A stretch of 51,091 nucleotides of DNA from assembly GCA_007693785.1 (NCBI GenBank), contig RECY01000016.1:1-51091 (forward strand), written 5' to 3'. Shown here in pieces: positions 1-51,091 of the stretch (position 1 is the stretch's first letter; each line of letters begins with the position of its first letter). A program made the translations under genes and the position numbers. The notes beneath the pieces were generated by a model, which was not told where the DNA came from, made no database searches, and saw nothing but the letters and a program-made list of their open reading frames with translations. Source of the DNA: Phycisphaerales bacterium. GTDB lineage: Bacteria > Planctomycetota > Phycisphaerae > Phycisphaerales > UBA1924.

Positions 1-338
1 ATTCCGTCCAGCGGCGGCTCATCCCCAGCCGCGTCCTCTACGACGTCCGCCAGCCCGGCAGACGACCACATCCGCCCATTCATCAGCCGGTGACGCCGGT
101 ACAGCGGCAGCCACTCCTCCACCCCGGGCACCGGCGGCAGCGGGTTCGGCGGCTTCTCCCGATGCGTGAGCACACGCAGCATGTACACCACCTTGTCCGC
201 CGACGCCGCGATCTCCGTCGCGAGGACAACGAACTGGTACGGCTGGCCCTTGCCGCGGAGGAGGCGAAACGCCTCCGAGGCTCGCATCGGAGGCGTTGGT
301 GCATGATGGCGATCTTGCTCAGACTCAGGCTTGGTCAT
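1..338 (-). CDS. Hypothetical protein, 3' end outside the window
   Basis: An open frame runs from an ATG at 338 to the left edge (112 codons, no stop), so only the N-terminal part is present. The protein starts MTKPESEQDRHHAPTPPMRA and continues with a mixed hydrophilic sequence containing FVVLATEIAASADKVVYMLR and EEWLPLYRRHRLMNGRMW. No signal peptide or transmembrane segment is seen and no family is recognised. An AGGAG lies about 13 bases before the ATG, a little far. The upstream gene ends 33 bp away on the same strand, so the two are probably co-transcribed. The long opposite-strand frame here (90-986) is Arg/His-rich and looks like a shadow. Confidence 0.55.
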   Translation of the reverse strand, partial: MTKPESEQDRHHAPTPPMRASEAFRLLRGKGQPYQFVVLATEIAASADKVVYMLRVLTHREKPPNPLPPVPGVEEWLPLYRRHRLMNGRMWSSAGLADVVEDAAGDEPPLDG

Positions 339-371
339 GAGACGAACCGCGGCTCCTGCAAACGAAAAGCC

Positions 372-1463
372 TCACTGCCCCGCCGCCGCTCGGATGGCCT
401 GTTCGACCTGGACGGCATCCACGGTGATGTGAATCGGCTCACCCTCCACCGCCGTGAGCTTCGGCACGCCCGCCGCCTCCACGTCTACACCGTCCCGCAG
501 CAAGCGACGCAGGAGCGTGGCGCTGGACGTGCCGAGCGGCCCCGGCGCGACAAAGTAGACCCCCGGGTCCAGCAGCGGCACCCGCGGCGGCTCGTCATGG
601 CGGAGATCTGCGATTGGACCGGTGAAAGACGACTTCGCAAAAATCGTCGCTACCTGCCCATCTTCGCTGAAAATCGTCACGCTGCCCCGGACCCACTCCA
701 CGGCGCGTGTGGAAAGCTGATCGTCATTTATGAGTTGCATATGCATCGGGACCGTGCCGGGCTGATACGGCGGAATGTGGACTTGTCCAAGATCAACATC
801 CTCAAGCGTCTGGTGAGGCTCGATGTCGATGACTTTCCACTGGGGCGTATCAGGACCCAGGATCATGACCTCAGCACCATACCCGCGGCGGAGCCCGCCG
901 ATACTCAGGGGGCCCGATTCATCGCGATCGTTCTCATCCGTATCCATGCCGAAGCCGCCAATCTGCACAAAAGCCCCACCGCCTAGGGGTGCCCCATGCT
1001 GATCAACCAACTGAACCGAAGCCCGCACGGAGGGGTGCATAGTGATCGTGGCGGCGTACTCAGTGACGCCGTCCTCGAGCGGGATCGTCACGAACGTTGG
1101 AAAGCCGTAGTTCGGGATGATCGTGGTGTCCTGAGCCGCGACCGATTGCCGATCCGAGTAGGGAACGAGTGAGACGCTGCCACGGCCAGCGATTCTTATA
1201 AAAGCTATATCGATGTCATCTGAATTATTTACTATAAAATGAGCCTGTCCAGCCTCATCCGTTTTCGCGGCGAGAGCCATATCATCGCCATCCCAATGAT
1301 CAGCAATTAGCACAAGCCACAGATCCGAGAACGGATTATCATCTGCGTCAACAACCAAAATCGTGACGCGAAGTGTCGCAGGCTCCGAAGATATGCCTGC
1401 AACAACACCTGGCATGATCAGCAACATCAAAAACGCCATCAAAATATAGAATTTCAACGTCAT
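372..1463 (-). CDS. Secreted hypothetical protein
   Basis: This 363-residue protein begins MTLKFYILMAFLMLLIMPG, a clear Sec signal peptide with cleavage probably after VVAG. The mature part is beta-rich, with segments such as LRVTILVVDADDNPFSDLWL and VRASVQLVDQHGAPLGGGAF. These resemble carboxypeptidase-regulatory or Ig-like folds seen in exported planctomycete proteins; that resemblance is an inference. An ATG at 1463 is preferred because GGGAGG lies 8-9 bases upstream; an in-frame GTG at 1472 would sit on top of that site. The 5' end of the gene (about 1190-1470) is noticeably AT-richer than its surroundings. Function unknown. Confidence 0.75.
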   Translation of the reverse strand: MTLKFYILMAFLMLLIMPGVVAGISSEPATLRVTILVVDADDNPFSDLWLVLIADHWDGDDMALAAKTDEAGQAHFIVNNSDDIDIAFIRIAGRGSVSLVPYSDRQSVAAQDTTIIPNYGFPTFVTIPLEDGVTEYAATITMHPSVRASVQLVDQHGAPLGGGAFVQIGGFGMDTDENDRDESGPLSIGGLRRGYGAEVMILGPDTPQWKVIDIEPHQTLEDVDLGQVHIPPYQPGTVPMHMQLINDDQLSTRAVEWVRGSVTIFSEDGQVATIFAKSSFTGPIADLRHDEPPRVPLLDPGVYFVAPGPLGTSSATLLRRLLRDGVDVEAAGVPKLTAVEGEPIHITVDAVQVEQAIRAAAGQ

Positions 1464-1588
1464 TGTGGACACCCTCCCTCAAGCCATAAAACCCGGCGGA
1501 CCCGTCCCCAAGCGTCGCACCGGCCCGAGGATACTCGAAGCAGGTCCGCGTTTGTCCCCGCCCGCCGGCCCCTGCTACACTCCGCTCG

Positions 1589-1900
1589 TCATCGGTGCCC
1601 GTGTGCCGGATCAACAGCCGGCGCCGCGGGTGAAAAGGGAAGTGTGGTGAGGCGGGCCCGCGAGGGCCGACCGATTCCACCGCGGACGCGCCGCCGTGAG
1701 GGGTGTTTTCGCTGATCCCCGTCCGAGTTGATCCGCTCGGCTCTTTCGGGAGCACGCCGAGACGGGGCATCTCGAGACGCGTGCGCCACTGCCTGACGCC
1801 GCCACCTCGCGGCCCACGGCGGGAAGGCCGGATCAGCGTGCAAACCCTGAGCCGGAAGACCTGCCGTTGATGCCGGCCCTGTCGCATGGCGCGACGGGAC
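1589..1900 (+). promoter_or_regulatory. Cobalamin (B12) riboswitch
   Basis: The conserved parts of the RF00174 class occur in the right order: GGTGCC near 1595, the TGAAAAGGGAAG core at 1631-1642, GCCACTG at 1785-1791, GGGAAGG at 1821-1827, and the B12 box AGCCGGAAGACCTGCC at 1850-1865. After the box a hairpin (about 1877-1898, arms GTCGC/GCGAC) could be the expression-platform stem that makes the kissing loop. A GC-rich expansion at about 1690-1780 enlarges a peripheral arm. The next gene starts at 2107, so the leader is long. Such elements usually repress in the presence of B12. The platform type (terminator or ribosome-site sequestration) cannot be decided by eye. Confidence 0.88.
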
Positions 1901-2106
1901 TTTCCGGCGCATGGCCGCTCTCGCGAGCCGATCCACCCGGATCGGCATGGAGCGCCGGCAGAGTCTGCCGCGCGCTCCCCGCGGCAGAGTTCTCCCGGCA
2001 CACGTCTCCATCCCGATCGCGATCGGCCGCATCCTCACGGGAGCCACGCCGAGCGATCGGTGTGCGCACGGCCCAAACGCTCGCCCAGCACCCACGGAGG
2101 CGCCTC

Positions 2107-3701
2107 ATGAAAGCCGTGCTCGCCATGTTCTGGATCGCGCTCTTAGCGATCGCGACCCCCGCAAGCGCACAGCCCGTCCCTTCGCTCGCGGATTGGCCCT
2201 CGCTCGCCGGCGACGAGGCCAAGACCGGGACGCGCCGAACCGAGATCGCGCCCTTCGCCGAGCCGCGATGGCTCCTGAGCCAGACCCCGGCGGGCGAAGC
2301 CATCCACTTCGTCGGCCCCGCCGGCGTCGCCGCCACCGCGCACCCCGAGCCCCGCGTCTTCACTGCCGCCACGATCGCCGGGCAGGCCCGCGCCGTCGCC
2401 GTTGACGCCGAGACGGGCGAGATCGTCTGGACCACGCCCATCCCCGCGCTCATCCTCGATTCCTGGGCCTGCCCCACCATCGACCCCGCGAGCGGTGTCG
2501 TCCTCTACGCCACCGGCTCGTCCGTCGTCGCCCTCCACACGGCCGACGGCTCGCTCGCCTGGCAAACCGACCTCAACGGGCCGCCCGTCAACGTCAGCCC
2601 GCTCGTCACGCGTGATCTCGCCCCACGCAACCGCGCCTTCGTTTCCGACTACGGCGGCTTCGGCGGCCCAAGCTGGCTCTACTGCATCAACATTTCCCCA
2701 CACCACCCCACACTCAACCCATTCCAACCCGGCGAGATCGTCTGGGCCGCCCACATCGGCTCGTCCACTGGCGGCACACCCGCCTACCTCGACGGCGTGG
2801 TCTACGTCTGCAGCACCGGGATCGACTTCCAAGGCTTCGCGGAGATCCGCGCCTTCGACGCCCAAGCCACCGAAGAGCCCGAGCCGCTCTGGACCTTCAC
2901 CAACCCGATCGCCGAGGGCTTTTTCAGCGGGCTCACCGTCCGCGAAACGACGGGCGGGCTCTTCCTCTACGCCGCGACATACGCCTTCTACGGACAACTC
3001 GACTCGGCCAATCTCGTCAAGATCCACGCCCGCTCCGGGCAGCTCGCTTGGTCCGTCCCCTCCAACCGCACCAGTTCGATCCCCATCGTCCTCGACGACG
3101 GGCGCGTCGTCCTCTCCACCGGCATCCAGGGCTTCGGCTCCGTCCCCATGATCCAGATGTTCGAAGACCACGGCTCCTACGCCACGCAGCTCTGGAACAC
3201 CGCGCACGCCACATGGAACGATCTCAACAACAACGGGCAGCTCGACCCCGGCGAGTTCCTCCTCGTCGGCGGCTGGAACACCCACCCCGTCCTCACACAC
3301 GCCCGAACGCCCGACGCGGCCCCACGCCTGCTCGTCGGCGCGATCCCGGCCGGCAACGGCTTCGCCCCGTACACCGACCTCTACGAGCTCGACCTCTCCA
3401 AAGCACCCGCCGACCCCGGGTTTATCGTCCAGCACACCACCCACGCCGGCTCCACGCCCGCGATGCTCGGCTCCGGCGTCTACTCCGTCGGCACCGGCGG
3501 GCTCGCCGCCCTCGGCCCTCCGCCGCCAAACTTCGACGTCAACAACGACGGACAGATCGACCTCGACGACCTCTACGCCTGGGAGCAAGGCCAGGGCGAC
3601 CGCGACATCAACCGCGATGCCGTCACCGACCACCACGACCGCGAGCTGCTGATCTTCGAGCTCCGCCGCAATGAAGTCCGCGACATGAATCGGGGACGAC
3701 G

Positions 3702-3705
<4 letters not shown>
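2107..3705 (+). CDS. Secreted PQQ-like beta-propeller protein with dockerin-like C-terminus
   Basis: The 532-residue product has a signal peptide ([21 protein letters not shown]) and then repeated propeller blades of the PQQ/WD40-like type, for example [17 protein letters not shown] and [18 protein letters not shown]. The last 60 residues contain two Ca-binding, dockerin/EF-hand-like loops, [13 protein letters not shown] and [12 protein letters not shown], typical of surface-assembled planctomycete proteins. GGAGG lies 6 bases before the ATG at 2107. The stop overlaps the GTG start of the next gene by 4 bp. The cobalamin riboswitch upstream suggests B12-responsive expression, so a role in B12 capture or response is possible. 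That role is inference only; no enzymatic motif is seen. Confidence 0.85.
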
Positions 3706-4574
<869 letters not shown>

Positions 4575-5165
4575 TGCGCCAACGGCGGACGAAAGCCGCA
4601 TCACGTGCAAACTGCCGGCCCGCCGAAGCCCCACGCTCCATCGATCAACCCGATGCCAACGATCGAAGCCGACCCGCACGCCGAACCAGCGACCGCGCCC
4701 AATATCGAACACGCCGCCAATCGGCCAACTCAGCTTGAACACGACACAGCCTTCGGAGCTTGCATCGCTCTCCCTCCCGAACCAAACGCCCAGATAGAAA
4801 TTGGACAACGCCGAATTTGGGGTGCGTGTTTGGGAATCACCGCAAAGCCCCACCGATTCACGGCAACTCCAGATTTTTCCCCGGGTTGATCGCCGATTTC
4901 CCGCAAAAACACGCCCCACGTCTCGCATACGCGACCTGTGAACACGCCAAAACGTGTGCGTGACGCGTCGTGAACCGCGTGCCTATCCTCCCCGCTCGCG
5001 GCCGGTGGGCCGCTTGCAGAACGCCGAACGAGGAAGCCGCAAGCCATGCCGACGACCATCTCTCCGCCCTAAATTCCTCTCCTTGATCCAATCACCTCGA
5101 TCGCCCCGTCGCCCCGCGACCCCCGGCGCTCGGGCGGCTCCATCACCGAACATTTTTGTGAATTA
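4575..5165. other. Non-coding, partly decayed region
   Basis: No intact gene is seen in these roughly 590 bases. On the minus strand they hold the relic of a PEP-CTERM gene start (4750-4892). On the plus strand they run into an orphan STAS fragment. Several short open frames exist in most phases but have Arg/Pro/Ser-rich, low-complexity translations and no ribosome site. The stretch is AT-richer around 4740-4960 and 5060-5165 than the neighbouring genes. Confidence 0.6.
4750..4892 (-). pseudogene. Relic of a PEP-CTERM gene leader and start
   Basis: Read on the minus strand, this matches the leader of the HAF-repeat gene at 6028-7134 in two blocks. One is the GGGAAAAATCTGGA block (4867-4892 versus 7247-7270). 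The other is the ribosome-site/start block GGAGGGAGAGCGATGCANGC (within 4750-4777 versus 7119-7146). The blocks lie about 90 and 101 bases apart. Here the frame reads only MQAPKAVSCSS before a stop, so the copy is dead or never had a body. It could instead be a shared regulatory leader rather than a gene remnant. Confidence 0.5.
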
Positions 5166-5549
5166 ACGCCCCAGCCGGACGAGCACGCCGGGAGGCAGCA
5201 CCTCGTCGCCGACGTCCACACCAACGAGCACGGCAGCAAGATCTACCAGCTCCACGGCGTCCTCTTCTTCGCCAGCGTCACACGCTTCCGAGACCTCTTT
5301 GATCCGCAGAACGACCCCGACGACGTCGTCATCGACTTCTACTTCAGCCGCGTCTATGACCAGTCCGGCCTCGAAGCGATCAACAACCTCGCCGAGCGCT
5401 ACCAGAAGCTCGGCAAGCGCCTCCACCTCCGACACCTCAGCGAAGACTGCCGACGCCTGCTCGAACGCGCCGGAGAGTTCGTCGAGGTCAACATCAGCGA
5501 AGACCCCCACTACCACGTCGCGACCGACCGCACCAAGTGGGTCCGCTGA
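5166..5549 (+). pseudogene. Orphan STAS domain, C-terminal fragment of a SulP anion transporter
   Basis: This frame translates to a typical SulP STAS end: [60 protein letters not shown], then [15 protein letters not shown] before the stop at 5547-5549. Upstream the frame stays open only to a TAA at 5070-5072. In between there is no ATG, GTG or TTG, and no transmembrane part of the transporter is recognisable in any frame. It is therefore best read as the remnant of a truncated SulP gene, not a free STAS protein. The coding match starts around 5166-5200. Confidence 0.75.
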
Positions 5550-5599
5550 AACCACCCAACAGCCCGACGACAACGCTCAGCCCCCGATAGACTCGGGCG

Positions 5600-6031
5600 A
5601 TGGCACCGACAAGCCCCGCCGAGCGCACCGCGCGGGCACGAGCCCGCGTGCTCTGGACGATCCGCCTCGTCGCCGCACTGCTGATCGGTGCCGGGCTCTA
5701 CCTCGTCGTCAACCGCCTCTTTTTCGGCCTGCTCATCGGCAACCTCAGGATCGGGTGGACCCACTACCAGGGCGTGGGCGAAGGGCACTTCTTCGCCCAC
5801 GGGCTCGCGATGCTCGCGATCGGCATCCCACTGGCGATCCTCTCGCGCCGAGCCGCCCGATGGATCGTCGCGATGCCCGACGCCGGCTGCCCCGCCTGCG
5901 GCTACACCGGCGAGCGGGACGCCGCCGGACGCTGCCCGGAGTGCGGCGCCTCTCTCGGTCAACCCCGCACCGACAGCCTCTCGACCACAAAACATTCCGA
6001 ACCCGACAACTCGTCCGCTGCCAACCGTTAA
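5600..6031 (+). CDS. Small membrane protein with C-terminal zinc ribbon
   Basis: The 143-residue product has two predicted membrane helices (VLWTIRLVAALLIGAGLYLV and GHFFAHGLAMLAIGIPLAIL). A zinc-ribbon follows with CPACGYTGERDAAGRCPECG, giving two CxxC pairs 14 residues apart. Such short zinc-ribbon membrane proteins are frequent in planctomycetes and have no assigned function. The ribbon would face the cytoplasm or periplasm depending on topology, which cannot be decided here. The ATG at 5600 has only a weak GGGC upstream. The 3' end overlaps the convergent HAF-repeat gene by 4 bp. Confidence 0.75.
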   Translation: MAPTSPAERTARARARVLWTIRLVAALLIGAGLYLVVNRLFFGLLIGNLRIGWTHYQGVGEGHFFAHGLAMLAIGIPLAILSRRAARWIVAMPDAGCPACGYTGERDAAGRCPECGASLGQPRTDSLSTTKHSEPDNSSAANR

Positions 6032-7134
6032 CGACGACGGCGCGACGCGACGAGCCCGCCGAGGCCCAGCAGGGCAACAGCCCCCGGCGAGGGAATGGTC
6101 ACGACCCACGCCACTTCTCGATTCTCAAAGCTTCCAGAGCCCGTCAGCACCGTGCCGTCGTGCGAGAGGTCGAACGCGTTGTTTAGGCTCCACCCCGTCA
6201 GATCGAGCCCGAGTGTCGGCAGGTACTCGTTGAGGTTCACCGTCCCAAGTTCCCGGGTCCACAGGATCGCGTTCGAGCCGCTAATGCCGACGACCGTTGA
6301 GCCGTCGCTGCTGACCGCGTTGACGGAAACGCGGCTGCTGCCCGGCAGAGAATCAATCTCTGTCAGCCCTTCGCCCTCAGTCCAGATAAAGGAACGGTTG
6401 TTGCCGTTGCCGATCACCACCGAGCCATCAGCGTTGGTGTCTTCGGCCACGCCGCCGGACATGCCCGGGAGCAGACCGAGATTCTCCATGCCACCGGCAG
6501 CGCTCCACCGGTAGGGCCGGTTCCCGCTCCCCGACAGAAAACTCCCGCCCACGATGACCAGCCCGTCATCGCTCACGGCCTGACCGATCGAGGTGTTCCC
6601 TCCGGGCAGCGTACCGATGCTCTGCGTCCCGCCCTCCGGCGTCCAGCGAAATGCGCGGTTGCCCTCTGAAGAACCCGAGGTCCCCACGATCACCGAGCCG
6701 TCCGCACTGACCCCGCGCGGGGTCACGTTGCTCCCCTCTGTGAGTGCCGGCAGGACGGTGAACACCCCGCTGACCAGCCGGACGCCCTGATCACTACTAT
6801 CACCGCTGTTCGCCGACCCCACGATGACCGACCCGTCCCCGCTCAGCGCACGCGTGAACATCCGCGTGCCGCCTTCGCGCGTGGGGAGCGGCTGAATCCC
6901 GCTCGTCGCGCTCCACCGGAACCCCGTTGTGCTCAACCCGATGTCAATCAACCCAGCGACCACCGACCCATCCGAGCTGATGCCCACCGGACGAGAAGCC
7001 GAGGCTCCGTCCGGCACGCCGAGATTCGTGATCGTGACCGATGCACTCGCCGAACCCGCAAAGACCGCCAGAGCCGCACCCGCCGCGAGGGTGACACCCC
7101 GAACATTCGATGAAATAACCTTCGGAGCGTGCAT
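6028..7134 (-). CDS. HAF-repeat PEP-CTERM extracellular protein
   Basis: This 368-residue protein has a signal peptide (VTLAAGAALAVFAGSASA). It then carries a series of repeats built around SSDGSVVAG, SGDGSVIVGSANSGD, SADGSVIVGTSGSSEG and RWTPEGG, the HAF-type extracellular repeat that probably folds as a propeller. It ends with a PEP-CTERM signal: PSPG, the hydrophobic ALLGLGGLVA and a final RRRR, so it is expected to be processed by an exosortase and kept at the surface or secreted. The ATG at 7134 follows GGAGGGAGAGCG. The upstream extension of the frame (to 7305) looks untranslated. Its leader resembles the relic at 4750-4892. Confidence 0.88.
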   Translation of the reverse strand: MHAPKVISSNVRGVTLAAGAALAVFAGSASASVTITNLGVPDGASASRPVGISSDGSVVAGLIDIGLSTTGFRWSATSGIQPLPTREGGTRMFTRALSGDGSVIVGSANSGDSSDQGVRLVSGVFTVLPALTEGSNVTPRGVSADGSVIVGTSGSSEGNRAFRWTPEGGTQSIGTLPGGNTSIGQAVSDDGLVIVGGSFLSGSGNRPYRWSAAGGMENLGLLPGMSGGVAEDTNADGSVVIGNGNNRSFIWTEGEGLTEIDSLPGSSRVSVNAVSSDGSTVVGISGSNAILWTRELGTVNLNEYLPTLGLDLTGWSLNNAFDLSHDGTVLTGSGSFENREVAWVVTIPSPGAVALLGLGGLVASRRRR

Positions 7135-7207
7135 CGCTCTCCCTCCTCGGGCCAAGCCCAAAACCAAAAAAATCAACAACCCCACATACAGGGTGCGCTT
7201 GACCGAG

Positions 7208-7235
7208 AACATAACGCGCCACAGGGTCGATTCAA
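7208..7235 (-). promoter_or_regulatory. Possible promoter of the HAF-repeat gene
   Basis: On the minus strand TTGAAT (7235-7230) and TATGTT (7213-7208) lie 16 bases apart, resembling sigma70 -35 and -10 boxes. They would give a leader of about 65-70 nt before the ATG at 7134. The match is by eye only. Confidence 0.3.
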
Positions 7236-7445
7236 GGCACTTTCCAGATTTTTCCCGGGGGTTTTCTGACCGATCCCTGCGAGCACAACGACAAGGGCCC
7301 GGCAAAGCTGACCGAGCGACACACGGTCACTGTGCGAGCCGAATCACGACCGCTCATCTCACCCGCGAAGAGTCGATCCGCGTTTGAAATCACGCCGGAG
7401 CGTGCGTTCGAACGCTTGGGCGATTTGCCCGGGCAATACTCCCCC

Positions 7446-8012
7446 ATGGCACATCTGCTCCGAGACCTGGCGCCGTTGCTTGTTCTGCTCCCCGCGATCA
7501 CCCTGCTGAGCTGCGCGGCGACCCCTGATCACCATCAAGCCAAGGAAGAACGCACCGAGCCGCCCCCAGCAATCCGCGCGTGGATGGACCGCCTGACGGT
7601 CCCGCACGAGTACGACCCCGAGACTGGATTCATCGTCGCTCGCCAGACCATCGCACTGCCCGCGATTCTGACCGACGCTCCCCGCCTCGACGAAGCCCTG
7701 GAACAAGCGAGCCGAAACCAGCGTCTGGTCATCGCCTTCGCGACGGCCGACCGGTGCGCCCCCTGTCAGCAGTACAAAAAAGACGCGCTCAACGACGAAC
7801 GCGTCCTCGCCCGGCTCGCCGATCCACGCCTGCTCCCCACCCACGTCGAGGTCGACCGCGAACCGGCGCTCGCTGACGCGCATCTGGGCGGACGCGCCAT
7901 CCCGATGACCTATGCCCTCCGGCACGGGCGCGTCACCTCGACGCTGCGCGGGCAACGCTCGCCGGAAGAACTCCTGCACTGGCTGGAGACCGTGCTCGCC
8001 GAAGCGCTGTAA
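7446..8012 (+). CDS. Thioredoxin-fold lipoprotein
   Basis: The product (188 residues) starts MAHLLRDLAPLLVLLPAITL and carries a lipobox, LLSC, so it is probably a lipoprotein. The rest is a thioredoxin-like domain of the type that reduces periplasmic disulfides: RLVIAFATADRCAPCQQYKK contains the CxxC motif CAPC, and the cis-proline segment is AIPMTYALRHG. The start at 7446 is chosen for the signal peptide; the frame is open upstream but unconvincing. No clear ribosome site precedes it. It converges on yicC. Confidence 0.75.
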   Translation: MAHLLRDLAPLLVLLPAITLLSCAATPDHHQAKEERTEPPPAIRAWMDRLTVPHEYDPETGFIVARQTIALPAILTDAPRLDEALEQASRNQRLVIAFATADRCAPCQQYKKDALNDERVLARLADPRLLPTHVEVDREPALADAHLGGRAIPMTYALRHGRVTSTLRGQRSPEELLHWLETVLAEAL

Positions 8013-8065
8013 ACGCCAACGACGCGGGCCTACACGGTGAACGACGCGACGAAAGAGCCCGGGGC

Positions 8066-8956
8066 TCACTCGACGTTCTGCACCTGCTCCTTGATGCGGT
8101 CGATCGCGCCCTTGACCTCGACGATCAGGCGGCTCATGTCCGCGTCCGGCGTCTTGCTCGCGATCGTGTTCGCCTCGCGGAGCATCTCCTGCGCCAAAAA
8201 GTCCAGCGTCCGACCGATCGGGCGCTCGTCGCGGCTCTCGATCAGCTCGCTGAACTGCTCGATGTGACCGCCCAGACGGCTCAGCTCCTCCGCGACGTCC
8301 GTCCGCTCGGCGTACCCCGCGATCTCGCGGATCAGGTCCATCGCCTCCACCTGCACGCCCGCGTCCTTCAGCATCCCGTCGATCCGGGCCCGCAGGCGAC
8401 CCTCATAGTCCGCGACCACACGCGGCGCCAGCGACCGCATCTTCTCCAGACGCTCGGCGATGTACGTCCGGTGCCCCAACAGTTCCTCAAGCAGCAGCAT
8501 CCCCTCACGCTGACGCATGCTGATCAGGTGCTTGCAGCTCTCATCCAGCAGCGTGCGGAAGGCGACGCGGGCACGATCGATCCGGGCCAGGTCGTCGGTC
8601 GGGGGCTGGAGGACGCCGGGCAGGCTGAGCAAGGCCGCGAAATCGATCGCGACCGTGCCGTCCGTGACGGCCTTCGCCTCCCGCGCCTGGCTCACGTAGC
8701 GGTCGAGGGCCTGGTGGTTGATCTCCAGCGCCGCCGACGCGCCCTCATCGGTCGACTTGCCGGTCAGCGTGACCGTTCCGCGGGTGATCCGCTGGCGCAG
8801 TTCCGATTCCAACTCCGCCTCGAGCCCCTGGAACTCATCCGGCAGGCGGATGTTGGCTTTGAAGTACTTGGAGTTGAGGCTGCGAACCTCGACAAAGTAA
8901 TGCACGCCGTCCACAGACGTCGAGGCATCGCCGAAGCCGGTCATGCTGCGGATCAC
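8066..8956 (-). CDS. yicC: YicC/YloC family endoribonuclease-like protein
   Basis: The 296-residue product has the family start IRSMTGFG, then YFVEVRSLNSKYFKANIRLP near the N-terminus and a C-terminal DUF1732-type end, RPIGRTLDFLAQEMLREANT...DMSRLIVEVKGAIDRIKEQ. YicC of Escherichia coli has been linked to RNA turnover and stationary phase. The GTG at 8956 is chosen because it gives the canonical M-I-R-S-M-T-G start and has AGGGAGA about 8 bases upstream. Length agrees with the family (about 290). It is followed on the same strand, in transcription order, by nothing before the convergent lipoprotein gene. Confidence 0.92.
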   Translation of the reverse strand: MIRSMTGFGDASTSVDGVHYFVEVRSLNSKYFKANIRLPDEFQGLEAELESELRQRITRGTVTLTGKSTDEGASAALEINHQALDRYVSQAREAKAVTDGTVAIDFAALLSLPGVLQPPTDDLARIDRARVAFRTLLDESCKHLISMRQREGMLLLEELLGHRTYIAERLEKMRSLAPRVVADYEGRLRARIDGMLKDAGVQVEAMDLIREIAGYAERTDVAEELSRLGGHIEQFSELIESRDERPIGRTLDFLAQEMLREANTIASKTPDADMSRLIVEVKGAIDRIKEQVQNVE

Positions 8957-9034
8957 GCGGGGGTTCTCCCTGTTGTCAGACGCTGCCAACCCGCGTCGAA
9001 CGCCCGCGGGCCCCGGACGATCCCGCCGGGCCTG

Positions 9035-9508
9035 TTATCGATCTTCCGGCGGTCGGTCCGTCCCGGGTGCCGGATCGGGTTCCGTCTCGGGCTCGGGCCA
9101 GTCCTCGTCGGGGTCCACCGCGGGGTCGGTGGGCATCTGCAAGCGGATGCGCTCGTTCTGCTCGCCCTCGCCGCCGGGGACGATCGGCTCCGGCTCGCCC
9201 ACGGCCGCCGGCTCATCGGACGCCGCCGACTGCCCGACCCCCGCCGCCCGCGTCGCGAAGACCAGGCCGATCGCGACGCCGAGCCACACGACGAACGTCA
9301 CCACCGTCGTGATCGTCAGGGCGTCGCCGGTCTTGGCGCCGAAGGCGGTCTGCCCGCTCCCGGCTCCGCCCGCGCCGAACGCGCCGCTCAGCCCGCCACC
9401 CTGCGGCCTCTGGATCAGCACCGCCAAGATCAGCAGCACCGAAACCAGCAAAAACAGGGCGACCAGCAGCCCCGTCACCCACATGCTCATCGCGAGCGTC
9501 AGCACCAT
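9035..9508 (-). CDS. secG: Preprotein translocase subunit SecG
   Basis: SecG is the small accessory subunit of the SecYEG channel. The sequence has the expected two helices (VTGLLVALFLLVSVLLILAV and TITTVVTFVVWLGVAIGLVF) around the conserved LIQRPQGGGLSGAFGAGG loop. A long acidic, proline-rich tail follows (about 70 residues), as in many planctomycete SecG proteins. The ATG at 9508 has AGGAG 10 bases upstream; a later ATG at 9490 (MSMWVTGLL) is also possible. The gene lies about 80 bp upstream of yicC on the same strand, so they may be co-transcribed. Confidence 0.9.
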   Translation of the reverse strand: MVLTLAMSMWVTGLLVALFLLVSVLLILAVLIQRPQGGGLSGAFGAGGAGSGQTAFGAKTGDALTITTVVTFVVWLGVAIGLVFATRAAGVGQSAASDEPAAVGEPEPIVPGGEGEQNERIRLQMPTDPAVDPDEDWPEPETEPDPAPGTDRPPEDR

Positions 9509-9679
9509 GCGCCAAGGACTCCTCGTCGTCGCCACGCGACCGCGAACAGGGGCGATCATCCGCCCGAACATCTGGGGCACGCGCGCCCCGGGCGGGCATC
9601 CTAGGCCGCGACCGAGGCACCGTCGGCCCGGGCCGCCCCCTCAACACCTTCGCGAGCCGGACCCCAAGCGGGAGCAGCC

Positions 9680-10288
9680 TCAATCGGGCCCGCCCTCACG
9701 CTCAGGACGCCCCCCGCCCGAGCCGAATTCCCCGCGGAAACCGAGCCGATCGCTCTCCAGCGAGACCGAGCCGTCCGGGTTGCGCGTGACGGTCAGAAGC
9801 AGGTCGTCATCGGTGCCGAGTTGCCCGTCCTCGCCGAGCGTGCCAAAGGTCGCCGTCCGCCCGTCTTCGCTGACCACGTAGTGGTAGGCGTTCCCCCAGC
9901 GGTCGCGGAGCAACTCCACGTCCGCCACGCCCAGCGATTCCAAGCTCGAGGGGAAGCGGTCGTTCTGCTGGACATACCGCTCGACGGACGGGGCGATCTG
10001 GCGGAAGTCCTGCCCCATCTGGATCCCGCCCGCGAGGTTCTCCATCCCCATCAGGCCCACCATCATCGCGAACAAGCCCGCGCCCAGCACCACCATCGCG
10101 ATCAGCCAGCCGCCGATCGCGACCAGGCTGATCACCAGCCCCGCGATCGCAAAGCCCCGCGGCTCCTTGAACACCCCGATAAACGAGAAAACCAACGCCA
10201 CCGGCGACAGGCATCCCCCGGTAAAAAGCCCCACGATCGCCAGGATAAACCCGGCCAGACCCATCCCGTTCGATTCAACCCTGGACAC
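9680..10288 (-). CDS. DUF4190-like membrane protein with GspG-like C-terminal domain
   Basis: The N-terminal half has two or three hydrophobic helices with a DUF4190 flavour: GLAGFILAIVGLFTGGCLSP, VALVFSFIGVFKEP, FAIAGLVISLVAIGGWLIAM. The C-terminal half contains VERYVQQNDRFPSSLESLGV and DRWGNAYHYVVSEDG...GEDGQLGTDDDLLL. That is the pseudopilin GspG globular signature (P.sLe.L, D.WG..Y, G.DG..GT.DD), including the calcium-loop region. So it is a pseudopilin head on a multi-helix anchor rather than a cleavable prepilin. The GTG at 10288 has GGGAGGG 6-7 bases upstream; an ATG at 10318 has no ribosome site. Confidence 0.75.
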   Translation of the reverse strand: MSRVESNGMGLAGFILAIVGLFTGGCLSPVALVFSFIGVFKEPRGFAIAGLVISLVAIGGWLIAMVVLGAGLFAMMVGLMGMENLAGGIQMGQDFRQIAPSVERYVQQNDRFPSSLESLGVADVELLRDRWGNAYHYVVSEDGRTATFGTLGEDGQLGTDDDLLLTVTRNPDGSVSLESDRLGFRGEFGSGGGRPEREGGPD

Positions 10289-10353
10289 GCGGCAGCCCTC
10301 CCGATTGGAAGCCCGCATTGTGCCAGATCAGCCCGCCCTCTGCACAACACCCC

Positions 10354-11346
10354 TCACGGATCGATCACCACCCGGATCTGGGCCGGCTCCATCGCGGCCC
10401 GCAACGCGACCACCCCGTCACCCAGGCGGCACCGACGCGTGATCAGGCCCGACGTGTCCACCGCGCCCGACGCGATCTCGTGCAACGCCTCCGCCACCGA
10501 CCCCCGACGAGCCCCCAGCACCCGCAACTCGCCGCGCACCACACCGCCGAGATCGAGCCCCGCACCACCCTCGTCCTCACCCACCTCCGGCGGCGCGCAC
10601 AGCACCACCGCCCCGCGGGGGCGGACCATCCCCACAGCCGCCCGCCATTGCGCGGGCGACGAACCCGTGACGATCACCACGTCCTGATCCGCGCGCCGCC
10701 CGGCCTCGTCGATGTGACGGTGACGAACGCCCCACTTCTCGCACAGCTCAAACCGAGCCGGATCGGTCCCCAGCACCCGGACGCTCGCGTTCAAGGGCGA
10801 CAACCGCTGCGCCGCGAGCAACGCGGACGCTGAATCCCCCAGCACCGTGATGTACGGCTTGTGCTCCACCCGCACCATCTGCGGCAGGTGGACCACCCCC
10901 GCCAGGCACGAGGCGAGCACCGCCGCGTCGTCGTCCACACCGTCGGGCACGCGCACCAGGTTCCGCACGGGGATCGCGAACCGATCCGCGAACACGCCGT
11001 CCCGACCGTCGATCCCCAGCACCGCCCGCTCGCGACAGTGCCCCCCGAGCCCGCCCCGGCAGAGGTCGCACTTCCCGCACGAGACGTCCGCCGAACCAAC
11101 GACCCGGGCCCCAAGCCAACGCTCGCGTTCAGCCGGCGAGACGTCGGGCGAAAGGTCCTGCACCGTCGCGACGAACTGATGCCCGAGCACGCCGACGAAC
11201 CCGGAGCCCGATCGCGCCGCACGCAGGTCCCCCTCGTCGACCGCGCAGCGGATCGGCGCGCAGATCGCCTCGCCCGCGCGGGGGATCGGCTCCGCCCAGG
11301 AGCTCTCGAGCCGAACGCCCCCGTCATCGACCATGATCGCGCGCAC
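10354..11346 (-). CDS. Zinc-dependent MDR alcohol dehydrogenase
   Basis: This 330-residue protein is a medium-chain dehydrogenase. It has the structural zinc lobe CGKCDLCRGGLGGHC (four cysteines) and a catalytic-site cysteine in PIRCAVDEGD. Where the family usually has GHE it has LGHQF. A Rossmann part follows: YITVLGDSASALLAAQRL, then VVIVTGSS. The GHE-to-GHQ change and the unusual GDSAS in place of GxGxxG suggest an altered active site or cofactor pocket; the substrate cannot be predicted. GTG at 11346 has GGGAGG 6 bases upstream and is preferred to a GTG at 11352. Confidence 0.82.
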   Translation of the reverse strand: MRAIMVDDGGVRLESSWAEPIPRAGEAICAPIRCAVDEGDLRAARSGSGFVGVLGHQFVATVQDLSPDVSPAERERWLGARVVGSADVSCGKCDLCRGGLGGHCRERAVLGIDGRDGVFADRFAIPVRNLVRVPDGVDDDAAVLASCLAGVVHLPQMVRVEHKPYITVLGDSASALLAAQRLSPLNASVRVLGTDPARFELCEKWGVRHRHIDEAGRRADQDVVIVTGSSPAQWRAAVGMVRPRGAVVLCAPPEVGEDEGGAGLDLGGVVRGELRVLGARRGSVAEALHEIASGAVDTSGLITRRCRLGDGVVALRAAMEPAQIRVVIDP

Positions 11347-11466
11347 GCACACCCTCCCGCCCGAGCCGGGCCCACCCGATGCTCACACCTCTACCTCTCG
11401 GCCCGTTCGGTCGCCCGATCCAGCACGCCGCCGCCCGACGTCCCCGCGCCGGCGTCCGCCCTGCGG

Positions 11467-12393
11467 TTATTGACGCCCGCCGCCACGCGATCCGCGCCGC
11501 TCGGGGGCGCCCTCCCCCGGGCGATCGAACGCGTCGCTGGTCAGCGGCGGGAAGCCCACCGGCGTCGAGGCCGACTCGTTCGGCGGCGGGGGCACGAACG
11601 GCAGGCGCTCCACAAACCGCGGCTCGCGATAGAAGACCGGAAAAATGTACCGCCGACGCTGCGCGAACCGCGACGCCGAGGCCTGGTTCGCCAGCCAGCC
11701 CGACCAGGCCGCTCGGCTATACCCGAAATCCTGCCCGGTCAGCGTCCGAAGGGAGCGCACGGCGTTGCGGTTCACCACAAGGTCCGGGTCGGCCATCGCT
11801 TCGACGAGACCGAACGCGACGCGATCGACCGCGTACTGCCCGAGCGCGTGCGCCGCTTCCGCGCGCACGTCCGGCTCGCCCTCGTTCCCCCGCCCCAGGA
11901 CCGCGACGTCCAGTAATGGGTCGACCGCGACCGGGTTGTGCAACCGCTGCAACGCGCGGGCCGCCTCCAGACGGACCGCGCGGGACTCGTCACGCAAACG
12001 CTCGACCAGCAAGGGCACGTGCCCCGGGTTCCCGTGGTTCGCGAGCCCGCGCACCCCGGCCGCTCGCACGTTCGGGTTCTCGTCCCCCGCGTTGTCTTCG
12101 TACAGCAGAACGTAGACGTCCCCGCCGCCGAACGGGCTGTTCGCCAGGAGCAGCGTGCCCTCGTAACGCCGGTCGGGGTCGTAGGGGTCGATCGCCCAGC
12201 GGGCCGCGGTCAGCGGATCGGGCGGCGCGAACAGTGCCAGGACCGAATCGGCCCCGCGTGCCCGCTCGGCCGCCTCGCACCCCTGCAATGCCGACGCCCC
12301 GACCAGCCCGGTGAGCAGCAAAGGGACCAGAGCCACCGCCCCGCGTCTGGCGCGTCCGCACCCGCCCCGCATGTTCGATCGCCGGGAAACCAT
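11467..12393 (-). CDS. HEAT-repeat lipoprotein
   Basis: The 308-residue product has a basic N-terminus and a signal sequence with a lipobox-like SALQGC. Several HEAT-type helical repeats follow: NPNVRAAGVRGLANHGNPGH, SRAVRLEAARALQRLHNPVA, EPDVRAEAAHALGQYAVDRV, NRNAVRSLRTLTGQDFG. These are probably protein-binding scaffolds at the membrane surface. The C-terminus is proline-rich and low-complexity. It is transcribed divergently from the lipoprotein gene at 12466, with 72 bp between them for both promoters. Function unknown. Confidence 0.78.
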   Translation of the reverse strand: MVSRRSNMRGGCGRARRGAVALVPLLLTGLVGASALQGCEAAERARGADSVLALFAPPDPLTAARWAIDPYDPDRRYEGTLLLANSPFGGGDVYVLLYEDNAGDENPNVRAAGVRGLANHGNPGHVPLLVERLRDESRAVRLEAARALQRLHNPVAVDPLLDVAVLGRGNEGEPDVRAEAAHALGQYAVDRVAFGLVEAMADPDLVVNRNAVRSLRTLTGQDFGYSRAAWSGWLANQASASRFAQRRRYIFPVFYREPRFVERLPFVPPPPNESASTPVGFPPLTSDAFDRPGEGAPERRGSRGGGRQ

Positions 12394-12465
12394 GTGTTGC
12401 AGTGTACTCGCCTGCTCCAGCGGAGCGGGCCGTCAGGCCCGGGGCGACGCCGATACCGTTTAAGC

Positions 12466-13308
12466 ATGACGCCCCACACCCACCACGGCGCCCGGCCTCG
12501 GCGAGCCGTATGCCTCGCGGCAGCCTTGCTCGCGAGCGTTGCCGGCGGACTGCCGGGCTGCGCGCGCGCCCCCGTGCCGCCGGAACTCTCGGTCCTGAGC
12601 CGCGACGACGCGCCCGCGTCCGAGGCTCTCTCGCCGGAGAGCGTGTACCTCACCCAACGCGAGGGCGGGACGCTGTACATCGACGAGCGTGGCGATCGCT
12701 TCCGTCGCCGGGTGGAAAGGACTGGCGACGCGTGGGACGTGCGGCTCGAACGCGAGCACGACGAAGGCTCGCCCGAGCCCGTGCGCACGGTCGAGCTCGT
12801 GCGCACGCCCAAGGGCGAGATCGCGATGCGTGCGTTGATCGACCACGCCGGCGTCGGGCCCGGGCGATCCCGCCGAGGCTCGCGGGTGGTCTTTGAGCCG
12901 CCCCTGGTGCTTCTGCCCGCGTCTTTGGGGAGCGAGGACGCGTTCGAGAGCCAGGCCGGGGCTCGTTTGTTCATGCGCGGCGGATCTGAAGACGACTCGA
13001 GCGGCGAAGCGGGCGAGGCGAGGCGCTCGGCCCGTCTCGGGGCGAGCGAGCGGCTCAAACTCCGAACCGCCGAGGCGGCGCATAAAGATCACAGCCGGGG
13101 GCACATCGAGGCCCGGGTGGTCGAAGCCGAACTGGACCTGCGGTTCGGTCGGACGCGGATCCGTCGCACGGAGCGTCTGTGGGTCCATCCGGATCTTGGG
13201 ATTGTCGCCGAGGCCGCGGGGGTACGGGTGAGCTTCGCCGGGATTCAGGTCGATCGCCGGGAGCACCTGCACGTGATGGCGAGCGAGGCGACGCCGACGC
13301 CTCCCTGA
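12466..13308 (+). CDS. Putative lipoprotein
   Basis: The 280-residue protein starts with a signal sequence ending in a lipobox (AGGLPGC). The mature part is charged, with mixed beta-strands such as ESVYLTQREGGTLYIDERGD and RTVELVRTPKGEIAMRALID. No family is recognised. The coding sequence is very GC-rich and Arg/Glu-rich, but the acidic/basic balance and the signal peptide support it as real. The ATG at 12466 lacks a strong ribosome site. Confidence 0.7.
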   Translation: MTPHTHHGARPRRAVCLAAALLASVAGGLPGCARAPVPPELSVLSRDDAPASEALSPESVYLTQREGGTLYIDERGDRFRRRVERTGDAWDVRLEREHDEGSPEPVRTVELVRTPKGEIAMRALIDHAGVGPGRSRRGSRVVFEPPLVLLPASLGSEDAFESQAGARLFMRGGSEDDSSGEAGEARRSARLGASERLKLRTAEAAHKDHSRGHIEARVVEAELDLRFGRTRIRRTERLWVHPDLGIVAEAAGVRVSFAGIQVDRREHLHVMASEATPTPP

Positions 13309-13391
13309 GGGCTCAACCTGCCGAGACAGTACTCAGGATGAGGTGGTCTTCCGTACCGGATATGCGGCTGTTCGATTGCCATAGCTTGCTG

Positions 13392-13805
13392 TTATAGTCC
13401 TTTGGTAAGACGATAATGGGTATGTCCGGGTGGGAAGTCATCCGTCTGAGACCGAACAACATACCCGTGAGCCTCATAGAAATCTCGCGCCTCGAAATCA
13501 AAAGTATCCAGCATCGCTGAATCGCATCCACGCTTACGCGCCAGATCCTCAGCGTATTCTAATAGCCTTTTCCCGAATCCTCTGCCTCTCAACCCCTCGG
13601 GAAGCCAGAGCACATCAATTCGAAGCCAGTTCCAAATCGTGCTACCGATGATTCCGCCGCATACTGTTCCGTGCTCGTCGCGGAGGACAATACCGAATTC
13701 CTTGTAGTTTCTAGGCCCCGTGAAGCGGTCGGCGAATTCAATAAGACCTTGCTGAACAAAGCTTGCTTCGTCCGCATTCATATCTTCGTATATCTTATAC
13801 TTCAT
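13392..13805 (-). CDS. GNAT family N-acetyltransferase, AT-rich island
   Basis: The 137-residue protein has the GNAT fold. The acetyl-CoA loop is LPEGLRGRGFGKRLLEYAED (R/Q-x-x-G-x-G/A type), and the late motif DTFDFEARDFYEAHGYVVRS precedes the C-terminal strand. Such proteins acetylate small amines or protein N-termini. ATG at 13805 is chosen (AGG about 10 bases upstream); a GTG at 13823 has its ribosome site too close. The gene and the bases around it (about 13320-14030) are clearly AT-richer than every neighbour and use A/T-ending codons, which suggests recent acquisition. No mobile-element ends were found. Confidence 0.85.
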   Translation of the reverse strand: MKYKIYEDMNADEASFVQQGLIEFADRFTGPRNYKEFGIVLRDEHGTVCGGIIGSTIWNWLRIDVLWLPEGLRGRGFGKRLLEYAEDLARKRGCDSAMLDTFDFEARDFYEAHGYVVRSQTDDFPPGHTHYRLTKGL

Positions 13806-14039
13806 AGCAGAAAAACCTGGCACTTTCCTGGAGCCACATCAGTTTTTATTCAAATTTCGGTGCCCATAATACCGCCTATCGCTTCAGAAATAACTCGGGC
13901 AGCCAAGCGTGCGTTGAGCCAGCTCCACGCATACCGGAACGGGTCCGAGTGGGTCCGACACCCGAGGTTGTATCTCATCGGCGTAGTCGTAAGAACCACG
14001 AAGCCAGCTGCTTTCGCAACCGGCTTGGGAAATGAGGGC
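13806..14039. other. AT-richer intergenic stretch
   Basis: This stretch lies upstream of the GNAT gene and shares its lower GC content. A minus-strand frame here reads MRYNLGCRTHSDPFRYAWSWLNARLAARVIS and stops at 13850, but it has no ribosome site and no recognised family. It may be the tail of a lost gene. No attC-like or inverted-repeat boundary is evident. Confidence 0.4.
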
Positions 14040-14804
14040 TCAATACGGCGACTGATGCCCGATCGCCCCGGGGGGGCGGACGCCGACCGGGGGGCGGAGG
14101 ATCTCGCTGAGCACGACCGCCCGGCGGAGGTCCTCTCGCGTGATCGCGCCGAGAACGGGTGTTCGGGCAATCACCCCGGCCTTCGGGAACGCCGTCCGCT
14201 CGCTGAGGGTGACCCGATCGCCGCCTTCGACGGCTTGGACAGGCTGCGGAGGGCGGCGTCGCGGCGCGGGGGGCGTCGGCGTCGCCCGCTGCGGGGCGGA
14301 ACGCTGCTGCTGACGCTGGGCACGCTCGAGCATCTCGCGCTGACGCTGGAGCAGCCGGTCCCGCTGGCTGGCGGCCGTTGGCTGCGGCGAGGGGGGAGGC
14401 GTCGGCGTCGGCGATCGCTGCGGGATCGGGCGCGGGGCTTGGCGGGGCGCACTCGTCGGCAGCTGTCGCCCGGGTGCCCCCGGGGCGCTCCGCGGGAGGG
14501 TCTGCGTCCCGCCGCGGGTGTCGGCGATCACCACACGCCCCTCCTCGAGCGCCTGTCGGCGCCGGAGCTCTTCGATCCGGCGTTCGCGCGCCTCGGCGAT
14601 CCGCTCTTCCAAGCTCAACGGGCGGGCCTCGGGCTCGTTCTCCCCGCCCCGCCCGGTGCGGAGGCGTTCGAGCTCCCGCTGGCGGACCAGGTCGCGTTGA
14701 CGCTTGATCTCCGCCTGCTCCTGCAGCTTGCGGACGATCCACCCGATCCCGCTGAAGCTCAGGAAGGCAACGATGATCAGGATCTGTAAGAGGCTGCCGC
14801 TCAT
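14040..14804 (-). CDS. Membrane-anchored coiled-coil protein
   Basis: The N-terminus is one transmembrane helix (LLQILIIVAFLSFSGIGWIV). A long charged coiled coil follows (KLQEQAEIKRQRDLVRQREL and further, about residues 27-90). Next is a Pro/Thr/Gln-rich linker (about 100-190) and a short conserved-looking C-terminus, DLRRAVVLSEILRPPVGVRP. The coiled coil and linker suggest a cytoplasmic scaffold. Length 254 residues. Function unknown. It ends 235 bp before the GNAT gene on the same strand. Confidence 0.72.
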   Translation of the reverse strand: MSGSLLQILIIVAFLSFSGIGWIVRKLQEQAEIKRQRDLVRQRELERLRTGRGGENEPEARPLSLEERIAEARERRIEELRRRQALEEGRVVIADTRGGTQTLPRSAPGAPGRQLPTSAPRQAPRPIPQRSPTPTPPPSPQPTAASQRDRLLQRQREMLERAQRQQQRSAPQRATPTPPAPRRRPPQPVQAVEGGDRVTLSERTAFPKAGVIARTPVLGAITREDLRRAVVLSEILRPPVGVRPPGAIGHQSPY

Positions 14805-14877
14805 GGGGTCAGGTTCCGTCCGCGTGGCTGGGGGTGCGGGGTTGCCCTCTCGGGGGCATGATGTCGCACATCTGGGC

Positions 14878-15702
14878 TCAGAAGTCTACAGGCGTCCGCG
14901 GGTTTGGAAGCGGCTCGGTGGGAATCAGGCCAACGAGACGCCCCTGCGTATCGGTCGATCGGGTGAACCGGGCCGCAAAGACGCGCTCGAGCACGTCGTC
15001 GGCGAGCGCATCCTCCGGCGAGCCGTCGGCGGCGAGACGCCCGGCAGGATCCAGCACCAGCACGCGGTCGCCCAGCCGGGCGGCCGCGCCCAAATCGTGC
15101 ACCACCAAGAGCACCGCGACGCCCCGGGCGGCGAGGTCGGCGAAAAGGCGGGCAGCCGCCAGGGCGTGCGCCGGGTCCATCGCGCTAAACGGCTCGTCCG
15201 CGAGCACCACCCCGGGGCTCGACGACCCGGGCTCGATCGGCTCGAGCTGCGCCACCGCCCGTGCGACCGTCGCCCGCTGCTGCTGCCCGATGCTGAGCAC
15301 GTGAAACGGATCATCGCCCCGCGAGAGCAGGTCCACGCCCTCGAGCGCCCGCTCCACGCCAGATGGATCCGGGCGACGCCCGTGACGCCCGAACGCGACC
15401 GATTCCCGGACCGTGAACGGGAACGCGAGCGTCGAACGCTGCGGGACGTACGCCAAGCGAGCGGCCCGCTCGGCGGCGGGGAGCGCGCCGACCTCGCGAC
15501 CCTCCAGCGTCACCCGCCCCTCGGTCGGCTTGAGAAACCCCGTCGCGAGACGGAGCAGGGTGGACTTGCCGGACCCGTTGGGCCCGACCAGGCACGTCAC
15601 CCGCCCGGGCTCGATCGCGAACGACACCGCCTCGAGCACCGCCCGGGTCTCGGGCTTCTGGTGCGGGTAGCGGAAACCGACTCGGTCGAAAGCGATGGGC
15701 AC
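14878..15702 (-). CDS. ABC transporter ATP-binding protein (iron/cobalamin/heme uptake type)
   Basis: A complete 274-residue ABC ATPase: Walker A GPNGSGKST, Q-loop YVPQ, a signature written LSIGQQQRATVARA (S-I-G-Q instead of SGGQ), Walker B VVLADEPFSAMD and H-switch LLVVHD. The order and the FxxVxFxY start match the FecE/BtuD/HmuV group, which powers uptake of iron complexes, heme or B12. No permease gene is near; a BtuF-like binding protein is 4 kb away at 19472. GTG at 15702 gives the family start VPIAFDRVGFRY; it has a GAGGG-like site only in the wrong distance. The long frame upstream to 16545 is a shadow of the reductase gene. Confidence 0.88.
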   Translation of the reverse strand: MPIAFDRVGFRYPHQKPETRAVLEAVSFAIEPGRVTCLVGPNGSGKSTLLRLATGFLKPTEGRVTLEGREVGALPAAERAARLAYVPQRSTLAFPFTVRESVAFGRHGRRPDPSGVERALEGVDLLSRGDDPFHVLSIGQQQRATVARAVAQLEPIEPGSSSPGVVLADEPFSAMDPAHALAAARLFADLAARGVAVLLVVHDLGAAARLGDRVLVLDPAGRLAADGSPEDALADDVLERVFAARFTRSTDTQGRLVGLIPTEPLPNPRTPVDF

Positions 15703-15849
15703 AGCGAGGGATGGTATTGGGCGAAGCCTCGACGGAAGCGGTCCTCCTACGTGGCACGCTACGGGCACGCGTGTGGCGTCGGGCGGGCTCGCCCCGTACG
15801 CTCCCGCGTCGCGAGGGCTCGGCCGCCCGGCGATGGAGGTTTCTCGACG

Positions 15850-16905
15850 ATGACCAGCGCGATGACCGTGGCGGTGACGGGCGGGACCGGTTTTGTAGGT
15901 CGGCACGTGATCGGCGAGCTGCTCGATCGCGGGCACCGCGTGCGCGCGCTGGTGCGTGATGCCGTCAAGGCCGCCAAAACACTGCCCGATCACGACCGCT
16001 TGGAGTGGCGCGTATCGCACGAGTTCTTCGGCTCCGCGACGGCGGGGCGGGCGAAGGACGTCGCGCGGGCCCAGGGCGTGGTGCGCCTGGGCGAGGGCGA
16101 GGACGGGCAGCCGATCGACTCGGCACCCTCGCTGGAAGGGTGCGACGCGTGCGTCCACCTGATCGGGATCATCCGCGAAGCCGGGGACGGGCAGACGTTC
16201 GAGCGGATCCACGTCGAGCTGACCCGGCGCGTGCTGGAGGGGTGCCGAAGGGCGAACGTGGCGCGCTACGTGCACATGTCGGCCCTCGGGGCCGGGCCGG
16301 AAGCCCCGTCGGCGTACGGCACGACCAAGTTCGAGGCCGAGCGGCTCGTCCGCCGGTCCAACGTGGCGTGGACGATCTTCCGCCCGGGGCTGATCCACGG
16401 GGCCGACGGGGAGTTCAGCCAGCAGGTCAAGGGGTGGGTGACGGGTCGGGCAGCGCCGTTCGTGTTCCTGCCGTACTTCCAGAAGGTCCGCTTCGAGGGC
16501 GGCCCGAAGCCAACGCTGGAAGCGCCGATCGTGGCGCCGGTGCACGTGGACGACGTGGCGTGGGCGTTCGCGGAGGCGTTGCGCCGCCCGGAGGCGGTGG
16601 GCGAGGTCTTCAACCTGGTCGGCCCGGAGGCGATGGCGTTCCCGGCGATGCTGGAGGCGTACCGCGACCGGGTGCCGAACGCGAAAACGACGCTGAAGCC
16701 GCGCGGGCTGCCCGGCCCGGTGGCGGTCGGCGTGGCGAAGGTCGCCGGGGCGCTGGGGCTGCGGGACGCGCTCCCGTTCGACGCGGGGATGGCGCAGATG
16801 GGCTCGCGGGATTCGTTCGCGGAACTGGACAAGGCCCGGGTGCTGCTGGGGTTCGAGCCCCGTGGGTTCACCGAGTCGCTGTCGGGGTACGCGGGGTCGA
16901 TGTAG
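15850..16905 (+). CDS. NAD(P)-binding SDR, complex I NDUFA9-like
   Basis: The 351-residue protein starts with the Rossmann motif VAVTGGTGFVGRHVIGELLD. The atypical/extended SDR features follow: CVHLIGII after strand 4, VHMSALGA, a YGTTKFEAE with YxxxK (SAYGTTK) as active site, and TIFRPGLIHG. This pattern matches NDUFA9-like or NmrA-like reductases. The family is linked to complex I assembly or quinone use in eukaryotes; in bacteria it is poorly defined. GGAGG lies about 9 bases before ATG at 15850. It is divergent from the ABC ATPase with about 147 bp between, and is followed 67 bp later by rnr. Confidence 0.85.
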   Translation: MTSAMTVAVTGGTGFVGRHVIGELLDRGHRVRALVRDAVKAAKTLPDHDRLEWRVSHEFFGSATAGRAKDVARAQGVVRLGEGEDGQPIDSAPSLEGCDACVHLIGIIREAGDGQTFERIHVELTRRVLEGCRRANVARYVHMSALGAGPEAPSAYGTTKFEAERLVRRSNVAWTIFRPGLIHGADGEFSQQVKGWVTGRAAPFVFLPYFQKVRFEGGPKPTLEAPIVAPVHVDDVAWAFAEALRRPEAVGEVFNLVGPEAMAFPAMLEAYRDRVPNAKTTLKPRGLPGPVAVGVAKVAGALGLRDALPFDAGMAQMGSRDSFAELDKARVLLGFEPRGFTESLSGYAGSM

Positions 16906-16972
16906 GGGCGGGCGGCGGCGATCTGGGGCTGAGGGCTGGGGCGGGGGCGCGAGGCCGCTACGATCCGGGCTT

Positions 16973-19462
16973 ATGCCGCTTCGCTACAAAAATCGTCTTC
17001 TCTCGTTGCTCGCGCACGACGCGTACGAGCCCAGCACGGTGCCTCAGCTGGCCGAGCAGCTCCGCGCCGACGAGCCGGAGAAGCTCGCCGAGGCCGTGCG
17101 CCAGCTCGTGGAAGCAAAGGTGGTCGCGGTCGACCCCCGCGGGCTGGTGCGTCTGCCGAGCTACGCGGACCTGGGGACCGAGGAGCTCGTGGGCGAGTTC
17201 CGCTCCACAACGCGCGGGTTCGGGTTTGTCGTGCCGGAGGTCAAGGTCCGCGAGGGGGACCTGTTCATCCCGGAGCGCGAGACCGGCGGTGCGATGCACG
17301 GGGACACCGTCCGCGTGGAGTTCTGGCCCGAGCGCGGGCGCGGGCCCAAGGGCGAGCAACGCTTTGCGGCCCGGGTGGTCGAGGTGCTCCTTCGCCGTCG
17401 GGCCGCGGTCACCGGCACGCTCTTCAAGCGTGACGGGAAGTGGTACGTCGCGCCGGACGGCAAGGACTTCCAGGAACCCGTCGTGGTGCGTGACGCCGAG
17501 AGCAAGAACGCGAAAGAAGGGCTGAAGGTCGCGCTGGAACTGCTGGAGTTCCCGCAGGCCGGGCAGCTCGGCGAGGGCGTGATCACCAAGGTGCTGGGCG
17601 AGGCGGGCCGCCCGGACGTGGAGACGCAGGCGGTCATCGAGGCGCACGGGCTGCCGAGCAACGAGTTCCCGGAGGCGTGCGTCGAGCAGGCGCGGAAGCT
17701 GACGCGGCAGTTCGAGGCCGACATCGAGCGGTTCGAGCGTGAGGGCCCGGGCGCGCTCGACGGGCGGCTCGACCTGACCGACCTCTTCCCCGACCACCCG
17801 GACAGCCAGCCGGAGTTCATCACCACGATCGACCCGCCGGACGCGAAGGACTACGACGACGCGATCCACATCCGCAAGACTAAGGACGGGTGGGAGTTGG
17901 GCGTCCACATCGCCGACGTTGGCTACTTCATCGACCCCGGCACGGCGCTGGACGTCGACGGCAAGGACCGCGGCAACAGCGTCTACCTGCCACGCCACGT
18001 CATCCCGATGCTGCCGGAGGTGCTCAGCAACGGCATCTGCTCGCTGCAGGAGGGCGTGTGCCGCTTCGCGAAGAGCGCGTTCATGCGGTACGACCGAGAG
18101 GGGAACCTCAAGGCGTCCGGCGTCGCGAGCACGGTCATCAAGAGCGCGAAGCGCATGACCTACCTCGAAGCCCAGGCCCTGATCGACGGCGACCAGGAAG
18201 AAGCACGGAAGCACGCCAAGACCGACACGCCCTACACCGAGCAGCTCATCGCGGCGGTGCGCGAGATGAACGCGCTCGCCCGCATGATCCGCGCCCGGCG
18301 ACAGAAGCAGGGCATGATCACGCTCGACCTGCCGGAGGTGGAGCTGATCTTCGACGAGGACGGCAAGGTCGTCGACGCGGAGCGCGAGGACGACGCGTAC
18401 ACGCACAAGATCATCGAGATGTTCATGGTCGAGGCGAACGAGGTGCTCGCACGCCTGTTCGAGAACATGGACGTGCCGCTCCTGCGCCGCACGCACGCGG
18501 ACCCGACCCCGGGCGATCAGGACAACCTCCGCCGGGCCGCGATGGTCGCCGGGTTCCGCATCCCCGCGAGCCCCTCGCGCGAGGAGATGCAGTCGCTCCT
18601 GGACGCGACCGCCGGCACGCCCGCGGCCCGCGCCGTCCACATGGCCGTCCTCCGCACGCTCAGCAAGGCCTCCTACTCACCCGCGCTCATCGGGCACTTC
18701 GCCCTCGCGAGCGAGGCCTACGCCCACTTCACCAGCCCCATCCGGCGCTACCCGGACCTCACCGTCCACCGCGCGCTCGGCGCCTATCTCCGCGAGACCG
18801 ACAACGGCAAGAAGCGCCCGCGCCCCGACGACGAGAAGGCCCTGCGCAACCTCGGGATCAAGCTGCTCGAATCCGGCGCCTGCCCCTCGCAGGAGGAGCT
18901 GGTCGAGATCGGGCGTCACTGCTCCAAGACCGAGGAACGCGCGACGGCCGCGGAGCGCGAGCTGCGCCAGTTCCTCGTGCTGCAGTTGCTTGAGACCAAG
19001 ATCGGCGAGAGCTTCAGCGCGGTGGTGACGGGCGTGACGCCGCGGGGCGTGTTCGTGCAGATCGACAAGTACCTCGCCGACGGGCTGATCCTGAAAGAGG
19101 ACCTGCCCGGGGACACGAGCCGCGGGAACCAGACGCCCAAGTGGAGCGTGGACCGGCGCACGGGCGCGCTGGTGGACGAGCACTCGGGGCGCAGCTTCAA
19201 CATGGGCGACAGCGTCACGGTGCGGATCAGCGACGTGGACCTGTCGCGCCGCCAGATGAACGTGGTGGTGGACGACCCGGACAGCCGGGCGGCCGGCAAG
19301 GCGAAGACGCCCAAGATCAAGCTCGGCGAGGAGGGCGGCGGGCTCGCCCCGGCCGAGAAGGGCGCGGGCTTCAAGTCCATGACCGGCTCGGAACGGCGCA
19401 GCGCCAAGAGCAAGCGCCGCGACAAGGGCAAGACCGACTACCGGCGCGACAAAAAGAAATAA
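16973..19462 (+). CDS. rnr: Ribonuclease R
   Basis: RNase R is a 3'-5' processive exoribonuclease that degrades structured RNA. The 829-residue product has the N-terminal winged-helix part, two cold-shock (OB) domains (TTRGFGFVVPEVK onwards), the RNB catalytic domain with TTIDPPDAKDYDDAIHI (the Asp cluster that binds Mg) and HFTSPIRRYPDLTVHRALGA, then an S1 domain (GVTPRGVFVQIDKYLADGLI) and a Lys/Arg-rich tail ending KTDYRRDKKK. The S1 domain contains a short insertion (SVDRRTGALVDEHSG), as seen in planctomycetes. ATG at 16973 lies in an SD-poor context. Confidence 0.95.
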   Translation: MPLRYKNRLLSLLAHDAYEPSTVPQLAEQLRADEPEKLAEAVRQLVEAKVVAVDPRGLVRLPSYADLGTEELVGEFRSTTRGFGFVVPEVKVREGDLFIPERETGGAMHGDTVRVEFWPERGRGPKGEQRFAARVVEVLLRRRAAVTGTLFKRDGKWYVAPDGKDFQEPVVVRDAESKNAKEGLKVALELLEFPQAGQLGEGVITKVLGEAGRPDVETQAVIEAHGLPSNEFPEACVEQARKLTRQFEADIERFEREGPGALDGRLDLTDLFPDHPDSQPEFITTIDPPDAKDYDDAIHIRKTKDGWELGVHIADVGYFIDPGTALDVDGKDRGNSVYLPRHVIPMLPEVLSNGICSLQEGVCRFAKSAFMRYDREGNLKASGVASTVIKSAKRMTYLEAQALIDGDQEEARKHAKTDTPYTEQLIAAVREMNALARMIRARRQKQGMITLDLPEVELIFDEDGKVVDAEREDDAYTHKIIEMFMVEANEVLARLFENMDVPLLRRTHADPTPGDQDNLRRAAMVAGFRIPASPSREEMQSLLDATAGTPAARAVHMAVLRTLSKASYSPALIGHFALASEAYAHFTSPIRRYPDLTVHRALGAYLRETDNGKKRPRPDDEKALRNLGIKLLESGACPSQEELVEIGRHCSKTEERATAAERELRQFLVLQLLETKIGESFSAVVTGVTPRGVFVQIDKYLADGLILKEDLPGDTSRGNQTPKWSVDRRTGALVDEHSGRSFNMGDSVTVRISDVDLSRRQMNVVVDDPDSRAAGKAKTPKIKLGEEGGGLAPAEKGAGFKSMTGSERRSAKSKRRDKGKTDYRRDKKK

Positions 19463-19471
19463 CCCGCGGCC

Positions 19472-20455
19472 TCACCGCCCGATCGCCCTCCACGGAAAGC
19501 CCGGCGGGATCAATTCCGGACGGTCGTTGAGCCAGCCGGTGAGCCACTCGAAGGCGTCGATCAGGCGCGGGCCGGGGCGGTTGAACATCTGGTTGCCGTC
19601 GACGACCGCCACCTTGCCCGCACGCACCGCGGGCAAGGCCCTGAACCACGCGTTGCGCATCAGGCGTTCGAGTTCAGCGTCGGCCTGCCCGAGCGTGAGC
19701 CCGCAGGGGGCGATGACGATCGCGCCCGGCTGCGTGCGCACGAAGTCGTCGATCTCGACGCGCCGGCTCTTGCCCGCCACCCGTTCGGCCATCATCGGGC
19801 CGGCCGCCGCGCCGCTCGTCGCCTTCGGCACCCCCTCGTTCAGCGGGTGACGACCACCCGCCCGCTCGATCATCTGCACGATCCAGTGGCCCGCGACGAA
19901 CAAAGGGTCCGTCCACTCCAGCCACCCCACCACCGGTCCCTCGGCGTACGGGTTCACGTATTCCTGCGCCCGGAACAGTCGCCCGCGCAGCTCGACCACC
20001 TTCGACCCGGCGGCCTCCTTCAAGCCAACCGCCTCACCGATCGTCAGCAGGTCGTCCAGCACGCCCTCGAGCGTCGTCGGGTTGAGGCTGACGACGAGCG
20101 GGCTCGGGCTCAACTCACTCGCGACGCGTCGGACGGTCGCCAAGTCGATCGAGCAGACTTCGCAGAGGTCCTGGGTGAGGATGACGTCCGGGTGCAATGC
20201 CCGGAGCCCGTCGGCGTTGAGCTCGTACAGGCTTTCACCGGTCTGGAAGGCCTCGCGGACCTGGCGATCGATGTCGGCGCTGGGGGCCGGGGCGTCGGGG
20301 TCGTAGGCCGTGCGGGCCGATGTGAGCACGGGCAGGTGCCCGATGTCACCCGGGAAGTCGCACTCGTGGCTTCGCCCGACGAGCCGATCGCGCCCGCCGA
20401 TGGCGGCAAGGGCCTCGGTCGCGGAGGGGAGCAGGCTGACGACACGTGGCGGCAT
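19472..20455 (-). CDS. BtuF-like cobalamin/iron-binding protein without signal peptide
   Basis: The sequence matches class III periplasmic binding proteins of the B12 group: RVVSLLPSATEALAAIG at the N-terminus, LVGRSHECDFP, LHPDVILTQDLCEVCSI and PGPRLIDAFEWL at the end. The two lobes joined by a long helix are the BtuF/FecB fold. No signal peptide or lipobox is present from either ATG (20455 or 20491), so the protein is predicted cytoplasmic; family members of this type without a signal are known in bacteria and plants. ATG at 20455 gives the family start and has GGAG 12 bases before. It converges on rnr. Confidence 0.8.
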   Translation of the reverse strand: MPPRVVSLLPSATEALAAIGGRDRLVGRSHECDFPGDIGHLPVLTSARTAYDPDAPAPSADIDRQVREAFQTGESLYELNADGLRALHPDVILTQDLCEVCSIDLATVRRVASELSPSPLVVSLNPTTLEGVLDDLLTIGEAVGLKEAAGSKVVELRGRLFRAQEYVNPYAEGPVVGWLEWTDPLFVAGHWIVQMIERAGGRHPLNEGVPKATSGAAAGPMMAERVAGKSRRVEIDDFVRTQPGAIVIAPCGLTLGQADAELERLMRNAWFRALPAVRAGKVAVVDGNQMFNRPGPRLIDAFEWLTGWLNDRPELIPPGFPWRAIGR

Positions 20456-20585
20456 GGCGGTTGTGAGCTCCGTCGTGTTGGGGGCGGGCATGGCGGTGTG
20501 GGGCGGCGGCTTGCTGGCGATGAAGCCGCCGGTTCGCCGAGCGGTACACGGCGTGGTAGCCTACGTGCCCTGGAGGATGCCGACT

Positions 20586-23210
20586 GTGCCGAGTCAACAG
20601 CCCGTCTTGTGGTCCGGAGTGTTCGCCCGCCTGGGGCGGCACGGGCCGTTCGCGTCTCTCGCGTTCGTGGCGGGGGCGCTGCTGCTCGCGTGCGGGCCCG
20701 CGTCGGCTCAGGACGCGCCCGCGCCGGACGGCGAGCCGCCCGTGATCGGCGAGAACGGGGAGGGCGAGGGCGAGGACGTTCTGGCGATCGACGCGTTCGC
20801 CGAGGCGGTGCAGCTGCGGACGCTGGTGGACCTGTTTTCCGCGTTTCTCGGGATCGAGGTGATCCTGCGGGGCGAGCTGGAGGGCGAGGTGAGCTTCGCC
20901 AACCCTCGGGAGGTTCGGCGTTCGGGCGTGCTGCCGCTCTTGGAATCGCTGCTGGAGCTGAACGACTACGCGCTGACCTACGACCAGCCGACGGGGTTCT
21001 ACGTGATCCAGCGGGCCGGCGAGGTGCGCCTGAGCTTCGAGGGCGAGTTCGCGACCACGCGGGTGATCGCGACGCCGAACGTGCGCCCCTCGGGGCTGCA
21101 AGCGACGCTCCAGAACGTGCTGGGGCAAACCGGTCAGGCCCAGGGCGGAGACGGGATCGCGTACATCGACGAGCTGGGCGTGATCCTGGTGACGGGCTCC
21201 CCGCGACGGGTCCGCAACATCGAGCGGATCGTCGGGCAGCTCGTGCAGGAGCGTCGCCAGTCGCGGTACATTCAGATCCCGCTTCGCTTCGTCTCGGCCC
21301 CCACGGCTCGGGACCGAGCGATCGAGCTGGTGAGCGGACGTTCGCAGCGCCAGGCGCAGCTCCCCGTCGGGCAGCCGCGCGGGCAGGCGGCTCAGGAGAC
21401 AGCCCGCCCCCAGACGGGCGACACGTTCGACAACCTCGCCGACCGACTCGGGATCGCCCCTCAGGGCAACGCGCTGATCTTCCGAGGGCGGGACGAGGAG
21501 ATCGAACAGGTGCAGGCGGCGATCGACCTGATCGACCAGCCGAGCATGCTCCAGAACAAGCGGTACGAGGTCGGGCGTGCGGCTCAGCAGATCTCGGACA
21601 TCGCGCGCCAGCGGGGGCTGGGCGAGGTGATCGTCCTGACGCCGCAGGATCAGCAGCAGCCCAACCAATTCAACCAGTTCCGCCAGTTCGCCCAGCAAGG
21701 TGGGCAGAACCCGTTCCAGCAGCCGCAGGACGCGGTCGTCGCGGGCGGCAGCAGCATGGTCGTGGACGTGGAAACGGGCACGGTGATCTACTTCGCGACC
21801 AGCGAGCAGCACGCGGAATTCGAGAAGCTGATCGCGGAGCTCGAGATCGAGCGGGACGCGGTGATCACGCGGACGTACAAGCTCGCGCACGCGAACGCCG
21901 AGGAGGTCACCGAGATCATCCTCGCGCTGATCGAGGACGGGACGCAGACGGGCAACCAGGGCTTCCTGCCGACCTTCGGCGGGCAAGCGGGGCAGGCGTT
22001 GTTCACCCCGCGTTTCGACGGGGCCGGCGCGCCGGGCGAGCTCGGCGCGCTCCGCGCCAACCGCGACACCCGCGTCGTCTCGGACCTGGCGAACAACCAG
22101 ATTATCGTCCGCGCACGCGAGCGCGAGCAGGAAGACTTCGGACGCCTGATCGAACGCCTGGACCTTCGGCGCCCGCAGGTCTACATCGAAGCGACGATCG
22201 TCAGCGTCACCAACAACATGGACTTCCGCCTCGCGATCGAGACCCAGCTCATCAACGCCGGGGGCTCCGGCGGCGCGGCACAGACCAACTTCGGGCTCAC
22301 CCAGGCCGGCGACGGCTTCACCTCCCCGCGCACGCCCGTGCCCACCCTGACCGGGCTCACCACCGCGCTGATCCAGAGCCAGTACCTCCCGTTCGTCCTC
22401 AACGCGATCCAGACCGACACCGACGCGCGGATCATCTCCAGCCCAAGCCTGCTCGTGGACGACAACTCCGAAGCCGAGATCGTCAGCCTCGATCAGCAAC
22501 CCACCACCAGCACCAGCCAGGACGGCACCAGCACCCAGACCTCCTTCGGCGGCTTCGAAGACGCCGGCACACGCCTCACCGTCACGCCCCGCATCAGCGA
22601 GGGCGGCTACCTCCAGCTCACCTACGGCATCGAGCTCAGCAACTTCTTGGGGCAGGGCTCCAACGGCATCCCCGCCCCGCGCCAGGAACGCAACATCCGC
22701 TCCGACTCGGTCACCATCCCGGGCGACACCACCATCGTCGTCGGCGGCATCCGCATCAACGACGTCCGCGAGACCGTCGTCAAGGTCCCGTTCATCGGCG
22801 AGATCCCGATCCTCGGGCACCTCTTCCGCGACACGCGCGAGGTCGCCAACGACGCGATGCTCTACGTCTTCATCCGCCCGCGCATCATGCGGGACGACAC
22901 CTTCCGCGACCTGCGCCTGATGACCGAGGGCCCGCAGGCGTCGGTCGGCCTCCCGGCGGACCTCCCGCTCATCCAGCCCGTGAGCATCGACGTGATCAGC
23001 GCCCGCCCGTTCCGGCAGCCGGGCGCGCCCGAGCCGTCGCCCCGGTCCCCCGCCGCCGAGCCTCCCCCCGGGAGCACAACGGAGGGCGACCGCCCCGCGA
23101 CGCCCACGCCGGGGCTTGAGCCGGGCGCGGTCCGACGCCTCCCGCCCCCGCCTGACCGCGACGACGAAGACCACGATCGCGACGCCGCGCGCGGGCCCAA
23201 CGGGAGCTGA
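20586..23210 (+). CDS. gspD: Type II secretion secretin GspD
   Basis: GspD forms the outer-membrane secretin ring. The 874-residue product has a signal peptide (FVAGALLLACGPASA), an N0-like domain (LRTLVDLFSAFLGIEVILRG), several N1/N2-like repeats (TRVIATPNVRPSGLQATLQN and the region around RTYKLAHANAEEVTEIILAL) and the secretin core with VPFIGEIPILGHLFRDTREV and MLYVFIRPRIM. Low-complexity Gln/Gly loops (NQFNQFRQFAQQGGQ) enlarge the linkers. GTG at 20586 lies 8 bases after GGAGG; an ATG at 20577 sits directly on it. The stop overlaps the gspE start. Confidence 0.93.
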   Translation: MPSQQPVLWSGVFARLGRHGPFASLAFVAGALLLACGPASAQDAPAPDGEPPVIGENGEGEGEDVLAIDAFAEAVQLRTLVDLFSAFLGIEVILRGELEGEVSFANPREVRRSGVLPLLESLLELNDYALTYDQPTGFYVIQRAGEVRLSFEGEFATTRVIATPNVRPSGLQATLQNVLGQTGQAQGGDGIAYIDELGVILVTGSPRRVRNIERIVGQLVQERRQSRYIQIPLRFVSAPTARDRAIELVSGRSQRQAQLPVGQPRGQAAQETARPQTGDTFDNLADRLGIAPQGNALIFRGRDEEIEQVQAAIDLIDQPSMLQNKRYEVGRAAQQISDIARQRGLGEVIVLTPQDQQQPNQFNQFRQFAQQGGQNPFQQPQDAVVAGGSSMVVDVETGTVIYFATSEQHAEFEKLIAELEIERDAVITRTYKLAHANAEEVTEIILALIEDGTQTGNQGFLPTFGGQAGQALFTPRFDGAGAPGELGALRANRDTRVVSDLANNQIIVRAREREQEDFGRLIERLDLRRPQVYIEATIVSVTNNMDFRLAIETQLINAGGSGGAAQTNFGLTQAGDGFTSPRTPVPTLTGLTTALIQSQYLPFVLNAIQTDTDARIISSPSLLVDDNSEAEIVSLDQQPTTSTSQDGTSTQTSFGGFEDAGTRLTVTPRISEGGYLQLTYGIELSNFLGQGSNGIPAPRQERNIRSDSVTIPGDTTIVVGGIRINDVRETVVKVPFIGEIPILGHLFRDTREVANDAMLYVFIRPRIMRDDTFRDLRLMTEGPQASVGLPADLPLIQPVSIDVISARPFRQPGAPEPSPRSPAAEPPPGSTTEGDRPATPTPGLEPGAVRRLPPPPDRDDEDHDRDAARGPNGS

Positions 23211-25018
23211 TGCCGACGATGCCCCCGAGCGATCACCAGCCCACACCCGACGCGCGCCCCAGCGGCTCATCCGCCCCCGGCGCCCCCCGCAAGCCCGGCG
23301 GCCGAGCCCCTCTGCGCGGGCTGCTCCGTCGCGACTCAGGCTCGGCACTCGCCCTCGCCGAGCAAGAACGCACCGACTTCCTCGCCGTCGCACGCGCCTT
23401 CGGGGAGCTCGGGCTCTCCGCCGAGGCCGCCCGCGCCTTCCAGCGTGCCCCCGGCTCCGACGAAGAGCCCTGGGACGTCGCCCTTCAGCTCCTCGGGATC
23501 GACGAGCAACAGGCCCTGACCCGCCTCGCCCAGCGGACCGGGCTGCTCTTCGACCCGGAACCGCGACTCGAAGACTCCGCCAGCCGCTTCTATGAGCTCA
23601 TCCCGCCCGACACCGCCCGCGTCCATCACCTCGGCGGCGTCTCCAGCGATGGGCACACGATGACCGTCGCGACCGCCCAGCCGCTCCAGGCCCCGGTCTT
23701 TAGCCAGATCGAGGACCGGCTCGACATGCCGGTGCGCCTGGTCCTCGCGCCGCGGGCGGCCGTCGCGAACCTCATCAACCGCGGGTACGAGCAGCGCGGC
23801 GATCTGGTCACCGAGATCATCGAAGAGATGCCGCTGGACGAGTCGGCGATCGAGTCGGCCGCCGCCGGGCTCCGCGGTGGGACCGACCTGCTCGCCCTCG
23901 CGCGACAGACGCCGGTCATCCGACTGGTCAACATGATCCTCTTCGAGGCGCTCCGGCGTCGCGCCAGCGACGTGCACGTCCACCCGCAGGAGGACCGGCT
24001 CTCGATCCGCTACCGCGTCGACGGGATGCTGGTCGAGGCGTTCACGCCGCCGATCAGCCTCGCGCCCGCGATCGCGAGCCGCCTCAAGGTCATGACCGAG
24101 CTGGACATCGCCAACCGGCACAGCCCGCAGGACGGGCAGACCTCGGTCCGCATCGGGCAGCGCAAGATCGACATCCGCCTGAGCACCATCCCCACCGTCT
24201 TCGGCGAGCGCGTCGTCCTCCGCCTGCTCGACCAGAGCCAGACCGAGCTCGACCTCGACCACGTCGGCATGGGCAAAGCCATGCAGGCCGAGCTGATGGA
24301 CATCGTCGACCGCCCCAACGGCATGGTGCTCGTCACCGGGCCGACCGGCTCCGGCAAGACGACGACGCTGTACGCCGCCCTCGGACGCATCGACCGCGGC
24401 TCGCGCAACGTCATGACCATCGAGGACCCGGTCGAGTACCACCTCTCCGGCATCAGCCAGATGCAGGTCAACCCCAAGCGGGGCGTCACCTTCGCGACCG
24501 GCCTCCGCGCCCTGCTCCGCCAGGACCCCGACGTCATCCTCGTCGGCGAGATCCGCGACCAGGAGACCGCGCAGCTCGCGATCCAGGCCTCGCTCACCGG
24601 GCACCTCGTCCTCGGCACGCTGCACACCAACGACGCGCCGAGCGCGATCCCGCGCCTGGTCGACATCGGCGTGGAGCCGTACCTGATCACCAGCAGCCTG
24701 CTGGCCGTCCTCGCCCAGCGCCTCGTGCGCCGGACGTGCGCCGCCTGCGCCGGCGCGGGCACGGTCGATCGCCCCGGGGCCAGCGAACGCCCGCGCTGCG
24801 AGGCCTGCCTGGGCACCGGCTACAAGGGCCGCCTGGCGGTCTACGAGATCATGCGGATGACCGACCGCCTGCGCCGCCTGACCGGCGAGCGAGCCGACGG
24901 CGTCACGCTCTACGAGGCCGCGGTCGAAGAGGGCTTCATCCCGATGCGCCACGACGCGATGGCGAAGGCCGAGCAGGGCAAGACGGACCAGGCCGAGGTC
25001 TACCGCGTCCTGCACTGA
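23210..25018 (+). CDS. gspE: Type II secretion ATPase GspE
   Basis: GspE powers pseudopilus assembly. The 602-residue product has the N1E-type domain (about 40-230), then the RecA-like ATPase: Walker A GPTGSGKTTT, the Asp box with MTIEDPVEY, Walker B ILVGEIRDQETAQ and the His box TGHLVLGTLHTNDA. A zinc finger (CAACAGAG...CEACLGTG, two CxxC pairs) lies before the C-terminal helices. The start overlaps the gspD stop (TGATG), so translation is coupled. No GspF, pseudopilin or GspL-M genes follow here. Confidence 0.95.
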   Translation: MPTMPPSDHQPTPDARPSGSSAPGAPRKPGGRAPLRGLLRRDSGSALALAEQERTDFLAVARAFGELGLSAEAARAFQRAPGSDEEPWDVALQLLGIDEQQALTRLAQRTGLLFDPEPRLEDSASRFYELIPPDTARVHHLGGVSSDGHTMTVATAQPLQAPVFSQIEDRLDMPVRLVLAPRAAVANLINRGYEQRGDLVTEIIEEMPLDESAIESAAAGLRGGTDLLALARQTPVIRLVNMILFEALRRRASDVHVHPQEDRLSIRYRVDGMLVEAFTPPISLAPAIASRLKVMTELDIANRHSPQDGQTSVRIGQRKIDIRLSTIPTVFGERVVLRLLDQSQTELDLDHVGMGKAMQAELMDIVDRPNGMVLVTGPTGSGKTTTLYAALGRIDRGSRNVMTIEDPVEYHLSGISQMQVNPKRGVTFATGLRALLRQDPDVILVGEIRDQETAQLAIQASLTGHLVLGTLHTNDAPSAIPRLVDIGVEPYLITSSLLAVLAQRLVRRTCAACAGAGTVDRPGASERPRCEACLGTGYKGRLAVYEIMRMTDRLRRLTGERADGVTLYEAAVEEGFIPMRHDAMAKAEQGKTDQAEVYRVLH

Positions 25019-25055
25019 GCCCGTCCACGCGCCCCCGGCTCAGGCCACGCGCGCC

Positions 25056-26060
25056 TCACGCCACCCGGTTCGGCACCTCATCCCCGCGCAGAATCGCCCC
25101 GGCGTTCTCCCCCACCATCGCCGTCATCATCTCGCGATACTTCCGCTCCGCGCTCCCGATGTGCGGCGTCATCACCACGTTGCTCAACCCCTTGAGCCCG
25201 TCGTGCACCTCCGGCTCCCGCTCGAACACGTCCAGCCCCGCGCCCCAGATCCGCTTCTCGCGCAGCGCCTCCGCCAGCGCCGCCTCGTCCACCACCGGCC
25301 CCCGCGAGGTGTTCACCAGGATCGCGTTCGCCTTCATCCGGCGCAGGGCCGCTGCGTCGATCAGGTGCGCCGTCTCCGGCGTCAGCGGCGTGTGCACGCT
25401 CACCACGTCCGCCCGCGAAAGCCCGTCCTCCAGCGACACGCGCTCCGCGGCGAGCGGCGCGAGCTCGAAATCCCAGTGCCGGCTGCGGGCCGTGTAGAGC
25501 ACGCGCATCCCCCACCCCACGCTCCGCATCGCGGTCGCGAAGCCGATCCGCCCCGCACCGACGATCAGCAGCGTCCGACCGGTCAGGTCCACGCCCATGA
25601 ACTCGCTCATGCCGAGCGTGCCGCGAGCGGCCCACGCCCCGCTCCGCGCGAACGCGTCCCCTTCCACCACCCGACGCGCGACCGCCAGAATCAACGCCCA
25701 CGCGAGGTCCGCCGTCCCTTCGGTCACCGCGTTCGGCGTGTTGGTGACCGCCACGCCCCGCTCGCGGCAGGCGTCCAAATCGATGTTGTTGTACCCCACC
25801 GCGAAGTTGCAGACGCCCCGGAGCTGCGGGCCGGCCGCGTCGAGGAGGGGCGCGTCGATCCGGTCGCTGAACATCGAGACGATCACCGACGCCCCGCGGA
25901 CGAACGCGCACAGCTCGCCCTCGGGCATCTGATCGTCCGTCCCCGTGCGCACATCGATCGCGACGCCCGGGCCGGCGTCGATCTCCAGCGGGCCGGGGAC
26001 CGTCCGCGTCACGGCCACGATCGCGTTTTTTGGCTCCGTCGTCTTTGCCTCAGTGGTCAT
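25056..26060 (-). CDS. D-2-hydroxyacid dehydrogenase (glyoxylate reductase-like)
   Basis: This NAD(P)-dependent oxidoreductase interconverts 2-oxo- and D-2-hydroxyacids. The 334-residue protein has the family pieces: CNFAVGYNNIDLDACRERGV, NTPNAVTEGTADLAWALILA, the nucleotide loop VGAGRIG, and the catalytic triad region with Arg in ILVNTSRGPVV, Glu in GLDVFEREP and His in TPHIGSA. The arrangement fits glyoxylate/hydroxypyruvate reductase. ATG at 26060 has CGGAG immediately before it, which is close; an internal GTG cannot be ruled out. It is divergent from the EEP gene with only 26 bp between. Confidence 0.9.
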   Translation of the reverse strand: MTTEAKTTEPKNAIVAVTRTVPGPLEIDAGPGVAIDVRTGTDDQMPEGELCAFVRGASVIVSMFSDRIDAPLLDAAGPQLRGVCNFAVGYNNIDLDACRERGVAVTNTPNAVTEGTADLAWALILAVARRVVEGDAFARSGAWAARGTLGMSEFMGVDLTGRTLLIVGAGRIGFATAMRSVGWGMRVLYTARSRHWDFELAPLAAERVSLEDGLSRADVVSVHTPLTPETAHLIDAAALRRMKANAILVNTSRGPVVDEAALAEALREKRIWGAGLDVFEREPEVHDGLKGLSNVVMTPHIGSAERKYREMMTAMVGENAGAILRGDEVPNRVA

Positions 26061-26086
26061 GCTCCGAGAGTACGCTGGGCCCTGCC

Positions 26087-26947
26087 ATGCTGCGTCTGGT
26101 CACCTGGAACATCCTGCACGGCGGCGGGCGCACGCGGACGCCGGGCATCGCCCTCGCCCTGCTCGAACTCCGCCCGGACGTCGTCGTTCTGACCGAGTTC
26201 CGGTCCTCGATGGGCGGGCAACTCGCGGGCGTGCTGAGCGACCACGGGCTGCGACACCGACTTTGCACGGACCCACCGCCGGGACGCAACGGCGTCCTGA
26301 TCGCGAGCCGTCGGGCCATCGAGCCCATCAAAACCATTGAAAAACCGCCCCCCGCGCTCGCCCACCGCTGGCTCGCGGGCCGCCTCCCGGCGTTCGACCT
26401 TGCGATCGCGGGCGTCCACCTCCCCGACGACCACGCCTCGGGCAAAAAAGCCGCGGCCTGGCGACACACCCTCGCCTTCGCCCGGGCCCACGCCGACGCG
26501 AAGTGCGTGATTCTCGGGGATTTCAACACCGTTCGCCGCGGCACGCGACGCCCCGCCGACCGCTCCGAAGCCGACGCCGCCGCGAGCGCTAGCCGCCTCG
26601 GCATGCTCGCGACGCTCGGCTACACCGACGCGTGGACCGCGGCAAATCCCGGCGTTTTCGCGTCAGAACGCGGCGTAAACGCAACAAGCGCCCCGCTCAC
26701 GCACACCTGGACGAGTCGCACCGGGCGCGGACTGCGCCTCGATCAGGCCTGGATTTCCCGGTCGATTTCGGGCGATCTGGTCGCGGCCGAGCACGGCTCG
26801 CCGGTGGTCTCGGCGTGCGAATCGCGCCTCAGCGACCATGCGTGGGTACGGGTCGATCTCTCGCTCGGGCCTGTAAATCCCGAGGCTTTCGGGGCCTCGG
26901 CCGAAGCCGGCCAGAGGCCCGGATCGCATCCGACCCTATTTTTCTAG
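26087..26947 (+). CDS. Endonuclease/exonuclease/phosphatase (EEP) family hydrolase
   Basis: The 286-residue protein begins with the EEP signature LRLVTWNILHGGG (Asn metal site), followed by DVVVLTEFRS (Glu), IAGVHLPDD (His), CVILGDFNTVRRG (catalytic GDFN) and the late SDHAWV (Asp-His). These enzymes cut phosphodiester or phosphomonoester bonds in nucleic acids or lipids; the substrate here is unknown. There is no signal peptide, so it is likely cytoplasmic. The start at 26087 is where homology begins. Confidence 0.88.
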   Translation: MLRLVTWNILHGGGRTRTPGIALALLELRPDVVVLTEFRSSMGGQLAGVLSDHGLRHRLCTDPPPGRNGVLIASRRAIEPIKTIEKPPPALAHRWLAGRLPAFDLAIAGVHLPDDHASGKKAAAWRHTLAFARAHADAKCVILGDFNTVRRGTRRPADRSEADAAASASRLGMLATLGYTDAWTAANPGVFASERGVNATSAPLTHTWTSRTGRGLRLDQAWISRSISGDLVAAEHGSPVVSACESRLSDHAWVRVDLSLGPVNPEAFGASAEAGQRPGSHPTLFF

Positions 26948-27043
26948 GGATTTTCTGCGGGTCGAGGGTGTGGCGGGCCGAAGAGGTCGCGGTAGAGCAC
27001 TCCGCATCGTCTGGCGGAGCCAACGAGCAAAGGGAGCCCAAAG

Positions 27044-27484
27044 ATGGCAAAGAGAACCGCGAAGAAGACCGCCAAGCGCAGCGCCAAAAAGACCGCCAAG
27101 CGCACCACGAGCAAGGCGACCACCCGCAAGGCGCCGGCCGCGAAGAAGGCCGCCGCCCCGGCCAAGATCGCCCCCGCCAAGGGCAAGGCCCGCACCAAGA
27201 GCGAGGTCTACAGCACCATCGCCGACCACGTGGGCATCAGCAAGAAGGAAGTCGCCGGCGTCTTCGACACGCTGAGCGCGATGATGGCGGCCGACCTCAG
27301 CAAGAACGGCGTCGGCGTTGTCAACGTCGCCGGGCTCATGAAGGTCATGGTCCAGCGCAAGCCCGCCACCAAGGCGCGCAAGGGCATCAACCCGTTCACC
27401 GGCGAGCCCACCACCTTCAAGGCCAAGCCCGCCCGCAACGTCGTCAAGATCCGCCCGCTCAAGACCCTCAAGGACGCGGTCTGA
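27044..27484 (+). CDS. HU-like DNA-binding protein with Lys/Ala-rich tail
   Basis: The 146-residue protein has a 50-residue N-terminal tail of Lys/Ala/Thr repeats (KRTAKKTAKRSAKKTAKRTT), like a histone H1 or bacterial HctA-type tail. A HU-type domain follows: KSEVYSTIADHVGISKKEVA, GVGVVNVAGLMKVMVQRKPA, then RKGINPFTGEP and the C-terminal KAKPARNVVKIRPLKTLKDA. It probably compacts or bends DNA, as does HU/IHF. AAAGGGAG 7 bases before ATG and the terminator after the gene point to strong expression. Confidence 0.92.
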   Translation: MAKRTAKKTAKRSAKKTAKRTTSKATTRKAPAAKKAAAPAKIAPAKGKARTKSEVYSTIADHVGISKKEVAGVFDTLSAMMAADLSKNGVGVVNVAGLMKVMVQRKPATKARKGINPFTGEPTTFKAKPARNVVKIRPLKTLKDAV

Positions 27485-27526
27485 GCCCCGCACGCGCCGA
27501 GGCGTGCCGTGGACTGTGAAAGAACC

Positions 27527-27555
27527 AGCCGCCCGGGCACGCCGCCCGGGCGGCT
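27527..27555 (+). terminator. Hairpin terminator after the HU-like gene
   Basis: A perfect 12-bp stem, AGCCGCCCGGGC and GCCCGGGCGGCT, encloses a 5-base loop 43 bp after the HU stop. The following GTCGTTCCT is only slightly T-rich. Confidence 0.65.
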
Positions 27556-27727
27556 GTCGTTCCTACGCACCCGCCGGGCGATCCGCAACCCAGGGAACTC
27601 GGCGCGACGGACCGTGTATATCTTCTGACTCGCACAAACGCGTCGCTGGCGACCGCGCACGCGAGCCACCCCACCCAAGCCGCCGCGAGCACACCGACCG
27701 CAGGCGAGCCGACACAAGGAGCACACG

Positions 27728-30535
27728 ATGACGAGGCACCGAGCCCTCACACACACCCTCGCGGCGTTTCTCGCCGCGGGTGGGATCATGTGGGCGTCCC
27801 CCGCGGGGGCACAGCCCGCGCGCCCCAACCCCATGCTCAACCCGGGCGTAGAGCAGTCCGACCCGAACCGCCTCCCGCCGCTGGAGAGCGTGCTGAAGGA
27901 CCTGACGCCGATCAACAACAACCTGGACAAGGACGAAGCGACGTTCTTCGCCCTCTACCGCGACGAGGACCGCCTGCTCGCGGTGATCCCGCAGCGACTG
28001 CTCGGGCGTCTGTGGCTGCTGAGCTCGACAATGGCCGCCGGCCCGTTCATGGCCGGCGAGCAGCTCGGCGCCGAGGGCGTCGAATGGCGACGCCGGAACA
28101 ACGAGCTCCTGCTCTACAAGCCCGAACTCCGCTACACCAGCGACCGCGAGCCCGCCCTCGCGCCCGGCGTCCGGCGCGTGTTCACCGATCGATACTTGTT
28201 CTCCGCACCGATCCTCGCCGAAGGCGGCACCGGGATGCTGATCGACCTGACCGCCCTGATCACCGGGCAGTCCGGGCAGCTCCTGGGTGTGCTGGGCGCG
28301 ATCGACGCGCGGGCGGCCCGGGTCGAGAACGCCAAGGCGTTCGCCGAGAACGTCGAGGTCGGCCTCAGCGCCCCCAGCCAGTTCGCCTGGATCCGCGGGC
28401 AGCTCGTCACGCTCCACTTCAGCTTCAGCGCGCTCCCGAACGACCCGCTCGCCTTCGAGCGCCGCCCGGCCGATCAACGCGTCGGGTACTGGGTCCACGC
28501 CCGGCGCGACGTGGGCGCGCGCGATCCGCTCGAGAGTAACTTCAACCTCGCGATCGAGCGCTGGCGCCTCCGCAAAGCCGATCCCAAGGCCGAGATCAGC
28601 CCCCCGGAGAAGCCCATCGTCTTCTACATCGAGAAGACCGTCCCCCCCGCCTACCGCCTGCACGTGCGCCGCGGCGTCGAGGCCTGGAACGAGGCCTTCC
28701 GCGAGATCGGCATCGAGAACGCGATCGAGGTCCGCCAGCAGACCGAAACCCAGCACGCCAACATCGACCCCGAGGACGTCCGTTACAACTTCATCCGCTG
28801 GGTGCCCACCGGCGCGGGCTACGCGATCGCGCTGCACCGCACCGATCCGCGGACCGGCGAGATCCTCGACGCGGACGTGGTCATCGACGACGCGTGGATC
28901 AACGCCTGGGTCAACGAGGACCCCCTCTTCCTCGCCTCGGCGATGCAGCCGCGTCTGCGGGCGCTCGAACGTGAAAACAAGGGCTGGGTCGCCGATCGCA
29001 TCAGCCGACGCGTCGCGGGCGGAGACTTCGCCGCCCAGTGGCCCGACGGCGGGACCCATGAGCTGACCGCGGAGCGCTTCGCCGCGATGCACCCCGCCGC
29101 CCGACGTGCCGCACTCGACAGCCACCTCCGCACCGCCGACCTCGGCGTGCTCGGCGAGGCCTCACGCCACCGGCGCGCCTGCGCCTACAGCCAGCAGCTC
29201 GGCACCCAGGTCGCTCTCGCCCGGATCCAGATAGCGACCGCCAACAACGGCATCGTCCCGGAAGCCGACCTCGAGCGACTCATCGGCGACAACCTCGTCG
29301 CCCTCACCGCCCACGAGGTCGGGCACGTCCTCGGGCTCCGCCACAACTTCGCCGGCTCCGCCTGGAAGCCGGCCTCCGCGATCGACGACTACACCGACCC
29401 CGCCCAGGAGCCGCCCGCTACCAGCGTCATGGACTACATCGGCACTTTCATCCCCGTCGAAGGGCGGCGCAAGGGCCCCTACAACACCGTCCGCATCGGC
29501 GCCTACGACCGCTGGGCGATCGCCTACGGCTACATGACCGGCAACAAGGACGAGCTCAACGCGCACCTCGCCAAGTCCAGCGACCCCCGACACCGCTACA
29601 TGACCGACGAGGACGTCTACGGCCTCGACCCCACCGCCATGCGCTACGACTTCGGCTCCGACCCCGTCGAAGGACGCCAACGCGAACTCGCCATCATCGA
29701 TCGCGCCCGAGACGGGCTCGTGAAAAATCTCATCAAGCCCGATCAGAACTACCGCAAGGTCGGCGAATCCTTCCGACGCCTGTTCATTATGGAGATGATG
29801 GCCCTCTGGAACACCACCGGCTGGGTCGGCGGCAGCTACCGCTCGCGCGACCACAACACCGAGGGTGCCAACCGACCCCTCGAGCCCGTCGAGCCCGAAC
29901 GCCAGCGGGCCGTGCTCGACATGCTTATCGAGCGCGTGCTCAGCGAGAGCAGCTTCCAGTTCGACCGCGAACTCCTCGCCACTTTCCAGCCCGAGAAGTG
30001 GTATCTGCCGACCTTCGGCTCGTGGGGCGACGCCGCCGAGGAGTTCGACGTCCACGGCATGACCAACCTCGCCCAGTTCTTCATCCTCAGCGACCTGATG
30101 TTCGTCAACGGCCCTCGCCTGCTGAACCAGGAACTCCGCGTCGATCCGGACTCGGACGCGCTCACCGCCCCCGAGCTCTACGCGCGCCTCACCGGCGCGA
30201 TCTGGTCGGAGTTCGAGAACCGCCCCGCGCGCGACGCCCGCCGCCACACCAACCTGCGCCCCAAGGTCAACGCCGTCCGGCGCAACCTGCAGCGCGAGCA
30301 CGTCGAGCAGCTCGTCGACATGGGTTACCGCGTCCCGCCCAGTGTCGCGACGCCCGCCTACCGGCAGCTCCAGACGCTGGCGGTGCACGAGCTGCGTCAG
30401 ATCCGAGATCGGATCGGACCCTGGCTCGAGGGCAACGCCGCGGCCAACCTCGACGACTACACCCGCATCCACACCGCCGAGCTGGCGCGCCTGATCGACG
30501 CGACCCTCGAGGCGAGCGTGCAGCGCACGCCGTGA
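27728..30535 (+). CDS. Secreted zinc-dependent metalloprotease (DUF5117/DUF4953 type)
   Basis: This 935-residue protein has a signal peptide (LTHTLAAFLAAGGIMWASPA). It shows the N-terminal DUF5117-like part (LLAVIPQRLLGRLWLLSSTM; SAPSQFAWIRGQLVTLHF), a middle part with KPIVFYIEKTVPPAYRLHVR and EAWNEAFREIGI, and the extended metzincin-like site HEVGHVLGLRHNF (HExxHxxGxxH). The residues are all present, so it should be active; the substrate is unknown. The ATG follows AAGGAG at ideal spacing and a terminator follows. The 240 bp before it, after the HU terminator, probably hold its own promoter. Confidence 0.92.
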   Translation: MTRHRALTHTLAAFLAAGGIMWASPAGAQPARPNPMLNPGVEQSDPNRLPPLESVLKDLTPINNNLDKDEATFFALYRDEDRLLAVIPQRLLGRLWLLSSTMAAGPFMAGEQLGAEGVEWRRRNNELLLYKPELRYTSDREPALAPGVRRVFTDRYLFSAPILAEGGTGMLIDLTALITGQSGQLLGVLGAIDARAARVENAKAFAENVEVGLSAPSQFAWIRGQLVTLHFSFSALPNDPLAFERRPADQRVGYWVHARRDVGARDPLESNFNLAIERWRLRKADPKAEISPPEKPIVFYIEKTVPPAYRLHVRRGVEAWNEAFREIGIENAIEVRQQTETQHANIDPEDVRYNFIRWVPTGAGYAIALHRTDPRTGEILDADVVIDDAWINAWVNEDPLFLASAMQPRLRALERENKGWVADRISRRVAGGDFAAQWPDGGTHELTAERFAAMHPAARRAALDSHLRTADLGVLGEASRHRRACAYSQQLGTQVALARIQIATANNGIVPEADLERLIGDNLVALTAHEVGHVLGLRHNFAGSAWKPASAIDDYTDPAQEPPATSVMDYIGTFIPVEGRRKGPYNTVRIGAYDRWAIAYGYMTGNKDELNAHLAKSSDPRHRYMTDEDVYGLDPTAMRYDFGSDPVEGRQRELAIIDRARDGLVKNLIKPDQNYRKVGESFRRLFIMEMMALWNTTGWVGGSYRSRDHNTEGANRPLEPVEPERQRAVLDMLIERVLSESSFQFDRELLATFQPEKWYLPTFGSWGDAAEEFDVHGMTNLAQFFILSDLMFVNGPRLLNQELRVDPDSDALTAPELYARLTGAIWSEFENRPARDARRHTNLRPKVNAVRRNLQREHVEQLVDMGYRVPPSVATPAYRQLQTLAVHELRQIRDRIGPWLEGNAAANLDDYTRIHTAELARLIDATLEASVQRTP

Positions 30536-30587
30536 CCGCTCGCGCCGATCCCTCGGCGCAACCACAACCGATCCCTTGAACACATCT

Positions 30588-30619
30588 CAAGAGCCCCGGG
30601 CGCGCGCCCGGGGCTCTTG
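30588..30619. terminator. Bidirectional hairpin terminator
   Basis: A 15-bp perfect palindrome (arm CAAGAGCCCCGGGCG and its complement) with a minimal loop lies between the convergent metalloprotease and M28 genes. It would end both transcripts, although no T-run follows. Confidence 0.65.
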
Positions 30620-30650
30620 GCTTTGCCGCCGATCGCGTCTCACGCCGCCC

Positions 30651-32798
30651 TCAGCGCCCGCGTTCACCATCGCTCGGCAGCTCCCGCTCAATCGCATCGA
30701 TGATCTCGCCTAAGCGGTCGAACACTTCCAGATACAGCCCCACCGCCTCGCCGAACGCCTTGGGCTCGCCCGACTCGCTCACCTTCCGCAGCATCGGGAG
30801 CATCCACGCTGCGTACCCGCTCGTCTCGTCCGTCGCGGCGAACAGGCTTCGGAACCAGGGGCGTTCGGGCATCCCCGCCTCGTGCAGCCACGCCCGGTCG
30901 CTCGCCAGGATCCGCGCGTTCACGCGGTCGAGCGCCTCTGGCGAAAGCTCGCCCAAAGCCGCGCCCTCGCGAACGCGCGACATGACCGCGTGCGCGCGCT
31001 CACCAAACGCCTCGGCCGCCTCCGAAAGCGGCGCGAGCGCGCCGTCCACATCAATGCCCCGTGCCGCGGCCACCCGACGGATCGTCGGCAGATGACGCAG
31101 CGTCTCCTCCCCGAACCGCTCCGGCGCGAGCGGCAGCACCGCCTCCCCCGCCAGACGCGACGCGACCACGCCCACGACACGCGTGATCATCACGGCGGGC
31201 TCGTAATCGTCCCCCACGATCGCGCGGTACCACGCGAGGTTGTCGTAGGCCGTGTGATACGAAACCCCGCGCGAGCCCCCGCCGCCGAGCGCACCCGAGG
31301 CGATCGCGAAGCGGCAGATAAAGCCCACATGGTCGCTCCCGCCGCCGAGGTCGCCGAGGCGCGGGTGCTCCGGGAACCGATCATCCGCCCCGCGCGCGAA
31401 CCAGTCGTCGAAGACCGTCTTCGCGCTATCGCCCGCCTGCGGCACCGCCTTCGCCGCCTCCGCGATCACCGGGCGCAGCGTCGGCGACGCGCTCGCCCGG
31501 AACTGCGGACCCATCGCCGCCATGTCCAGATTCAGATACGCCACCGCGCCCGCGTGCAGACGCTCGCGGTGCTCTTCCAGCCACTCGACGCTCCCGATGA
31601 TCCCGTGCTCCTCGGCCCCCCACGCCGCGAACTGGATCGACCGCGCCGGACGCCGCCCCTGCGCCGCCAACTCCGCCAGCACGCGGGCCGCCTCGACCAC
31701 GCAGATCGTCCCGGCCTGCGCGTCCCCCGCGCCGAACCCCCATGCGTCGTGGTGCGAGCCGAGGATGACGTACTGATCCGGGTGCGTCTCGCCCCGCAGC
31801 GTCCCGACGACGTTCGCCGTGCGGATGAACCCCAGGTCCTGCTCGACCGCGACACGCACCCTCAGCCCATCCCCGCCCTCGACGCGGTAGGTGAGCGGCA
31901 AGCCGCCCTGCCAAGAACCGCCGAGCCCGTCGACTTCCTGCACCGCCCGCCCGCGCATGCGCTTCAGGATCTCCTCGGCCGCCCCCCAGCCGATCGGCTG
32001 CACGGGGATCGTCGGCAAGCCCACCTCGCTCGGGTCCAGACGCTCGGGCGTGTCGGGATGGTCCAGCGGGCGCGCCGGCTCGAACGGCGTCAGCGGGTCG
32101 CCGAAGTACGGCAGCGTCAGCACCGACCCACGCTGAATGCTCGTCTCGTTCGCAAACCCGCCCTCGGGCCACATCCGCCCACGCGCGTACCCGTCGTTCG
32201 CGGGATCGGTGTAGATCACCAGCCCCGCGGCCCCCGCCTGCTCCGCGTAATACGCCTTGTAGCCGCGGTAGTTCCGCCCGTACCGCGCCAGCACGATCCG
32301 CCCCTCGACGTCGATCCCGGCCGCCGACAGGGCCTCGAAATCTTCCTTCGTCCCGTAGTTCGCGTACACAACTTCACCCGTCGCCGCGCCGGAGGCCGAG
32401 TAGGCGTTCCAGCCGATCGAGAGTTCCTCGTGCGCACTGAACGGGTCGCCCTCCACGGCCTTTTCCTGCACCGCGAGGCTCAGACGCTCGCGCTCCTGCC
32501 CGTCCCCCCCCACGCCGATCACCTCCACCGACCCGCTCACCGGGTGCGGCGCGTAGATCTCGATCTCGTGCACCTCGACCTCAAGCCCGAAGGACTCGAA
32601 CGTGCGCGCCAGCCACTCGATGACCTCCCGATCCCCCGGCGTCCCCGCCCGGTGCGGGCGGCTCGAGAGCGCGTCGTGATACCCGCGCAGACGCTCGGCG
32701 TCCACCGCCTCCACGATCGCGAGATCAAGGTCGGCGTCCCGTCCAGACGCTGCCGCTCCCGCCAAAGCCACCAATCCAGCCGCCAGCATCATCCGCAT
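30651..32798 (-). CDS. M28 family peptidase, glutamate carboxypeptidase II-like
   Basis: The 715-residue secreted protein has a signal peptide (MRMMLAAGLVALAGAAASG). A PA-domain insertion (VYANYGTKEDFEALSAAGID, RIVLARYGRNYRGYKAYYAE, GAAGLVIYTDPANDGYA) precedes the M28 zinc site: ILGSHHDAWGFGAGD (His, Asp), AAWGAEEHGIIGS (Glu-Glu), LNLDMAAMG (Asp) and the late SYHTAYDN (His). The C-terminus is a TFR-like dimerisation helix bundle. This is the layout of human GCPII/PSMA and plant AMP1; it would trim C-terminal glutamate or dipeptides. ATG at 32798 follows GAGG at 7 bases. It is downstream of a GNAT gene. Confidence 0.92.
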   Translation of the reverse strand: MRMMLAAGLVALAGAAASGRDADLDLAIVEAVDAERLRGYHDALSSRPHRAGTPGDREVIEWLARTFESFGLEVEVHEIEIYAPHPVSGSVEVIGVGGDGQERERLSLAVQEKAVEGDPFSAHEELSIGWNAYSASGAATGEVVYANYGTKEDFEALSAAGIDVEGRIVLARYGRNYRGYKAYYAEQAGAAGLVIYTDPANDGYARGRMWPEGGFANETSIQRGSVLTLPYFGDPLTPFEPARPLDHPDTPERLDPSEVGLPTIPVQPIGWGAAEEILKRMRGRAVQEVDGLGGSWQGGLPLTYRVEGGDGLRVRVAVEQDLGFIRTANVVGTLRGETHPDQYVILGSHHDAWGFGAGDAQAGTICVVEAARVLAELAAQGRRPARSIQFAAWGAEEHGIIGSVEWLEEHRERLHAGAVAYLNLDMAAMGPQFRASASPTLRPVIAEAAKAVPQAGDSAKTVFDDWFARGADDRFPEHPRLGDLGGGSDHVGFICRFAIASGALGGGGSRGVSYHTAYDNLAWYRAIVGDDYEPAVMITRVVGVVASRLAGEAVLPLAPERFGEETLRHLPTIRRVAAARGIDVDGALAPLSEAAEAFGERAHAVMSRVREGAALGELSPEALDRVNARILASDRAWLHEAGMPERPWFRSLFAATDETSGYAAWMLPMLRKVSESGEPKAFGEAVGLYLEVFDRLGEIIDAIERELPSDGERGR

Positions 32799-32857
32799 CC
32801 ACACACCTCGGTTCCGTGTTGACCCGCCGCCATATCCGGCAACGGGGAAAGCGCAGC

Positions 32858-33505
32858 CTACCGCGCTGAAGCGACCAGGCCGTGCCGCGTCCGATCCCAC
32901 GCCTCCGCCAGCACCGCCCAGCCGAGCGTGCCGTCCCACCCCACGCCCTCGCTCCATCGGTGCCCGAGCTTGTGGCACTCGAGCCGCAGCCCAAGCTTCT
33001 CCGGCACGCGACGGCTCGCGGTGTTGGACTCGGCACAGCAGATCGTCACCCGGCGCAGGCCCCACCCGCCCTCGTGCGGCGCCGTGAACGCCCAGCTCAA
33101 GAGGTGCGCCGTCGCCTCGGTCGCGATGCCCCGACCCTGACGATCCGGTCGGATCCAGTACCCGATCTCGGCCTCGTGAGCGGCGCAGTCAAAACGGTGC
33201 AGCCCCGTCCCGCCCAGGATCTCGCCGGTCCCCGCGTCCACGATCGCCATGACGTACCCGATACCCGGCTCAAAGCTCCCCGCCCCCCACTGACGCCGAA
33301 ACCTTTCGATTTCAAAGTGGGTGATCCCGGGCTCGAGGTGCTCCGTCCGCGCCCAGGGCAGCCACCGCCCGAGCGCCTCACGCCCGCTGTCGATCGCCGC
33401 AAAAAGCGACGGCGCGTCCGCGTGCTCGAACGCACGAAGCACCAGCCGCTCCGTGCGCCACGCCCGCGGCACCGGATCCGGCGGACACCAAGGCGAAGGC
33501 ATCAT
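32858..33505 (-). CDS. GNAT family N-acetyltransferase (RimJ/RimL type)
   Basis: The 215-residue protein shows the RimJ/RimL-like pattern: TERLVLRAFEHADAPSLFAA near the N-terminus, EIGYWIRPDRQGRGIATEAT (acetyl-CoA loop RQGRGIA), then RVTICCAESNTASRRVPEKL GLR before the C-terminal strand. It may acetylate ribosomal or other N-termini or small amines. The start is uncertain: ATG at 33505 is 11 bases after GGAGG, and a GTG at 33511 is 5 bases after it. The stop lies 59 bp before the M28 start, so the genes may be co-transcribed. Confidence 0.85.
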   Translation of the reverse strand: MMPSPWCPPDPVPRAWRTERLVLRAFEHADAPSLFAAIDSGREALGRWLPWARTEHLEPGITHFEIERFRRQWGAGSFEPGIGYVMAIVDAGTGEILGGTGLHRFDCAAHEAEIGYWIRPDRQGRGIATEATAHLLSWAFTAPHEGGWGLRRVTICCAESNTASRRVPEKLGLRLECHKLGHRWSEGVGWDGTLGWAVLAEAWDRTRHGLVASAR

Positions 33506-33605
33506 CTCCACACAAACCTCCCTCGGCGCCACGCCCTACCGAGACATGGTCCCACCGGCAACACACACTACCCCCACGCTCCAAAGTCTTAGCGTACCGT
33601 CCCCC

Positions 33606-34679
33606 GTGCCCGACGACCTCACCCGATACCACAGGCAAACCATGCTCGCCGGCGTCGGACGCGAGGGCCAGGCCCGACTCCTCGCGGCCCACGTCGCGAT
33701 CGTCGGCGTCGGCGCCCTCGGCACCGTGGCAGCCGACCTCCTCGCCCGCGCCGGCGTCGGACGCCTCACCCTCATTGACCGCGACGTCGTCGAACGCACC
33801 AACCTCCAACGCCAAACCCTTTTCACCGAGCGCGATGCACGCGAAGGACGCCCCAAGGCCGTCGCAGCCGCCGAGCGCCTCCGCGAAGCCAACGCCGACA
33901 TCCGCATCGAGCCCGTCCCCACCGACCTGGTCGCGACCAACGCCCTCGACGTGCTCGATCGGGCTCAGTTCGGCCCGCCCGATCTCGTTCTCGACGGCAC
34001 CGACAACTTCACCACCCGCTACATCCTCAACGACGCCTGCGTCCAAAGCCGCCGCCCGTTGGTCTACGGCGGCGCCGTCGCCTGGGGCGGCTCGCAGATG
34101 ACCGTCATCCCCGGTGAGACCGCCTGCCTCCGCTGCATCCACCCCGAGCCCCCCGCCCCCGGCGAGACCGAGACCTGCGACTCCGTCGGCGTCTTCGCGC
34201 CCGTCTCCGCGATCGTCGCCAGCGTCCAGGCGGGTGAGGCCCTCCGCCTCCTCCTCGGGCTGCGCCGGCCCGGCTCGGGCTCGCTGCTCCGGTTCGACCT
34301 TGACGCCGGGCGAAGGTCCCGACTCGACGCCGCCGAGCTGCGCGACCCGGACTGCCCGTGCTGTGCGCACCGCCGCTTCGAGTTTCTCGATGGCTCCCGC
34401 ACCACCGGCGACGGCGCGACCCTCTGCGGGCGACTGGCGGTCCAGGTCGCCCCGCTCGCGAACACGCGCACGGACCTGACACGACTCGCCGCCCGCCTCG
34501 CCCCGCACGGCGACTTCCGCGCGACGCCCTACACCGTCCGCGGGCGACTCGCCGAGCGTCCCGCCGGGTTTGAGGCCGATTGCGAGTTGACGATCTTTGC
34601 CGACGGGCGAGCGATCGTGGGCGGGACCGAGCGGGCGGACCTGGCCCGCAGCGTGTACGCTCGATTCGTTGGCGTCTGA
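33606..34679 (+). CDS. thiF: ThiF/MoeB-like E1 adenylyltransferase
   Basis: E1-like enzymes adenylate the C-terminal glycine of a sulfur carrier such as ThiS or MoaD. The 357-residue protein has the start DDLTRYHRQTMLAGVGREGQ, nucleotide loop VGVGALGT, the arginine finger NLQRQTLF, LVLDGTDNFTTRYILND, the zinc ligands CLRC and CPCC, and a probable catalytic Cys in ETETCDSVGV. A C-terminal extension of about 90 residues, after the second CxxC, is not a rhodanese by eye. The thiS-thiG pair is 3.6 kb downstream on the same strand, so a thiamine role fits. GTG 33606 is chosen by homology; ATG 33546 is possible. Confidence 0.85.
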   Translation: MPDDLTRYHRQTMLAGVGREGQARLLAAHVAIVGVGALGTVAADLLARAGVGRLTLIDRDVVERTNLQRQTLFTERDAREGRPKAVAAAERLREANADIRIEPVPTDLVATNALDVLDRAQFGPPDLVLDGTDNFTTRYILNDACVQSRRPLVYGGAVAWGGSQMTVIPGETACLRCIHPEPPAPGETETCDSVGVFAPVSAIVASVQAGEALRLLLGLRRPGSGSLLRFDLDAGRRSRLDAAELRDPDCPCCAHRRFEFLDGSRTTGDGATLCGRLAVQVAPLANTRTDLTRLAARLAPHGDFRATPYTVRGRLAERPAGFEADCELTIFADGRAIVGGTERADLARSVYARFVGV

Positions 34680-34723
34680 ACGCCGAAAGACCCCGCACCC
34701 GCACCCGATTTCGGAGCCGCCCG

Positions 34724-35248
34724 ATGAGCGCGTTCGCCAAGAGCATCCATCACGCCGGCAAGGTCTGCGTTGGCTTCGCCGACGCCCTGCTCGCGGGCAT
34801 CGAGCCCGCCCAGTTTGCCCGATTTGCCCATGTTGCGGGCGAAACGGTCCACAGCAACCACCCGGCGTTCGCCTTCGGGCATCTCTCGATCTATCCCGCG
34901 CGAATGCTCTCGATGCTGGACCGCGACCCGAGCCCGTGCGCCAATCCGGAGGGGTTTGAGGAGATCTTCGGGGCCCAGGCCGAGTGCCGCGACGATCCCG
35001 ACGGGAGCCTCTACCCCGACCACGAGACCATCGTCGCCCACTTCAAGCGCACGTACGCCACGATCCTGCCCGTGCTCGGGGAGCTGACCGACAAGGATCT
35101 CGAGGCCCCGAACCCCGTCGAGCCGATGGCCGCCCGCCTGCCGACGATCGGGATCGCCGCGATGTTCCTCGTCGGCCCGCACATCATGCTCCACCTCGGT
35201 CAGGTCAGCGCCTGGCGACGCATGATGGGCCTCGGCTCGGCAATGTAA
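34724..35248 (+). CDS. DinB-like four-helix protein
   Basis: The 174-residue protein matches the DinB/YfiT superfamily, with helices such as AKSIHHAGKVCVGFADALLA and histidines in HSNHPAFAFGHLS and VGPHIMLHLGQVSAWRR that could bind a metal. Members act in thiol-dependent or stress reactions, but the function is unassigned here. GGAG lies 8 bases before ATG at 34724. It is 44 bp downstream of the thiF-like gene on the same strand, so they may form an operon. Confidence 0.78.
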   Translation: MSAFAKSIHHAGKVCVGFADALLAGIEPAQFARFAHVAGETVHSNHPAFAFGHLSIYPARMLSMLDRDPSPCANPEGFEEIFGAQAECRDDPDGSLYPDHETIVAHFKRTYATILPVLGELTDKDLEAPNPVEPMAARLPTIGIAAMFLVGPHIMLHLGQVSAWRRMMGLGSAM

Positions 35249-35268
35249 AGCGATGGATGGCGAGGCAC

Positions 35269-35292
35269 GGCGGTGTGGGCTGCAGCCCCGCC
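35269..35292. terminator. Possible bidirectional terminator
   Basis: The self-complementary GGGCTGCAGCCC (35277-35288) is flanked by GGCG and CGCC that can pair with a small bulge. It sits between the convergent DinB and MBL-fold genes, touching the latter's stop codon. Confidence 0.35.
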
Positions 35293-35966
35293 TACGCCCG
35301 GACGAACGGGTTGGTCGCTCGCTCGTGATCGATCGTCGTCGCCGCCCCGTGCCCGGGGAGGCAGCGGGTGTCGCCGTCGAGGGCGTAGAGCTTCTCGCGG
35401 ATGCCGCGGATCAACGCCTCGTGGTCGCTGGTCGGGAAGTCGGTCCGCCCGATCGAGCCGTTGAAGAGCGTGTCCCCCACGATCGCGACGTCGGCCGCCT
35501 CGCAGTAGAACACGCACGAGCCCGGCGAGTGCCCGGGGACGTGGAGCACCTTCCAATGGCTCCCGGCGAGGTCGAGGCGCTGCCCGTGCTCGAGGGTGTC
35601 CTCCGCGTCGCGGGCCGTGATCGGAACGCCAAAACCGGCGGAGAGGTTCAGCTCGGGCGAGGCGAGCCATTCGCGCTCGGCGGGATGGATCGCAACGGGC
35701 ACGCCCGGGTAGGCCGCCCGAACTTCTTCCAGCCCGGCGATGTGATCGACGTGGGCGTGGGTGAGGAGGATCCGCTCGGGCGTGAGCCCGAGCTCACGCG
35801 CCTTCGCGAGCATCGGCTCGGGGTCGAACCCCGCATCGATGATCCAGGCGGGGCGTGTTTTGGCCTTGTCATCATGCTCGCTCTCGACCCAGACCAAGTG
35901 GCAGTTGGTCTCGTAAGGACCGAGCGGGAACGAATCAATGCAAACGGTCGTACCGGGCGTCGTCAT
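35292..35966 (-). CDS. MBL-fold hydrolase, glyoxalase II-like
   Basis: The 224-residue protein has the metallo-beta-lactamase signature THAHVDHIAG (HxHxDH), then VLHVPGHSPGSCVFYC (His), VGDTLFNGSIGRTDFP (Asp) and CLPGHGAATT (last His). This set binds two metal ions, as in hydroxyacylglutathione hydrolases. It may hydrolyse thioesters of glutathione-like thiols. ATG at 35966 has a weak AGAG upstream. The divergent cupin gene starts 80 bp away. Confidence 0.9.
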   Translation of the reverse strand: MTTPGTTVCIDSFPLGPYETNCHLVWVESEHDDKAKTRPAWIIDAGFDPEPMLAKARELGLTPERILLTHAHVDHIAGLEEVRAAYPGVPVAIHPAEREWLASPELNLSAGFGVPITARDAEDTLEHGQRLDLAGSHWKVLHVPGHSPGSCVFYCEAADVAIVGDTLFNGSIGRTDFPTSDHEALIRGIREKLYALDGDTRCLPGHGAATTIDHERATNPFVRA

Positions 35967-36046
35967 CGGGCGACTCTAGGTAGGATAGAGCGACCGCGAC
36001 GGCGCACCGCCCCGGCGCACGCCGAAGCCCGCACAAGGAGGCCCGC

Positions 36047-36418
36047 GTGGCGTTGATCCGGAACATCCACCAGACACCGACGGCACCAGTGCAGATGCCC
36101 GGCGTGGACGGCGCCGAGATGGCGGTCATGGTCGGGCGCGAGGACGGCGCGCCCAACTTTGCGCTCCGCCACTTCCGCGTCCGCCCGGGCGGGCACACCC
36201 CCAGGCACAGCCACGATTACGAGCACGAGGTCTTCATCGTCGAAGGGGGCGGGACGGTCCTGCTCGAGGGCGCCGAGCGCCCGATCCGAGCCGGTGACGT
36301 GATCTATATCCCCGCCGATGAGGAGCACCAGTTCCAGGCCGACGCCTCGGCCGGGCTCCGATTCCTCTGCCTCGTGCCCGTCACGCGGAACTGCGGCGAA
36401 TCCACGCCGGGCAGCTGA
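36047..36418 (+). CDS. Single-domain cupin
   Basis: A 123-residue cupin. Motif 1 is GGHTPRHSHDYEHEVFIVEG (two His, Glu and further His as metal ligands) and motif 2 is GDVIYIPADEEHQFQA. A metal-bound beta-barrel of this size can be an enzyme such as an isomerase or dioxygenase, or a sugar- or metal-sensing domain. GTG at 36047 follows AAGGAGG at 5 bases, a strong site, so expression may be high. It is divergent from the MBL gene. Confidence 0.85.
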   Translation: MALIRNIHQTPTAPVQMPGVDGAEMAVMVGREDGAPNFALRHFRVRPGGHTPRHSHDYEHEVFIVEGGGTVLLEGAERPIRAGDVIYIPADEEHQFQADASAGLRFLCLVPVTRNCGESTPGS

Positions 36419-36448
36419 GAGACCGGACACCACACGGGAGCGGGCGTC

Positions 36449-37399
36449 ATGACGGATTCCAGAAGCGGCCGCGGGAGCGCGGGTTGGCTCGTGGGCATCG
36501 GCGTCACGCTGTGCCTCGCGGTGATCGTGATGGGCGGGGCTCGGGGGGACGCGCTGGTCGCGTCCGTCGGCGTGGTCGGGCTGGCGCTGCTCTGCGTTGC
36601 GGGCCCGATCGCGTTGCACCTGGCCCGCCCCGCCGCAGGCTCGGCCCGGGTCCGCGAGATCGAACGCCTGATCCGAGAGCTGACCGAGGCGGTCGATCAC
36701 CTGAGCGAGCACCAGGCCCTCTCCGACGACGCGCGGCGTGTGCTGAACCGCCAGCGTGAACGCGAGCTCCTCCGCCGAGCGATCGAGGAGGACATCACCC
36801 AGGAAGACTGGGACGCGGCGATGGTGCTGGTGCGCGAGCTCGCCGAGCGTTTCGGGTATCGCGCCGACGCGGAGGAGTTCCGAGCCCGGATCGAAGAGGC
36901 TCGGTACGAAACAGTCCAGCGTCGGGTGGACAGCGCGATCGCGGGCCTCGACGCGTTGCTGGAAGCCTGCCAGTGGGACGAGGCCCGCCGCGAGGCCGAG
37001 CGGATCTGCCGCCTCTACCCCGACAGCCCGCGGACCGACGGGCTGCGCCACCTCGTGGAGCGCTCGCGCGAAACGTTCAAGCGCGACCTGGAGCGCCGGT
37101 TCCTGCACGCCGCGGGCGAGGAACGGATCGACGAAGCGATGGAGCTGCTCCGCGAGATGGACCAGTACCTGACCGAGGCCGAGGCCGAGCCGCTTAAGGA
37201 AGTCGCCCGCGGCGTGATCGGTCGCGCCCGGGAGAACCTCGGCGTGCAGTTCAAGCTCGCGGTGCAGGATAAAGCCTGGCAGCGAGCCGCCGAGGTCGGC
37301 GAACGCGTCTTGGCCGACTTCCCCAACACGCGTATGGCCGAGGAAATCCGCGGGCTCATCGACGGCATCCGCGAGCGCGCCGCCAAGATCCCGGGCTGA
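36449..37399 (+). CDS. Membrane protein with charged helical-repeat domain
   Basis: Two membrane helices (WLVGIGVTLCLAVIVMGGAR and LVASVGVVGLALLCVAGPIA) are followed by about 250 residues of charged, TPR/coiled-coil-like helices, for example LLEACQWDEARREAERICRL, EERIDEAMELLREMDQYLTE and KAWQRAAEVGERVLADFPNT. The last two look like degenerate TPR units. It may scaffold other proteins on the cytoplasmic side. Length 316 residues. It starts 30 bp after the cupin gene with GGGAGCGG before ATG, so they may be co-transcribed. Family unknown. Confidence 0.75.
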   Translation: MTDSRSGRGSAGWLVGIGVTLCLAVIVMGGARGDALVASVGVVGLALLCVAGPIALHLARPAAGSARVREIERLIRELTEAVDHLSEHQALSDDARRVLNRQRERELLRRAIEEDITQEDWDAAMVLVRELAERFGYRADAEEFRARIEEARYETVQRRVDSAIAGLDALLEACQWDEARREAERICRLYPDSPRTDGLRHLVERSRETFKRDLERRFLHAAGEERIDEAMELLREMDQYLTEAEAEPLKEVARGVIGRARENLGVQFKLAVQDKAWQRAAEVGERVLADFPNTRMAEEIRGLIDGIRERAAKIPG

Positions 37400-37435
37400 A
37401 CACAGAACCTCACCCCGCCGGGGCCACCGCCCCGC

Positions 37436-38311
37436 TTACTGGGGGCGTTCACTCTCGGACGCCTGCTGGAAGGCGGCGAACAGCATCACCCCCGGGAGAA
37501 AGATCATCTCCCCCGCGCCGCGTGCCGCCTCGTCGAGCGAGCGGTACCGACCGGAACGGATCCGGGCGTCCATGTCCACGAGCACGTTGTCGAGAAGCTG
37601 GATCGTCGCCATCCAGATCATCGCCATATCCTCGCTGGCGCTTGGGAGAAATCGCTTGATCTGCGGGATGCCCTGCGTCGGGAGCGTCAGATACCACTTC
37701 CCGTCATCCTGCTGCTGGATCAGCAGCCCAAACGGCGGGAGGACGAGCCGCCCGTCCCACGTGATCGCGGAACTGGTGTCGTTGACAAACGTCGTGCCGA
37801 GTCGGTCGCGCCCGCGTTCCAGAAAGCCGTAGGGATCCGCGAAAATCGCGCGGATCGCGGCCTCCAATTGCTGGCGCTGCTCGCGCTGGGCCTGCGGCGT
37901 GCGCGCGCGCCGGTTGCCACCGGTCAGCGTGCGCTCCAAGACCGTCGGCTGCCCGCTCGCTCCGGCGCGATCGAGGTCGCTCTGCACACGCTTGACGTCC
38001 TCAGGAAAACGCTCCTGGATCAGCACCGCCAAGTCCCCGCCACGCTTCAGCACCCGACCGAGACGGTCGTACACCTGACGCGTCGCCTCGTCCTCGGCCC
38101 AGATCAAGCTCGTCAGCCGCTGCGGCTCCCCGTTGGCGACCATCGCCGACGCGCTCTCCAACGTTCGCTCCGGCGTCGATTGGTCGTAGTGCCGATCCCC
38201 GCACCCGCCCAGCAGCATCAGCAGCCCGAGGCTCGCCGCCAAGGCCCCCAGGCGCGAGATCCTCCGCCGTCGGGTGTTCAGGATGGGTTCAGGGGTTGGA
38301 CGCACTAGCAT
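37436..38311 (-). CDS. Putative lipoprotein
   Basis: The 291-residue product has a basic N-terminus and a signal sequence with a lipobox (LGLLMLLGGC). The mature part begins DRHYDQSTPERTLESASAMV and contains DGKWYLTLPTQGIPQIKRFL, a pattern common in planctomycete lipoproteins of unknown role. ATG at 38311 is only 6 bp from the thiS start on the other strand and has no ribosome site. A GTG at 38305 is possible, and the true start may be further inside. Confidence 0.7.
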   Translation of the reverse strand: MLVRPTPEPILNTRRRRISRLGALAASLGLLMLLGGCGDRHYDQSTPERTLESASAMVANGEPQRLTSLIWAEDEATRQVYDRLGRVLKRGGDLAVLIQERFPEDVKRVQSDLDRAGASGQPTVLERTLTGGNRRARTPQAQREQRQQLEAAIRAIFADPYGFLERGRDRLGTTFVNDTSSAITWDGRLVLPPFGLLIQQQDDGKWYLTLPTQGIPQIKRFLPSASEDMAMIWMATIQLLDNVLVDMDARIRSGRYRSLDEAARGAGEMIFLPGVMLFAAFQQASESERPQ

Positions 38312-38317
38312 CAGCGT

Positions 38318-38518
38318 ATGGAAGTCATTGTGAACGGGTTGCGAAAAGACGTCCCGACGGGAACAACCGTGTCCGGACTCCTCGCCACGGAGGGCCTCGC
38401 GGGCAAACCCTGCGCGGTCGAGATCAACAAGCAGGTCGTGCCCCGACGCGACCACGCCGACCGGGCCTTGGCGACGGGGGACGTGGTCGAACTGGTCACC
38501 CTCGTCGGCGGCGGGTGA
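38318..38518 (+). CDS. thiS: Sulfur carrier protein ThiS
   Basis: A 66-residue ubiquitin-like protein ending [11 protein letters not shown], the Gly-Gly tail that carries the thiocarboxylate for thiazole synthesis. The start [20 protein letters not shown] and the [12 protein letters not shown] stretch are typical. It is followed 25 bp later by thiG. No TPP riboswitch is seen before it; only 6 bp separate it from the divergent lipoprotein gene, so its promoter must lie inside that gene. Confidence 0.93.
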
Positions 38519-38543
38519 CGCCCCGGAACCCCTAGACTCGCCC

Positions 38544-39407
38544 ATGACCACGGAGACGCACCAAGGCACGGACACCACAACGGGCGCGGACGCGGGCTTC
38601 TCGATCGCGGGGCGACGCTTCACGAGCCGCCTCCTCGTCGGGACCGGCAAATACCAGACCTACGACCTGATGCAGCGGGCCCTGGACGCCAGCGGGTGCG
38701 AGGTCGTGACCGTCGCGGTCCGTCGGGAGCGCCTGGTCAACGAGGCCGGCGAGAGCCTGCTCGATTTCCTGGATCTCTCGCGGTACACGATCCTGCCCAA
38801 CACCGCCGGGTGCTTCGATCCCGCCGACGCCGTCCGCGTGGCACGCCTCGGGCGGGAACTGCTCGACCAGCTCGGCAACCCCGGCAAGGACTGGGTGAAA
38901 CTGGAAGTCCTGGGTGATAAGAAGACCCTGCTCCCCGACCCGGTCGGGACGCTGGAGGCCTGCCGCGAGCTGGTGGCCGACGGGTTCCAAGTGCTCTGCT
39001 ACACGAGCGACGATCCGATCTCCGCAGCCCGGATCAAGGACGCCGGAGCCGCCAGCGTCATGCCGGCCGGGAGCCCGATCGGGTCCGGGCAGGGCGTGCT
39101 CAACCGCAACAACATCGTGCTCTGCCTGGAGTCGCTCAAGCGGGGCGACCCGAGCTACCCGGTGATCGTCGACGCGGGGGTCGGCTCGGCGAGCGATGTC
39201 AGCGTCGCGATGGAGCTCGGGGCCGACGGCGTGCTGCTCAATACCGCGATCGCCCACGCGAAGGACCCGGTGCTGATGGCCCGCGCGATGCGCCTCGGGC
39301 TCGAAGCGGGGCTGGCGAGTTATCGGGCCGGGCGGATCGAGAAGAAGCTCTACGCCACAGCCTCCAGCCCCTTCGAGGGCGCGATCAGCTACATCCCCGG
39401 CGAGTAA
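38544..39407 (+). CDS. thiG: Thiazole synthase ThiG
   Basis: ThiG condenses deoxyxylulose phosphate, dehydroglycine and ThiS-thiocarboxylate to the thiazole of thiamine. The 287-residue TIM-barrel enzyme has [30 protein letters not shown], the Schiff-base lysine in [25 protein letters not shown] and [20 protein letters not shown]. About 20 extra N-terminal residues precede the barrel. It is likely co-transcribed with thiS; the weak GC-rich inverted repeat after it is not convincing as a terminator. Confidence 0.95.
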
Positions 39408-39570
39408 GCCCGCACCACCGGGCCCGGCGCGCGGGATTCACCGCGTTTGTGCGCTTTTTCCTGATTTGGTGGTCTTTTCTGAGATCCGTGGCATCTTGAT
39501 CTTTGGAGATCTGGCGCTTCCGCGTCGGAATTACATGGATCGGCCTGCCCTGCGGGTCTGGAGGGACATC

Positions 39571-40227
39571 ATGAAGAGTGGGATCACAGCCCTGACCGGG
39601 TTGGCCGCTATTGCTTTGGCCGGCCAAGCGATGGGGACCGTGCAGTTCACGAATTTCTCGGAATTCGAGAGCTCTGAATCGACCGAAGTGAGCACCGCGG
39701 ACGGCGCGTTCTGGGCGTCCATGGGTGTGGTGTTCCAGACCGGCCAGATCGCCGGCGACATCAACGTTGGCAACGTCATCAACTGGACGCTCGTCAGCCC
39801 GTTGCTGACGGTGTACAGCAACGATGACGCGGTCAGCGGGCGAAATTTCATCGGCGCGTACGATACGAACCGCCTCGACAGCGTGCTGATGCAGTTCGAC
39901 GCCGAGGACGTGAACTTCGTCAGCCTGCACACCGACCTCGCGCTCGAAGGCGCGGACCTCGTCCGCCTCATCGCGCTCCGCCAGGTCGATGGCGGGTTCG
40001 AAGTGCTGAACTACATGGAAGCCTGGGACAACGCGCTGACGCTCGAAGACAGCTACATGGAAGTCTTCACGGGCGACACCGCGATGACCCACGCGATCTT
40101 CCAAGTGAATACCGAGCGTGAAGGCTTCGATAACCTGACCTTCGGCAACGCCGTCATTCCCGCCCCGGGCGCGAGCCTCTTGGCGATCTCCGGCATCGCG
40201 ATGGTGGGCCGCCGTCGTCGCCGGTAA
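39571..40227 (+). CDS. PEP-CTERM extracellular protein
   Basis: The 218-residue protein has a signal peptide (ITALTGLAAIALAGQAMG). The mature beta-sandwich-like part includes VQFTNFSEFESSESTEVSTA and FDAEDVNFVSLHTDLALEGA, and the C-terminus is a PEP-CTERM signal (PAPGASLLAISGIAMVG with RRRRR). It would be processed by an exosortase and anchored or secreted. The ATG follows GGAGG at 6 bases. The body resembles surface proteins of planctomycetes; no enzyme motif is seen. Confidence 0.88.
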   Translation: MKSGITALTGLAAIALAGQAMGTVQFTNFSEFESSESTEVSTADGAFWASMGVVFQTGQIAGDINVGNVINWTLVSPLLTVYSNDDAVSGRNFIGAYDTNRLDSVLMQFDAEDVNFVSLHTDLALEGADLVRLIALRQVDGGFEVLNYMEAWDNALTLEDSYMEVFTGDTAMTHAIFQVNTEREGFDNLTFGNAVIPAPGASLLAISGIAMVGRRRRR

Positions 40228-40263
40228 TCTGGAAGTTGCAGGGTCAGCTTGAATGCACCGAGG

Positions 40264-40297
40264 CGCGGGCGACGATTGTCGCCCGCGTTTTTATTTG
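40264..40297 (+). terminator. Intrinsic terminator after the PEP-CTERM gene
   Basis: A perfect 10-bp stem (CGCGGGCGAC / GTCGCCCGCG) with a GATT loop is followed by TTTTTATTT. This is the best intrinsic terminator in the window. Confidence 0.88.
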
Positions 40298-40331
40298 GAT
40301 CGGATCGCGCATTCGCGGAGCGTACAACGCC

Positions 40332-41672
40332 TCACGCCTCGCGCCGCTCCTCTTCTCGAAGCAGCGTCAGATCATCCGCGTCCGCCAGCTTCGCCCACAG
40401 GCATGACAAGGCCGCACGGACGCTCCACGCCCGCACGGTGCCGCGGTCGCCTTTCAAGACAAACCGCCGGGCGATCGCCGAGCCGTCACTGGAAGCTCGG
40501 GCGATCCAGACCGTGCCGACGGGCTTCGCCGACGACCCCCCGTCCGGCCCGGCGATCCCCGTGACGCTCAGTGTGTGCGTCGGGCGCTGACGATCCCCGG
40601 CCCACTCCAACACCCCCCGCTCCAAGCACCCGCGAGCCATCGCGAGGGCGCACTCGGCGCTCACGGCGCCCGGCGCGTCCGAGCCGCCGCGTTCGGGAAA
40701 CAAGCTCTCCGCCACGCCCAGGTGCGCGTGCTTGGCGGCGTTGCTGTACGTGAAGAACCCGCCCGCGAACACGCGCGACGCCCCCGCCAGGTCCGTGATC
40801 GACGCCGCCAGCATGCCGCCGGTGCAACTCTCCGCCACCGCGAGGGTTTCGCCGCGTTCGCCGAGCGCTCCCAGCACGGCTTCGGGCAGATCGAGCGGGC
40901 CAATACTGTGACGACCAAGGATCTCGCGCACCGCTCCCTCGCTCGCGTCGAGCGCACGCTCGGCGGCTTGCCCGTCCCCCGCCCCGTCGTAGCGCATGCG
41001 AACAGTCACGACCCCCAGCGAGGCCGTCGTGCCGACCAGCGGGTTGCGGTCGCGGCTCATCAGCTCGCCAAGACGCTGCGCCACGTCGGACTCGCCCAGC
41101 CCGAAGACGCGGAGCAGGCGCGTCCGCACCGTGCGGGACGCGTCCGGCTGCAACGCGGGCAACACGTGCGTTTCCAACATCGGGCGCATCTCCCGCGGCG
41201 GACCGGGGAGGGCAAAAATCGCGACCGTGCGCCCACCGACCCCGAGGCTGGCGCTCAGGCCCGGCGCGGTGCCGTGCGGGTTGGGCAGGCATCGCCCGCG
41301 CCTCGGGCGCAGGGCCTGGACGAGATTGCTCTCGGGCATCTTCGCCGCTCGCCCGGCGTACCAGCCCTCGATGTGCGCCCGCGCCTCGGCGTCTTCGATC
41401 AGCTCGTCGCCTGTCGCCTCGGCAAGGGCGCGGCGCGTCAAATCGTCGGCCGTCGGGCCGAGCCCGCCGGTGATCAGCACCACGTCCGCGATCCCCGCCA
41501 AGCGACGCATCGCGCCGACGAGCTGATCCAGATCGTCGGGCACCGTTGCGTGCTCGATCGGCGTCAGCCCCAGATCGAGCAAGCGGGCCGAGAGGTGCCG
41601 GGAGTTGGTGTCGAGGGATTGCCCGAGCGTCAGCTCGTCCCCCACGGCAAGAACGGCGGCGGTGTGCTGCAT
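40332..41672 (-). CDS. cinA: CinA-family nicotinamide-nucleotide amidohydrolase
   Basis: The 446-residue protein joins an N-terminal MoCF/CinA domain (AVLAVGDELTLGQSLDTNSR; ITGGLGPTADDLTRRALAEA; ALPGPPREM) to a C-terminal PncC-like amidase domain (AVAESCTGGMLAASITDLAG; SVTGIAGPDGG; GTVWIA). It recycles NMN in pyridine-nucleotide salvage; in some bacteria it is linked to competence. ATG at 41672 is chosen because homology starts there. The gene lies 77 bp downstream of the SecA-like gene on the same strand and could be read through from that cluster, but its function is unrelated. Confidence 0.92.
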   Translation of the reverse strand: MQHTAAVLAVGDELTLGQSLDTNSRHLSARLLDLGLTPIEHATVPDDLDQLVGAMRRLAGIADVVLITGGLGPTADDLTRRALAEATGDELIEDAEARAHIEGWYAGRAAKMPESNLVQALRPRRGRCLPNPHGTAPGLSASLGVGGRTVAIFALPGPPREMRPMLETHVLPALQPDASRTVRTRLLRVFGLGESDVAQRLGELMSRDRNPLVGTTASLGVVTVRMRYDGAGDGQAAERALDASEGAVREILGRHSIGPLDLPEAVLGALGERGETLAVAESCTGGMLAASITDLAGASRVFAGGFFTYSNAAKHAHLGVAESLFPERGGSDAPGAVSAECALAMARGCLERGVLEWAGDRQRPTHTLSVTGIAGPDGGSSAKPVGTVWIARASSDGSAIARRFVLKGDRGTVRAWSVRAALSCLWAKLADADDLTLLREEERREA

Positions 41673-41749
41673 AAGGCTCTTTCTTTCGAGAGGACCACGC
41701 CCACGGATGCTCCGGCGACCGGCGGCGGAGCCCGGCACGCGGGGCGGGC

Positions 41750-43771
41750 TCAGGCCCCAGGCAGGTGCTGATCAATCCAGTCATCCTGACGAAGCACGCC
41801 CGCGCGCCCCGCCCGCGCACGCGCCTCGGCCCGACGCTGCGCCGATCCCAGCACCGCGAGCGCCCGCCGATCACCGGTCAGCTCCTCCGACGAACCGCCC
41901 GAAGCGAGCCGCGCCAGCCCCGGCGCGTACTGACGCACCAGCTCGTCCTCCAGGCTCGCGAACGTCTGGCTCGAGCCCGGGTCGCCCTGCCGCCCGGCCC
42001 GCCCGATGAACTGCCGATCGATCCGACGCGCCGCGTGGAGCTCGGTCAGGATCACGTGCAGCCCGCCGGCCGCGAGCGCCGACGCGTCCGGCTTGATATC
42101 CGTCCCGCGACCGGCCATGTTCGTGGCGACCGTGATCGCCCCCGCGCAACCCGCGTCCGTGATCATCTCGGCCTCGTCCGCGTCGAAGTTCGCGTTCAGC
42201 ACCCGGTGCGTCAGCCCGCGAGCGCTGAGCCGCTCGCTCAGCGCCTCGCTCGACGCGATCGATCGCGTCCCGACGAGGATCGGGCGCCCCGCCAAGTGCT
42301 CACGCTCGATGCTCTCGACCACCGCCGCCCACTTGCCCGCTTCGGTGCGGAACACCCTCGTCGCCCGCTTCTCGCGGATCACCGGGCGGTGCGTCGGCAC
42401 GACCACCACCGGGCGGCCGTACACCGCTTCGATCTCCCCCGTCGCGTCGGCCGCCGTGCCCGTCATGCCGCAGAGGAAGCGGTAGGTCCTGAAAAACCGC
42501 TGAAAACTGATCCGCGCGATCGTCTCCCGGTCGGCCGTCACCTCCACGCCTTCCTTCGCCTCCACCGACTGGTGCAGCCCGTGCTCCCACTGACGATCCG
42601 CCAGAAACCGCCCCGTGAACTCGTCCACGATTACCACGCGCCCGTCGATGATCTCGTACTGCTGCCCGCGCTTGTAACAATGCCGCGCCACCAGCGCCTG
42701 GCGGATCAGTTCCTCCGCCCGGCGTGTCGCCTTCCACAACGGATCCCCGCCCGCCCGCAACGCCTCCGCAAACATCTGCGCACACCGGTGCTCGCCCCGG
42801 CGCTTCAGCACCGCGCGACGCTTGACGTGCTCGATCGCGTAGTCCGGCCCCTCGTCCAGCTTCGACGCCATCCGCGCCGCCTCGGCATACACCGGCGCCA
42901 GCTCGTCCGCCCCGCGGCTCCGCGCGATGATCAGCGGCACCACGCCCTCGTCGATCAGCACCGCGTCCGCCTCGTCCACCAACGCCGCGCGCAGCCCCGG
43001 CACGATCGGCCCGCCGCCAGAGCCAGGCCCCGAAGACGCACCGAGCCCAAGCACCGAGCCCTGCCGCGCCGCCCACGCGCTCCCCGCCGGGCCGAGGCGC
43101 AGCTGATCCCGCAGATAGTCGGCCGTGATCTGCTTCGGCGTCCCAAACACCACCGGCATCGCGTACACGCCCGCTCGCTCGCCCTGCCCCGTCTCCTGCG
43201 TGATCGCCCCGACGCGGAGCCCGCACCGCTCAAAGATCCCGCGCCGGCTCTCGGCGTCGCGGGCCGCGAGATAGTCGTTCACCGTGAACACATGCAGACG
43301 CCGGTGCCGCCACGCCAGCAGCGGCGCGACCACCGAGCCCGTCAGCGTCTTGCCCTCGCCGGTCAGCATCTCCGCCACGCGCCCGTGGTAGAGCGCCAGC
43401 GCCCCCACGAGCTGCACAACGTACGCCTCCTCGCCCGTCTCCCGGCGCGCCACCTCGCGCACGACCGCCAGCCCGCGCCGCACCGTCTCCGCGTCGTGAC
43501 GCCCGCGACGGAACGCCTCGCGCACCTCGCGCACGCGCTCGCCGAGCGCCGCCTCGCCGCACGCGCGGATCTCAGGCGCGAGCGCGTCCACCCGCGCCGC
43601 CTCCCGCAGCAGCCACTTCGGCGCCCGGCGCGCCCGCTCCAGACGCACCAGGCCCCGGTACCACAGCCGGTCCAACCCCTTGCGGTAGGCCGGCTTGGTG
43701 CGGCGCGTCCGCACGGCCTCGTACAACGCGTTGTACCGCGTCACCGCCTGCCCCGTCGCGCCCGCGCTCAC
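41750..43771 (-). CDS. Short SecA paralog lacking the helical scaffold
   Basis: The 673-residue protein has all SecA motor motifs: Walker A LTGEGKT (137-142), VTVNDYLAARD, Walker B VDEADAVLIDE (265-275), IVDEFTGR, the GMTGTA loop (435-440), VLNANFDADEAEMI, NMAGRGTDIKP and IGRAGRQGDPGSSQ with FASLEDEL (605-611). The cross-linking region is short (about 90 residues). After SLEDEL only about 60 residues remain, so most of the helical scaffold, including the two-helix finger, and the C-terminal zinc finger are absent (canonical SecA is about 850-900). The GTG start at 43771 overlaps the previous stop by 4 bp. It is an accessory, not housekeeping, SecA; partner unknown. Confidence 0.9.
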   Translation of the reverse strand: MSAGATGQAVTRYNALYEAVRTRRTKPAYRKGLDRLWYRGLVRLERARRAPKWLLREAARVDALAPEIRACGEAALGERVREVREAFRRGRHDAETVRRGLAVVREVARRETGEEAYVVQLVGALALYHGRVAEMLTGEGKTLTGSVVAPLLAWRHRRLHVFTVNDYLAARDAESRRGIFERCGLRVGAITQETGQGERAGVYAMPVVFGTPKQITADYLRDQLRLGPAGSAWAARQGSVLGLGASSGPGSGGGPIVPGLRAALVDEADAVLIDEGVVPLIIARSRGADELAPVYAEAARMASKLDEGPDYAIEHVKRRAVLKRRGEHRCAQMFAEALRAGGDPLWKATRRAEELIRQALVARHCYKRGQQYEIIDGRVVIVDEFTGRFLADRQWEHGLHQSVEAKEGVEVTADRETIARISFQRFFRTYRFLCGMTGTAADATGEIEAVYGRPVVVVPTHRPVIREKRATRVFRTEAGKWAAVVESIEREHLAGRPILVGTRSIASSEALSERLSARGLTHRVLNANFDADEAEMITDAGCAGAITVATNMAGRGTDIKPDASALAAGGLHVILTELHAARRIDRQFIGRAGRQGDPGSSQTFASLEDELVRQYAPGLARLASGGSSEELTGDRRALAVLGSAQRRAEARARAGRAGVLRQDDWIDQHLPGA

Positions 43772-45939
43772 AGCTCGATCCGCCCCTGCACCAGCTTGTG
43801 CAGACGATCTCTCCACTGCCACAGCAGCGGGCGACGCGGGAGCGTGAACCGCAGCGTCACACGCTCACCCGGCTGCCCCGCCCACGCCTCCCCGTTCACC
43901 GCCTCGTAGCTCGCGACACGCATCACGAACTGCGGGTCCCGCGCGAGCAGGCCCGAGCGATCGTCCGGGCGGTTCTCGAAACGCCCCCCGCCCGCGAAGG
44001 TCATCGACGCGTGCGGCAGCCTCGCCTGCGCCGCCGGGAGCACCGTCACCCCCTCGCCCCGGAGCACCATCGACGGACGCGACCACGGGCGAATCTCGAC
44101 CTTGTATCCCTCGTCGCCAAGATCGAAGTGCCACGCCGCCTCGTCCTGCGTCAGCACAGCCGCGATCCGCGTCGATCCGGGGTCCACGATCTCGCACACC
44201 CCGCGCCCGCGGGGGATGAACGCCCCGACCAGCATCGCCGGATCGCCCCCGACCACCACGCCGTCCGCCGGAGCGCGCACGACCAGCTTCTCCACCCGCT
44301 CTTCCAGCGTCCGCACCTGCTCGCGCAGCGCCGCCACGCGCTCGAACGCGACTTGGCCGGCCGACGGGCTGCTCTGCTCCGCGACCCGCGCCCGCGCCTC
44401 CGCCTCCGCGACCCGCGCCTGGGTTTCGGCCAGCTCCAAAACCAGCTCCGGGCTCCGCCCGGTCAGGATCGGATCCCCCGCGCGCACGCATTGCCCCGGG
44501 CGGACGTGCGCCTCGACCACGAACGCGTCCACCTCCGTGAACACCCCCGTCCGCACCAGGCTCTCGATCACGCCCGACGCCTTCCGCCGATCCGGCATCG
44601 GCACCGCGCCGATCAGCAGCACCCCGGCCGCGACCATCGCGAGCGTCGTCGCGATCACCGTCCCGCGTTTCTCGGCGACCTGAGGCCCCGCCGCCATCCA
44701 GTGCACCAGCTTGCCGACCGGCAGCACGAACCACATCACCCCGGTCCAGATCGCCAGCAGCAGCCCGATCACGAACAGCTTGCCCATCACATACAGCGTG
44801 ATCGTGATAAACAAGAAGAGGCGGTACGCGAACGCCAGCACGCCGTAGACGTAAAGAATCGCACGCTCGCCCTGGAGCGTCGTCGGCGCCTGGGTCTGCT
44901 CCAGGCGGTAGACGTGCTTCTGGAAGAAGTGCTTGAGCTGGTTGTTGGACCGCTGCATGAGGTTCGGCACCTCGAGCAGGTCGCTCAGGATGTAGTACCC
45001 GTCGAACCGCATCAGCGGGTTGGCGTTGAACAGCACCGTCGAGACGCTCGCGGTCAGCAGCATGTTGTACGCGACCTGGTGCACCAGCCCGCCGGAGTTC
45101 ATCGTCTGCACCCAGACAATCGCCGCGATCGCCGCCAGGAACAGCTCGAAGATCATCCCCCCCGCGCCGACCGAGATCCGTCGCCACTTGCTGTCCATCG
45201 CCCAGGCCGACGACGCGTCGACGTAGGGCGCCGGGAACAGCACCAGCAGCATGAACCCGAACTCGGGCACCTGCCCGCCGAAGCGTTTGCAGATCACCCC
45301 GTGCCCCGTCTCGTGCACCGCCTTCGCGACCACGAAGACCACGATCAGCCAGCCCCAGTTGCTGGGCGACAGCGCGCTCTCGAACCCGCCGATCAGCCGA
45401 TCCACATGCGGCACCAGCTGCCACAACGCCCACGCGACAAACAGCGCCCACACGATCAGCCCCGCCCGGTTCAGCACCGGGCGCAGGATCGGCTCCAGCC
45501 ACGTCAGGATCCGGTCCGGGTTGAACAGGCGCATCCGGAAGTACATCAGCCCGATCGCCTGCTGCACCGCCTTCTTCTTCTTCCGCTCGCGCCCGCGGCG
45601 CAGGAGCTGCTCGGTCTCCGGGCTCGCGTCGGCCGAGATCAGGTTCGACTGATACAGCTGGCTCAGCAGCTGGATCACCTCCGGCTGCGTCGGCGCCTCG
45701 TCGCCGTGGTTCGCCAGGACGATCTTCCACGCCTCCTCGACCGTGCGCGCGCCGTCAAGCAGCCCGACCAGCGCGTGCGCCACCGGGCTCAGGCGGAAGA
45801 ACTGGTTCGTCGCCGGGTCGTGCACGACGTGCCAACGGCGCCCGCGGTAGTGCTGACGCGTCACCTGCACGTGCGGCCGCAGACGCGCCCGCAGCGAGCG
45901 GACACGGTGCCAGAACGGGCTGAACGTGGGTCGATCCAT
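43768..45939 (-). CDS. PqqD-like / M50 site-2 protease / HlyD fusion protein
   Basis: The 723-residue protein combines three parts. Residues about 25-105 resemble PqqD or an RRE (FFRLSPVAHALVGLLDGART, VEEAWKIV). Residues about 155-440 are a polytopic M50 protease with HETGH (209-213) and the third-ligand motif NANPLMRFDG (305-314). Residues about 455-723 form an HlyD-type adaptor (VDAFVVEAHVRPGQCVRAGD, coiled coil, VVRAPADGVVVGGDP). The layout matches YydH-like putative peptide zinc metalloproteases. It could bind, cut or export a peptide, but none is encoded here. No ribosome site precedes ATG at 45939; a repeat hairpin does. The stop overlaps the SecA-like start. Confidence 0.88.
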   Translation of the reverse strand: MDRPTFSPFWHRVRSLRARLRPHVQVTRQHYRGRRWHVVHDPATNQFFRLSPVAHALVGLLDGARTVEEAWKIVLANHGDEAPTQPEVIQLLSQLYQSNLISADASPETEQLLRRGRERKKKKAVQQAIGLMYFRMRLFNPDRILTWLEPILRPVLNRAGLIVWALFVAWALWQLVPHVDRLIGGFESALSPSNWGWLIVVFVVAKAVHETGHGVICKRFGGQVPEFGFMLLVLFPAPYVDASSAWAMDSKWRRISVGAGGMIFELFLAAIAAIVWVQTMNSGGLVHQVAYNMLLTASVSTVLFNANPLMRFDGYYILSDLLEVPNLMQRSNNQLKHFFQKHVYRLEQTQAPTTLQGERAILYVYGVLAFAYRLFLFITITLYVMGKLFVIGLLLAIWTGVMWFVLPVGKLVHWMAAGPQVAEKRGTVIATTLAMVAAGVLLIGAVPMPDRRKASGVIESLVRTGVFTEVDAFVVEAHVRPGQCVRAGDPILTGRSPELVLELAETQARVAEAEARARVAEQSSPSAGQVAFERVAALREQVRTLEERVEKLVVRAPADGVVVGGDPAMLVGAFIPRGRGVCEIVDPGSTRIAAVLTQDEAAWHFDLGDEGYKVEIRPWSRPSMVLRGEGVTVLPAAQARLPHASMTFAGGGRFENRPDDRSGLLARDPQFVMRVASYEAVNGEAWAGQPGERVTLRFTLPRRPLLWQWRDRLHKLVQGRIEL

Positions 45940-45944
45940 GGGGG

Positions 45945-46101
45945 AAGGCACTAGGGACTAGGCATTGGGCACTAGCCGGATGGTGCTGCGAACGCTCCTG
46001 AACAATCAAATCAACCTAGAAAAACACACCAAACCCGGCACAGAGCCCTCATGCCCAATCCCCTCTCCTCCTAGTGCCTAGTGCCCAATGCCTAGTGCCT
46101 T
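45945..46101. repeat. Inverted pair of heptamer-repeat arms
   Basis: The 164-bp gap between the GAF-HlyD and M50 genes is bounded by two arms made of 7-base units. The right arm (46071-46101) reads CTAGTGC, CTAGTGC, CCAATGC, CTAGTGC, CTT. The left arm (45945-45975), reversed, reads CTAGTGC, CCAATGC, CTAGTCC, CTAGTGC, CTT. They share a 19-base block and can form a long stem around about 95 bases. The left arm lies 5 bases upstream of the M50 ATG and the right arm 2 bases after the GAF-HlyD stop. Between the arms the sequence is AT-richer with no gene. Such a stem may control expression or mark a small mobile repeat. Confidence 0.75.
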
Positions 46102-46103
46102 CC

Positions 46104-48143
46104 TCACCACCACAGCCACAGGCGCAGCGTGTCCACGACACGCCGGGCGCCGATCTCCGCCAGCGTGCGCTCGCCCGTGTCGAGCTTGCACAGCCCTTCC
46201 ATGCCGGGGCGCATCCACGCCGCCGAGCCGTCGAGCGTCGCGTGCACCTCAAACGTGTTCCCACCCTCGCTCGGCGTCGCCAACGGCACCACACGCTCCA
46301 CCGTCATCGGGAACCGCCGCCCCGGATACGCCTTCGTCGCGACGCTCCCCGACTGGCCCAGCGACACCAGCCCGATGTCCCGGTCGTCCACCCGCGCCAC
46401 AACCCGCATCTGGTCCAGCGGCGCGATCTCAAAGAGCGCCTGCCCGAGTTCCACCGCGCTCCCACGTACGTCCCGCACGTCCCCCGCGAGGATCGTCCCC
46501 GCGATCGGCGCGCGCACGGTCGCGTCCTCGATCCGCTGCTCCAAGAGCGCCAACCGCGCCCGCGACTGCTCCGCCCGCGCGTCGGCCTGCTGCGCCTCGC
46601 CCAGCTTCCGCTCGCGCGACGCCTGGTCCCGCTCGGTCTCGGCCGTCCGCAGCTGCGCCCGCGTGTCGATCGCCTGCAGGCGCAGCTCCGTTGTGTCCAG
46701 CACCAGCAGCACGTCCCCCGCCTCGACGAGCGCCCCCGCCTCGATCCCCTCGGGCACCTCGGAAATAATCCCGCTGAACGGCACGCTCACGGTCCGCCGC
46801 TCGATCGGGCGCAGCTCCACCGGCGCCTCGATCCGGTACTCCGCCTTCACCACCAGTATCGCCGTCACCAGCGCGATCGCCGCGACGCCCAGCAGCTTCC
46901 ACGCCGTATGGCGCGGCCCCACCGCCCACGCCCCCGTCGCCAGCGCCGAATCCCATCCGCGCAGCGCCACGTTCCGGTCATCGCTCCGCCGAATCCGCAA
47001 CACCGGCGCGACCAGGTCCATCACCGCCTGCAACAGCTCCACAAGATTCGCGTCGAGCGCCGGCCCCTGACGAGCCCCCGCACCCGCGCTCGCACCCGAC
47101 GCCCCGCCGCCGAGCTCCACCGTCAGCACGCCGACCACGTCCTCCCCCGCCCGCAGCGGCACGCTCGCGACCCGCAGCTGCGCGTCGCCCGACGCCAGCG
47201 CCTTGTGCGCGTGCACCACCGCCTGGCTCAGCAGCACATCCGCCGGCTCGCCCGTGCCCGACCCGCTCACATCCTCCGACCCAGCCGACCCCGTGTCCCG
47301 CTCCGGCGGCGGGGGATACAGCACCGCCTGCTCCTGGTCCAGGCACTCGTCCATCGCCGCCTCGAGCCCGCGCACCATCGCCATGCGTCGATCCACGTGC
47401 TCGGTGTCGCTCAGCGCGACGAGCTTCACCCGCTCGCCCTCGCCGCGACGCCCGAGCCCGTGCGTCCAGCCGAGCGCGACGCGGTCGAGCTGCAACTGTC
47501 GCATCAGGTCGTTCGCGGCCTGCATCGCCGCGCCCTTGAACGTCGGCGCGTTGTTGATCGACGCGATCAGCCGGGCCGCCAGGTCGAGCGCCGCCCCCGC
47601 CGAGCGGAGGCGCCCGAGCTGTTGATGGGCCGCGTGCGTGTGGACATAGCCCGCGAGCACCTCAACGAGCGCCAGCGTCGCGCTCAGCGCCTGCGGGCTC
47701 CGCGCGTCGAGCGCCAGCACCACGACCGGCACCGGCCCGCCCGCGCCCGACCCGCCGAACCCGATCGGCAGCCCCACCAGGTACCCGCTCGGCCCGCTCG
47801 TGTAGTACGCCGCCCCGCCCCCCTCGCCATCCTCCACACCGAAGACGCGCGACGCACCCCGCTCGGCCGCCGAACGCGCGGCCGACAGCGTGTCGCGATC
47901 CGCCGCCACGCCCGACGCCCCGGGCTCGGTCGGCCACGCGAACACCGCACGCGGCTCCGCCACCACGCCCTCGCCCGAACCCGCCGGCACGACCACCAGC
48001 GTCGCCCGACGCGCCCCCGACACCTGCCCCAGCACCGACGCCAACCGACGCAGGAACGACATGTCGTCCCCCGCCGGTCGCGCCAGCTCCGCGACCACAC
48101 GCCCCCACTCCGGCGTCTTCAGCTTCGACGACACGTCGTTCAA
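46104..48143 (-). CDS. GAF-like domain / membrane helix / HlyD adaptor fusion
   Basis: The first 370 residues contain two GAF-like modules: about 28-170, FLRRLASVLGQVSGARRATL; and about 185-345, LIASINNAPTFKGAAMQAAN with VASVPLRAGEDVVGVLTVEL. One membrane helix follows (about 413-433, AWKLLGVAAIALVTAILVVK). The rest is an HlyD-type adaptor with lipoyl halves (VPFSGIISEVPEGIEAGALV; VRAPIAGTILAGDVRD) and a coiled coil between. The order suggests a cytoplasmic sensor joined across the membrane to a periplasmic adaptor. TTG at 48143 overlaps the previous stop as TTGA; GTG at 48134 is the alternative. Length 679 residues. It is followed by the heptamer repeats and the M50 gene. Confidence 0.85.
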   Translation of the reverse strand: MNDVSSKLKTPEWGRVVAELARPAGDDMSFLRRLASVLGQVSGARRATLVVVPAGSGEGVVAEPRAVFAWPTEPGASGVAADRDTLSAARSAAERGASRVFGVEDGEGGGAAYYTSGPSGYLVGLPIGFGGSGAGGPVPVVVLALDARSPQALSATLALVEVLAGYVHTHAAHQQLGRLRSAGAALDLAARLIASINNAPTFKGAAMQAANDLMRQLQLDRVALGWTHGLGRRGEGERVKLVALSDTEHVDRRMAMVRGLEAAMDECLDQEQAVLYPPPPERDTGSAGSEDVSGSGTGEPADVLLSQAVVHAHKALASGDAQLRVASVPLRAGEDVVGVLTVELGGGASGASAGAGARQGPALDANLVELLQAVMDLVAPVLRIRRSDDRNVALRGWDSALATGAWAVGPRHTAWKLLGVAAIALVTAILVVKAEYRIEAPVELRPIERRTVSVPFSGIISEVPEGIEAGALVEAGDVLLVLDTTELRLQAIDTRAQLRTAETERDQASRERKLGEAQQADARAEQSRARLALLEQRIEDATVRAPIAGTILAGDVRDVRGSAVELGQALFEIAPLDQMRVVARVDDRDIGLVSLGQSGSVATKAYPGRRFPMTVERVVPLATPSEGGNTFEVHATLDGSAAWMRPGMEGLCKLDTGERTLAEIGARRVVDTLRLWLWW

Positions 48144-49165
48144 CGCCCGCCCCCAGCGCCCGAGCCGACCTCACGATCCGCGAGCCCCAGCGCCGAGTGC
48201 ATATCCCCCGAAGGCTCCGTGAACCGCACCCACACCCGCAGCCCCGGCGGCAGACCTTCCGGGTTCTCAACCTCCACCCGCACACGACGGCTCCGGCTCG
48301 CGTAATCCGCCACCGGGCTCACCTCGATGATCCGACCCTCCAGCACCCCGCGACGCTCCGGCGAATCCACAAGCACCCACGCCGAATCACCCGCCGACAG
48401 ACCCAGGCGGATCGTGTCGGCCGCCGGTGCCGGCACGTCGATCCACAACGGATCGATCGAGACCACACGCACCGCCGGCTGCGCCCGGTCGATCGAACGA
48501 CCCAGCTCCACGCCCACCTCTTCCACGATCCCGTCGAACGGCGCCACGATCCGGAGCTGCTCCAGCAACGCCTCCGCCTGCTCCAGACGCACCCGCTCCA
48601 GGTCCTGATTCAGCTTCGCGCTCTCGACGTCGATCCGGGCCGTCTCCATGGACAGGCGCGAACGGTCCAGCTCAAACTGGCTCCCACCCCCGCGGTCGAA
48701 CGCCTCCAGCGTGCTCTCGAACTCCACCACCGTCAGGTCCGCCGCCTTCTGCGCCCGCTCGACCTGCAACGCGCTCTCGGCCCGCAAACGCGTCTGCTTC
48801 ACGATCGCGATCTGCTCCGCGTCGTTCCCGCGGATCAGCAGCTGCCCCTGCGACACGAGCTCCCCGCCCCGGACCAAGATCTCCACCACGCTCGTCGGCG
48901 CGTTGAAGCCCATGACCGAATCGCGGCTCGGCTTGGTAAACGTCTGCACGCCCTCGAACGGCCGGGCCCACGCGCTCCCGTCCGGGTCGAACCGCGCCCG
49001 CTCGTCGGAGCCGAGCCCGGGCTGACCGCTCGCGATCGGTGACATCGCCGCCAGCCCGCACGCCGCGAGAGCCATCGCCCCCGCCGCCACGGCCGACCAC
49101 CGACGAACCCCCGGAGCCCGAACGCCCCGCCCGCTTGCTGTCTGTGTGCGCATCATCCCGATCAT
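48140..49165 (-). CDS. HlyD/RND-type periplasmic adaptor protein
   Basis: The 341-residue protein starts with a signal sequence (SAVAAGAMALAACGLAAMSP). It is an adaptor of the HlyD/MFP type: barrel-sandwich halves VVEILVRGGELVSQGQLLIR and LRIVAPFDGIVEEVGVELGR, a long coiled coil (about 110-195) between them, and beta-barrel parts (DSAWVLVDSPERRGVLEGRI). It would bridge inner-membrane parts to the outer membrane. It is the first gene of the minus-strand cluster; the next gene overlaps by 4 bp. ATG at 49165 (MIG) or 49156 (MMRT) is possible. Upstream lie a small palindrome and a repeat element. Confidence 0.85.
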   Translation of the reverse strand: MIGMMRTQTASGRGVRAPGVRRWSAVAAGAMALAACGLAAMSPIASGQPGLGSDERARFDPDGSAWARPFEGVQTFTKPSRDSVMGFNAPTSVVEILVRGGELVSQGQLLIRGNDAEQIAIVKQTRLRAESALQVERAQKAADLTVVEFESTLEAFDRGGGSQFELDRSRLSMETARIDVESAKLNQDLERVRLEQAEALLEQLRIVAPFDGIVEEVGVELGRSIDRAQPAVRVVSIDPLWIDVPAPAADTIRLGLSAGDSAWVLVDSPERRGVLEGRIIEVSPVADYASRSRRVRVEVENPEGLPPGLRVWVRFTEPSGDMHSALGLADREVGSGAGGGR

Positions 49166-49241
49166 ACGGGCCCCACCCCGCTCCCGTTCCAAACCGGTGG
49201 CACAGGTCCCCGACCTGTGGCTCTCGTGACGACCCCAGCAA

Positions 49242-49387
49242 GGTGCCATGGAAACGCGGAGCCCCAACGGGGCGCAGCTTTTCCATGCCGAGCACAGGAC
49301 AGCCTTGCTCCCAAAGAACAAGCCCACACGGCCCGCACGAAAACCCGGAAAAGCTCCGCCGCAGCGGCTCCGCGTTTCCGGGGCACC
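49242..49387. repeat. Palindromic repeat element, copy 1
   Basis: This 146-bp element has near-perfect 22-bp terminal inverted repeats (GGTGCCATGGAAACGCGGAG at the left, two mismatches to the reversed right end). It contains two hairpins. The left has arms CATGGAAA / TTTTCCATG closed by GCCCC-AAC-GGGGC. The right has arms CCCGGAAAAGCTCCGCCG / CGGCTCCGCGTTTCCGGG. Copy 2 is at 50806. Just upstream a smaller imperfect palindrome, CACAGGTCCCCGACCTGTGG, lies at 49201-49220. The rest of the gap 49166-49540 shows no gene, except the promoter and leader expected for the aminotransferase. Confidence 0.82.
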
Positions 49388-49540
49388 AGAACAGGATCGC
49401 CCGCCACTCCACCCAGACCACGCCCCGAACACGCTCGCCCCACAGGCCGACAGACCCCGGCGCTCGCGCTATCGTTCTCGAATCGATCCGGGCCGCCCCT
49501 CCCCACCGCGGCCCCCCACACGCACGGAGGAGCCCATCCC

Positions 49541-50731
49541 GTGACCCAAGCCAGCACCACCGCCCCCACCATCAATCAGGTCCCCTTCATGGCCGTCGGC
49601 CTCGACCGCGCCGACATCGACGCCGCACACGCCGTGCTCGAGTCCGGCATGCTCCGCGCCGCCACCCGCTGCGCCGAACTCGAACAACGCTTCGCCACCA
49701 TCTCCGACGCCAAGCACGCCCTCACCTGCGCCAACGGCACCTGCGCCCTCCAGCTCGCCTACGAACCCCTCTTCCAGCCCGGCGACGAGGTCCTCGTCCC
49801 CGCATGGACCTATATCGCCACCGCCAGCATGCTCGTCGCCCGCGGCTGCCAGCCCGTCTTTTGCGACGTGCACGCCGACACCTTCCAGATCGACGTCGAT
49901 GACGCCGCCCGGCGCATCACCCCCCGCACCCGCGGCATCGCATGCACCCACCTCTACGGCATCCCCGCCGACGTCCACGCCGTCCAGAACCTCGCCGGCG
50001 CGCACAACCTCAACGTTGTCTACGACGCCGCCCAGGCCCACCTCGCGACCGTCGACCACAACGGCACGCAGACCGGCATCGGCGCGTTCGGTGATGCCGT
50101 GACGTACTCGTTCTACGCCACCAAGAACCTCGGCACCGGCGAGGGCGGGCTCATCTCCACCAACGACGACGACCTCGCCCGCAAGATCGCTCTCCTCCGC
50201 TCCCACGGCGAGACCGACAAGTACCTCCACGAGTCCGTCGGCTACAACTACCGCATGAACGACATCACCGGCGCGATCGGGTGCAGCAAGCTCGACCGCC
50301 TGCCGGGCGAGACCGACACCCGGCGCGCCAGCGCCGACCGCTATGCCGAGATCCTGAGCACCATCGAAGGCCTCGAAGCCCCGACCCCCACCAAGGGCTC
50401 CCGCCCCGCGTGGCACCTCTACGTCGTCAAGCTCGACACGGACCGCTTCACCTGCACCCGCGACGAGTTCTGCGACGCGCTCAAGGGCGAGGGCGTCCCC
50501 ACCGCGATCCACTACCCCCGCTCCCTCACACGCCAACCCGCCTTCAAGACCCACGTCGACAAGAACGCCGAGCTGTTCCAAGCGATGGGCGCCGCCGGCG
50601 CCCACCCCACCACCAGCGACGAACTCAGCCGCCGCGTCTTCGCGCTCCCCATGCACCACAAGCTCACCGACGCCCACTTCGACCAGATTGAACAAGCCCT
50701 GCGCCAGACCGCCGCCCGCTTCGCCCGTTGA
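49541..50731 (+). CDS. DegT/DnrJ/EryC1/StrS family PLP aminotransferase
   Basis: The 396-residue PLP enzyme has the family signatures: CANGTCALQLAYEPLFQPGD, EVLVPAWTYIATASMLVARG, the Asp of VVYDAAQAHLA, the PLP lysine in SFYATKNLGTGEGGLIST, and NYRMNDITGAIGCSKLDRL near residue 245. These enzymes aminate keto-sugars for surface polysaccharides or lipid A-type sugars, or cyclise amino sugars. The product here is unknown, but a role in cell-surface glycan synthesis is likely. GTG at 49541 follows GGAGG at 10 bases. It is flanked by the two palindromic repeats. Confidence 0.93.
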   Translation: MTQASTTAPTINQVPFMAVGLDRADIDAAHAVLESGMLRAATRCAELEQRFATISDAKHALTCANGTCALQLAYEPLFQPGDEVLVPAWTYIATASMLVARGCQPVFCDVHADTFQIDVDDAARRITPRTRGIACTHLYGIPADVHAVQNLAGAHNLNVVYDAAQAHLATVDHNGTQTGIGAFGDAVTYSFYATKNLGTGEGGLISTNDDDLARKIALLRSHGETDKYLHESVGYNYRMNDITGAIGCSKLDRLPGETDTRRASADRYAEILSTIEGLEAPTPTKGSRPAWHLYVVKLDTDRFTCTRDEFCDALKGEGVPTAIHYPRSLTRQPAFKTHVDKNAELFQAMGAAGAHPTTSDELSRRVFALPMHHKLTDAHFDQIEQALRQTAARFAR

Positions 50732-50805
50732 ATCCCTCCGAACGAGCCGCGACCGTAAGGGAGCGGTTTCCGGAAGTGTTCAACACCACGCGTCAATGAC
50801 AGACC

Positions 50806-50942
50806 GGTGCCATGGAAACGCGAAGCCGACCGCCGCGGTCGGCGCAGCTTTTCCATGACGGGCACGGACAGCCTGCGAGCACGCGAGGCGAAGAAGTCCC
50901 GGAAAAGCTCCGCCGAAGACGGCTCCGCGTTTCCGGGGCACC
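50806..50942. repeat. Palindromic repeat element, copy 2
   Basis: This 137-bp copy has the same termini and two-hairpin plan as the element at 49242. The inner stem of the left hairpin is changed to GCCGACC-GCC-GCGGTCGGC, still self-complementary, while copy 1 has GCCCC-AAC-GGGGC. The right hairpin keeps GCCG/CGGC with a different loop. The middle part differs in length and sequence. Conserved pairing with changed bases suggests that structure matters. The 70 bp between the aminotransferase stop and this element contain nothing recognised. Confidence 0.82.
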
Positions 50943-50972
50943 GGAGCATCGCTCCCCTCTCCAACCCTCGGT

Positions 50973-50992
50973 GGGACGGGCGTCCCGCCCGT
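50973..50992. repeat. Short GC-rich palindromic repeat
   Basis: The sequence GGGACGGGCGTCCCGCCCGT has a 7-bp stem (ACGGGCG/CGCCCGT) around TCC. It lies just after the stop of the partial gene at 50995 (minus strand), where it could act as a weak terminator. Similar palindromes are widespread in some high-GC genomes and give spurious short reading frames. Confidence 0.5.
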
Positions 50993-50994
50993 GT

Positions 50995-51091
50995 CTACCC
51001 AATCTCCTCTTCCCCAACCCCACCCCGAGCCTCCAACCACACGCACCCCTCCCCCACAACCTCCCCCGCACACCCCGCCGGCACCAGCACC
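50995..51091 (-). CDS. C-terminal end of a truncated gene at the window edge
   Basis: A frame enters from the right edge and ends at a TAG (50997-50995). It gives VLVPAGCAGEVVGEGCVWLE followed by ARGGVGEEEIG. The VLVPAG opening looks like the last strand of a cupin-like or phosphomannose-isomerase-like end, but 31 residues are too few to assign a family. The codon pattern favours this frame over the others. Confidence 0.4.
   Translation of the reverse strand, partial: VLVPAGCAGEVVGEGCVWLEARGGVGEEEIG

Follow-up and report, generated by a model that had tools for sequence, protein, structure and literature searches.

The window, meaning the whole analysed stretch of 51,091 nucleotides, contains at 41750-49165 a cluster of four genes on the minus strand. 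Strand and order agree with the original prediction, Pfam domains could be assigned to all four products, and the 4-bp overlaps proposed for the first and the last junction are exact (TTGA at 48140-48143 and GTGA at 43768-43771). The following features were recognised:

48140..49165, minus strand: P0004, HlyD-type periplasmic adaptor of 341 aa (HlyD_3 2e-14, HlyD_D23 2e-14)
46104..48143, minus strand: P0003 (GAFH), GAF - transmembrane - HlyD fusion of 679 aa (GAF 8.4e-5, HlyD_3 8.7e-18)
45952..46103: spacer of 152 bp separating GAFH from M50H; inverted repeats were read close to its ends
43768..45951, minus strand: P0002 (M50H), PqqD - M50 intramembrane protease - HlyD fusion of 727 aa (PqqD 2.3e-7, M50 7.3e-6, HlyD_3 6.5e-7)
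45637..45831, minus strand: PqqD-like domain of M50H (residues 41-105; Pfam PqqD above cut-off), a putative leader reader
45301..45315, minus strand: HExxH zinc motif of M50H (HETGH, residues 213-217)
41750..43822, minus strand: P0001 (SecAx), SecA-like ATPase that lacks the wing/finger region at the C-terminus (SecA_DEAD, PPXD and P-loop domains)
43346..43360, minus strand: Walker A motif GEGKT of SecAx (residues 155-159)

The cluster is flanked by genes for CinA and a DegT-type aminotransferase. Three of its four proteins bear HlyD domains according to Pfam and, as had been claimed, no pump, TolC or permease is encoded in the cluster, and none (ABC transporters included) was matched among the 22 other window genes scanned, i.e. 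the two flanking genes and 20 other larger open reading frames (Pfam, E<=1e-5). A chance arrangement can be excluded because relatives are conserved: M50H is 52% identical in three genomes of the same family, and SecAx reaches 63-64% in relatives (33-64% over the other SecAx sequences compared).

P0004 possesses a single N-terminal hydrophobic segment (residues 23-45), and in GAFH such a segment is located at residues 412-438; the GAF match of the latter scores 23.5 bits (cut-off 22.4). The Peptidase_M50 score of M50H (25.9) is slightly under the Pfam cut-off of 27.2. Its active-site motifs HExxH (residue 213) and NPLMRFDG (311) are intact, and H213, E214, H217, N311 and D317 are invariant in 28 aligned sequences. 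In the predicted model (pLDDT 86.7) residues 195-389 match RseP (structure comparison, Z 10.4-10.6), while residues ~448-717 are MacA/AcrA-like. By its HExxH and NPxxxxDG motifs and its modelled membrane structure, M50H has the fold of an M50 site-2 protease. Residues 12-108 match GdmN chains (Z 10.3). The PqqD and M50 part (residues 23-409) is also covered by the daptide protease model NF041824 with an E value of 1.3e-51. This likeness to the daptide/YydH RiPP maturation proteases stays at 175.9 bits, below the cut-off of 300, and M50H differs from them by its fused HlyD domain and by very large proteins as partner genes in relatives. A role in RiPP/daptide maturation was rejected on the basis of this score, and the PqqD-like domain, for which the original prediction mentioned modified-peptide precursors, is more likely to serve the leader-bearing giants described below.

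The fourth protein, SecAx, matches SecA_DEAD with 5.7e-78 and contains the PPXD and P-loop domains, whereas SecA_SW gave no Pfam match. Its open reading frame begins with a GTG at 43822. The GTG at 43771 (673 aa) is the more likely start, since it is required by the GTGA overlap and agrees with the low confidence that the model assigns to residues 1-26. GEGKT, D283, E284, R608 and R611 are invariant in 24 SecAx sequences. The source genome has three SecA_DEAD genes, and P0001 is 33% identical to the long SecA of the same genome. SecAx aligns to residues 23-605 only of Bacillus subtilis SecA, and its model matches the SecA structure 6itc_A with a Z of 41.5 over 588 residues (SecA 14-611). The end of the protein corresponds to SecA residue 605-611, ahead of the wing and the finger. 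An additional SecA with intact ATPase motifs is a feature shared with the accessory SecA2 systems, and the identity to SecA2 of Clostridioides difficile and Mycobacterium tuberculosis is 37-38% in structure alignments. In contrast to SecA2, SecAx lacks everything past SecA residue ~611, thus the scaffold, wing and finger region, and HlyD and M50 proteins were observed next to it; SecY2/Asp, not sought as such, are not among these.

The gene order, proposed as a check within the planctomycetes, is kept far beyond this phylum. M50H is present in 67 of 294 planctomycete genomes (E<1e-29), and 80 named M50H loci were inspected together with up to 10 kb of sequence per flank. Of these, 73 have SecAx nearby (five matches score <200 bits), 74 have GAF-HlyD and 56 have HlyD. 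TolC is located inside the corresponding operon of some relatives and OEP/TolC homologues are encoded outside the cluster elsewhere in the source genome, so that the absent outer channel is probably no real gap. DUF3467, which is missing in the window cluster, occurs in 29 of 121 stretches; as its profile had no convincing match among solved structures (best E 0.16), the reading as a SecB-like chaperone was not retained.

A module of this kind was already reported in 2015 (Kamneva, Poudel and Ward 2015; PMC4452313). The locus described there consists of a secondary SecA_DEAD protein with no or fragmentary SecA_SW, GAF-HlyD, M50-HlyD and HlyD/biotin_lipoyl proteins, occasionally with an OEP neighbour, and the authors suggested SecA together with M50 as a substitute for the ABC pump. 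The present cluster, with a second SecA_DEAD protein lacking a SecA_SW match and with GAF-HlyD, M50-HlyD and HlyD neighbours, is a further member of this module. The replacement of a pump by a SecA-like motor and an M50 protein is therefore not a new idea, and of the proposed undescribed export or peptide-processing machine the export role fits but the word undescribed is wrong. What is added here are the links to LEPR, PqqD, DUF3467, DUF4347 and giant proteins. A term search of the main text of PMC4452313 gave no LEPR, PqqD, DUF3467, DUF4347 or 'giant', and no substrate or cargo is named in that text, the locus having been left without an assigned function; in the open-licence literature (preprints aside) neither a LEPR cargo link nor any experiment was found.

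The candidate cargo comprises very large, repeat-rich and Cys-poor proteins with an N-terminal leader of the type xExLEPRxLLSAD (NCBIfam LEPR-XLL, NF012209) and without a hydrophobic signal peptide. LEPR-XLL matches occur in 27 of the 294 planctomycete genomes (E<=0.01), 26 of which possess M50H (p 5e-18, with kinship among genomes corrected by family count only), and all 15 families with LEPR contain an M50H genome. In the exception, G165, the match is internal (residue 679 of a 952-aa frame) and probably false. Outside the planctomycetes 43 of 50 M50H genomes have LEPR at E<=0.05 and 42 at E<=0.01, the frames reaching 14,390 aa, and 28 of 67 LEPR hits (in 25 genomes) are located <=10 kb from M50H, 26 of them on the same strand. 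In a sample of 143 genomes from the class to which G315 belongs, LEPR was detected in just 13 (E<=0.01), 11 of them with M50H. The group with weaker M50H in this class is no clean negative control, and a variant leader may be in use there. The two M50H pieces of G437 may be one strong M50H split by contig ends. A strict leader expression, modelled on planctomycete leaders prior to any view of the 80 named loci, matches 7 of 1199 neighbouring reading frames (permuted mean 0.32, maximum 3 in 50 permutations); looser expressions were chosen after the neighbours had been viewed. Planctomycete matches went into part of the custom leader model A3, which is therefore circular in that phylum (25/26) and was not counted as independent. 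Matches are missing in 41 of the 67 planctomycete and in 7 of the 50 other M50H genomes, the model being short (24 positions) and insensitive.

The source genome itself encodes two leader proteins, both on contigs other than that of the window and one of them ~40 kb from a second cluster. C12 (a 2112-aa frame) scores 20.9 bits with NF012209 in the genome search and 15.7 in hmmscan (cut-off 17), while C28, with LEALEPRIVLS followed by a CAP domain, was found by A3 (E 0.009) and not by NF012209 (E<=0.01). In the window no leader protein was detected with NF012209, A3 or the regular expression, whose only match (18680-19471) looks like a shadow frame. Two further markers were considered. DUF4347 is present in 19 genomes, of which 13 have M50H (9/9 for strong hits, E<1e-20); in 6 of the 9 strong-hit genomes a DUF4347 hit is <=10 kb from M50H, and in 6 of 9 the leader was seen with the regular expression. 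Because LEPR covers more genomes (27) than DUF4347 and the leader is seen in these six as well, the leader is the better cargo marker, and DUF4347 was dropped as the sole one. PF07595 (Planc_extracel), which has a similar motif, was kept apart, as just 11 of its 23 genomes contain M50H.

Whole operons were found on annotated plasmids, where a giant, DUF3467, GAF-HlyD, M50H, SecAx, HlyD and sometimes TolC are encoded together. In Pontibrevibacter a 31.8-kb LEPR gene overlaps DUF3467 by 4 bp and is followed by GAFH, M50H, SecAx and HlyD; the operon of Methylosinus contains TolC in addition. The leader is present at the start of seven of the nine operon giants read (five of these seven are not annotated as LEPR), and is missing at the annotated start of the giants of Alisedimentitalea and Azospirillum. 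Taken together, the link between the cluster and the LEPR giants as candidate cargo is well supported by genomics. A different reading, and in our view quite an improbable one, is that a small molecule or a peptide is the exported substrate, or that the cluster acts as a sensing or proteolysis module, the LEPR giants being mere neighbours in genomes that encode many surface proteins. Peptides are acted on by PqqD-like domains, GAF hints at a putative sensor, and the sub-cut-off resemblance to the daptide protease would also suit this reading. However, a large surface proteome fails to explain the co-occurrence in separate samples, the adjacency on the same strand and the 4-bp overlap of giant and DUF3467 at the head of an operon.

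The giants begin with a short, mostly basic N-terminus ahead of the leader motif (median net charge of 45 leaders +6), and none of the 45 contains a 14-residue stretch with a mean hydropathy >1.6. It is unlikely, but deserves some weight, that the giants cross via SecYEG, LEPR being an unusual Sec signal and SecAx an accessory motor of the SecA2 kind, with M50H, HlyD and TolC handling a later step only. SecAx does retain the clamp and both motor domains and matches 6itc_A, a substrate-engaged SecA, and canonical SecA could serve those M50H-like operons that exist without SecAx; yet the protein stops before the wing and finger, and a hydrophobic core is absent from all 45 leaders. M50H or M50H-like operons without SecAx but with leader-bearing giants are known from Thalassospira, Kosakonia and Escherichia coli, in the latter two on plasmids. 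SecAx is thus not always part of the operon and may not be the sole motor. In the E. coli M50H no PqqD was matched at E<=0.01, which weakens PqqD as a universal leader reader. The IncHI Ig-like protein RSP was not equated with an earlier report of the E. coli operon, as according to the text consulted it exits via a type IV system and a term search of that text found neither TolC nor HlyD (PMC6764697).

The cluster can be likened to an ABC exporter with a leader-peptidase part. With type I secretion (HlyB-HlyD-TolC) and peptidase-containing ABC exporters it shares the HlyD-type adaptors, TolC in some relatives and a large, repeat-rich, Cys-poor cargo, and on these grounds the giants might leave through a type I system with its ABC transporter at another locus, SecAx being a cytoplasmic unfoldase or chaperone. 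We regard this as very improbable, since the common signal is an N-terminal leader and not a C-terminal one, and no ABC gene was seen within the annotated plasmid operons (as far as their incomplete gene tables show; separate ABC genes follow at some distance in some regions). The cluster has a SecA-type motor and an M50 protease in place of an ABC protein, and membership in canonical type I secretion was ruled out, as an ABC gene is present neither in the cluster nor in the annotated operons seen.

The cluster is probably an export machine for giant surface proteins bearing the N-terminal leader. In such a machine the PqqD-like domain of M50H would receive the leader at the inner membrane, and SecAx, a clamp-and-DEAD motor that lacks the SecYEG-engaging part of SecA, would feed the unfolded chain by ATP hydrolysis. 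M50H would form or gate the passage through the inner membrane and might also cleave the leader. The HlyD domain of M50H, GAF-HlyD and the free HlyD protein would build a periplasmic conduit leading to a TolC-type channel, provided by the same operon in some relatives and from elsewhere in the source genome.

On balance, and by a small margin in our judgement, these systems would form a separate secretion-system class spread over about a dozen bacterial phyla and plasmids, in which a pared-down SecA motor and an intramembrane protease fused to a HlyD domain would export proteins of up to ~14,000 residues. The address of these proteins would be a non-hydrophobic leader at the N-terminus (LEPR-XLL, that of the DUF4347 giants included), with a SecA-less core on enterobacterial plasmids. 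If the LEPR giants are the cargo, a single leader motif would explain the exit of some very large predicted proteins without a usual Sec signal. It would also mean that a SecA motor can work apart from its usual SecYEG contacts, and that the cargo may be predicted in many genomes from a motif of 24 residues.

The four genes lie on the minus strand of C35, one of the 45 contigs that make up the 3.06-Mb source genome. Their domains and coordinates agree with the order of the original prediction, and the two 4-bp gene overlaps it named, TTGA and GTGA, are exact in the sequence:

48140-49165, minus strand, HlyD adaptor (first gene in cluster order)
46104-48143, minus strand, GAF-membrane-HlyD protein (GAF-HlyD, second gene)
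43768-45951, minus strand, PqqD-M50-HlyD protein (M50H, third gene)
41750-43822, minus strand, SecA-like ATPase (SecAx, fourth gene)

The cluster is flanked by genes for CinA and a DegT-type aminotransferase. In the spacer at 45952-46103 between GAF-HlyD and M50H, copies of a GGCACTAGGCATTGGGCACTAG-like sequence lie in opposite orientations, resembling a small mobile or repeat element. The tRNA-Ser (gga) predicted by ARAGORN at 44893-44984 (plus strand), opposite the conserved M50H gene, is probably a false call. Elsewhere in the window (20310-25015, plus strand) a secretin gene followed by a T2SSE ATPase gene represents a type II secretion or pilus-type system.

M50H was detected in 67 of 294 planctomycete genomes (E<1e-29). 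A scan of named genomes gave at least 554 relatives, and the top 80 were kept with up to 10 kb on either side (several loci end at contig edges). Of these 80 loci, 73 have SecAx (five matches below 200 bits), 74 GAF-HlyD and 56 HlyD. In a tree of 139 M50H proteins, 112 of which have SecAx in their stretch, the window protein belongs to a 12-row planctomycete set, entirely SecAx-linked, with a support of 100. The source genome has a second cluster (C28:86001-106000, L043) comprising DUF3467, GAF-HlyD, M50H and SecAx, in which HlyD was not detected.

The prediction of an undescribed machine was wrong, because the module was already described by Kamneva, Poudel and Ward (2015, PMC4452313): in several phyla, secondary SecA_DEAD proteins adjoin GAF-HlyD, M50-HlyD and HlyD proteins. 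The authors propose SecA_DEAD as the ATPase and M50 as the pore, leaving cargo and role open, so that the predicted pairing of a SecA motor with M50 resembles a published proposal. They also report a rearranged canonical SecA in planctomycetes (PMC4452313); in the source genome a long SecA frame (1484 aa) on C4 (L044) has two separate SecA_DEAD matches.

The catalytic motifs of both central proteins are intact in the window: M50H has HETGH and NPLMRFDG, and SecAx has GEGKT, DEAD, GMTGTA, TNMAGRGTDI and QFIGRAGRQGD. H213, E214, H217, N311 and D317 are invariant across 28 M50H relatives, as are the Walker A motif, D283, E284, R608 and R611 across 24 SecAx relatives. The domain-profile scan gave no SecA_SW match in SecAx. 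Its alignment with Bacillus subtilis SecA covers SecA residues 23-605 only, and the match of its model (pLDDT 83.8) to substrate-engaged SecA (6itc_A; Z 41.5, rmsd 3.0, 588 residues) ends at residue 611. SecAx is therefore a shortened SecA with the clamp and both motor domains; the wing and the two-helix finger, which in SecA lie beyond this point, are absent. In the M50H model (pLDDT 86.7), residues 195-389 match RseP (Z 10.4-10.6) and about 448-717 match adaptors such as MacA and AcrA (Z about 15).

Several of the large, nearly cysteine-free neighbours of M50H have a common N-terminal motif, the NCBIfam family LEPR-XLL. This leader was matched in 27 of the 294 planctomycete genomes (at a per-genome threshold of E<=0.01, which by chance alone would yield about three matches), of which 26 also have M50H (p 5e-18); the match of the single exception, G165, is internal. 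Kinship was handled by family count only, and all 15 planctomycete families with the leader hold M50H. Outside the planctomycetes, 50 of the 80 named loci were sampled (L134, L141, L145, L151, L192 and L197 were left out by choice, and L196, L198 and L201 because of a size cap), and the leader was found in 43 of these genomes at E<=0.05 and in 42 at E<=0.0065. The 67 matches at the stricter threshold have a median frame of 4198 aa (maximum 14,390 aa; 34 of at least 4000 aa), and 28 of them, from 25 genomes, are within 10 kb of M50H, 26 on its strand. Export of the leader-bearing giants has to be weighed against the M50H genomes lacking a leader match, 41 of 67 in planctomycetes and seven of 50 outside, which count against it. 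A sample of 143 genomes was drawn from the class to which G315 belongs, with G315 among them: 13 have the leader, 19 M50H (E<=1e-40) and 11 both. The leader occurs in 10 of 11 genomes with strong M50H (E<1e-180) and one of eight with weaker M50H (p 4e-12 and 6e-10 in the comparisons within this sample); the latter may use a variant leader and are thus no clean negative control. No paper linking LEPR-XLL or DUF4347 proteins to SecAx or M50H was found in a search of openly licensed journal articles.

The consensus of 26 aligned leaders is xxxExLEPRLLLSADx, in which E4, L6, E7 and R9 never vary; beyond D15 no residue reaches a majority. Among 45 leaders, with start codons set by rule, none has a hydrophobic stretch (14 residues, mean hydropathy >1.6), and the residues ahead of the motif carry a median net charge of +6. 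A strict leader regex matched seven of 1199 neighbouring ORFs versus 0.32 in permuted sequences (maximum 3, 50 permutations), and one C-terminus; a looser, post hoc regex found the leader in 10 of 12 same-strand cargo-like ORFs starting within the locus. No leader protein was found within the window. The source genome has two, a 2112-aa frame on C12 (LENRVLLSA), scoring either side of the cut-off (20.9 and 15.7 bits), and a C28 protein in which a CAP domain comes after LEALEPRIVLS.

Of 13 plasmid regions inspected around M50H, nine have an annotated giant, whose start was read in each. On annotated plasmids the giant gene is first in the operon:

Pontibrevibacter: LEPR-XLL gene (31.8 kb), DUF3467 (4-bp overlap with the giant), GAF-HlyD, M50H, SecAx, HlyD
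Methylosinus: order as in Pontibrevibacter, plus TolC
Mesorhizobium: 31.6-kb giant, DUF3467, HlyD, GAF-HlyD, M50H, SecAx
Pseudosulfitobacter: 38-kb giant
Thalassospira: LEPR, DUF3467, GAF-HlyD, M50H, HlyD, TolC; no SecAx in the stretch

With M50H of the type proper, five of six giants read carry the leader; none was seen at the annotated start of the Alisedimentitalea giant. Three of the giants read belong to compact operons that lack SecAx. The one from Kosakonia starts with LEPRMLFDGA, and the annotated start of the Azospirillum giant has no leader. The third operon, on an Escherichia coli plasmid from feces of a healthy person (L258 695-18073), encodes a 3,668-aa Ig-like giant with LESRQLFDGA at residue 18, followed by TolC, two adaptors and an M50-HlyD protein, with no SecAx annotated; similar M50-HlyD proteins occur on 18 Escherichia and eight Citrobacter plasmids. 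Since leader-bearing giants also occur in SecAx-free operons, the usual partner of the leader in the operons read is the M50-HlyD protein, SecAx being common, not universal. The small protein DUF3467, for which no solved structural relative was found, precedes the adaptor genes in six plasmid operons (L235, L236, L237, L239, L243, L245) and was detected in 29 of the 121 stretches retrieved, in most of them directly ahead of GAF-HlyD.

What was observed is the linkage of the genes, their motifs and the properties of the leader; the mechanism most likely to lie behind them is the following. The PqqD-like domain of M50H would receive the leader, SecAx would clamp and drive the chain, and M50H would form or gate the passage, from which the HlyD domains would lead on to TolC. 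M50H may also cleave off the leader, a task that falls to the peptidase portion in some ABC exporters. The PqqD-like domain as leader reader is the weakest link, because the E. coli M50H relative has no PqqD match at E<=0.01. As the single genomes G220 and G242, of the same order as the source, have 18 and 10 LEPR-XLL matches, respectively, one machine may serve many cargos.
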